The notes under the pieces were generated by a model. It saw nothing but the letters and a program-made list of their open reading frames with translations, was not told where the DNA came from and did not search any database. DNA of 39,155 nt from Planctomycetota bacterium (lineage in GTDB: Bacteria > Planctomycetota > Phycisphaerae > Phycisphaerales > UBA1924): positions 1 through 39,155 of the forward strand of contig JAJRXR010000076.1 in assembly GCA_024276195.1 (NCBI GenBank), read 5' to 3'. Positions within the stretch are counted from its first letter, which is position 1, and every line of letters begins with the position of its first letter. Shown one piece after another: positions 1 to 39,155 of the stretch. The position numbers and the translations under genes were made by a program.

Positions 1-2144
1 GGAGTGAGGACAGAGCGGGAAGAAGTGAAGACAGAGGGGACGGAGTTCACGGGCGGGACGCCCGTGCCACGAGGGGGGGGAGTGGCGACGCTTCCATGCG
101 CTTCTACCCCGACCGCTACGCCAAGACCTACGAGACCTGGCACGACGACCTGCGGGACTGGTGCATCAGCCGCCAGCTCTGGTGGGGGCATCGGATTCCG
201 GTTTGGAGTCGACTGGCTTCGATTCCTGTCAACTGGCGTGAGCTGTTGGAGGGCGGCACGCTTGAAGATGAGTTCTTGGAGTTCTGCTACTGGGACCTAC
301 TCGACTACGGCGATCCCGTTCCGCGACATTCGATGGAGCAAGACTCTGGCGATGCAAGGATTGACTGGTCGGCGGCTGCGTCCGTTGTCTTCGAGCGACT
401 CCGTGATGGAGAGGTCTTCAACACCAACGACACTGGAGTGGGAGGTCTCTTTGGTTTTCTCGGCACCGATCCGGGTGGCGACTACAGGGTCTTTGTTTGC
501 GTGCGGAGCAACTGCCCCGGCACCGAAGAGGCTTTAGCAGATCAAGGCTTCACCCAAGACCCCGACGTCCTCGACACCTGGTTCTCCTCCGCCCTCTGGC
601 CGCTCTCGACGATGGGCTGGCCCGACCCGGATACCGCCGCCTCGCTCGACCCCGGCGCACCCGAAGACATCAAGGACTTGCTCGCGGCGTTCAACCCCAC
701 CTCCGTCCTGACCACCGCTCGCGAGATCATCACCCTCTGGGTCTCGCGCATGGTCATGTTCAACCGCTATTTCCTCTCTACCGATCCTCGTGGCACGGGC
801 GTCCCGCCCGTAGCTACCACTCCTCCTCTTTCTTCTCCCCCTATACAACAAGAGCCAGCAAGCACCGAAGACCACGGGCGAGACGCCCGTGCCACGAGAA
901 ATGAAGAAGAGGTAGATCACGGGCGGGACGCCCGTGCTGCGAGGGGGGGGGAAGGCCCGATCCCATTCCACGACGTCTTCATCCACGCCATGATCCAGGA
1001 CGGCGAGGGTCGCAAGATGTCCAAATCCCTCGGCAACGGCGTGGACCCGTTCGACATCATCCACTCCCACGGCGCCGACGCCATGCGCTTCACCCTCGCC
1101 AAGATGACCACACAGACGCAGGACGTGCGCATGCCCGTGGTCTTTGACGAGAAAACCGGCAAGAACACCTCGCCCAAGTTCGACGAGGGCAGGAACTTCT
1201 GCAACAAGCTCTGGAACGCCGCCCGCTTCACGCTGGCGATGCTGGATAAATCGGCTCCGGATTCGGGACACACCTTTCCACCTGCCGACCTTTCGCTCGC
1301 GGACCGCTGGATGCTCTCCCGTCTGGAGACGGCGGCCCGCGACATCGACGAAGCGCTCGCGAGCTACCAGTTCTCGACGTACGCCCAGTTGATGTACGAC
1401 CTGCTGTGGCGTGACTTCTGCGACTGGTATCTCGAGGCGATCAAGCCGCAGGTCGCAGGCGACGCGGGCACACGGGCGACGCTGCGACTGTCGCTCGAGG
1501 TGATCCTGCGCCTGCTGCACCCGATCACGCCCTTCGTGAGCGAGGCGGTCCACGAGCGCCTGCGCGAGGTCCCGATGGCGAGCATCGAGGGCGTCGGGTT
1601 CGCACCGACCAAGCACCCGAACGGGAGCGCGCCGACGCTCTGCCAGTCCGGCTGGCCCGAGATCGCAAGCTCGGTCCGCGACGAGAACGCGGAGGCGGAG
1701 TTCGAGTGGGTCCGATCGCTTGTGCGTTCGATCAACGAGACGCGGGCGGCGCACAAGGTCGAGCCTCGCCGGCGGATCACGCTGCATGTGCCCGAGGCGA
1801 TCGGGGCGCGTCTGGACGCGGTCGCGGAGCTTGTGCGCACACTCGCGGGGTTGGAAACGATCACGCACGACGCTTCGGGCGATGGCGCGGTGTTCACGTT
1901 TGAGTCGAGCGAGCTGAAGCTGTCGAACCTGGCGGACGCGGTGGACGCGGGCGCCGAGCGGGATCGGCTGATGAAGCGCAAGGCGGAGCTGGGCAAGTCG
2001 ATCGGCGCCATGCGTGGGCGCCTGTCAAACCCGGGGTATGTTGACAAGGCGCCCGAGCACTTGGTCCAGCAGACCCGCGACGAGCTGGGCGGGCTCGAAG
2101 AAGAGCTCGCGGCGGTCGAGCGCGCGTTGGAGAACCTCGCGTGA
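1..2144 (+). CDS. valS: Valyl-tRNA synthetase, 3' part (5' end outside window)
   Basis: Class I aminoacyl-tRNA synthetase that charges tRNA-Val in the cytoplasm. The frame is open from position 3, so the ATG at 96 is internal and the N-terminal part with the HIGH motif lies before the window. Seen here: the [11 protein letters not shown] and [16 protein letters not shown] signatures near 96-210, [13 protein letters not shown] near 565-603, the KMSKS loop at 1014-1028, the anticodon-binding helical domain (about 1290-1900) and the C-terminal coiled-coil arm (about 1935-2141). Oddities: a long insertion between the WGHRIPVW and DVLDTWF motifs, and four palindromic repeat copies read in frame as HGRDARAT or GTGVPPV. 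The frame is never broken, so I call it functional. The stop overlaps the GTG start of the next gene. Confidence 0.95.
48..73 (+). repeat. Palindromic repeat A, copy 1, in frame in valS
   Basis: A 26-bp element whose core is the palindrome acgggcg-gga-cgcccgt (49-65), followed by gccacgag and a G-tract. It is translated in the valS frame as HGRDARATR. Copies 2-4 are at 787-811, 873-898 and 918-943. Confidence 0.85.
787..811 (-). repeat. Palindromic repeat A, copy 2, inverted, in frame in valS
   Basis: The reverse complement of copy 1 over 25 bases. In the valS frame this orientation reads RGTGVPPV. It lies just before the region encoding the KMSKS loop, in a Ser/Pro/Thr-rich stretch that is not part of the ValRS family consensus. 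Confidence 0.85.
873..898 (+). repeat. Palindromic repeat A, copy 3, in frame in valS
   Basis: Same orientation as copy 1, with one substitution (g to a) in the loop of the palindrome. It is translated as HGRDARATR. Confidence 0.85.
918..943 (+). repeat. Palindromic repeat A, copy 4, in frame in valS
   Basis: Same orientation as copy 1 and 20 bases after copy 3. It has two changes in the right flank and is translated as HGRDARAAR, followed by a G-tract as in copy 1. Copies 3 and 4 form a near-tandem pair. Confidence 0.85.
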
Positions 2145-3265
2145 TACCGACGCTGCGGATGCTGCGGATGGTCGGCGTCAGCGCCTGTCTGTGCGCCGGG
2201 CTCGGGCAGGCGGGGTGCTCGTCGGCGCCGACGCGCGATGCGGCGCCCGGCGTGCTCGAGGCGGGCGCGCTGACCCCGCGGGACGCTGTTCTTCACGTCG
2301 AAGCGTGGACCTTCGAGGGGATCCGCGGGCGGGCGATCACAACAGCCTCGTTCCGGGTGTACACCACCAGCCCGGATTCGCTGACCATCGCGCGACTGCC
2401 CGCGTTTCTTGAGGGCGCGTTGACGCACTACCGGAGCGAGCTGGCGGCGCTGCCGGCGCCCGGCGCGCGCATGGAAACGTACATGATGCCGACGCGCCCG
2501 CAGTGGGAACGCCTGACGCGCCGCCTGCTCGGCGACAAGGCCGGGCCTTACCTGCGGATCGTGCGCGGCGGGTTCGCGGCGGGCGGGCGCGGCGTGTACT
2601 TCGACATCGGTCCGCGTGATTCGCTGCTCATCGCGGCCCACGAGGGCTGGCACCAGTACGCGCAGACCACGTTCAAAGGCGCGATGCCCGTGTGGCTCGA
2701 CGAGGGCGTCGCGGCGTACATGGAGGGCTTCCGCTGGGACCCGGCCCAGCCCGACCGCGCCATCTTCCTCGCGTGGTCAAACCCCGAGCGGTTCGACCGC
2801 CTGCGCGACGCGGCCCGGACGGGGCGGCTCCTTCCGCTGTCCGAGCTGCTCTCGACAACGCCGCAGCGCCAGATCCGACATGGGTCGAGCCAGATCCTGA
2901 CGTACTACGCCCAGCTCTGGGCGCTGATTCACTTTCTCCACGAGGGCGAGGGGAGGCGGCACGCGCCGGCGCTGTCACGCCTGCTGCGCGACGCGGCCTC
3001 GGGGCGGGTCGAGAATGTTCTGATCTCGAGCCTCGGGCGCGATCGCGCCGCCAACGCCATGAAAGGGCGCACGGGCGCGGATGTCCTGCTCGTGTACTTC
3101 GCGGCCCCGGGCGAGCCCGGCGCGATCGAGCGGCTCGACCTGGAATACAGGCGGTTTGTCCGCGACATCACCCGCCCGGGAGCGCGCAACGACGTGATCG
3201 CGGGGCGATCGCCGGTCAGTTCGCCGGTCAGTTCGCGGGCGCCTCGGTCAGCGCCCCCGCGATGA
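2141..3265 (+). CDS. Putative lipoprotein metallopeptidase (gluzincin-like)
   Basis: 374 residues from a GTG that overlaps the valS stop (GTGA), suggesting translational coupling. The N-terminus is a lipoprotein signal with a lipobox ending in Cys26 (GQAGC), so the mature protein is probably membrane-anchored outside the cytoplasm. An HExxH zinc motif, HEGWH, sits at about residues 167-171. WLDEGVAAY follows at about 185-193 and supplies the Glu expected as third zinc ligand in gluzincins. The layout resembles DUF1570-type planctomycete proteins; that family name is from memory. Substrate unknown. The low-complexity C-terminus overlaps the convergent ftsI gene by 38 bases. Zinc peptidase activity is inferred from motifs only. 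Confidence 0.75.
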
Positions 3266-5354
3266 TCCCGTTGCCCGCCGACCCGGGCTGGTGGTCGGGC
3301 GGGACGCCCATATAGGTGAGCGAGCGTTCGATGACGCGCCGGACGACCGGGCCAGCGACGGACGAGCCGTAGTGCGCTCTGACGCGCACGCGCGACGGGC
3401 CTGGGTCATCGATCACGACGAGAACAACAAGCTCCGGCTCGCTCGCGGGGGCTGCGGCGATGAAGCTGGAGTTGTACTGGCGCTGGAAGTACCCGGTCGC
3501 GCCGGGGGGGCGTTTTTTGCCGGGCGGGGGGACGCAGGGGATCTGCGCGGTGCCGGACTTTCCGAACATGGTGTAGCGCGGGGTCGGGTCGTCGGGAAAC
3601 GTGCGTTTGAGCTTCTCATCGAGACGGTCGGCCACGCCCAGCATGCCGGATCGCGTGGTGATCGCTACCTCGGGCGGGAGAACACGAACGATCACCCCTG
3701 CGCGCGAGGCGTCGCCCTCGTCGGCGACGAGCGTCAGTCGCGGCAGCGTCCCGGCCAGCTCGCCCGAGCGCGCAAACGCGCTGAACGCGCGGACCATCTG
3801 GACGGGGGTGACACCGATCTCGTGCCCGATGGAGACGTAGGTCTGTGAGTAGAGCGACCAGCTCTTGGCGCTGGTGACAAGCCCGGTCGATTCGCCGGGC
3901 AGGCCCAGATCGGTGCGCGAGCCGAACCCGAACCGGAGGACGGCGCCGCGGAGCTGGGCGGCGCTCATGCGCTCCGACAGGCGGGCCATGCCGATGTTCG
4001 AGGAGAACTTGAGCACGTCGTTCCACGTCAATCGGTTTCGGAAAGTAACGTCCTCGACGGTGCGTCCGCACTGGGTTTTGTAGAGGTTTCGCTCGTGCTC
4101 AAGGATTTCCTCGGCGTCGATCAGGCCGGCCTCCCAGCCCGCGGACCAGACGAACGGCTTGAAGGTCGAGCCGGGCTCGTAGAGATCCTCCACACACCGG
4201 TTGCGCCCGAGCGCCGGGTGAACATCGCGCGCCGGGTCGGGCAGCAGGGTGATGTATCGCGGGCGGTCGCGGACATCGCGCGCCAGCTCGGCGTGCGGCG
4301 AGGCCCAGGTCTGTGTCTGCTCGTCGAGCTCGAGCCAGGGGAAGGGCTGGGCGTCGGGAACATCGCGCAGCAGGTCGCCCATGGCGAGGACTTCACCGGT
4401 ATTGGGATTGAGGATAACGATGCGCCCGCCGGCGGCGTCCGCCTCGTCCATGCCGCGCCGGAGTTCTTCGAGCGCGATGTGCTGGAGCTCGAGATCAATC
4501 GAGAGGCGGACGGACTCGCCCGAGACGCCGGCGTTCCAGGCGCCGCGCTCGACCCAGAGTGGGCGCCCCCACGCATCACGAACATAGCTGGCCTTGCCAT
4601 CGGACTCGCGGAGGCGGCTATCGAGCATCCGCTCGGCGCCCATGAGCCCGAACTGGTCGAGCGAGGCGTCGCGCAGGCCCGCCTTGCCCACGATCGAAGC
4701 CGCAGCGTCGCCCCCGGGGTACTCGCGCATCGGGCGGCGTTCGAGCCACACGCCCGGGAGCGAGAGAGCCTCGATCCGCTTGGCGTGGGCCAGGTCAACT
4801 TCGCCCCCGAGCGGGACGTAGCGGATCAGCTTCGAGGCGGGCTGGTCACCGCCGGGCGCAGTCTCGCCCGGCGCCGCGGGCTCGAGCCCGAGCCTGCGCT
4901 CGACTGCGCGGACCAGCTCGTCGAGCGGGTCCGAATCAACAGCGTCTGGTGTGCGCGCGCGCCTAGTGTCGTTGACGATCATGCGGCTCATGATCTTGGC
5001 GCCGACTTGGTCGGGCTCGAGTCCGAGCGCATCGCTGAGCGCGATGATGACGCCGCCGGGCTCATCGGGCAAACGCTCGGGATCAACGATGACGCGGTAC
5101 CCGAAGCGTGAGGTCGAGAGGACGCGCCCGCGCCGGTCGTACAGATCACCCCGCGGCGATTGCAGCGACGCGGTGCTGGTGCGCCTCGCGATGTGCGAGG
5201 CGAGCTGCGCGCCGGGCGCTGCCTGGAGCTGAACCACCCGCCCGAGCAAAACAACAAACAGAAGCGTGACACCCATCGCAAAGAGGCGCGTCACGGCGTC
5301 GATGCGCAGCGCGGGGGACGGGGGTGTACGGGCCGGACCGGTCACGGGGACCAC
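3228..5354 (-). CDS. ftsI: FtsI/PBP2-type peptidoglycan transpeptidase
   Basis: 708 residues. A class B penicillin-binding protein that would crosslink septal peptidoglycan in the periplasm. One N-terminal membrane segment (about residues 25-42) is followed by the dimerisation domain (GDLYDRRGRVLS near 55-66) and the transpeptidase domain. All three active-site motifs are present: STFK with nucleophile Ser at about 396, SSN in KFSSNIGM near 450, and KSG at about 599-601. Its start overlaps the end of the FtsL-like gene by 13 bases, as expected for an ftsL-ftsI pair. The final residues (MGVPPDHQPG) are encoded by a sequence that resembles a degenerate palindromic repeat A. It overlaps the convergent lipoprotein gene at its 3' end. 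Confidence 0.93.
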   Translation of the reverse strand: MVPVTGPARTPPSPALRIDAVTRLFAMGVTLLFVVLLGRVVQLQAAPGAQLASHIARRTSTASLQSPRGDLYDRRGRVLSTSRFGYRVIVDPERLPDEPGGVIIALSDALGLEPDQVGAKIMSRMIVNDTRRARTPDAVDSDPLDELVRAVERRLGLEPAAPGETAPGGDQPASKLIRYVPLGGEVDLAHAKRIEALSLPGVWLERRPMREYPGGDAAASIVGKAGLRDASLDQFGLMGAERMLDSRLRESDGKASYVRDAWGRPLWVERGAWNAGVSGESVRLSIDLELQHIALEELRRGMDEADAAGGRIVILNPNTGEVLAMGDLLRDVPDAQPFPWLELDEQTQTWASPHAELARDVRDRPRYITLLPDPARDVHPALGRNRCVEDLYEPGSTFKPFVWSAGWEAGLIDAEEILEHERNLYKTQCGRTVEDVTFRNRLTWNDVLKFSSNIGMARLSERMSAAQLRGAVLRFGFGSRTDLGLPGESTGLVTSAKSWSLYSQTYVSIGHEIGVTPVQMVRAFSAFARSGELAGTLPRLTLVADEGDASRAGVIVRVLPPEVAITTRSGMLGVADRLDEKLKRTFPDDPTPRYTMFGKSGTAQIPCVPPPGKKRPPGATGYFQRQYNSSFIAAAPASEPELVVLVVIDDPGPSRVRVRAHYGSSVAGPVVRRVIERSLTYMGVPPDHQPGSAGNGIIAGALTEAPAN

Positions 5355-5677
5355 CCATCGCCCAGCGGCTCGAGCGCGGGCGCCAGGGCCTCGTGGGTTT
5401 CACCAAATATCTCGGGCGCCTCAAGCTCGACGAGCCCGTCCTGGGCGGGCAGAAGGGCGCCCTCGATCGAGCGTCCGGCCATGGCGCGGACGGTGTCGGG
5501 GTTGGACAGGGCCGCGATCTGTGCGCGCAGCTCGCGCAGGCGCTGCTCGTGCTCGCGGACGCGCAGGCGAGACTCGGCCAGCTCGTGGGCCGCCTGGAGG
5601 CGGGACTGGCGCATTGCAAGCACCCCGCCGGAGCAGGATCCGAAGACGAGAATCAGCACGCCGAGCTTGACGAACAC
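5342..5677 (-). CDS. Small FtsL-like membrane/coiled-coil protein
   Basis: 111 residues: a short N-terminal hydrophobic segment (KLGVLILVFGSCSGGVLA) followed by a heptad-rich coiled coil (about residues 20-60), ending in a short acidic tail. No enzyme motif is present. Size, topology and position directly upstream of ftsI, with a 13-base overlap, match FtsL, the bitopic septal scaffold that pairs with FtsI. FtsL sequences are poorly conserved, so the call rests mainly on context. The segment before the coiled coil contains a Cys (SCSGG), which could instead indicate a lipoprotein-like signal. The gene follows the LysM gene after about 19 bases. Confidence 0.65.
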   Translation of the reverse strand: MFVKLGVLILVFGSCSGGVLAMRQSRLQAAHELAESRLRVREHEQRLRELRAQIAALSNPDTVRAMAGRSIEGALLPAQDGLVELEAPEIFGETHEALAPALEPLGDGWSP

Positions 5678-5696
5678 AGCGGGCTCCTCGGCGCCA

Positions 5697-6680
5697 TCAG
5701 CCCGCGGGGATCCGCAGGGTCATGCCCTCGCGGATCTCGTCGGCGTTGGAAATCTTGTCCGCGTTGAGCGAGATGATCTCGTCCATGCGTTTGACCGTGC
5801 CCAGCAGGCGCTGGCTGATCTGGCCCAGCGTGTCGCCGTTCTCGACCGTGTACTCGGTAGGCGAGCCCGTGCGCCTGGGCTGGCTCTGCGCTGGCTGCAC
5901 GCCAGCTCTCGGCGGCACGTCGATGCGCGTCGGGTTCCTGGCGTCCGCTGGCATCCGCAGGCGAAGGCCGATCCGGAGCACCGAGTCGTTGGGCAGGCGG
6001 TCGGCGTTGAGATCGCGGATCTCGCGCCAGCGCGACCCGGAGCCGAGCCGCTTCTTGGCGATCGAGTACAGCGAATCGTCCTTGCGGACGTGGTACTCCC
6101 AGGGAATAACGCTGGGCTCAGGGCTGCGCGTCTCGGTTGCGCGCCGGGAGGTGTTCGCAGCGATGGCCGCGGGCTGAGTCAGGGGGACGAGGTTGACGCC
6201 GTGGACGCGAGCACTGTCGATCAGGCTCGCGGCATTCGAGGCGAGGGCGCTGCGGGTCTGACTCGTCCGGCCCTGCTTGATGAGCAGGGGCGAATCGCGA
6301 AGTGAATCGCGCGCGGATGTAGCCCGCTGCTGCGCGAGCGACTGCTGGCGAGCCGGCTGACGTGGATTGCGAGAGTTCGCCAGGAGCGCGCTATCAATCA
6401 GCCCGGACCCGGTCGAGCGCGGGGCGCTCCAGGGGGTGTTGGGCAGGCGGGGCTCGGAGGCCTGCGGGCGGGCAGCGACGGGCGTTGTCTGCGTCGATAC
6501 GAGCGGCTCAGATGGAGTGAACTCGTGGGCTCGGATGATGCCGACCGCCCCGATCTCCTGCTCATTGAGTTCGCGCAGCTGGGCCTGGCGAGCATGCGAG
6601 AAGTGATCGCTGACGAGCACCCCCACGATAAGGATGACCGAAAATCCAACGATGAGCGCGAGCTTATTCTCTCGGGTCAC
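5697..6680 (-). CDS. Membrane-anchored protein with two LysM domains
   Basis: 327 residues from the GTG at 6680. I prefer this start to the longer upstream frame because an AAGGA-type ribosome binding site lies just before it and the translation begins with a normal signal anchor (KLALIVGFSVILIVGVLV). A long Ser/Arg/Thr-rich, probably disordered linker follows. Then come two LysM domains: EYHVRKDDSLYSIA at roughly residues 197-247 and EYTVENGDTLGQIS at about 275-326. LysM binds N-acetylglucosamine-containing glycans such as peptidoglycan. Its position between rsmH and the FtsL/FtsI pair suggests a role in cell-wall growth or division. No catalytic domain is visible, so a structural or targeting role is likeliest. 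Confidence 0.85.
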   Translation of the reverse strand: MTRENKLALIVGFSVILIVGVLVSDHFSHARQAQLRELNEQEIGAVGIIRAHEFTPSEPLVSTQTTPVAARPQASEPRLPNTPWSAPRSTGSGLIDSALLANSRNPRQPARQQSLAQQRATSARDSLRDSPLLIKQGRTSQTRSALASNAASLIDSARVHGVNLVPLTQPAAIAANTSRRATETRSPEPSVIPWEYHVRKDDSLYSIAKKRLGSGSRWREIRDLNADRLPNDSVLRIGLRLRMPADARNPTRIDVPPRAGVQPAQSQPRRTGSPTEYTVENGDTLGQISQRLLGTVKRMDEIISLNADKISNADEIREGMTLRIPAG

Positions 6681-6823
6681 AGCGGCGCGTCCTTGCGTCC
6701 GGTCGCCCGACGGTCCGCTCCGCGGGCGCCAGCGAGAAGTCAGTTTCGTCCCCCGTCCCTGGGGGGCGTGAGCGTACACGCTCGAATCCGCCGCCGGGGC
6801 GTTGACCCCGATCAGCACACCGT

Positions 6824-7891
6824 TTATCCCCCGCCGATCACGATCGCGCGGAGCTTCGCCGAGCGGGCGCGCGGATTGCGCTCGCACTCATCCTCACTCG
6901 GGCGCACGGGCTTTCGCGTCAGCACCGACGCGAGACCCTGCTCGCACATCGAGGCGAGAGCGCGCTTGACGGGTCTGTCTTCGAGACTGTGAAACGAGAT
7001 AAACACCACCCGCGCTCCCGGCTTGAGCCACGACCCGACACCCGACGACACGTCCTTGGCGGCGCGAGCGACGCTGGCGAGCAGCGCCTCCAGGCTGCCG
7101 ATCTCGTCGTTGACGCCGATCCGCAGGGCCTGGAATGTTCGCGTCGCCGGGTCGAGGCGCGAGCCCCCGCCCCGCCCCGCGCGGGGGCAGGCCGAGCGCA
7201 CGATCTCGCCCAGGCGTGACGTGGATTCAATCGGCCCGTCACGCCGGGCTTCGACAACTTTCCGGGCGATGCGCCGCGCGTTGCGGTCTTCGCCGAATCG
7301 CCAGATGAGGTCGGCGAGTTCCCGCTCGGGGAGGGTGTTGACCAGTTCCGCCGCCGTCACGGGCGAAGTCGGGTCCAGTCGCATGTCCAGCGGGCCATCG
7401 CGCCGGAAGCTCAGGCCCCGGGCCGGGTCATCGACCTGGGTTGAGGCGAAGCCGAGATCCGCCAGGAGCATGTCGCCCGCAATGGCTTGATTGGCAAGTG
7501 TTCGGGGGAGTCGAGCGAACCCGTCGTTGATCGCGAGAACCGACGCCGAGGCGGGGTCGTCCGGGCACAGGCTCGATCGGACGTTGGCCTCGGCCCGGGC
7601 GAGGTTGCCCGCGTCGAAATCATTGAGGACGACCGAGCCGGCATCGCCGAGGATCCGGGCGATCGCCGAGGCGTGCCCGCCGAGGCCGGCGGTGCAGTCG
7701 ATGAGCGTCTGACCCGGGGCCGGGGCGAGGGCGTCGAGCGTCTCATCGAGCAGGACGGGGATGTGGTCGAGGTCGGCGATGGATGATTGTTCGTCCGAAT
7801 CGCCCTCGGCGATAGAATCATGACGATATGGATGGCGAATCTGACCAGTTTGATGCCAGCAATGACTGCGTGGTCCGCCTGGGATCTGCAT
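6824..7891 (-). CDS. rsmH: 16S rRNA (cytosine(1402)-N(4))-methyltransferase RsmH
   Basis: SAM-dependent methyltransferase (MraW) acting on C1402 of 16S rRNA. Family signatures appear in order: HIPVLLDETLDAL, the SAM-binding DCTAGLGGHASAI, the ADLGFASTQVDDPARG block, VVFISFHSLEDR, and the C-terminal RNPRARSAKLRAI. It normally heads the division/cell-wall cluster, as here. The start is uncertain. The only in-frame ATG (7891) lies 64 bases inside the divergent DUF2007-like gene and adds about 40 residues before the family's usual N-terminus. No ATG, GTG or TTG falls between, so either the genes overlap head to head or an atypical start such as ATC near 7813 is used. A 143-base gap separates it from the LysM gene. 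Confidence 0.95.
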   Translation of the reverse strand: MQIPGGPRSHCWHQTGQIRHPYRHDSIAEGDSDEQSSIADLDHIPVLLDETLDALAPAPGQTLIDCTAGLGGHASAIARILGDAGSVVLNDFDAGNLARAEANVRSSLCPDDPASASVLAINDGFARLPRTLANQAIAGDMLLADLGFASTQVDDPARGLSFRRDGPLDMRLDPTSPVTAAELVNTLPERELADLIWRFGEDRNARRIARKVVEARRDGPIESTSRLGEIVRSACPRAGRGGGSRLDPATRTFQALRIGVNDEIGSLEALLASVARAAKDVSSGVGSWLKPGARVVFISFHSLEDRPVKRALASMCEQGLASVLTRKPVRPSEDECERNPRARSAKLRAIVIGGG

Positions 7892-8334
7892 TGACCGAGC
7901 CCGGCGCCCACATTATCGCCTCGATCATTGATGAAGCGGGAATCAAGGTCCGGGTCGCTGGCGCCACCACCATCGGGTCCATGGTGTTCTCCGGGGGTCA
8001 GTTCTCGATCGAGGTCCTGGTCTTCGATCGCGATTATGAGGCTTCCCGGGCGCTCATTAAGGCGCTTCCAGCCGGCGAGCGTGCGCTGGACGCCAAGGGG
8101 CAGTGCGTGCTGTGCCGGTACGACATGACAGGGATTGACGCGCCAATCTGCCCCGAGTGCGGCGCCGACTTGGACGAGTTGGGCGGCGTCGAGCGATACT
8201 TCCGCCTTGCCCCGGCGCCAGGCGAAGGGCGATTGATCCAGAATTTCGGCGCGGTATTGGGCGCCGGTGTTCTGTTGATGCTCGTGTTGAGCTTCATAGC
8301 TGTCCTCATCTACGAGGCGTTCCAACCGGCATGA
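7828..8334 (+). CDS. DUF2007-like protein with zinc knuckle and C-terminal membrane segment
   Basis: 168 residues. The N-terminal half (VRLGSALTEPGAHIIASIIDEAGIKV...FSIEVLVFDRDYEASRALI) matches the pattern of DUF2007, the 'putative signal transducing protein' family of small ferredoxin-like domains. A four-cysteine knuckle follows: CVLCRYDMTGIDAPICPEC at about residues 92-110, probably binding zinc. A hydrophobic C-terminal helix near residues 140-163 suggests a tail anchor. The next gene starts inside its stop (ATGA) and is a paralogue, so the two are co-translated. Function unknown. Its 5' end overlaps the only ATG start available to rsmH on the other strand. Confidence 0.7.
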   Translation: MDGESDQFDASNDCVVRLGSALTEPGAHIIASIIDEAGIKVRVAGATTIGSMVFSGGQFSIEVLVFDRDYEASRALIKALPAGERALDAKGQCVLCRYDMTGIDAPICPECGADLDELGGVERYFRLAPAPGEGRLIQNFGAVLGAGVLLMLVLSFIAVLIYEAFQPA

Positions 8335-8729
8335 CCTCACGCGAGCCCAACTTGCCCGCGGCGTACGTCGTCCTGACCACCTGCGACACGCACGACGAGG
8401 CGGCGTTGATCCGGTACGGGCTCAAGCTGCGCCAGATCATGAGCACGCTGAGCGTGCCGCGCGGATCGCTGCTGCCCGGGCGTACGCATAAACCGATCGA
8501 GGTGCTGGTGGCGCGCGAGAGCCTGGGGCGGGCGCGCGAGGCGATCGAGTACATCGCAGGAGCGGTGTACGGCGAGGGCGTCGCGGTGACACCCGACCAG
8601 CGCTGCGCGTTCTGCGACTACGACATGACCGGGCTCGGGGGCGTGACGATCTGCCCCGAGTGCGGGACCGATCTGGCCTCTGAGAGCGCCAAGCGGATGG
8701 CTAGGCGCCGGATCGCCCCGGACGCCTGA
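8331..8729 (+). CDS. DUF2007-like protein with zinc knuckle (paralogue of preceding gene)
   Basis: 132 residues from the ATG at 8331, which overlaps the upstream stop by ATGA. The N-terminal part (YVVLTTCDTHDEAALIRYGLKLRQI...IEVLVARESLGRAREAIEYI) parallels the DUF2007-like domain of the upstream protein, and the C-terminal CAFCDYDMTGLGGVTICPEC repeats the same four-cysteine knuckle. It has no membrane segment, so it may be the soluble partner of the membrane-anchored paralogue. Tandem duplication and divergence is the simplest explanation. Function unknown. Confidence 0.7.
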   Translation: MTSREPNLPAAYVVLTTCDTHDEAALIRYGLKLRQIMSTLSVPRGSLLPGRTHKPIEVLVARESLGRAREAIEYIAGAVYGEGVAVTPDQRCAFCDYDMTGLGGVTICPECGTDLASESAKRMARRRIAPDA

Positions 8730-8751
8730 CCAACTCGCTCAACACCATCAC

Positions 8752-8970
8752 CTAAAGAACTCCCGGCGGGCTCCTTCCTGAGCAGTCACGCTCGCTGGGC
8801 AGCGCCAGCCCGAGGCGGGCGCGATCGGCTCTGGACAGTTTCATGGCGCCGAAGCGACGCCCGCCGGTCTGCTCGCCCGAAAGCGCAGCGGACGACCGGC
8901 GCCGGGACAGCAAAAACATCGCGAGCGATGCGCCAACGCTGAGCAGTTCTGTCATCTCGTGTGCGCGCAT
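8752..8970 (-). CDS. Small basic protein, 72 residues, unknown
   Basis: Begins at ATG 8970 with a strong ribosome binding site (GAGGAG, 8 bases upstream). The longer upstream frame is rejected because it would run through the hairpin at 9023-9050. The N-terminal third is moderately hydrophobic (ELLSVGASLAMFLLS) and is followed by Arg-rich segments (SRRRSS, KLSRADRARLG). This could be a short signal anchor with a cytoplasmic basic tail. I do not recognise a family. It lies just after the terminator that closes the 39-residue ORF, so it would need its own promoter or read-through. Confidence 0.5.
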   Translation of the reverse strand: MRAHEMTELLSVGASLAMFLLSRRRSSAALSGEQTGGRRFGAMKLSRADRARLGLALPSERDCSGRSPPGVL

Positions 8971-9022
8971 GGATAGCGCTCCTCTGTTGGGGGTGCAACG
9001 GTGGATCAGGGCAAAACGAAAC

Positions 9023-9050
9023 AGGCCCCGGGGGAACACCCCCGGGGCCT
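9023..9050 (-). terminator. Intrinsic terminator, perfect 12-bp stem
   Basis: The arms at 9023-9034 and 9039-9050 are perfect reverse complements (aggccccggggg), with the loop aaca. On the minus strand the stem is followed by gtttcgttttgc, a T-rich tract, so it should end leftward transcription. It begins 26 bases after the stop of the 39-residue ORF. Confidence 0.8.
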
Positions 9051-9076
9051 GCGGAAATCACGGGATTTCGGCTCGG

Positions 9077-9196
9077 CTACCTCATCGGGGGCCTCTTGTT
9101 GTCGCTGGCGTCAACGCCCTGCATCTGGAACGTGTCCAGATCAGAAACGCAGGCGTACGCGAATGGGGCGCGGCTTTCGATCATGTTGTCGTTCAT
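9077..9196 (-). CDS. Very small ORF, 39 residues, unknown
   Basis: ATG at 9196, TAG ending at 9077. A textbook ribosome binding site (AAAGGAG at 9209-9203) lies six bases before the ATG, and a perfect intrinsic terminator begins 26 bases after the stop, so the unit looks like a complete short transcript. The product starts MNDNMIESR and ends NKRPPMR. It is mildly acidic, with no signal peptide or membrane helix and a single Cys. I do not recognise it. It could be a small regulatory protein, a leader peptide, or the coding part of a dual-function small RNA. A hairpin lies upstream at 9234-9251. Confidence 0.55.
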   Translation of the reverse strand: MNDNMIESRAPFAYACVSDLDTFQMQGVDASDNKRPPMR

Positions 9197-9233
9197 CTGT
9201 CGCTCCTTTCACGTTCGCAGGGTGATTCGTGAT

Positions 9234-9251
9234 GCGGGGTGAACACCCCGC
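9234..9251. other. Short inverted repeat upstream of the 39-residue ORF
   Basis: gcggggt (9234-9240) and accccgc (9245-9251) are perfect complements around gaac. It lies between the end of the aminopeptidase gene (9333) and the ribosome binding site of the small ORF. It could be a weak terminator for the aminopeptidase, an operator, or part of the small ORF's leader. There is no clear T-tract on either side. Confidence 0.4.
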
Positions 9252-9332
9252 CGTGGTTCGGAAGATACACATCCATCGGGCGGTGTCAACCGCAGACACG
9301 CACAAATCTCGAAAAAGACAGCACGATCTCTG

Positions 9333-10469
9333 TCACTCGGATCCCGGCCAGCCGGCGTGCGTGAAGCGTCCGTTCTCGTGGAAGGTCTCAGCGTCGGCGC
9401 TGATCGAGCCGCCCTCTCGCATGTCGCAGACCATGTCCCAGTGCAGGGCGGACTCGTTGGTGTTGCCGCTCTCGGGATAGCCCGCGCCGACCGCGGCGTG
9501 GAATGTCCCGCCGATCTTCTCGTCGAAGAGCGTGTTCTTCGAGAACTCCTTGATGGCGTAGTTCGTGCCGATGGCGATCTCGCCCATCGTGCGCGCGCCC
9601 TCGTCCTGGTCAAGCATGGCGAAGAGGTACGCCTCGTTCTTGCGCGCGCTCGCTTCAACAACGCGCCCGCCCTTGAAGACCAGTCGCACGCCCTCGACCT
9701 CGCGCCCGTCGTAGACGCAGGGGAAGGAATAGTTCACATGCCCGTCGGCGCCCTGGGGGCCGGTGAAGACCTCGCCGTCGGGGAAGTTCTGGTCGCCCCA
9801 GCAGTTGATCCACGTCCCGCCCTCGATCGGGACGCGCAGGTCGGTCCCGTCGTGCCCGTTGCGGGGCGGCGCCCGGAAGTGGAGCTCTTTCTTGGGTTGG
9901 AGAAAGTCGCACGCGAGCTGCTGCGAGACCTTGAGCGCGTTCCATGCGCCCGCGGGGTCAGCGAGATGCAGCATGCCCGCCTCGAAGACGAACCGCTCGT
10001 ACTGCGCCAGGCTCATCTCCGCGTCCTGGGCCGAGGCCTGGGTGGGCATCAGCGTCCCGACCCAGCGGAGCGACTCATCGGCGACGCGTTCCATGAACCG
10101 CTTCATCACCGGCTTGTGCGTCTGGCGGGCCGCAGCGGAGCGGGCCGGGTCGATCCGGCTGCTCGCCTTCGTGTTCGTCTCGGACCAGAACCCGATCTGG
10201 ACATCGACCTTCTCAACAAAGTCCATGCGCAGCGGGTTGAGGAAGGCGACCTGCTCGTCGGAGCCGTGTTCCATGAGGATCTCGTCGAGCGAGTGAGCCG
10301 CGGGTCGCCAGAACGGGCGCCCGCCGGCCTTGAGCACGGCCTCGTACACAGCCTCGATCGCGGGCATGGCGATGGGGTCGCCCACGATGCCGACGAGGTC
10401 GCCCGGTTTGACCCGAGTCGAGTAGCGAACCAGCACATCGGCGAGCTTGTCGAGTCTCTGATCCCGCAT
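9333..10469 (-). CDS. M29-family aminopeptidase
   Basis: 378 residues. Metallopeptidase of the thermophilic aminopeptidase family (AmpS/AmpT type, M29), a cytoplasmic two-metal enzyme that removes N-terminal residues. Signatures: N-terminal LDKLADVLVRYSTRVKPGDLV, the central IEGGTWINCWGDQNFPDGEVFTGP block with its metal-ligand Glu, and the C-terminal NESALHWDMVCDMR, which carries the HxD ligands. Length is close to the family norm. The start has GGAGG seven bases upstream. It is a single-gene unit, divergent from the OmpH-like gene. It does not have the small-subunit features of leucyl aminopeptidases. Confidence 0.93.
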   Translation of the reverse strand: MRDQRLDKLADVLVRYSTRVKPGDLVGIVGDPIAMPAIEAVYEAVLKAGGRPFWRPAAHSLDEILMEHGSDEQVAFLNPLRMDFVEKVDVQIGFWSETNTKASSRIDPARSAAARQTHKPVMKRFMERVADESLRWVGTLMPTQASAQDAEMSLAQYERFVFEAGMLHLADPAGAWNALKVSQQLACDFLQPKKELHFRAPPRNGHDGTDLRVPIEGGTWINCWGDQNFPDGEVFTGPQGADGHVNYSFPCVYDGREVEGVRLVFKGGRVVEASARKNEAYLFAMLDQDEGARTMGEIAIGTNYAIKEFSKNTLFDEKIGGTFHAAVGAGYPESGNTNESALHWDMVCDMREGGSISADAETFHENGRFTHAGWPGSE

Positions 10470-10617
10470 TGGAGGCCTCCAGGGGCTGATCGTGGGTTGA
10501 GGTGACAGGATAGACAGGCCCGGGGCAACTCTGCCGCTCTAGAATCACCCTGCGGCTGCGCCTTGCGGCCCCCCCACCCTTTGAGATGATGCGCCGCGGC
10601 GCAGACGGGAGTCCATC

Positions 10618-11313
10618 ATGCGTACCCTGGATCGAGTTGTGCTTCTGTTGCTTGCTGGCGGCGTTCTGACATTGATCCTCGGGTTGCGAGGCATCTCGTC
10701 GCAGGATTCCGGGCAGCGTCTGGCCAGCGCCGACGTGCTGACACTTGTCGAGGATGTGCTTCGCACCGATGTCTACGCGGACCCCCGCGTCAAGCAAGAG
10801 GCCGAGCTGTTTGATGCGATGCAGGCGATGCAGGCGCAGATGCAGATGATGTCGCAGGAGCTGCAGACGCTCCAGCCGGGTGACCCCCGCGGGCCGCAGC
10901 TGTACGCCGATCTTCAGGCCAAGCAGCTCGAGGCGCAGAACTTCCAGCAGAGATCGTTCGAGAGCTTCCAGAGCCTTGGCTCTGGCCAGGCGAAAGAGGT
11001 GTACGCGACGGTGCGCGCCGCGACCGCGCGTGTGGCAGAGCGCGAGGGGTTCTCGCATGTGATCGCCAACCGCGCGGGCGTGGAGATGGAGGGCACGGCG
11101 ACGCTGACGGCGGTGACTCAGGAGATCCTGGCGCGCCCGCTGGCCGTGGGCGCGGACCGGCACGACCTGACCGCGCTGATCCGGGCGGAGCTGGGCCTGC
11201 CCGAACCGGGGAGCGAGCCCGAGGCGTCCGCCGACGACGACGCGCCGGGCGGCGCCGAGGACGCGGTGGAATCAGGGAGTGTCGAGGAGATGAACGATCA
11301 GCCGGCGCCATGA
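10618..11313 (+). CDS. OmpH/Skp-like periplasmic protein
   Basis: 231 residues. It has an N-terminal signal or anchor (VVLLLLAGGVLTLILGL) and then a helical, Gln/Met/Glu-rich coiled-coil region (about residues 60-130), as in the tentacles of Skp/OmpH chaperones that hold unfolded outer-membrane proteins. The order SADVLTLVEDVL, a long coiled coil, then VYATVRAATARVAEREGFSHVI fits the family. An acidic, Asp/Glu/Ala-rich tail follows the last helix (after about residue 195) and is unusual. The uncleaved-looking signal might leave it membrane-tethered. Convergent with lipB, overlapping by 16 bases. Family assignment is by pattern only. Confidence 0.7.
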   Translation: MRTLDRVVLLLLAGGVLTLILGLRGISSQDSGQRLASADVLTLVEDVLRTDVYADPRVKQEAELFDAMQAMQAQMQMMSQELQTLQPGDPRGPQLYADLQAKQLEAQNFQQRSFESFQSLGSGQAKEVYATVRAATARVAEREGFSHVIANRAGVEMEGTATLTAVTQEILARPLAVGADRHDLTALIRAELGLPEPGSEPEASADDDAPGGAEDAVESGSVEEMNDQPAP

Positions 11314-12002
11314 TCGCGCAGGCGTGAGGCGAGCGCCTCTACAAGCGCGCCTTTGACCTGGTCCATGCTGGGAGTCTGATCGCCCAGGAGGCGTTCGAGG
11401 CTGGTGACGGTTCGCCCGTGCAGGCCGCAGGGGACGATGAGGTCGAAGTGTGAGAGGTCCGTGCGGATGTTGAGCGCGAGGCCGTGCAAGGTGACCCAGC
11501 GCCGGACGCGGATGCCGATGGCGCAGATCTTGGCGTTGACGCCCTGGCGCTCGACCCAGACGCCGGTGGCTTCGGGGTCGCGCCGCGCGTTGACGCCGAA
11601 GGCGGAGAGGGTGTCGATGACGCTGGCTTCGAGGAGGCGGGAGTGCTCGTGGATGCCCAGGCGGAGGCGTTTGAGGTCGAAAATGGCGTAGGCGACGAGC
11701 TGGCCCGGGCCGTGGTAGGTGACGTCGCCGCCGCGGTTGGTCTGGGCCAGGGAGACGCCCCGCTGGCGGAGCGTCTCTTCCGAAGCCAGGACGTGCCCGG
11801 GGGCGTCGGGGCGGCGCGAGACGGTGATGACCGGGTCGTGCTCGACGAGGAGCAGCTCGGCGGGGGCGCCGGCGCTCTGGTCGCGCCGGGCAAGGACCGC
11901 CTCGTTGAGCGAGACCTGTCGCTCGTAGGCCCGGGCGTAGTCCATGCGTCCCAGATCGGTCACACTGATCAGCGGAGCATCCACGGGATGCACTGTACGC
12001 AC
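11298..12002 (-). CDS. lipB: Octanoyltransferase LipB
   Basis: Transfers octanoyl from octanoyl-ACP to lipoate-dependent enzyme domains, the first step of lipoic acid synthesis. Signatures: LLLVEHDPVITVSRR, RGGDVTYHGPGQLVAY, a catalytic-Lys block with NAKICAIGIRVRRWVTLHGLALN around it, and the catalytic Cys in VPCGLHGRT (about residue 192 of 234). Start uncertain: GTG codons at 12002, 11993 and 11984 are all possible. I list the longest that does not enter lpxA, which starts 15 bases away on the other strand. Upstream in-frame sequence is Arg/Ser-rich shadow coding and is rejected. No lipA is in the window. Confidence 0.93.
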   Translation of the reverse strand: MRTVHPVDAPLISVTDLGRMDYARAYERQVSLNEAVLARRDQSAGAPAELLLVEHDPVITVSRRPDAPGHVLASEETLRQRGVSLAQTNRGGDVTYHGPGQLVAYAIFDLKRLRLGIHEHSRLLEASVIDTLSAFGVNARRDPEATGVWVERQGVNAKICAIGIRVRRWVTLHGLALNIRTDLSHFDLIVPCGLHGRTVTSLERLLGDQTPSMDQVKGALVEALASRLRDHGAG

Positions 12003-12016
12003 GCTACGATTGCCCC

Positions 12017-12871
12017 ATGACCGCGACCACGACCGGGATTCACCCGACTGCGATTGTGTCCGACGAGGCCGAGCTTGGCGATGGCGTGGAGATCGGGGCG
12101 TACTGCATCGTCCGGGGGCGGGTCCGCCTGGGCGACGGGGTCCGCCTGATTTCTCATGTCTGTGTCGATGGACCCGGGGAAATCGGCGCGGGAACCGTCG
12201 TTTTCCCGTTCGCATCGCTGGGGGCGCCGGCCCAGGACCGAAAGCTCGGACTCGGCGACATTTCCGCGGGCTTTGTGATCGGCGAGCAGGGCATCATCCG
12301 CGAGTATGTCAGCGTTCACAGCGCGACCAACGATCAGACCCCCACCACCATCGGCGACCGCGTGTTCATGATGTGTACCAGCCACGTCGGGCACGACGCC
12401 CGCGTGGGCGACGACGTCATCCTCGTCAACGGCGCCCTGATCGGGGGGCACGCGGTCGTGGGCGACCAGGTGAACATGTCGGGGCATTCGGCGTTGCACC
12501 AGCACTGCCGCATCGGGAGGCTGAGCATGATCTCGGGCGTGGTATTCTCGATGGACGTGCTCCCGTTCTCCATGGCGACCCACCGCAACCGCATCGCGGG
12601 TGTCAACCTCGTGGGTATGCGCCGGGCGGGCATGGACCGGAGCGAGATTCAGGCGGTCCGAGAGGCGTTCCGAGACCTGGTTCGCAACGGGCTCATGAGG
12701 CAGGATCTGATCAGCGAGCTGCGGGCGCGAGGCGAAGGGCGGTTCCCGGCCCTCATCGAGATGGCCGAGTTCGCCGAGGGCGCCAAACGCGGGCTGGCCC
12801 CGGGCGTTCGCAAGGGCAAGCGAGACCTGGGCAGCGCGGAGGACGATGCTGATGTTGACTCCAGCGCCTGA
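12017..12871 (+). CDS. lpxA: Acyl-ACP--UDP-N-acetylglucosamine O-acyltransferase LpxA
   Basis: 284 residues. Cytoplasmic first enzyme of lipid A synthesis. The N-terminal two-thirds is a left-handed parallel beta helix of hexapeptide repeats (IHPTAIV, AELGDGVEIGAYCIV and so on). The catalytic His lies in HVGHDARVGDDV at about residues 129-140. The family's second signature, HSALHQHCRIG, and the C-terminal helical bundle with NLVGMRRAGM are present. It lacks a neighbouring lpxD or fabZ, so it sits apart from the classic lpx cluster and instead heads a run of plus-strand genes. Its presence supports an outer membrane containing lipid A-like lipid. Confidence 0.93.
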   Translation: MTATTTGIHPTAIVSDEAELGDGVEIGAYCIVRGRVRLGDGVRLISHVCVDGPGEIGAGTVVFPFASLGAPAQDRKLGLGDISAGFVIGEQGIIREYVSVHSATNDQTPTTIGDRVFMMCTSHVGHDARVGDDVILVNGALIGGHAVVGDQVNMSGHSALHQHCRIGRLSMISGVVFSMDVLPFSMATHRNRIAGVNLVGMRRAGMDRSEIQAVREAFRDLVRNGLMRQDLISELRARGEGRFPALIEMAEFAEGAKRGLAPGVRKGKRDLGSAEDDADVDSSA

Positions 12872-12895
12872 TGCGTCCGCGCCCCTGTCGATAGG

Positions 12896-13813
12896 ATGAA
12901 CCGTATGGCTGACACCCCACCCGAGCTGACGCGCGAGACCCCCGCGTGCCTGTGCGTGCTGGCGTCGGGCTCGTCGGGCAACTGCTCGGTGCTGCTGCGT
13001 CGGTCCGAGCGGGGCGTGCGCGCGACGCTCATCGACGCGGGGCTCAGCCCCAGACGGACGCGCCGCCTGCTCGCAGAGCACGGCGTCCCGCTGCGCCTCG
13101 TCGATGACGTCCTGCTGACCCACCTCGACTCAGACCACTTCCACCCGGGGTGGATGCGTGAGCTGGACCGGGATGTCGGCGAGCTGCGCGCCAGGCTGCA
13201 CGTCCACGAACGCCACGCCCGACGCCTCGCCTCGCTCGGGCTCCCGCCCCGCGCGACATCTGCGTTCGAGGATGAGATCAATCTGCCCGGCGCCCGCGTC
13301 GGCGCGGCCCTGCTCTCGCACGACACCCTCGGGGTCGCGGCCTTCCGGTTCGACTTTGATGGTCCGAGCCCGCCCTCGCTCGGGTTCGCGACCGACCTGG
13401 GGCGCCCGTCGGATGAGCTCGTCGTCCACCTGCACGCGGTCAGCACGCTGGCGATCGAGTCCAACTACTGCCCCGTGATGCAGCGTGAATCAGAACGACC
13501 CGGCTTTCTCAAGGCGCGGATCATGGGCGGGAGCGGGCACCTGAGCAACGAGCAGTGCGCCGCGACAACCCGGCGCATCTCGCCCAGAGAGCGTGTCGTG
13601 CTGCTGCACCTGTCGCGCCAGTGCAACACGCCCGCGCTGGCGTCGGCGCCCCACCACGGCGCGCCGTACCAGCTCACGATCTCGGACCAGACCAAGGCGA
13701 CGGGGTGGATCCCGATCTCGGCGCCGCCCGCGGGCTCGCCCGAGGCGAGCCCGCCAACGCTCGTCGAGACGCTCCCGCTGTTCGGGGCGACCGCCCGGGG
13801 CGCGTGCAAGTGA
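12896..13813 (+). CDS. MBL-fold metallo-hydrolase, YycJ/WalJ-like
   Basis: 305 residues. The opening CLCVLASGSSGNCSVLL is the hallmark of the YycJ group of metallo-beta-lactamase-fold proteins, thought to be nucleases or phosphoesterases. Other blocks fit: TLIDAGLSPRRTRRLL, LSHDTLGV, FATDLGRPSDEL, ESNYCPVM and GHLSNEQC. The metal motif reads THLDSDH rather than the usual THxHxDH, so the second His is Asp. This may change the metal or the activity. Two starts are possible, ATG 12896 and ATG 12905. The next gene starts in its stop codon (GTGA), so they are coupled. Confidence 0.8.
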   Translation: MNRMADTPPELTRETPACLCVLASGSSGNCSVLLRRSERGVRATLIDAGLSPRRTRRLLAEHGVPLRLVDDVLLTHLDSDHFHPGWMRELDRDVGELRARLHVHERHARRLASLGLPPRATSAFEDEINLPGARVGAALLSHDTLGVAAFRFDFDGPSPPSLGFATDLGRPSDELVVHLHAVSTLAIESNYCPVMQRESERPGFLKARIMGGSGHLSNEQCAATTRRISPRERVVLLHLSRQCNTPALASAPHHGAPYQLTISDQTKATGWIPISAPPAGSPEASPPTLVETLPLFGATARGACK

Positions 13814-14628
13814 GCGCGTCCAAAGCCGGGCGCCTGACGACCCGCGCCGATCGCCGGCGTTCGCCCCGATCGCCCAGGCGGGCGCGCGAGCTTGAGCGGA
13901 AGATCGGGCCTTGGCTGCGCTCGGTGCTGCGCCTGCGTCAGACGTGGCGCGTCGAGGGCGTCCGGTACAAAGAGCGGACGCGGACGCCGCTGCGCCGATC
14001 GCTCGGGCGCCACAGCGAGGGCGAGAAGGTGTACGACGTGCGGTTCCCCGGGCCATCGGCGCCGGCGCCCATGGCGATCCACGCGACCCGCCAGCGGATC
14101 TTCGCCGATCTGGCGCCCTGCCCACGGGTCAATGGCATTCGGGCGCTGCGGTCGCTCATCCGCCCCGGGTGGCGCGTCTTCGAGGTCGGGTGCGCCACCG
14201 GAGGAGGCTCGGCCCTGCTCAGCGAGCTCGTCGGGCCTTCGGGCGGGGTGGTCAGCGTCGGGACGGACCGCGAGTCGATCCGGTTCGCCAGGCGGCGCTA
14301 CCGCAGGGGCAACCTCGGGTTCGAGGTGGGCGGGAGCGAGACGCTCGACGGCGAGACCGACGCCTCGTACGACGCCGTGATCGCTCACCGGGCGCCCCAG
14401 GCGAACCCCCAGGGCGAGGACGCGATGCTCGCCGAGCTGTGGCGGGTCGTCGCCCCGGGCGGGCTCCTAGCCTGCAGATCATCGCAGGCTGGCGACGGGG
14501 GCGAGACGACCGAGATCCGCCTGCGCCTGCTCTGCCGAGACGCCCAGATCGACCACGCCCGGTCGGCTGATCGTGAGATCACATGGGTCATCGCCAGACG
14601 CCCGGCGACAGAGCCCGCGCGAGATTGA
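13810..14628 (+). CDS. SAM-dependent methyltransferase (class I, putative)
   Basis: 272 residues from GTG 13810, overlapping the upstream stop by GTGA. The N-terminal ~120 residues are Arg-rich (TRADRRRSPRSPRRARELERK) and could bind RNA. Next comes a Rossmann methyltransferase fold: LIRPGWRVFEVGCATGGGSALL (motif I), GGVVSVGTDRESIRFARRRY (motif II) and AMLAELWRVVAPGGLLAC. Substrate unknown. Its neighbours are rsfS and aroB. The basic N-terminus and the ribosome-related neighbour hint at an RNA or ribosomal target, but that is only a guess. Confidence 0.7.
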   Translation: MSASKAGRLTTRADRRRSPRSPRRARELERKIGPWLRSVLRLRQTWRVEGVRYKERTRTPLRRSLGRHSEGEKVYDVRFPGPSAPAPMAIHATRQRIFADLAPCPRVNGIRALRSLIRPGWRVFEVGCATGGGSALLSELVGPSGGVVSVGTDRESIRFARRRYRRGNLGFEVGGSETLDGETDASYDAVIAHRAPQANPQGEDAMLAELWRVVAPGGLLACRSSQAGDGGETTEIRLRLLCRDAQIDHARSADREITWVIARRPATEPARD

Positions 14629-14665
14629 ACGGCTGGGGCGATTTCTGAGCGATACCCTCTGGGCA

Positions 14666-15103
14666 ATGGAGAACATCGAAACGACACTCAACGACCCCGG
14701 GCGGTTCGCCGCCCGATCCACGGGCGACCCGGCCCTGACCCGCGCCTTCGCGATCGACGCGGCACTGCTGCTCATCGACGACAAGTGCGAGGACGTGCTG
14801 GTGCTCGACGTGACCAAGACGTCGCCCGTGACCGACTACATCATCATCGGGACGGGCACCTCGGACCGCCAGATGAACGCGGCCCTGAGCCACGCGACAG
14901 ACCTGGGCGAGGAGCGGGGCTTCCCCCGGTACCGGTCGCACGTCGATGAGCGCGGGACGTGGCAGCTCGCGGACTTTGTCGATGTGGTGATCCACGTGTT
15001 CGAGCCGAACGCGCGGGCGCACTATGACCTGGAGATGCTGTGGGGCGAGGCGCCGCGGGTCAAGCTGCCCGAGAGGAAATCGCCCGGGACGGGCGGGCCG
15101 TGA
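14666..15103 (+). CDS. rsfS: Ribosomal silencing factor RsfS
   Basis: 145 residues from ATG 14666. It binds ribosomal protein uL14 and blocks subunit joining during starvation. The RsfS (DUF143) domain is seen as AIDAALLLIDDKCEDVLVLDV, SPVTDYIIIGTGTSDRQ, and the C-terminal GTWQLADFVDVVIHVFEPNARAHYDLEMLWGEAP with its Tyr-Leu-Glu-x-Leu-Trp signature. The first ~30 residues are an extra N-terminal extension. It usually pairs with nadD, which is absent here. Instead aroB starts within its stop (GTGA), indicating coupled translation. Confidence 0.93.
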   Translation: MENIETTLNDPGRFAARSTGDPALTRAFAIDAALLLIDDKCEDVLVLDVTKTSPVTDYIIIGTGTSDRQMNAALSHATDLGEERGFPRYRSHVDERGTWQLADFVDVVIHVFEPNARAHYDLEMLWGEAPRVKLPERKSPGTGGP

Positions 15104-16257
15104 GCGCATCGGTCCGTGTCGAGCTTGGCGAGCGCGCCTACGACGTCCGCATCGGCGCGGGGGCGCTCGGTTCGCTGGCGTCAAACATCCGCGACGCCCT
15201 CGGGGCGACGCCCGCGCGGGCGCTGCTCGTCATTGACCGGGGCATCCCGCACGAACGCGTCGATCGCATCGCGGGCGAGCTCGAACGCGCCGGAACGATC
15301 CTGACGCGCGCCCAGGTCGATCCGAGCGAACAGATCAAATCACTCGAAACATACGGGCGCCTGCTCGAATCCGCCGCCCAGGCCCGCCTCGAACGCACCG
15401 ACCCCGTCATTGCCCTCGGCGGCGGGATCGTGGGCGATCTGGGCGGGTTCGTCGCCGCGACCTACCGACGCGCCGTGCCCGTCATCCAGGCCCCCACCAC
15501 CCTGCTGTCGATGGTGGACGCCTCGGTCGGCGGGAAGACGGGCGTGAATCTTTCGAGCGAGCTCGGTGGGCGCCGACGCCTGCTCAAAAACTTTGTCGGC
15601 GCCTTCCACCAGCCGAGGCTGGTCGTCGCCGACACGAACATGCTCGCCTCGCTCGAGGCGCGGGTTTTCCGCGCGGGGCTGGGCGAGTGCGTCAAGCACG
15701 CGATGATCTCGGGCTCGGACGAGCTGCTGTCATGGACGGAAACGAACGCCGACGCGATTCTGTCGCACGACGCCGCCGCCGTTGGCGAGCTGGTCTCGCG
15801 GAGCGTCACGCTCAAGGCTCGCGTGGTTGCGGGCGATGAGCGGGAGACCCAGGCGGACGGCGGGCGGGCGCTGCTCAACCTCGGGCACACCTTCGCCCAC
15901 GCGATCGAAACGCTCGACGGTGTCAGCCCGCGCGGGTCGGACGAGCAGGGTCTTCAGCACGGCGAGGCCGTCGCGATCGGCCTCGTCGCGGCTCTGGCCT
16001 CGGGCGAGGCGCTGGGCATGGCCCCGCCAGAGCTCGCCCCGCGGATCCGGGCGCTGCTCGAGCGCCTCGGGCTGCCCACGGGCGCTGCGGGCCTGCCCCG
16101 GGCGGACGACCTGATGAGCGCCATGATCGACGACAAGAAAACAGTCGGCGGGCGACTGCGCCTGATCGTCCCGACCGGAGCGGGGCAGGCCCGGGTGGTT
16201 CAAGACCCGCCGGACAGCGCGGTGCGCGCCGGGCTGGCGGCCATCGGCGCCCCCTGA
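15100..16257 (+). CDS. aroB: 3-dehydroquinate synthase
   Basis: 385 residues from GTG 15100, overlapping the rsfS stop. Second enzyme of the shikimate pathway: NAD- and metal-dependent cyclisation of DAHP to 3-dehydroquinate in the cytoplasm. Signatures: ALGGGIVGDLGGFVAATYRR (NAD binding), QAPTTLLSMVDASVGGKTGVN, GLGECVKHAMI with a metal-ligand Glu, LNLGHTFAHAIE with a metal-ligand His, and QHGEAVAIG with another. DDKKT near the C-terminus is also typical. Length is normal. A small inverted repeat follows the stop at 16264-16279. Confidence 0.95.
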   Translation: MSASVRVELGERAYDVRIGAGALGSLASNIRDALGATPARALLVIDRGIPHERVDRIAGELERAGTILTRAQVDPSEQIKSLETYGRLLESAAQARLERTDPVIALGGGIVGDLGGFVAATYRRAVPVIQAPTTLLSMVDASVGGKTGVNLSSELGGRRRLLKNFVGAFHQPRLVVADTNMLASLEARVFRAGLGECVKHAMISGSDELLSWTETNADAILSHDAAAVGELVSRSVTLKARVVAGDERETQADGGRALLNLGHTFAHAIETLDGVSPRGSDEQGLQHGEAVAIGLVAALASGEALGMAPPELAPRIRALLERLGLPTGAAGLPRADDLMSAMIDDKKTVGGRLRLIVPTGAGQARVVQDPPDSAVRAGLAAIGAP

Positions 16258-16263
16258 TCTGGC

Positions 16264-16279
16264 GAGGCGCTGGCGCCTC
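16264..16279 (+). terminator. Short hairpin after aroB, weak terminator candidate
   Basis: gaggcgc and gcgcctc face each other across two bases, so the effective stem is six pairs with a four-base loop. It begins seven bases after the aroB stop and has no T-tract, so it may only attenuate. A 144-base gap to the ParA-type gene suggests that gene may also have its own promoter. Confidence 0.3.
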
Positions 16280-16391
16280 TCTCGGACGAAAATCTGGTTC
16301 TGGAGCGATCGGACGCGCTGGCCCGATAAGGCTGGCAGCCGCCGGTTCGCCATCGTTTACCGCGATCGGGCCGCGGACGACTGCGAGCAAA

Positions 16392-16410
16392 GCCCCACGC
16401 CATGTGGGGC
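16392..16410 (+). promoter_or_regulatory. Hairpin overlapping the ATG of the ParA-type gene
   Basis: gccccac (16392-16398) pairs with gtggggc (16404-16410). The loop gccat contains the first two bases of the ATG at 16402. If this ATG is the real start, the hairpin would mask it. If translation starts at GTG 16426, the hairpin is in the leader. Confidence 0.35.
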
Positions 16411-17934
16411 GCCGGGGCCTGGGCTGTGCGGACGATCGCGATCATCAATCAGAAGGGCGGGTGCGGGAAGACGACCAGCGCGATCAACCTCGCGGCGGTC
16501 TTCGCCCGCCGGGGCTTCCGAACGCTGCTGGTGGATCTCGACCCGCAGTCACACTGCGCTGCGGGCCTGGGCGTGCCCGAGGACCAGATCGACCGGGACG
16601 TGACCGACGCGCTGCTGGCGCCACCGGACGCTCGCCTGGACCGGAGCCAGTTGCTCTGGCGTGTGACGCGGGGGCTGGACCTGCTGCCGAGCCTGATGCG
16701 TCTGGCCGGGCTCGAGGCGAGCCGGGGCGGCCTTGCCGAGGCGCCCGACAAGGACCACCGCCTGGCGTCGGTGATCGACCGACTCAGCCGGGCATCGGGC
16801 GCCGCGGGCCAGGGCGACGAGCCCGAGCGGGTGTTTGACATCTGCCTGATCGACTGCCCGCCCTCGATCGGCCTGCTGACCTACAACGCGCTGGTGGCGG
16901 CCCGCGAACTGATCGTCCCGGTCGAGACAAGCTACTTCGCGCTCAAGGGCGCCGAGAAGCAGGTCAAGACCATGCGCTCGATCGGGCGGCGCCTGGGCGT
17001 GCGCAACCGCGCCCGCCTGCTGCCCACGCTGCACGACACGGCGGTCCCGATCTCACGCGACATGCTCTCAGAAATGCGCGCCAAGTTCGGCGGGCTGCTG
17101 ATCCCCACGATCATCCGGAGCGACCCCGCCCTGCGCGAGGCCGCGAGCCTCGGCAGGCCCATCATCGACCACGCCCCACACTCGATGGGCAGTGAGGACT
17201 ACACCTCCCTGTGCGAGTGGCTCGAGGAGCACGCCCGGATCGACCGGTCCGAGCTCGATGGCGACGACGACATCCCCATGCGCGTCGAGCGCCCCGCGAG
17301 TGTGACGGTGATGCCCGGGGCCGAGCGGGCCGTGCTGGGGGGCGCCGAGCCCAGGCCTGCAGCTCCCGTTTCACGCCTGGACGAGCTGACGGCCCGCGTC
17401 CGCGAGATGAAGCAGGACGCAGCCGGCGCCTCCTTGACTGCGGCCCAGCGTCTCGACGCCCTGCGCACCGTCGCCAGCGTCAACGCCGCCCCGAGCGCAC
17501 ACCCTGATCAACCCTCGGGCGCCCAGGCGACGGCGCCCGCGCCAACCTCCGAACACCCCCTGCGCACAGGCTCGGCGCTCACACTCATCGAGAGCGAGCC
17601 CGAGCCGATCGCGCGTGTAGACGCGGGCGCCCGGGCGCTGCTCGGCTCGCGCCCGACGGCCCGGGGCGTGCTGTTTGTCCTGCCGCTGGCGCTGGGCGAG
17701 CGCGTCTTTGTCGCCGGCGACTTCAACGGCTGGCAGAGCGCCCGCCACGAGATGCGGCGCAACCCCGAACGCGGCGTGTACGAACTCGAGATCCCGATGA
17801 GCCCGGGCGAGCACCAGTACCGCCTCGTGATCGACGGGCGCTGGGCAGTCGATCCGTACGCGGGCGAGTGCGTCCTGAACCAGAGCGGTGAACCCAACAG
17901 CGTGGTCCGCGTCCCGCCCCGGGCGGACGTGTAA
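16402..17934 (+). CDS. ParA/Soj-type ATPase with C-terminal glycogen-binding-like (CBM48) domain
   Basis: 510 residues from ATG 16402 (GTG 16426 is an alternative). The N-terminal ~270 residues are a ParA/Soj ATPase: deviant Walker A KGGCGKTT, LLVDLDPQSHCAAGLG, Walker B FDICLIDCPPSIG, and VETSYFALKG. A disordered Ala/Pro/Ser/Arg-rich linker of about 150 residues follows. The last ~90 residues match the AMPK/CBM48 Early-set fold: RVFVAGDFNGWQ, RGVYELEIPMSPGEHQYRLVIDG, VDPYAGECVLN and NSVVRV. ParA proteins position DNA or protein cargo, while CBM48 domains usually bind alpha-glucans, so the combination is unusual. No parB is adjacent. It precedes a ParA/MinD-like gene by 21 bases and is probably co-transcribed with it. 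Confidence 0.85.
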   Translation: MWGAGAWAVRTIAIINQKGGCGKTTSAINLAAVFARRGFRTLLVDLDPQSHCAAGLGVPEDQIDRDVTDALLAPPDARLDRSQLLWRVTRGLDLLPSLMRLAGLEASRGGLAEAPDKDHRLASVIDRLSRASGAAGQGDEPERVFDICLIDCPPSIGLLTYNALVAARELIVPVETSYFALKGAEKQVKTMRSIGRRLGVRNRARLLPTLHDTAVPISRDMLSEMRAKFGGLLIPTIIRSDPALREAASLGRPIIDHAPHSMGSEDYTSLCEWLEEHARIDRSELDGDDDIPMRVERPASVTVMPGAERAVLGGAEPRPAAPVSRLDELTARVREMKQDAAGASLTAAQRLDALRTVASVNAAPSAHPDQPSGAQATAPAPTSEHPLRTGSALTLIESEPEPIARVDAGARALLGSRPTARGVLFVLPLALGERVFVAGDFNGWQSARHEMRRNPERGVYELEIPMSPGEHQYRLVIDGRWAVDPYAGECVLNQSGEPNSVVRVPPRADV

Positions 17935-17955
17935 ATCAGCAAAGGCGAGACAACG

Positions 17956-19332
17956 ATGGACGGCCCCGACCAAAGCGACCATTCCGAGTACATGCCCACG
18001 ATCTCGCGCCCGGCTGGCGGCGATGAGTTTGACGCCCTGGCGGACCTGTTCCTGGGCGACACGCCGCTGGCGCCGCCCGGGACGAGCCAGGCGCCCCCGG
18101 CGCGATCAACCGGGACAGACCCGGTCCCGGCCCGGGTCGTGAGCGCGCGTGCCGAAGCGGCAGCGCCTGCGAAACTCGAGGGCGTGGTGCTCGGGCACCT
18201 GCCGGTGCGCGCGTCGATCTGGGTGCGTCAGTACGCGGGGTCCGTCGCCGATGCGATGCAGGCGCCGGTGGCGCTCTTGCGCATCTCGCCCGAACTGACG
18301 ACCCTGGATCTCGTCGGCGCCGGGATCAGCCCTCCCAGCGAAGTGCACACGGACCTGAAGGAAGCCATCGCCGACGCCAAGCGGCGCTGCACGCACTGGA
18401 TTCTCCGTGTTGACGAGACGGACGAGCCAGCGATGATCGCGCGCGACGACCTCGACGAGATCACGGTGCTGACCGGGGCCGACGAGGCGGCGGTCGTCGC
18501 GTCGTACCGCCTGATGAAGTCGCTCGCGTCGGAGTGGGACCGCAAGCTCGACGAGGACGCGGGGCCGGGCCTGCGTCTGGCGATCATGGGCAGCGAGCAC
18601 GAGCGGGCACTGGTCGCGGGCGAGAAGCTCGAGCGGGCGGCGCGTGCGTTTTTGCACCGTCCGGTACAGGTCTCGGCCCGCGTGCCGCGCATCGGCGCGG
18701 TGGGCTCGGCGACGCTGTTCCGCGGAGAATCCGGCGCCGATCTGGGCGAGCTGATGTCGCAGATCTCGGGGGCGCAAGGCCCGAGCGTTTCAGCGCCTCG
18801 CCTGCGCCTTGCCGCCGAGCACGGGCCGGCGCACCCAGCGGAGGTCACGATCAAGCCAACGCGACGCCGAGCGCCCGCCCAGCGTGGAGCCAGCCCGGAG
18901 CGTCAAGAGCTCTCGCCCCCACGCTCAATGCCAAATCCCAGCGAGCGGAGCGTGCCGATGAGCGCCCTGATCCCCGGGCTGACGCTGCTTGAAACGCGCT
19001 GCCCCAAGGCGGGTCGCGTGGAGCTGGCGTCGGACGAGAACGGGCGCCTGCACCTGATCGCGAGTTCTGGCGCGGACCCGACGCAGCCGATCGACACCCT
19101 GGTCGCGACGAGCGCGTGGGCGCGGGAGCATCTGGCGCTGCTGCTGCGGGCCGAGCCGGAGCTGGCGCCGCCGAGCGCGGACCCAGAGTCCGAGTCGGAT
19201 CCCGTGCTGCACCTGGTGACGACGGAGCCGAAGCTGGTCCGCCCGCTGCTCGACGCGGACGTACGGGTCCACCTGTTGACCGAGATCGAGGTGGGCGGTC
19301 AGACGGCCCGTGTGACAACCGAGTTGAACTGA
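17956..19332 (+). CDS. Protein with degenerate MinD/FlhG-like region, partner of the ParA-CBM48 gene
   Basis: 458 residues. No family is recognised with confidence. Residues about 75-260 read like the second half of a MinD/FlhG ATPase (EITVLTGADEAAVVASYRLMKSL, LRLAIMGSEHERALVAGEKLERAARAFLHRPV, then RIGAVGSATLFRGESGADL), without a visible Walker A. This part follows a Pro/Ala-rich N-terminus. An Arg/Pro-rich linker (about 275-330) leads to a C-terminal domain (about 335-457) rich in Leu and acidic residues. It starts 21 bases after the ParA-CBM48 stop and is followed by a strong terminator. It may be a regulatory, non-hydrolysing partner of that ATPase; this is inferred from context. Confidence 0.6.
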   Translation: MDGPDQSDHSEYMPTISRPAGGDEFDALADLFLGDTPLAPPGTSQAPPARSTGTDPVPARVVSARAEAAAPAKLEGVVLGHLPVRASIWVRQYAGSVADAMQAPVALLRISPELTTLDLVGAGISPPSEVHTDLKEAIADAKRRCTHWILRVDETDEPAMIARDDLDEITVLTGADEAAVVASYRLMKSLASEWDRKLDEDAGPGLRLAIMGSEHERALVAGEKLERAARAFLHRPVQVSARVPRIGAVGSATLFRGESGADLGELMSQISGAQGPSVSAPRLRLAAEHGPAHPAEVTIKPTRRRAPAQRGASPERQELSPPRSMPNPSERSVPMSALIPGLTLLETRCPKAGRVELASDENGRLHLIASSGADPTQPIDTLVATSAWAREHLALLLRAEPELAPPSADPESESDPVLHLVTTEPKLVRPLLDADVRVHLLTEIEVGGQTARVTTELN

Positions 19333-19353
19333 GACACACCGAACTGAATAACA

Positions 19354-19382
19354 AACGCCCCGGGCCATCGGCCCGGGGCGTT
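19354..19382. terminator. Bidirectional intrinsic terminator, perfect 13-bp stem
   Basis: Arms 19354-19366 and 19370-19382 (aacgccccgggcc and its complement) are separated by atc. It sits between the convergent ends of the MinD-like gene (19332) and clpX (19417), with gctgttt on the plus side and ttgttattcag on the minus side. It probably ends transcription in both directions. Confidence 0.8.
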
Positions 19383-19416
19383 GCTGTTTGATGGGTTGTT
19401 TGAACTCTGAGTCCGA

Positions 19417-20859
19417 TCAGGCGGAGTTGGCCCGCTTGACGCGGATCTGCTCGAGCAGGGGCTTGCTGCGGACAGCCTTGGCGTCGATGACATACTCGGC
19501 GCCGTCGTTGTCCAGGTCCGGAAGGTCGTACATCAGGTTGAGCATCAGCTCTTCCATGACGGCGCGGAGGGCGCGGGCGCCGGTGGCCCGCTTGGCCGCG
19601 AGTGCCGCGATCTCGTCGAGCGCTTCATCTGTGAAGGTCAGCTTGGCCTTCTCGAGGGCGAACATGTGCTGATACTGACGGATGAGCGCGTTCTTGGGCT
19701 CGGTCAGGATCTTGACCAGGGCGCTATTCGCCAGCGGCATCAGGGGCGTGATAACCGGCAACCGCCCGACAAGCTCGGGGATCATGCCGTACTCGACCAC
19801 GTCCTCGTTTGTCACCTGCGCGAGCAGCTCTTCCCGCTTGATCTGCTGGATCTGCTCGCCTTCGTCGTCGGTGGTTTGACCGACAAAGCCGATGCGAGTC
19901 TGCCCGACGCGCCTGCGGATGATCTCCTCAAGCCCGACGAAGGTGCCGCCGCAGATGAACAGGACGTTGCGGGTATCAAACTGGATGTACTGCTGCTCGG
20001 GGTGCTTGCGCCCGCCCTGGGGGGGGACGTTGGCGATGGTGCCCTCGAGCATTTTCAGGAGGCTCTGCTGCACACCCTCGCCCGAAACATCGCGGGTGAT
20101 CGAGACGTTGCTCGAGGTCTTGCCGACCTTGTCAACCTCGTCGATATAGATGATGCCGCGTTGGGCGGCCTCGACATCAAAGTCCGCCGCCTGGAGCAGC
20201 TTGAGCAGCAGGTTCTCGACGTCCTCGCCAACGTACCCCGCCTCGGTGAGCGTGGTCGCGTCGCCGATGGCGAAGGGAACCTTGAGCATGCGCGCCATGG
20301 TGCGCGCCAGCAGCGTCTTGCCCGAGCCCGTCGGCCCGATGAGCAGGATGTTGGACTTGTCGAGCTCGATCTCGTTCGCGTCGTCGCTCTCTGCGTGGAG
20401 CAGACGCTTGTAGTGCGTGTGCACCGCGACGGCAAGCGACCGCTTGGCCAGCTCTTGGCCGATGACGTACTCGCTCATGAACTCGACAATCTCGCGGGGC
20501 GAGGGGATTTCCTGGAGGGCGCTGGAGATCGAGCTGACACGCCGGCGCTCCTGCTTGAAGATGTTCTGGCACAGATCCACGCAGTTGGCGCAGATATAGA
20601 CCTCGCTGGGGCCTTCGACCATGGGGCCGACGTCGCGGGAGGTTTTGCCGCAGAACGAGCAGGTGGTGACCTTGCGTCCCCGGAAGCCGCCGCCCCCGCC
20701 GGAGCCGGAAGCGCCGCCGCCGCCGCCTCCGCCTGAGTCGCCTCCGTCCGAACCGCCCGATCCTGAATCGCCCGAATCCGAGTCGCCTGTGTCACGGCTC
20801 GCGGCGACGGGGGCAACGGGGGCGACACTCGTGTTCTCATCCTGCCATCTCTTCGACAT
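19417..20859 (-). CDS. clpX: ATP-dependent Clp protease ATP-binding subunit ClpX
   Basis: 480 residues from ATG 20859, supported by GAGG five bases upstream; a GTG two codons earlier is the alternative. AAA+ unfoldase that feeds ClpP. The four-Cys zinc finger CSFCGKTS...CANCVDLC, Walker A GPTGSGKT, Walker [10 protein letters not shown], sensor and RKHPEQQ blocks, and the C-terminal small domain ([14 protein letters not shown]) are all present. Unusually, about 50 residues precede the zinc finger, made mostly of Asp, Ser and Gly and ending in a Gly-rich run. Typical ClpX has fewer than 15 there. No clpP is next to it. Confidence 0.95.
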
Positions 20860-21116
20860 ACTCACCTCGAAGTTAGCGCGAGCAGCTCTTGGCCCGCGTC
20901 AAGCTATCGACCGTCTCTCGGCGGGGCTCGACGCCCTCCCGCAGACCCGTCGAATCCGGTGCTGGCGGGAACCATCCACACCCCCGGACCGGTCGATCTA
21001 CCCCGGAGCCTACCGCCCGACTTGGGCCTGCACCATGTCTTGCCGGTCACGATCCACCTCACGACTCATTCTCGACCCCTTCAGTCGGCACAGGCGACCC
21101 AGACTCCGCAGATGTC

Positions 21117-21578
21117 TCAGTCCTCGGGCTCCGACGCGGGCCTGTGTGGGGTGTTCGCCCCCGGGCTTGGCGGTTCGCCCGGGTCCGGTTTGCGCGCTGG
21201 CAGGCGCTCGCCCGTCAGGTCATAGCCCGGGCGGGCCGCGACAGACCCGTCGGGCGCTTCCGGACCTCGTGCCGCGTCCGGGCGGGGCGGGGGCTCTCGC
21301 CCGGCGGCCCGCGCGGCGATGCTCGACCGGGTGTGGTCGTACTCGCTCTGGCTGATCTCGCCCCGGGCGCGCATGGCCCGCAGCTCGTCGAGCATCGCCC
21401 CCGGGGCGCCGGCAGAATCTGAGCCGTTCAGCAGGCGCCGGCGCATCGTCATCACCACCACGCCGAAGACCAGGGAGGCCACGATCAGGGCGCCCGCCCA
21501 AATCCAGATCTCCATCGGCGCCTGACGCGACTGCCCCAGCACAACCACTGGCCCCAAGCTGGAAAGCATCGCGTGCAT
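21117..21578 (-). CDS. Small membrane protein with SHOCT-like motif
   Basis: 153 residues. One membrane helix, IWIWAGALIVASLVFGVVVM (about residues 24-43), is followed by a stretch like the SHOCT motif: MLDELRAMRARGEISQSEYDHTRSSI (about 62-87), a short helical hairpin found at the C-terminus of many membrane proteins. The rest is Pro/Arg/Asp-rich and likely disordered. It lies 251 bases upstream of clpX on the same strand. That gap shows no ORF or hairpin I trust. Role unknown. The first 20 residues could be a weak signal peptide. Confidence 0.6.
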   Translation of the reverse strand: MHAMLSSLGPVVVLGQSRQAPMEIWIWAGALIVASLVFGVVVMTMRRRLLNGSDSAGAPGAMLDELRAMRARGEISQSEYDHTRSSIAARAAGREPPPRPDAARGPEAPDGSVAARPGYDLTGERLPARKPDPGEPPSPGANTPHRPASEPED

Positions 21579-21619
21579 ACCGGGCAGAGTTTACCGCGCG
21601 ATGATGGCGCAGAGCGTGT

Positions 21620-22366
21620 CTAGATGTTGTTCGAGGCGATCGCCTCGCGCAGGGGCGTCAGCAACGCCGGCAGCACCCGCTCATCGACGAGCTCCTGCCC
21701 ACGCCTGGCCAGACGATCGAACCGGTCGGGCAGCTCGCGCAGCTCCGAGACCGGGTCGTGCTGGCGGAGCGTCAGGTAGACGCTGATCGGCTCGTCCCGG
21801 CGCTCCACCTCACGAACGCCCGCCTGCGAGCGGGTCTTGACCTCAAAATGCGCCTCAACCTCCGCGCCCAGGCCCAGCGTCAGACCGATCAGCGGCTGGC
21901 AGTCCACGGCCACAGCCCCCGGCACGTCCACCAGCGACGCCATCGGCGACGCCCCCACCAACGCCTCGGCCACGATCGCGTCGTGGTTCCCCGACGCCGC
22001 CAGGTCAAACCCGTACAACAACTCCACAAACTCGAGATCCAGCGGACTAATACTCAGGTAGTACGGCGTCACGTCGAGCACGCACCGGTGCAGCCCGTAC
22101 GCCTCCTCCTCGTTGCTCGGGTTGACCACGCCCGAACGGATGCTGTTCGAGCGGATCGCCATCCAGCGGTGCGGCGAGCTGTCCTGCGGGCTCTCAAGCG
22201 CCAGCTCGTCCTTGTACCGCTTGAACGAGCTCATCTCCGGGAACTCGCGACGCACGCGCTCAAAGAGATCGAGCACCGTCTCACGCGATCGCGGGAGATC
22301 GAGCTTCACGCTCAGCTTCTGGTTCACATAAAAATCGGTACACAAGACCTTGTAGCTCGACGTCAT
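21620..22366 (-). CDS. Conserved planctomycete-type protein, unknown function
   Basis: 248 residues from ATG 22366, which has AAGGAG nine bases upstream. The extra 30 upstream residues of the open frame are rejected. It begins YKVLCTDFYVNQKLSVKLDLPRSRE and contains YYLSISPLDLEFVELLYGFDLAASGNHD, VEAHFEVKTR, and EEPISVYLT-like and LLTPLREAI segments. I recall similar proteins as hypothetical in planctomycetes, but I know no function. No signal peptide or membrane segment. Soluble, acidic, mixed alpha/beta. It is downstream of the DUF418/acylphosphatase pair on the same strand. Confidence 0.7.
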   Translation of the reverse strand: MTSSYKVLCTDFYVNQKLSVKLDLPRSRETVLDLFERVRREFPEMSSFKRYKDELALESPQDSSPHRWMAIRSNSIRSGVVNPSNEEEAYGLHRCVLDVTPYYLSISPLDLEFVELLYGFDLAASGNHDAIVAEALVGASPMASLVDVPGAVAVDCQPLIGLTLGLGAEVEAHFEVKTRSQAGVREVERRDEPISVYLTLRQHDPVSELRELPDRFDRLARRGQELVDERVLPALLTPLREAIASNNI

Positions 22367-22474
22367 CCCTGCGCACTCCTTGCGGCTTGGCCCGCAGCAT
22401 AGAGCCATCGACGACCACGCTGGAGTTTCCGACGACCTGTCCACATCAATCGACACAAGACGCGGATCTGCCCG

Positions 22475-23842
22475 TCATCCGGGCGCACCCGCCCCGCCCC
22501 CCGCCCCATGCCTGAGCCCACCTCTGGCCTTGAGCATCGGCTGCGGACGGAGATAGGTCAGCGACCGCCAGAGCCACTCAACGGGGCCGAAGCGGAAGAC
22601 CCGGAGCCAGAGCAGGCTGAACGCGATGTTCACACCCCAGACGCCGAAGACGACCAGCCACAGCTCCGGGTACTGAACACGGGCAAAGAGCCCGAAGCCG
22701 TGCCCGTAGAAAATGGTCGTGCAGATGAGCGTCTGGAGGAGGTAGTTGCTCAGGGCCATGCGCCCGACGGCGCCCAGGGCGATCGTCAGCGGGCGCGCGA
22801 GGCGCCGGCGAACGAGCAGGATCAGGCACGCGGCGTAGCCCAGAGCGATCGGGATACCCACGGTCTGGCCCATGCCCATGAAGATGAACCCGGGCAGGTC
22901 AGCGCCCGACACCTCGAGGGCGCCCAGGGTCAGCAGAGTCAGACCCAACCCGGCGCCGAGCCCGACGCCAGCGAGCCAGAGATAGAACCGGTCGCTGCGT
23001 TCGCCGGTGAGCACGCCGGTGCGCGTCAGGGCGATGCCGAGGATCATCATGCCCGAGACAGACCAGAAGAATCCGAAGACGAGAAAGAAGTACATCATGA
23101 GCAGGGCAAAGGCCCGCGCGCCAAGAGCGTCGATGTAGGACCCGGTGTAGGCGGCGACCTCCCCCGGGATGTCGCCGAGCATCTCGCTCGGGCTCGTCAT
23201 CACCAGGCCCAGGACCATGAGCCCCGTCATGGCGCCGACCCCAACCAGGTAGAGCGCCGAGCCAAAAATGAACTGCGTGATCGGCTTCCATCGCCGAACC
23301 CACCAGACAAAGCCCAGGCCAGCAACGGCGTACCAGACGAGGATGTCGCCGTACCACAGCCCGAAGGCGTGGAGCAGCCCGATGAGCAGCAGCCAGGCGC
23401 ACCGCGTGTACCACAGCCCCGCGCCAGCGGAGAGCTTGACCCGAGTGCGCCGTGCGCCGTTGCACTCGGGACAGGGCGAGCCATGGGGCAGGCCCGCGAG
23501 GTCATAGCCGCACCCCTGGCACAGATCCTCGCGATCAAACTTGCGGGCGTACATCACGACGCCGGCGCCGAAGAGGATCGAGAACAGGAACATCATCTTG
23601 CCGTGGAACAGGATCTGGACGACGCGGTGACTGATTTCGTTGCCCAGCGTGTTCGCCTCGGCGGCGCTGGTGTGCTCGAGCGCAAGCGCGAACACGTCGG
23701 TGGAGAACATCGCCCCCGACGGCCAGGCGAAGGCGACAATGTTCGGCCCCAGGATCCCGAGCATGGCGAAGCCGCGGATCACATCGAGCGACTCGACGCG
23801 AGAGGCGGCGAGCGTTGGCAAAGGATCTGGCGTCTGACTCAT
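22475..23842 (-). CDS. DUF418-family membrane protein with inserted zinc knuckle
   Basis: 455 residues from ATG 23842, which overlaps the acylphosphatase stop (ATGA). Polytopic membrane protein of the YeiB/DUF418 group. The opening ESLDVIRGFAMLGILGPNIVAFAWP is the family signature, and the C-terminal part (GRMALSNYLLQTLICTTIFYGHGFGLF, ELWLVVFGVWGVNIAFSLLWL) is the DUF418 domain. Between two membrane segments (about residues 100-125) sits a four-Cys knuckle, CQGCGYDLAGLPHGSPCPEC, absent from most relatives. YeiB-type proteins are thought to be transporters or acyltransferases; the substrate is unknown. Confidence 0.85.
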   Translation of the reverse strand: MSQTPDPLPTLAASRVESLDVIRGFAMLGILGPNIVAFAWPSGAMFSTDVFALALEHTSAAEANTLGNEISHRVVQILFHGKMMFLFSILFGAGVVMYARKFDREDLCQGCGYDLAGLPHGSPCPECNGARRTRVKLSAGAGLWYTRCAWLLLIGLLHAFGLWYGDILVWYAVAGLGFVWWVRRWKPITQFIFGSALYLVGVGAMTGLMVLGLVMTSPSEMLGDIPGEVAAYTGSYIDALGARAFALLMMYFFLVFGFFWSVSGMMILGIALTRTGVLTGERSDRFYLWLAGVGLGAGLGLTLLTLGALEVSGADLPGFIFMGMGQTVGIPIALGYAACLILLVRRRLARPLTIALGAVGRMALSNYLLQTLICTTIFYGHGFGLFARVQYPELWLVVFGVWGVNIAFSLLWLRVFRFGPVEWLWRSLTYLRPQPMLKARGGLRHGAGGGAGAPG

Positions 23843-24123
23843 CGTTGGCCCCCGTCCCACCGAATCTCAAAGCCGGATTCCGCCTCGCACGTCTGAATAC
23901 CACACCGATCGCAGCCCGTGATATTTGCGCCCAGACGCCCCCGGATCGCCTCTTCAAAGCGGTCAAGCTCGTCCGCAGCGCCCTGGGCTTCGAGCGTGAC
24001 CGAGGCGTCGGGCTCGTTGCGCACCCAGCCGGTGACGCGATAGTCGCGCGCGATCGAGCGGCACGTCGCCCGGAACCCGACACCCTGGACCTGTCCCCGA
24101 TACCTCATCCTGCGGCGCTCCAT
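23839..24123 (-). CDS. Acylphosphatase
   Basis: 94 residues. Small alpha/beta enzyme that hydrolyses acyl phosphates. The signature RGQVQGVGFRATCRSIA contains the catalytic Arg, and VTGWVRNEPDASV the catalytic Asn. Length is normal. Unusually, the C-terminal third contains CDRCGIQTC, three cysteines in a family that normally has none there. Its stop overlaps the start of the DUF418 gene, so the two are translationally coupled. The first four residues (MERR) may be trimmed if MRYRG is the start. Confidence 0.93.
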   Translation of the reverse strand: MERRRMRYRGQVQGVGFRATCRSIARDYRVTGWVRNEPDASVTLEAQGAADELDRFEEAIRGRLGANITGCDRCGIQTCEAESGFEIRWDGGQR

Positions 24124-24560
24124 AGAGGGCGTTGTACCGTCTCGTACGCCTTCGTGCCGTGGGCGTTTCAGGTCCGAGATCGATCCGGAGGGGGGTTCCC
24201 GGACGGCGCAGGGGGAGGGATGGAGCGATCCGGGGGGTCATCTGGCAGACTGGTTGATTCAAGCCGCGTATGTGCTAGGGTTTATCCAGACTGACAGGCG
24301 TCGCTCAGCGAACGGATCACGGGGCGGTTTCAGGCCGCACACCCGGTCGATCAACACACTGATGAGCGAACGACCCGCAGCGACACTCCGGTTTCTTCGC
24401 CGTGCTTCTCGTGTCGGTTGAGGGTCGGCCCCCAGGGATGGGCCGGTGAGACAATCTCGTCAGAATGCCCAAGGGCTAAAGAACATCACGCATCGGGACC
24501 AAGGTCCGCACAGGGCTCAGGCGCCATCGCGTGCGCATCAGGAAGGATGTTTCGGGGACG
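24124..24560. other. 437-base gap between acylphosphatase and dnaG
   Basis: No convincing ORF on either strand: open frames here are shadow-like and lack ribosome binding sites. It must hold the promoter of the minus-strand acylphosphatase unit and that of dnaG-rpoD. A sigma-70-like candidate is at 24253-24281. I see no long hairpin or tRNA-like fold. A short structured RNA cannot be excluded by eye. Confidence 0.5.
24253..24281 (+). promoter_or_regulatory. Candidate sigma-70 promoter upstream of dnaG-rpoD
   Basis: TTGATT (24253-24258), a 17-base spacer, then TAGGGT (24276-24281), in a locally A+T-richer stretch. The -35 match is good and the -10 match is poor. It is about 280 bases before the dnaG start. 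Confidence 0.25.
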
Positions 24561-26450
24561 ATGAGTTTCGGGCAGAGACAGTTCGCCCAGGACGGGCCGG
24601 ATGATCGTCAGCGCGTCCGCGACGCGTCGGACATCGTCTCGGTCATCGGCGAGCACCTCTCGCTCAAGGCCAAGGGACGCGAGTACGCCTGCCTGTGCCC
24701 GTTCCACGACGACCACAACCCGTCGATGAGCGTCGTGCCGCACAAGCAGATTTTCCACTGCTTCGTCTGCGGCAGCGGCGGCGATGTCTTCACCTTCGTC
24801 CAGCGGTACCACAGCATGGAGTTCCGCGAGGCGCTCGAGTTTCTGGCTGAGCGGGCGGGGATTGAGCTGTCGCGCCGGAGACCGGCGGGCTCGCACGGCG
24901 ATCCTCAGAGCGAGGGGGGCGTGAGCCGGGCGGAGCTGATCGAGGCCAATCGGGTCGCGTCGGACTTCTTCAAGGCCATCCTGACCCACCCCGAGCACGG
25001 CGTGCTGGCGCGAGAGGTCGTCGAGAAACGACTGCTCAGCCCCGAGATGATCGAGACCTTCTGTATCGGCGCCAGCCCGGACCGCTGGGACGGGCTGCTC
25101 TCGACGATCCAGAGCAAGGGCCTGGACCTGCCCCACTTCCTGGGCGCGGGGCTCATCAAGCCCAAAGACGCCGGCGGCGCCTACGACGCCCTGCGCAACC
25201 GCCTCATCTTCCCCATCCACGAGCACCCGACCGGACGCATCATCGCCTTCGGCGCCCGACGCCTCGACGACGACGACGAACCGAAATACCTCAACAGCCC
25301 CGAAACGCCCGTCTTCATCAAGTCCAAAACGCTGTTCGGGCTGCACCAGGCGGCCCGCTCCATCCAGCGCGAGGGCGTCGCGATCATCGTCGAGGGGTAC
25401 ACCGATGTCATCGCCTGCCACCAAGCGGGCATCACCAACGTCGTTGGCACGCTGGGGACGGCCCTGACGAGCCAGCACGCCGCCGTGCTCAGGCGCCTGT
25501 GCGACACGGTCGTGCTGCTGTTCGACGCGGACGACGCGGGCCAGCGCGCGGCGGACCGAGCCCTGGAAGTCCTCTTCAGCGAAGAGATCGACATCCGCGT
25601 CGCCCGGGGCGAGGGCGACGCGAAAGACCCGGACGAGCTGCTCCGCGCCGAGAACGGCGTCGAGACCTTCAACGCGATGGTCCAAGGGGCGCAGGATCTG
25701 CTCGACTTCCGGTTCGGACGACTGCGGGCGCGCCTCTCGGGCGCGGGCATCGCGGAAATCTCGCGCGTGCTGGGCGAAGAGATGAGCAGGCTCAACGAGC
25801 TGGGCCTCGACCGCGTGCGCCCACTGCGTAAACGCCTGATTCTGAGCAAGCTCGCCCAGATCGCGGGCGTCGATGAGCGGACCGTCCGCGAGGCGATCCC
25901 CGGCGGGCGGCGTATCGCCCGAGCAGAAACGCAGATCGAGGCAAAGGACGTACTCGGGAAATCACTCGGCGCCCGCGAGTCGGTGCTCGGCGCCGTCCTG
26001 TGCGATCCAACGGTGTGGATGGCGATCGGGCACGACGAGCGGGACCTGCTCGCGGCTCCCCTGTTCGAGCAAGAGGCGCTCCGGGCGGTGGCCGACGCGG
26101 TCCACATGCTCGACGAGGACGGGCGGCGCCCGGCCCTGGGCGATGTGCTGGGCGAGCTTGAGTCCGCCGAGGCGCAGTCCGCCGCGGTCGAGCTCGAGCG
26201 CATCGTCAGCGTCCAGACCGGCGGCAAGGGCGAGCGGTTCACCGACTACTGGCGAGAATGCCTGGACACCCTCAAGAGCGATGGCATCCGGGGATTAGCG
26301 AGCCCGTCGGAAACCGACGAGCGACACGATGACGCCGGCCCCTCGGATGGGGCCGGAGACGAGTCAGGCAGTCTTGCGGAGTTGCTCATCGTTGAGCGAA
26401 TTCACAAGGAACACGGAAAGAACCGGGCAGCCAAGCTGCTCGGGGACTGA
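24561..26450 (+). CDS. dnaG: DNA primase DnaG
   Basis: 629 residues from ATG 24561; a GTG ten codons upstream is the alternative. It synthesises the RNA primers for replication. N-terminal CHC2 zinc finger: [11 protein letters not shown] then [13 protein letters not shown]. Next is the catalytic core ([28 protein letters not shown]) with the TOPRIM motif [27 protein letters not shown] and the metal-binding [11 protein letters not shown] less conserved C-terminal helicase-interaction domain follows (about residues 430-629). It is followed by rpoD, the standard macromolecular-synthesis pairing, after a 77-base gap. Confidence 0.95.
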
Positions 26451-26512
26451 ATCAGGCCAATGATCTCCCCGCCGCCCCGTTCTTGGGCGTGCGGGACCAC
26501 CATGGATTCGGT

Positions 26513-26519
26513 GAAGGAG
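26513..26519 (+). promoter_or_regulatory. Ribosome binding site that sets the rpoD start
   Basis: GAAGGAG lies eight bases before the GTG at 26528. It excludes the longer frame that begins at 26483 and adds 15 residues with no homology to sigma factors. Confidence 0.75.
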
Positions 26520-26527
26520 AGACGTCT

Positions 26528-28405
26528 GTGATCAGCAACCTCCACCCGGCTTTGAATGAACTGCTCCGCATGGGCGAGAAGCGTGGCTGGCTGAGCTATG
26601 AAGAGCTCAACAACACGCTGCCCGACGAGTGGGTCGATCCCAAACGTGTCGATGAGCTGCTCGTCCTGATCGATCGGTTCGAGATCGAGCTGATCGACGA
26701 GATGTCGTACCGGGCGCGGGTGTACCGGGCGAACAAGTCCCGCAACAGCCGGACGAACGCCGCGGCCAACGAGCCCAACGTCCTGCCCAAGCGCTTCCGC
26801 GCGATGAGCGTGGCCGGGGGCGAGCGTGAGACGACCGTGCAGGTGCAGGTCCGCCTCAACGCCCCGCACCACGCGGCGGGGCTGAGCGACCAGGCCGAGG
26901 CGGACGTTGCCGAGGCCGCCTCGATGGACTCCGAGACGGTCCACCGCGAGCTCGAAGAAGCCGCAGCCGAGGACCCGGCCAACCGCAGGATCGACGACCC
27001 CGTCCGCATGTACCTCACGCAGATGGGCTCGATCCCCCTGCTGACGCGCGAGGAAGAGATCCGCCTGGCCAAGAAGATCGAAACCACGCGGATGATCTTC
27101 CGCCGTCGGTGCCTCGAGTGCGACTACATCGTCACGCAGGCGGTTGATATCCTGCAGATGGTCAACCGGGGCGAGCTGCCGTTCGACCGGACGATGCGGA
27201 TCTCGACGGCCGAGGAGAACCACAAGGACATCCTCGCCTCACGCATCCCGGCCAACCTGCCGACCATCGAGACGCTGCTCGAGCGCAACCGCGAGCTGTG
27301 GACCGAGGCGTGCGCCCAGCCCAAGGGAGCCGCGGGCACGGCGCGCCGCAACGCGGTCATCAAGCAGATGGAGTCGCGCCGCCGGCGCATCGCGGCGTTG
27401 ACCGAGGAGCTGTGCCTGCGGACAGGCCGGATCGTGCCGCTGATGCGCAAGCTCAAGTCCATCAGCACGAAGATGGACGACCTGGTGAAGAAGATCGCGC
27501 ACGCCGAGCGGTACCCGAAGAAGTACGACACCGACGACGTCGAGGTGATGCGCGAAGAGCTCGACGGGCTGCGCCGCCTCGTGACGGAAGACCCGGCCCA
27601 GCTCGCCGCCCGAGCCCAGAACATCGGGACGGTCTACTGGGAGTACGAGCAGGCCAAGCGCGATCTGTCCGGGGGCAACCTGCGCCTGGTGGTCTCGATC
27701 GCCAAGAAGTACCGCAACCGCGGCCTGAGCTTCCTGGACGTGATCCAGGAGGGCAACACCGGGCTGATGCGCGCGGTCGATAAGTACGAGTACAAGCGCG
27801 GGTACAAGTTCTCGACCTACGCCACGTGGTGGATCCGCCAGGCGATCACGCGGGCCATCGCCGACCACGCCCGGACGATCCGCATCCCGGTCCACATGAT
27901 CGAGACGATGACCAAGCTGCGCAACATCCAGAAGGCGGCCCTCCAGGAAACGGGCATCGAGCCGACGCTCGAGGAACTCGGCGAGCGCGCCGGCATGAGC
28001 CTGAGCGAGACGAGGCGTGTGATGAAAATCTCACGCCACCCCGTCAGCCTGGACCGCCCCGTGGGCGAGAGCGAGGACTCGTACTTCGGCGATTTCATCG
28101 AGGACACGAGCCAGATCGCCCCCGACGAGGCCGCGGCCTCGGACATGCTCAAGGGACGCATCGAGCAGGTGCTCAAAACCCTCACCTACCGCGAGCGCGA
28201 GATCATCAAGCTCCGCTACGGCATCGGCGATGGCTACACCTACACCCTCGAAGAGGTCGGGCGGATCTTCAAGGTGACGCGCGAGCGCGTGCGCCAGGTC
28301 GAGGCCAAGGCGATCCGCAAGCTCCAGCACCCGGTGCGCTCGCGCAAGCTCCAGGGCTTCGTGGACGAGGCGCCCACGGGCAAAGGCGCCGCCGAGTCCG
28401 CCTGA
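26528..28405 (+). CDS. rpoD: RNA polymerase primary sigma factor RpoD
   Basis: 625 residues from GTG 26528. Region 1.1 is present ([25 protein letters not shown], about residues 4-60). It is followed by an Ala/Glu-rich linker, region 1.2 ([23 protein letters not shown]), a non-conserved helical insertion of about 170 residues, and region 2 ([40 protein letters not shown]...[13 protein letters not shown]), which melts and reads the -10 element. Region 3 follows, then region 4 ([35 protein letters not shown]) for the -35 element. The housekeeping identity is clear from region 1.1 and dnaG linkage. A hairpin terminator follows at 28431-28463. Confidence 0.96.
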
Positions 28406-28430
28406 GACCAGACCCGTCCGGCGCATTGAA

Positions 28431-28463
28431 ACGGGCGACGCGCCTTTGAGGCGCGCCGCCCGT
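28431..28463. terminator. Hairpin between rpoD and the PEP-CTERM-like gene
   Basis: Fifteen-base arms (28431-28445 and 28449-28463) around ttg, with one A-C mismatch on the plus strand that becomes a G-U pair in a minus-strand transcript. Convergent genes end on both sides (28405 and 28506). The T-tract is weak. Confidence 0.65.
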
Positions 28464-28505
28464 GCAGCATGCGAGAGAAGCTGAGAGAGAGGCCCGGCGA
28501 TCGCC

Positions 28506-29312
28506 TCAGGCCGTGCGCCGGCGACGCTTGGTCAGCGTCAGGGCGCCAAGGCCAAGGAGCGTCGCCACACCCGGGGTCGGGACGGTCGAGAAGTTGTCGA
28601 ACCCGAGGCCGGCGCCGGCAACCCGCGTGCCGATGAAGTCGATCCGAACCGCGAAGATGTCGCTCTCGGCACGATCGAACACCCAGGTCCACGGGGCGGA
28701 CTCGTAGGGGTTGACGTCCGGGTCGGGGCTGTCGCCGACGGGCGAGATGATCGCGTCGATCTCGTTCATGTCGGCGTCAAGTGCGACGACACGCCACTGC
28801 TCGGTGCCGATGGCGATGCCGGCGTCCTCGGACAGATCACCGTCGATGTCCCAGATCTGGCCCGTGACATAGTTGGCGGGGCCGTCGGTCATGGTCATGA
28901 GGAGGCTGCCGGGGTTGGCGTCGATGGGGCTCTTGGTGCGGAGGAACCAGCCGCCGAGTTCATCCTCGAAGCCCGGGCGGGCCTCGTCAAAGGAGTCGTT
29001 GATCTGGCTGAGGAAGCCGTCGTCCTGGTTGGGGAAGGTCCCGTCAAAGTTCGGGCCGACCTGGGTCAGGAGCGGCAGGGCGTTGACACGCTGCATGGTG
29101 AACGGATCAACGATGCTGAACTCGACGCCGAAGAGGGCGGCGAACTGATCGGTGATCGGCTCATTGTTGACGGCTGAGATGCCCGCTTCCGCGAGTTGGT
29201 GGGCCTCGAAGCCGAGCACGGGGCCAACATCGGCGCTGGCGGTTGAAGCGAAACCAACAAGGCCGGCGGTCAGGGTCAGCGCAGCGATACCACGGTTGAG
29301 CTTGATACTCAT
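28506..29312 (-). CDS. Exported protein with PEP-CTERM-like C-terminal sorting signal
   Basis: 268 residues from ATG 29312, with GGAGAG eight bases upstream. N-terminal signal peptide (ALTLTAGLVGFASTASA, cleavage near residue 28). The middle is an acidic, Asp/Asn-rich beta domain without a recognised fold (GQIWDIDGDLSEDAG, WRVVALDADMNEIDAI). The C-terminus has VPTPGVATLLGLGALTLTKRRRR: a P-x-P-like motif, a hydrophobic helix and an Arg cluster, the architecture of PEP-CTERM sorting signals cleaved by exosortase-type enzymes. Likely surface or matrix protein. No exosortase is in the window. Confidence 0.8.
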   Translation of the reverse strand: MSIKLNRGIAALTLTAGLVGFASTASADVGPVLGFEAHQLAEAGISAVNNEPITDQFAALFGVEFSIVDPFTMQRVNALPLLTQVGPNFDGTFPNQDDGFLSQINDSFDEARPGFEDELGGWFLRTKSPIDANPGSLLMTMTDGPANYVTGQIWDIDGDLSEDAGIAIGTEQWRVVALDADMNEIDAIISPVGDSPDPDVNPYESAPWTWVFDRAESDIFAVRIDFIGTRVAGAGLGFDNFSTVPTPGVATLLGLGALTLTKRRRRTA

Positions 29313-29553
29313 GTCTTTCTCTCCATCTCTTTGTTTGTCTCTCACGCCGGGCGGCCTGCTGTCGCCCGACACTCGAACGTACACCGCCGCTCAAACACGG
29401 CAAGGCGCCGGGAGAGAATCAGGCGCCCCGGAGGACACCCTGTGCGTGTTGCGCCGCCTGCGCACCCGCCGCGGGTGGGTCTGCGCCGGTTGTGCGGGCA
29501 CGAACAGACCCTTTCCGCCTAGACTCCCCTTGACACCCCCGGAGACAAATGTG

Positions 29554-30129
29554 ATGAGCCAGACAAACGCCGACGAGATCAAGTCACTCCAGATGCAGAT
29601 CCACGAGCTCAAGACCAAGCTCAGCAGCGCAAGGCGCGACGCGCCCCCCGAGCCGGTCGAAGACTTCGAGCTTCGCAGCGCCGATGGCGCCCCCGTCCGC
29701 CTCTCCGAGCTGTTCGACGGCAAGGACGATCTGCTCGTTGTGCACAACATGGGCAAGAGCTGCGTCTACTGCACCCTCTGGGGCGACGGCTTCACGGGCT
29801 TCGCCCAGCACCTGCGCGACCGGGCGGCCTTCGTGCTCTGCTCCAACGACGACCCCGAGACCGCCCGCGCCTTCGCCGCCGAGCGCGGCTGGAACTACCC
29901 GGTTGTCTCTGGCGCAGGATCCGGCTTTGCCAAAGCGATGGGATTCATGTCTGATACCGGCTCACCCACCCCGGGCGTCTCCGCGTTCAAACGCCTGGCC
30001 GACGGCTCGGTCATACGCACCGGCTGTGCGTTCTTCGGGCCAGGTGACGATTTCTGCTCGCCCTGGCCTCTGTTTGATCTGCTCGGGGGCGGCGCCGGAG
30101 AATGGTCGCCCCAGTACAGCTACGACTGA
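29554..30129 (+). CDS. DUF899-family thioredoxin-like protein
   Basis: 191 residues from ATG 29554; GTG 29551 is possible. A short N-terminal coiled coil (IKSLQMQIHELKTKLSSARRD) precedes a thioredoxin-fold domain typical of DUF899: LRSADGAPVRLSELFDGKDDLLVVHNMGKSCVYC with a CxxC, LWGDGFTGFAQHLRDRAAFVLCSNDDPETARAFA, and the C-terminal ending WSPQYSYD. Function unknown; possibly a cytosolic redox or peroxide-linked protein. A SRPBCC gene follows after 20 bases, probably in the same operon. Confidence 0.85.
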   Translation: MSQTNADEIKSLQMQIHELKTKLSSARRDAPPEPVEDFELRSADGAPVRLSELFDGKDDLLVVHNMGKSCVYCTLWGDGFTGFAQHLRDRAAFVLCSNDDPETARAFAAERGWNYPVVSGAGSGFAKAMGFMSDTGSPTPGVSAFKRLADGSVIRTGCAFFGPGDDFCSPWPLFDLLGGGAGEWSPQYSYD

Positions 30130-30149
30130 CCCTGCCCGATAAGGACCGC

Positions 30150-30611
30150 ATGACGATCAGCACACGGGTGACGATCGACGCCAGCCCAGACGCCGTCTGG
30201 CCCTTCGTCGCTGACCCGATCCTGGAGACGACGTGGAACCCGAAGATCATCGCGGTCGAACGCGACGCCGAGGGCCCGGTCCGCACGGGCGAGCGGTTCG
30301 CTATCGACTTCGCGATGTCGGACGCCCCGACCGAGTGCGAGGCGGAGGTGGTCCGGAGTGAGGCGCCAAGAGTGCTTGAGTACCGCTATCACATCCGCGA
30401 GGCCAAAAAACCCACGAGCCTGCTGGTTCGGTACGAGCTGTCCCCGGGCGCACAAGCCACGACGCTCGTTCAGACCATCGACCTGAGCGATATGCGCATC
30501 AACCCGGTCCTGCGCTCGCTGATCTGGTTCTTCACGCGCTCCGGCAAGACGGTCGGCATGCCCTATATGGAAGAGCTCAAGCGCCAGGTCGAAGCGTTCG
30601 AAGACAGCTAA
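30150..30611 (+). CDS. SRPBCC (START/Bet v1-like) family protein
   Basis: 153 residues from ATG 30150, with AAGGA just upstream. MTISTRVTIDASPDAVWPFVADPILETTWNP is the typical opening of polyketide-cyclase/START-like ligand-binding proteins. Alternating strands follow (GPVRTGERFAIDF, VLEYRYHI, TTLVQTIDL), then a long C-terminal helix (YMEELKRQVEAFEDS). It probably binds a hydrophobic ligand in the cytoplasm; the ligand is not predictable. Adjacent to the DUF899 gene. Confidence 0.85.
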   Translation: MTISTRVTIDASPDAVWPFVADPILETTWNPKIIAVERDAEGPVRTGERFAIDFAMSDAPTECEAEVVRSEAPRVLEYRYHIREAKKPTSLLVRYELSPGAQATTLVQTIDLSDMRINPVLRSLIWFFTRSGKTVGMPYMEELKRQVEAFEDS

Positions 30612-30663
30612 GCAGGATCGAGCCGACGTGCGGTGTTATTCTGACGCCAGCGTGAAGCATCCT

Positions 30664-31884
30664 CTAGAGCGCCTTCCTCGGCGGCAACGCGACATTCGCC
30701 AGCAGCAGCCCCGTCACCAGCCCCGCCGCCACCAGGATCATGTCCACCGCCAGCGTGATCCCCTCGATCGCGTCGTGCCCAGAAAACGCGGCCATGCTCC
30801 GGAACCCGAGCGCCCCGGGCACAAGCAACAAGATCCCCGGCGCCGTCGCCACCACCGCCGGGCGGTTCATCGTCCGCGCATACCCGTTGCCCAGCATCCC
30901 GACAAGCAGCGCCCCGACACACACCCCCAGCTCCGCGCCGAGCATCTGGCTCCCGAGGCGCGCCCCGAGAAACGCGACCAACGCCGCGCCCGCCATGATC
31001 CACACGTCCCCCCACACCGCGCGAAACAGCACCACAAACGCCGGCGGCGTCGCCGCGAGCGCCGCCCACAGCGTCCACTCGGGCAGCGCCGCCGACACCT
31101 CGTCAGCTTCGAGCCCGATCAGCGTCCCGATCCGCTGGCCCATCGCCACGCCGAAGCCGATCATCACCAGAATCGTCATGGCCCCGACCAACCGCGACGA
31201 CCCCGCGACCCAGTTGCGCGTGGACAGCTCCGTCACCGCCATCGTCAGCGTCAGGCCCGGCAGCAGAAAGATCACGCCCGCCAGCGCCGACGTCTGCGGG
31301 CTGATCCCACCGAATGCCGCCCCGAGCAGCATCCCCATCAGCGACGCCATCAGCCCCGCGACAAACTCGAGCACCCGCGCGTACTCGCGCCGCCGGCTCG
31401 ATAGATCGCACAAGACACCGACGAGCAGCCCGATCGCCGCCGCCGCCCCCATGTCGGCAAGCCCGCCCCCGAAGAACCGGGCCGCCATCCCCGACACCAG
31501 CGCAAAGCACCCGATCGACACCGCGCCCGGGTACCGGTTTGCGCTCGCGCGGATCTCCCGGATCCGCGCGATCCCCTCGACCACCGTGCACCGCTCGTCC
31601 CACACATCGTTGAGCACACGGTCCAGCCCGACGAGGCGTTCGAGGTTCACATCGCTGGACTCGACTTTGATCAGCGTCGTCTGCGGCCCGTTCTCATCCT
31701 CGAACGTCGCGAACACCGCCGTCGGCATTGCAAAGAACCGCGCCCGCACCCCGAGCTGCTCCGCCAGCGCCGAGACCGCGTCCTCGAGCCGGTGCGCAGG
31801 GGCGCCGTACGCCGCCAGCGAGCTGGCCAGCTCGGTCAGCAGCGTCGCCTCATCCGAACCCCGGAGGCGCCCCTCCAGGTTCAT
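30664..31884 (-). CDS. ThrE-like threonine/serine exporter (DUF1212)
   Basis: 406 residues from ATG 31884, supported by GGAG eight bases upstream; starts at 31908 and 31911 are alternatives. Inner-membrane protein. The N-terminal soluble domain (LLTELASSLAAYGAPAHRLEDAVSALAEQLGVRARFFAMPTAVFATF) is the DUF1212 signature. About ten membrane helices follow, with VIFLLPGLTLTMAVTEL and the second-half repeat VATAPGILLLVPGALGFRSM. ThrE relatives export threonine and serine; substrate here is inferred by family. It is downstream of the DUF389 gene by about 80 bases on the same strand. Confidence 0.88.
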   Translation of the reverse strand: MNLEGRLRGSDEATLLTELASSLAAYGAPAHRLEDAVSALAEQLGVRARFFAMPTAVFATFEDENGPQTTLIKVESSDVNLERLVGLDRVLNDVWDERCTVVEGIARIREIRASANRYPGAVSIGCFALVSGMAARFFGGGLADMGAAAAIGLLVGVLCDLSSRRREYARVLEFVAGLMASLMGMLLGAAFGGISPQTSALAGVIFLLPGLTLTMAVTELSTRNWVAGSSRLVGAMTILVMIGFGVAMGQRIGTLIGLEADEVSAALPEWTLWAALAATPPAFVVLFRAVWGDVWIMAGAALVAFLGARLGSQMLGAELGVCVGALLVGMLGNGYARTMNRPAVVATAPGILLLVPGALGFRSMAAFSGHDAIEGITLAVDMILVAAGLVTGLLLANVALPPRKAL

Positions 31885-31963
31885 CACCTGTGCTCCGCGC
31901 TCTTGCATCACGGGCGCAAGCGTAGGCGAGAGCCGATCCTGATACGCCCGGCGTCGGCCCGCC

Positions 31964-33001
31964 TCACCCCTCGCCGAAGAGCAGGATCCGCGCCACCATC
32001 AACCCCGCGAGCGCCAAAAGCAGGACAATCCAGATCAGAATTGCCCGGCGCGACGCCCGCTTCGACCGATCCGCCTCCCACCACCGCGCCGGCTGGATCC
32101 CCTTGAGCAGGAACGTCACCACCCCCGCCAGGTTCACGCACACCACGTTCACACCCAGCAAGAGCCCCGCCCCCATCGCTTCGTGCCACCGTCCCGACCC
32201 GACCATCGCCCCGGCCACCACCGTCGGCGGCAACAACGCGATCGCCACCATCACCCCCACCAACGCCGCCCCCGTCCCCGAGGTGAACGCCAACGCCCCG
32301 GCCACGCCCGAGGCGAGCGCCAACGCGATATCTGACACCCCCACACTCGTCCGCGAACCAATCTCCCCCACGCTCGGATCAAACCCCGAGACCAGCCCCA
32401 GGCTCATCGACAACCCGAACGCGATCGCTACGCCAACAAGAGACGCGCGGATCGACCGCTTGATCAACGCTGTATCACCCAGCGTTGAGCCAAGCGCAAG
32501 CGCCATGTTCGGCCCGAGCAGCGGCGCGATCACCATCGCCGCGATCACGATCGCGGGCTGGTCGCGTGCCAGCCCCACCGCCGCGACCACCGTGGCAAGA
32601 GCGACCTGGATCACATACAGATGATCGACCTTCGCCGCCCCCGCGATGTCCTCGTACAGCTCCGCCCGGCTCACACGCATGGGCACACGCGCCGCAGGCG
32701 CCGCCTCTTCCGCCGGCTCGCTCGCCTCAGCATCACGGGCGATCGCCGGGACCGTCGCCTCCATCGTCATCACGATCGCCCGGAACCTCGGCTCCCCACC
32801 CAGCCGCTCCTCGAGCTCGTCGAGCACACCCTCGCTCGCGCCCAGGCTCACGACCGCCTTCCACACGCACACGTCGTCGTTCTCGCTCACCCGCCAGTGC
32901 GCAAGCACACCCTCCCGGTCCATGACCGGCGCCAACGAGTCCACCCGCCTCGTCGGCACGACCACCTCAATCAGTCGCTCAGCCACCCCGCCCCCTCGCA
33001 T
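31964..33001 (-). CDS. DUF389-family membrane protein (TIGR00341-like)
   Basis: 345 residues from ATG 33001, which overlaps the hydrolase stop (TGATG). The N-terminal ~120-residue soluble domain (RLIEVVVPTRRVDSLAPVMD) is followed by about seven membrane segments with DUF389 signatures: IVIAAMVIAPLLGPNMALALGSTLGD, TGAALVGVMVAIALLPPTVVAGAMVGSGRW and LLGVNVVCVNLAGVVTFLL. Function in bacteria is not established; a transporter or channel is likely. Coupled to the upstream TPR/hydrolase gene. Confidence 0.9.
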   Translation of the reverse strand: MRGGGVAERLIEVVVPTRRVDSLAPVMDREGVLAHWRVSENDDVCVWKAVVSLGASEGVLDELEERLGGEPRFRAIVMTMEATVPAIARDAEASEPAEEAAPAARVPMRVSRAELYEDIAGAAKVDHLYVIQVALATVVAAVGLARDQPAIVIAAMVIAPLLGPNMALALGSTLGDTALIKRSIRASLVGVAIAFGLSMSLGLVSGFDPSVGEIGSRTSVGVSDIALALASGVAGALAFTSGTGAALVGVMVAIALLPPTVVAGAMVGSGRWHEAMGAGLLLGVNVVCVNLAGVVTFLLKGIQPARWWEADRSKRASRRAILIWIVLLLALAGLMVARILLFGEG

Positions 33002-34005
33002 CAATCGCCCAGCACAAACCGCAGCGCCCTGCCCAGCTCCTCGTCCGCCCGCGCCGGGTACGCGTGCCCGACCCCCTGATATACACGAAGCCGGGATTCG
33101 ATGCCGCGGTCCCCAAGCGCCTTGTGCGCCCTGCGGAACGTCTTGGACTGCGGATCCCGCGCCCCGATCATCAGCATCACCCGCGGCTGGTCCTCTCCCT
33201 CCCCGACCGCCATCACATCCTCATCCCAGTGCCCGCACACCGCGATCAACCCCGCGAACATCGCCGGGTGCTTGAGCCCGACCTCCAGCGTCGTGTTCGC
33301 CCCCATGCTGAACCCGGTCAGCACGATCCGCTCATCATCCACCGGATGAACCGCCCTTGCCCGCTCGATCGCGTGCATCACCATCCACTCCGCCTCATCC
33401 CGGAACGTCCAGCTGAATCCCCCATTGCCCGTCGGGCGCAGCGCACTGGGAACAACCAGCACCGCCCCGATCTCCGCCGCGACCGCGCGGTACACCTCGA
33501 CAAACCGATCCGCCCGCCCGCCGTGCCCGTGCAGCGCCACGATCAGCGCCGCAGGCGTCTCCGGGTCGAGCCCATCTGGAACAACAACGATCATCTCCGC
33601 CGCCCGGGCCTCGGCGCAGAACGCCCCGAACCGCTCATCGCGCGTCGCCTGAACCGTCGCCTCGATCTCGGCGAACCTCGGGTCGTCCCGGATCGGGTCC
33701 AAGTCAGGGTCCGTCTGGATCGAGACGATCCCGCCGTACCCGTGCTCTGCAGCGCGCCCGAGCCAGTCGATCGCCGCCTCGCCATCACCCAGCTGCGCGT
33801 GCGCACACGCCAGGGTATACGGCACAACAGCCAGCTCCGGGCGCAGCTCCATGATCTGCTCGCCGAGACGGACAACCTCGGACCAACGCTCGCGGTCAAG
33901 TGCTTTTTCGTACCTAGCCGCGAGGGCCTGGAGGTCGCCCTGGGCCTGGACCCGGGGAACGAACAGCGAGAGAAGGACCAGCACAACAGCGGGGAGATAT
34001 CGCAT
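33001..34005 (-). CDS. Exported TPR protein with alpha/beta-hydrolase domain
   Basis: 334 residues. Signal peptide (LPAVVLVLLSLFVPRVQA, cleavage near residue 20), then TPR-like helices (about residues 25-110, with YTLACAHAQLGDGEAAIDWLGRAAEHG), then an esterase-like alpha/beta-hydrolase: ALIVALHGHGG for the oxyanion region, the nucleophile elbow GFSMG (Ser near 230), an acid in IGARDPQ, and the His in GVGHAYP. It resembles PHB-depolymerase-like or dienelactone-type esterases. A TPR part that shares one chain with an esterase suggests assembly with partner proteins outside the cytoplasm. Substrate unknown. Confidence 0.83.
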   Translation of the reverse strand: MRYLPAVVLVLLSLFVPRVQAQGDLQALAARYEKALDRERWSEVVRLGEQIMELRPELAVVPYTLACAHAQLGDGEAAIDWLGRAAEHGYGGIVSIQTDPDLDPIRDDPRFAEIEATVQATRDERFGAFCAEARAAEMIVVVPDGLDPETPAALIVALHGHGGRADRFVEVYRAVAAEIGAVLVVPSALRPTGNGGFSWTFRDEAEWMVMHAIERARAVHPVDDERIVLTGFSMGANTTLEVGLKHPAMFAGLIAVCGHWDEDVMAVGEGEDQPRVMLMIGARDPQSKTFRRAHKALGDRGIESRLRVYQGVGHAYPARADEELGRALRFVLGD

Positions 34006-34176
34006 GGCTCAGCGTACCACCGGGCAGACGCACGGATGCGAAGCTGTGCCGCCTGTGCGGGTTGGGCGAGCCCAATCGGGCGCGCATTGCCCCACCTCGC
34101 TCGACGCCGGGGCGGATGTTCGTGAGTATTCACATGCGAAACCTCTTGATCGGTCCAGCCACACGAGGGCCTCGGT

Positions 34177-34647
34177 GTGAAACGAACAGCGCACGGATTC
34201 ACGCTCGTCGAAATCCTGATTGTCGTCGTCATCCTCGGGGTGCTCTCGGCACTCGTCGTGCCCGCGTTCGCCAGCGCCACGGACGAGTCTCGACGCGGGG
34301 CGTTTATCGAGAGCCTCAACAGCATGATCACCGCTGCCGAGATGTACCGCGCCAGGACCGGGCAGCACATTGTCGATTCCGGCTCCGGCACATGGCCCGC
34401 CGAGTTTGACGGGATTATCCACGAGTCCGACTTCGAGAACGGCACCCCCATCGGAGGCGTCTGGGACACCGAACTCTACGAAAGCGGCATCACCTCCGCC
34501 ATCGGTGTCCACTTCAACGGCACCGGCGAAACCCGCGACGACGCGTACATGCTCGTGATCGACGAGATCATCGACGACGGCGACCTCTCCACCGGCCCCT
34601 TCCGCCTTCTCGCCAGCGGACGGTACTACTACGTCCTCGCCGAGTAG
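34177..34647 (+). CDS. Type II secretion/type IV pilin-like pseudopilin
   Basis: 156 residues from GTG 34177. Type III signal sequence with prepilin peptidase site: KRTAHG followed by FTLVEILIVVVILGVLSALVVP, with Glu at mature position 5. A short domain follows (WPAEFDGIIHESDFENGTPIGG...) typical of GspG/GspH-like major or minor pseudopilins. It has no secretion genes next to it, so it may be a lone pilin used with a distal machine, as is common in planctomycetes. Four Asp residues in its last third could bind calcium, as in GspG. Confidence 0.85.
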   Translation: MKRTAHGFTLVEILIVVVILGVLSALVVPAFASATDESRRGAFIESLNSMITAAEMYRARTGQHIVDSGSGTWPAEFDGIIHESDFENGTPIGGVWDTELYESGITSAIGVHFNGTGETRDDAYMLVIDEIIDDGDLSTGPFRLLASGRYYYVLAE

Positions 34648-34680
34648 AGTCAGGTCAGCCCCACTCGACCCCAGCAGAAC

Positions 34681-34709
34681 CGCAGAGAAGCCAAAGCGCC
34701 GTCTCTGCG
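34681..34709. repeat. Palindromic repeat B, copy 1
   Basis: Arms cgcagaga (34681-34688) and tctctgcg (34702-34709). The interior matches the copy at 35356-35382 at 19 of 21 positions over gagaagcc-aagcg-cgtctc. It is in the gap after the pseudopilin gene. Confidence 0.6.
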
Positions 34710-34788
34710 GCGTCTGGTGGTGGCAGTTTGATGGTGGTAATCTGGTGGTCGCAGTCTGGTATCAAACAAACCCTGCGAGAAAGATCCG

Positions 34789-35337
34789 ATGCTTCAATAT
34801 ATCGGCGTAGCCATCCTGGTGTTTGCCGTGCTCGGCGGGATGCTGTTCGTTCTCTCACTCCTGAACAAGCGAGACAAAGATGCCGCCCCGGCTGATGCTG
34901 GCGCCGAGGACCTAGCGTATCTGCTACGGGACTGGTTGCTGACCAAGGCAGAGCGGTCGTTTCTGGTGGCACTCGACGCTGCCGTATCGGGCGGGCACGG
35001 GCTCGACGGGGTGCGGGTGATGTGCATGGTTCGGATCGCGGACCTGGTGTTTCTGCCGAAGGGGCTGGACAGGTCAGCCCGCACGCGCCAGCAGAACAGG
35101 ATCAACCAAAAACATGTGGACTTTGTGCTTGTCAGCGCCGACGAGCTGCGCCCGCTCGTCGCGATCGAGCTGGATGATTCGAGCCACCAGCGGGACGATC
35201 GGCGGGCGCGGGATGTGTTTGTAGACCAGGCGCTGGCGGCGGCGGGGTTGCCGCTGGTGCGGGTGAAGGCGGCTCGGGGGTATGCCCCTGGGGAGCTGGC
35301 GGAACGGTTGCGGGAGGCGATTGGAGCGAAGGTGTAG
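34789..35337 (+). CDS. Membrane-anchored DUF2726 protein (nuclease-like)
   Basis: 182 residues. N-terminal membrane helix (IGVAILVFAVLGGMLFVLSLL). The remainder is DUF2726: LLTKAERSFLVALDAAV, VMCMVRIADLVFL, NRINQKHVDFVLVSADELRPLVAIELDDSSH and FVDQALAAAGLPLVRVKA. This family has the PD-(D/E)xK-like restriction-endonuclease core, with VDFVL...AIELDD carrying the acidic residues. The predicted orientation puts the domain in the cytoplasm. It might be a membrane-tethered nuclease or a structural relic; activity is unproven. Palindromic repeat B flanks it on both sides. Confidence 0.83.
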   Translation: MLQYIGVAILVFAVLGGMLFVLSLLNKRDKDAAPADAGAEDLAYLLRDWLLTKAERSFLVALDAAVSGGHGLDGVRVMCMVRIADLVFLPKGLDRSARTRQQNRINQKHVDFVLVSADELRPLVAIELDDSSHQRDDRRARDVFVDQALAAAGLPLVRVKAARGYAPGELAERLREAIGAKV

Positions 35338-35355
35338 GCGGCGAGCACCGGGATC

Positions 35356-35382
35356 GTGGAGAAGCCGAAGCGGCGTCTCCAC
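35356..35382. repeat. Palindromic repeat B, copy 2
   Basis: Arms 35356-35367 and 35371-35382 with one mismatch and loop aag. It is 18 bases after the DUF2726 stop. The right arm plus acggcgcccggc (35371-35392, 22 bases) recurs exactly at 36407-36428. Confidence 0.7.
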
Positions 35383-35449
35383 GGCGCCCGGCTGACTTGA
35401 TTCTGGTTTCGCCGAACAGCGATGTTCAACTTGCGATGGAGTCTTCGTG

Positions 35450-36397
35450 ATGGCAATGATAGATCCATATGTGAATCGGCGCGGATGCGTTGTTTCCGCC
35501 ATGCTTGCAGTCGCAGTTATGGCGATGCCCGCGTGCGAGTCCGCGCCGCGCGGCTCGGCTTCCGCACCGGTTCCGGCGCCCGATAGCGCCTCGTCGCCGG
35601 GTTCCGGGGCATTCGTGCTCGGCACGGTTCGCCGTACCGAAACCTACGACGCGAAGACCGGCGAGACCGAGACCGCAGTTCAGCTGCAGTACCGAGTACG
35701 TGCGACGCGGTTGACGCCTGACTCGGCGCAGATCGTCCGGGGACAGGTCCTGTGGCTGGAGGGTCGGGACGAGCAGGGTCAAACGGTTTTCGATCTCGGC
35801 GATGGGCCGGACTCGCCGCGTCGGCGCCTTGACACGATTCTTCCGTTGTTGCGCCTGCCGATGGGGACGAATCTGGATGGCGTGGGACGCGGAACGAACT
35901 CGAACGTGCGGGCGCGGATCGTGGAAGCGCTGCCGGGGCGCGTTGAATTGGTGGGCGAGCTTGCGGTACCGGTGTACTCCGAGATCGAGACGCGCGACGT
36001 GACGATCGACGAGATGATCGCGGGCGTGCGTGTGGCGCCGAATCTGTACATCGGAGGCGCGGACCGATCGGAGGCGCCGGCGCTGGAGCGCCGTTATCGC
36101 GTGGAACTGCTCATCCCGGCGGGCGCGGAGCGGGCGTACTGGGCGCTCGAGCCGGTGGAGACGACGCTGCTGCTCTCGGTGGACGCGCTCACGGCAGATG
36201 GGGCTGTGCTGGGCGAGATCCCTGGCGCGGGGGGGAGTTCTGGCAAATCACGGGTGCGGCGCGAGTTCACACTAAACCGGGTGCAGACGCCGGCCGGGGC
36301 GAAGCTTGGGGGCGTGCGCCTGACGTATGCGCGGCGACTGGACTGGCGTGTGGAGGGGTTCCGGGTTGGGAGTGTGCCTCTGCGTGGGGGGGAGTAG
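35450..36397 (+). CDS. Putative lipoprotein, unknown function
   Basis: 315 residues from ATG 35450, with GGAG eight bases upstream. Lipoprotein signal ending at AMPAC (Cys near residue 29), followed by a Ser/Ala/Pro-rich linker and a beta-rich domain (TETAVQLQYRVRATRLTPDSAQIVRG, FDLGDGPDSPRRRLDTILPLL, RRYRVELLIPAG). No family recognised. Probably anchored in a membrane and exposed to the periplasm. It ends 80 bases before the convergent RelA/SpoT-like gene, with a partial repeat B between them. Confidence 0.7.
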   Translation: MAMIDPYVNRRGCVVSAMLAVAVMAMPACESAPRGSASAPVPAPDSASSPGSGAFVLGTVRRTETYDAKTGETETAVQLQYRVRATRLTPDSAQIVRGQVLWLEGRDEQGQTVFDLGDGPDSPRRRLDTILPLLRLPMGTNLDGVGRGTNSNVRARIVEALPGRVELVGELAVPVYSEIETRDVTIDEMIAGVRVAPNLYIGGADRSEAPALERRYRVELLIPAGAERAYWALEPVETTLLLSVDALTADGAVLGEIPGAGGSSGKSRVRREFTLNRVQTPAGAKLGGVRLTYARRLDWRVEGFRVGSVPLRGGE

Positions 36398-36406
36398 GGC
36401 GGAGGA

Positions 36407-36428
36407 CGGCGTCTCCACGGCGCCCGGC
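36407..36428. repeat. Repeat B, partial copy 3
   Basis: 22 bases identical to 35371-35392 (right arm of copy 2 and following flank). The left arm is degenerate. Position: after the lipoprotein gene stop. Confidence 0.6.
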
Positions 36429-36477
36429 CCCGCGCCCGGCCCCAGAGCCCCCCTCCACCACCACCTACACCAAGCCA

Positions 36478-38190
36478 TCAAGACCACTTCCAGTACTCTT
36501 CGTTCGCCTGATAGGTCTCTTCATTCTCAATACAATCGTTTAGTATCTTATAATGCTTATACACTTCCTGAATCAGACCCTTCGACGCCTGGGCTTCTGA
36601 CTTAATCGGCGACAGCATACTGATTGCCGCTTGCATACGATCCATCGCGGCTCTAATGTTCCCGCCAGGCCTCTTGAACTCAAACCAAGCCATGGAATGC
36701 ATCAACAATGGATTCAATGCCATCTCCGATTGCTTACATTGATACTGACCCGCAATGTCAAACTTTCCTAGCTGTGTATAATAATACAAAAGATTGTTCC
36801 GGCACCTTAGAACTTGATCTTTTACCGAGGATTTTATTCGTGATTTTCCGAGCGATTCGAGCGCGCGGTGGCACGCAGCTATCGCTATTTGATGCTCTTC
36901 GAATGCCAGACGAAGATGACCTTCGATGGGAGACTGGGGCACACGATAGGCCTCCTCATACAATACCTGAGCCAATCGCCACCGACAAACGCTCTGCCAT
37001 GCCAGCACATCTCCTTGCAACCCCGTTGTGTCCCACCATTTTCGAAGACCGTTCTCCTGCTTGACAAATGCCTGCTCCGCACATTGCGCATACTCGATAG
37101 CCTCGACCAACCGCCCCTTTCTGTACATGATGTATGACATTCGGAAGTTTGCCCAGAAGTGCTGACAATCTGATATCAAGACTCTCGCGTAAAGAGATGT
37201 CGCTTTTTCTAGAGATGTAGGCGTAGATAAATACAAATCATCGAGCGCTAGTTCACACCGCAACACATTGCCAAACTGTTTTCGAATTTTTTTTGGAACT
37301 AACGAGAGAATCTCACGGTTAATGAATGAACTATGCTCGTTTCTTGCATCCCTGTGACGCCTGCCATCGCGCAGACGGGTTGCCTCTATCAACTTATCGC
37401 CAACATGGCTTCCGACATCAGCAGAGGGATTAAAATGATAATCTCTTGATGTTTGAATTGTATACCTGTATCGACTCGCCATCTCACTCTGCTCTGATCC
37501 GCGACATGTTGCAAGCAATTCATCGTTGAGCAGCGTTATGTTTCCAGAAATTTTCAGCAACTGCGCCGTCATCTCCTCGCTGGCACTTTTTTTATACGCC
37601 AGATAATGGCTTGTCTCCCCCCACGCCTCTTCAAGAACTGTACGGATCTGGATTTCAGAAGCAAAGCCCGTGTAAATTGAATGAAGCGGATGTTTATCTG
37701 TCAGCTGACAAATAAGGTGAATCGAAGTGTACCCAGACTCACGTCTCGTTGCGTCCGTGAGCTTAATGTTGCGTTCGTAGTCACGCACACGCTCATCGTA
37801 TTTGTACCAGTCGATTTCGGGTCGTCTTGTAGAAGGGTCTACACATAGCGCAAAGTACCTCATCGATCCACGCCGATTCTTTATGGTATTTGCTAGCCTT
37901 GTGACATCGTCACTAAAGAGGCATACGACACGAAACCCGATAAGATCTCGCACATATTCCATGAGCTGCGGCAAATCTATGTGCGGATCGTTAATGAGTT
38001 TTTGGGCATCGCCGCCTAATCGAACTAGCTTTCTGTGAACCTCGGAATAATCTTTTACACGACTCTTGATCGTATAGATCTTCCGGACTTCTGAAGTCTT
38101 AGCAACCTGACTAAGTGTGCCCGTAACCTGATCGACATACTCATACAGCCTACCTCTTTCTCGATGCAGTAACTCACTGAGATGCGACAC
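36478..38190 (-). CDS. RelA/SpoT-domain protein with helical (TPR-like) C-terminus, A+T-rich
   Basis: 570 residues from GTG 38190, with GGAGGG six bases upstream. Residues about 35-215 match the (p)ppGpp-synthetase (RelA/SpoT) nucleotidyltransferase fold: YTIKSRVKDYSEVHRKL, VRDLIGFRVVCLFSDDVTRLANTI, ESGYTSIHLI and SEIQIRTVLEEAW, with SHYLAYK where synthetases usually have EHxxxYK. The last ~330 residues are alpha-helical and look TPR-like (RMSYIMYRKGRLVEAIEYAQCAEQAF). No HD hydrolase or TGS/ACT domain, so it is not a long RSH. Rows I counted are 37-43% G+C, whereas the genome around is mostly 65-70%, so recent transfer is likely. The nearest analogies are small alarmone synthetases and toxin or antiphage RelA-fold proteins; function is inferred. 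Confidence 0.8.
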   Translation of the reverse strand: MSHLSELLHRERGRLYEYVDQVTGTLSQVAKTSEVRKIYTIKSRVKDYSEVHRKLVRLGGDAQKLINDPHIDLPQLMEYVRDLIGFRVVCLFSDDVTRLANTIKNRRGSMRYFALCVDPSTRRPEIDWYKYDERVRDYERNIKLTDATRRESGYTSIHLICQLTDKHPLHSIYTGFASEIQIRTVLEEAWGETSHYLAYKKSASEEMTAQLLKISGNITLLNDELLATCRGSEQSEMASRYRYTIQTSRDYHFNPSADVGSHVGDKLIEATRLRDGRRHRDARNEHSSFINREILSLVPKKIRKQFGNVLRCELALDDLYLSTPTSLEKATSLYARVLISDCQHFWANFRMSYIMYRKGRLVEAIEYAQCAEQAFVKQENGLRKWWDTTGLQGDVLAWQSVCRWRLAQVLYEEAYRVPQSPIEGHLRLAFEEHQIAIAACHRALESLGKSRIKSSVKDQVLRCRNNLLYYYTQLGKFDIAGQYQCKQSEMALNPLLMHSMAWFEFKRPGGNIRAAMDRMQAAISMLSPIKSEAQASKGLIQEVYKHYKILNDCIENEETYQANEEYWKWS

Positions 38191-38280
38191 TCTTCCCTCC
38201 CCGATGCAGCATCATGATAAATCTTGCTTGAAGCCAGACTCAGCTGACAGAGTTTTACATAATTATGAGACGGTGTGAGT

Positions 38281-39155
38281 TTACCACTCCGGCCCGCCGG
38301 AGTACCGGCCGTAGATGTCGGCCATGGCTTGGACCATTTCGCCCATGGTGGCGCCGGCGAGGGCGGCGTGGACGAGGGCGGGCATGACGTTGTGGGGGTC
38401 GAGGCCCAGGGAGGGGGCGGAGGCGGGGTAGGTGTTGGTGTTGGTTTCGCTCGGGCTCTTTTGGTAGGGGGGCTGGAAGCCCCCCCCTCCACTGACTGAA
38501 CCCGGATCGCCTTCGCGGCAGGTGGTTCGGATTCGGTCTAAGGCGGCGGCGAGGGCTTGCGGGTCGCGCGCGGCTTTGAACTTCTTGAGGCGGGCGACCT
38601 GTTCGGTCTCGACGGAGTCGGGGATGGTGAGGATGTCGATGGGGCGGTTCTCGTCGTCGTCGATGTATTCGTTGACGCCGACGATGATGCGGTCGTGGGC
38701 CTCGCACTCTTCGGAGTAGCGGTACGAGGCCTCGGCGATCTGGCGGCGGAAGTAGCCCTGGTTGATGCCGGCGACGGCGCCGCCGCCTTGCTCGCTGGTC
38801 CAGTGGTCCTTGCACTTGGGCCACAAGCCGCCGCCCATGTTGTCGATCTCGTCGATGTAGGCCTGGGCCTCGGCCTCGATGGTGTCGGTGAGGGCTTCGA
38901 TGAAGTAGGAGCCGCCCAGGGGATCGACGGTGCGGGTGACGCCGGTTTCGTGGGCGAGGATTTGTTGTGTTCGGAGGGCGACGGTGACGGCTTGTTCGGT
39001 GGGGAGGCCGAGGGTTTCGTCCATGGAGTCGGTGTGGAGGGACTGGCACCCGCCGAGGACGCCGGCCATGGCCTGGTAGGCGACGCGGACGATGTTGTTG
39101 AGGGGTTGCTGCTCGGTGAGCGAGCAGCCGGCGGTCTGGACGTGGGTCTTCATGA
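38281..39155 (-). CDS. Methylmalonyl-CoA mutase large subunit, 3' part of gene (5' end outside window)
   Basis: About 290 residues, open to the window edge. Cobalamin-dependent isomerisation of succinyl-CoA and methylmalonyl-CoA. Conserved catalytic-barrel segments: YQAMAGVLGGCQSLHTDSMDE, LPTEQAVTVALRTQQILAHETGV, VDPLGGSYFIEALTD and GGAVAGINQGYFRRQIAEASYRYS. Then DSVETEQVARLKKFKAARD and NVMPALVHAALAGATMGEMVQAMADIYGRY. No C-terminal B12-binding domain follows, so this subunit type needs a separate cobalamin subunit. Between CREGD and NVMPAL about 35 residues rich in Gly, Pro, Ser and Thr contain a palindromic repeat (38467-38485) read in frame. Confidence 0.92.
   Translation of the reverse strand, partial: MKTHVQTAGCSLTEQQPLNNIVRVAYQAMAGVLGGCQSLHTDSMDETLGLPTEQAVTVALRTQQILAHETGVTRTVDPLGGSYFIEALTDTIEAEAQAYIDEIDNMGGGLWPKCKDHWTSEQGGGAVAGINQGYFRRQIAEASYRYSEECEAHDRIIVGVNEYIDDDENRPIDILTIPDSVETEQVARLKKFKAARDPQALAAALDRIRTTCREGDPGSVSGGGGFQPPYQKSPSETNTNTYPASAPSLGLDPHNVMPALVHAALAGATMGEMVQAMADIYGRYSGGPEW
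38467..38485. repeat. Palindromic repeat C, in frame in the mutase gene
   Basis: ggggggct (38467-38474), gga, agcccccc (38478-38485), followed by cctccact. It is read on the minus strand as SGGGGFQPP, inside an insertion of about 35 residues that the family consensus lacks. Confidence 0.75.

Follow-up and report, generated by a model that had tools for sequence, protein, structure and literature searches.

Four short palindromes lie within the coding sequence of valS without closing its reading frame, which raises the question of what they are and why an essential synthetase would tolerate them. The DNA analyzed here, referred to as the window, is the whole 39,155-nucleotide stretch of a planctomycete contig (JAJRXR010000076.1), of which positions 3 to 2144 on the plus strand hold the C-terminal part of the valS ORF (713 codons within the window). 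As originally predicted, the palindromes are found at 48-73, 787-811, 873-898 and 918-943, in both orientations, and all four are open in the frame 3-2144. On the minus strand, the copy at 48-73 reads as a GTGG foot, a CACGGGCG stem and a TCC loop; on the plus strand it is translated as HGRDARAT. The copies at 787-811 and 873-898 form an inverted pair (787-898) at a second ValRS site, with the ValRS residues PFHDVFIHA on one side. The last copy, at 918-943 on the minus strand, belongs to this second site as well; it has a variant foot and is translated on the plus strand as HGRDARAA.

The palindromes and their copies across the genome

We searched the window with the pattern CGGGCGNGACGCCCGTG, allowing up to three mismatches, and obtained 19 matches compared to 4.28 expected, a number reached in 0 of 100 shuffles. 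The four copies make up 8 of these 19 matches because each of them matches on both strands. In the complete assembly of this genome (3.04 Mb, 88 contigs), 34 exact and 9 one-mismatch copies were present, giving 43 copies at up to one mismatch with one counted twice. Indeed, position 3469 of contig C7 and window position 49 are one copy in a contig overlap, which leaves 33 distinct exact copies. With up to two mismatches allowed, the genome contained 66 copies, compared to 4 for the reversed control pattern. This genome-wide excess over the control, together with the window shuffles, rules out chance palindromes.

Read on the footed strand, the copies have the layout GTGG-CACGGGCG-TCC-CGCCCGTG, in which the foot precedes a short hairpin with an 8-bp stem and a 3-nt loop. 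The portions of PMC3733652 and PMC6006769 consulted describe REPs with a GTAG foot and, in one subclass, GT[AG]G. The family found here shows a GTAG-like foot next to a short palindrome, many dispersed copies and inverted pairs, 10 of the 13 close pairs being inverted in one and the same sense. The four window palindromes are REP sequences of one family, one of them with a variant foot, and we take the inverted close pairs to resemble REPINs. Among 53 mapped copies, 21 are internal to 12 genes, as read by eye from frames and Pfam matches; for the remaining 32, an internal position was not established. Named by their Pfam domains, these genes encode ValRS, an IleRS-like class I synthetase, RarA, DnaE, a dihydrouridine synthase, a DinG-type helicase, a class II ribonucleotide reductase, a MiaB-like protein, DeoC, CarB, a class II synthetase and PurL. 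In the dihydrouridine synthase and in PurL, the copy is positioned after the best Pfam stretch.

Two further observations concern the rest of the window. A palindrome copy with two mismatches lies at 3296-3312, near the C-terminal end of a penicillin-binding-protein-like ORF on the minus strand (3228-5354), and is possibly a REP relic, read as MGVPPD. Furthermore, three ORFs within 7828-8729 and 22475-23860 have in common a short zinc-ribbon-like motif, C..C.YD[ML][TA]G followed by CPEC, which is perhaps a recurrent planctomycete module.

A RAYT inside ValRS and other enzymes

The inverted partner of the REP at 48-73 was found on the adjoining contig, at C7:2915-2932. The end of C7 corresponds to window 1-136, with one mismatch in the 136-bp overlap. 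When C7 and the window were joined, valS became a stop-to-stop frame of 1,453 codons with no internal stop, in which Pfam matched tRNA-synt_1, Y1_Tnp and the remaining part of the synthetase, in this order. The joined ORF is a ValRS with a complete in-frame REP-associated tyrosine transposase (RAYT) between inverted REPs. The conserved RAYT core is located at C7:2997-3416, its C-terminal linker occupies window positions 1-47 on the plus strand, and the REP at 48-73 is the right end of the element. The first 47 nucleotides of the window are the tail of an in-frame transposase that is invisible from the window letters alone. From the left REP to the RAYT core there is no methionine, and the frame then stays open to the end of ValRS.

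This genome has six Y1_Tnp matches, of the RAYT type, and three of them are in frame inside ValRS, LeuRS and RdgB; the LeuRS and RdgB inserts each lie within a single contig. The three inserts scored 90.6, 94.4 and 93.7 bits against the curated RAYT model NF047646, the cut-off of which is 80. Furthermore, the RAYT profile aligned with TnpA-REP (4er8), the fold of this transposase family.

We consider it probable that the palindromes are the REPs of a RAYT element (TnpA-REP, an HUH/Y1 transposase) that resides in frame inside essential enzymes. The whole ORF would be translated as one chain, with the host enzyme folding around the RAYT domain and the REP-encoded peptides acting as flexible linkers at a surface loop, and the RAYT would be made whenever the host enzyme is made. 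TnpA-REP is known to bind and cleave single strands (as described in part of PMC8266576), and the embedded RAYT could likewise mobilize REPs, singly or as inverted pairs, in the form of single-stranded DNA. Within genes, only in-frame copies in tolerant loops would survive. The essential frame would in turn protect the element, because nonsense or frameshift mutations in the element would truncate the host enzyme. The original prediction had proposed, by analogy with Rickettsia palindromic elements, a proliferating element that is tolerated in frame even in an essential synthetase. In its effect, this proposal was borne out, in-frame proliferation included; what it missed is the RAYT origin of the palindromes and the presence of a whole element in valS.

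RAYT inserts in related genomes

The same RAYT clade lies within the same genes at the same sites in relatives. Among 61 genomes (this one and 60 relatives), 47 had a Y1_Tnp match, many of them in very long frames. We fetched 27 long-frame loci, with frames of 339 to 1,529 codons, and read them individually. Eight relatives had the RAYT inside ValRS, six inside RdgB and four inside LeuRS. The other 9 of the 27 loci were free-standing RAYTs whose long frame is spurious, which shows that in GC-rich DNA the length of an open frame does not by itself prove a gene. Two wider scans used an alignment of 17 inserts as query. In the class scan, 132 of 298 genomes matched the alignment. Among the matches listed, the 103 with E<=3e-22 had a median frame of 927 codons, at least 350 codons in 85 cases and no stop inside the RAYT match in any case; of the 47 weaker matches listed, only one had a frame of at least 350 codons. 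The matches listed are the best rows of the class scan, as they are in the Y1_Tnp and REP searches of the genomes. The named scan, the search pattern of which contained HUH, contributed 80 of 449 relatives.

From these scans we fetched 110 loci (80 from the named and 30 from the class scan, some genomes being in both), and 91 of them were in frames of at least 290 codons. The hosts of these 91 inserts were ValRS (25), PurH (18), RdgB (17), IleRS (12), LeuRS (6), a DUF1156 protein (6), a type ISP restriction enzyme (2) and five single cases. Pfam searches on ten of the 91 loci supported PurH, the IleRS-like synthetase, DUF1156 and type ISP, and the single cases were named by Pfam as DnaK, a second DUF1156 protein, a KBL-like aminotransferase, PriA and a SNF2-type protein. 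Twenty further loci extended this list by a second ValRS site, restriction enzymes, a DinG-type helicase and an electron-transfer flavoprotein. Seven of these loci were scanned with Pfam, and L286 was the one among the seven that had no host domain match. In two genomes (L297 and L298, only the latter scanned with Pfam), a RAYT was fused in frame to the C terminus of thiamine phosphate synthase rather than inserted. Most records behind the survey are metagenome assemblies. Cases were also found in the chromosome record CP053450.1 (RdgB), in the named isolate Desulfoferrobacter suflitae DRH4 (DUF1156 protein) and in the single-contig genomes G302 (ValRS) and G105 (helicase).

The insertion sites were highly consistent. 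All ValRS inserts shared one site in the 23 rows compared, as did all RdgB inserts in 16 rows, in which the RdgB of this genome was entered twice. For PurH, 10 of 13 rows had both anchors and these 10 agreed on one site, and IleRS and LeuRS had two sites each. On known structures, the insert falls between residues 363 and 377 of 1gax for ValRS, 131 and 138 of 6wwd for RdgB, and 283 and 299 of 2kho for DnaK. An AlphaFold model of a relative's RdgB with its insert showed the RdgB and the RAYT fold, connected by linkers of low confidence at the positions of the translated REPs. In the valS genes of four genomes (L101, L105, L109 and L122, from G047, G005, G044 and G043, respectively), a second RAYT-like type with GTWLHGD-like and YVxxEQG motifs and its own, different inverted ends was observed at the same ValRS site. 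This site is thus a hotspot for distinct Y1 transposases.

Gain and loss were compared in 31 genomes of the family, including this one. At the ValRS site, 8 genomes had a RAYT-type insert (a count that includes G005, with the other RAYT type, and G028, counted via locus L161 of the same assembly), 21 had none and 2 were unassignable. The palindromic reading was open to the objection that close relatives might have the same residues at these sites with no palindrome. This was not the case: the ValRS site of the same-genus G001 is empty, with 69 residues between the anchors compared to 253 in G002, and G002 and G003 lack the REP pair that G000 has in CarB, as do G008, G016 and G020 (G001 was not readable there). 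One REP in G016 and a REP pair in G015 occupy the ValRS site with no RAYT. REP copies numbered 41 in G000, 18 in G002, 1 in G001, 0 in G003 (60% complete) and 44 in G016. Since G016 has 44 REPs and no RAYT at this site, the number of REPs does not depend on the ValRS RAYT alone. The REP pair of the ribonucleotide reductase is common to G000 and G002 and absent in G001, G004, G008 and G020, and G016 has a different insertion with one REP. Two proteins of G002, SucC and Icd as judged by eye, have 14-residue in-frame REP insertions that are absent in G000. In the valS of G002 (L249), the second-site repeat pair contains two in-frame stop codons, after which the frame resumes unchanged. These stops are either an assembly error or a real interruption, and they make G002 an exception to the rule that the repeats stay in frame.

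A tree of 106 RAYTs was strongly clustered by host gene, with 21 changes compared to 70 in shuffles. IleRS accounted for one change, PurH and LeuRS for two each, RdgB for three and ValRS for eight. The DnaK and KBL inserts grouped with those of ValRS and LeuRS, a placement suggestive of host switching in a tree where many forks are open; the switches carry no date because the tree was a quick one with 44 of 102 inner branches open. RAYT and host distances correlated with r of 0.32 for ValRS and 0.63 for RdgB, and showed no significant correlation for PurH and IleRS, many loci being incomplete in these comparisons. In one pair of RdgB loci (L184/L229), the RAYT dS was 0.07, compared to 0.28-0.29 for the surrounding host gene. 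The gap in this single pair hints at a transfer of the element between diverged hosts.

For the ends, starts and catalytic residues, the 110 loci were reduced to 98 non-redundant ones, 79 of them in host frames and 78 with usable flanks. Significant inverted repeats, compared to non-cognate controls, were present in the 350-nt flanks of 69 of the 78 inserts and missing in 9. Outward-pointing footed REPs were found on both sides of 59 inserts, the other 19 lacking them on both sides together; on the two sides, 64 and 59 had the expected orientation and 6 and 10 the opposite one. Perfect 8-3-8 palindromes around the inserts numbered 227, at least 49 of which came from N runs, compared to 1.0 in shuffles; 111 of them had a GTGG foot and 13 a GTAG foot. 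The foot test accepts G[TG][AG]G, and the counted feet include GGAG (13) and GGGG (8). GTGG predominated both in inserted RAYTs (136 GTGG, 17 GTAG) and in free ones (17 GTGG, 5 GTAG). A change of the foot from GTAG to GTGG as a way of avoiding stop codons is thus unsupported, since the free RAYTs of the clade are also mostly GTGG.

The HUH histidines and the tyrosine were present in 79 of 79 non-redundant inserts and in 17 of 17 in the alignment, a histidine count that is biased because the loci of the named scan were found with a pattern containing HUH. In G006, the valS RAYT (L262, outside the 79 inserts) seems by eye to be without the catalytic tyrosine in an open frame, and may be a domesticated or decaying copy. 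RAYT pN/pS ranged from 0.13 to 0.49 in 12 pairs; it was below both host segments in 7 pairs and above both in 2, both of them RdgB pairs with G001.

Other explanations and known systems

An assembly artefact might be suspected, as palindromes disturb assembly and the ValRS case of this genome depends on a 136-bp overlap join with one mismatch. Since the same gene and site recur across different assemblies, since single contigs hold the LeuRS and RdgB inserts of this genome, and since cases occur in the chromosome record CP053450.1, in the isolate DRH4 and in the single-contig genomes G302 and G105, a simple contig chimera was rejected and we regard an artefact as next to negligible. The RAYT could also be a domesticated domain, not a selfish resident, that benefits the enzyme in which it sits or exploits that enzyme as a sensor. 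Such a role would agree with the purifying selection on the RAYT and with its gene-specific groups (IleRS with one change, PurH and LeuRS with two each). We find it unlikely, given the patchy presence at the ValRS site (8 with and 21 without), the different RAYT type at that same site, the inverted REPs kept at both ends of most inserts and the REPs in many unrelated genes.

The insert might instead be removed before the enzyme works, at the RNA level as in an IStron or intron, by intein protein splicing or by ribosome bypassing. Such elements are known in conserved genes, and the stops in the repeat pair of G002 would suit them. However, no Rfam family matched at the gathering score in six insert-bearing loci (L045-L047, L169, L171 and L214) or in the window, so that an intron or IStron was rejected and nothing in these searches pointed to the RNA processing that would have undone the original prediction. 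An intein was rejected as well, because no Hint, splicing or other intein domain was among the Pfam hits (E<=0.001) of the scanned fusions. Moreover, removal would not need an open host frame, and yet the 103 strong matches listed all lacked a RAYT-internal stop. Removal therefore appears very improbable. Equally little weight is given to a RAYT translated separately from an internal start, with the enzyme left as two fragments. Within 50 codons upstream, an in-frame ATG was present in 38 of 79 inserts and any ATG, GTG or TTG in 71 of 79, although this test is not clean because the 50-codon stretch takes in host residues, and in RdgB many of the starts counted are such residues. A Shine-Dalgarno-like motif preceded such an ATG in only 5 of 79 inserts and any start in 9 of 79, the frame continued beyond the RAYT for 387 codons in the median compared to 11 in 19 free RAYTs, and the ValRS linker of this genome has no methionine.

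Residence of the RAYT as a translated domain remains our preferred reading. A broader proposal, which we see as evenly balanced, is that these HUH transposases, as a clade, have for the most part abandoned free-standing genes and live in frame in essential enzymes, as unspliced internal domains that are protected by the host frame, still catalytically competent, mobile between sites and hosts, and seeding stop-free linker REPs. If true, a transposable element could persist with neither splicing nor target inactivation, as a tolerated translated domain of an essential protein, and one family of protein-coding palindromes would have been supplied with its transposase. ValRS, IleRS, LeuRS, RdgB, PurH and DnaK would then hold a natural record of the acceptance of a domain of about 150 residues, and long "fusion" protein annotations may hide a large RAYT population.

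Inteins and homing elements reside in frame within conserved essential genes, always at fixed positions, and are hard to lose, and the RAYT inserts share this fixed-site, in-frame residence. They differ from inteins in that the scanned fusions have no splicing domain and the insert seems to stay in the protein, and from homing elements in that an HUH transposase takes the place of the homing endonuclease. IStrons, which combine an insertion sequence with a group I intron according to the consulted part of PMC4227781, have the same gene-tolerable insertion-sequence mobility, and no intron RNA was matched here. Rickettsia palindromic elements, likened by description only, are similarly translated in frame in unrelated genes; the portion of PMC10969869 considered names no transposase for them, whereas the palindromes here are tied to a RAYT.

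The original prediction held the palindromes to be perhaps the most unusual feature of the window. Intragenic REPs are, however, already published: the part of PMC3733652 consulted reports REPs within ORFs, including those of tRNA synthetases, DnaE and DNA ligase, with REP-encoded stretches of 20 to 82 residues and no transposase inside the gene, and that of PMC6006769 reports in-frame REPs inside tnpA-REP genes. The novelty is the embedded transposase, not the palindromes. In the open-access full texts searched, we found no description of RAYTs inside essential genes, and the portion of PMC4853749 covered, on mobile elements in Thiomargarita, contains no such case. In the section consulted, the RAYT survey of PMC6006769 set aside a few proteins of unexpected length, regarding them as fusions or annotation errors. 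Overall, the inserts share with REP/RAYT systems (REPtrons; TnpA-REP, Y1 HUH family) the HUH and tyrosine residues, the TnpA-REP fold, the flanking inverted REPs with a GT[AG]G foot, the dispersed REPs and the inverted REP pairs. Unlike in these systems, the RAYT here is not a free gene but an internal domain of essential enzymes, without a stop of its own.
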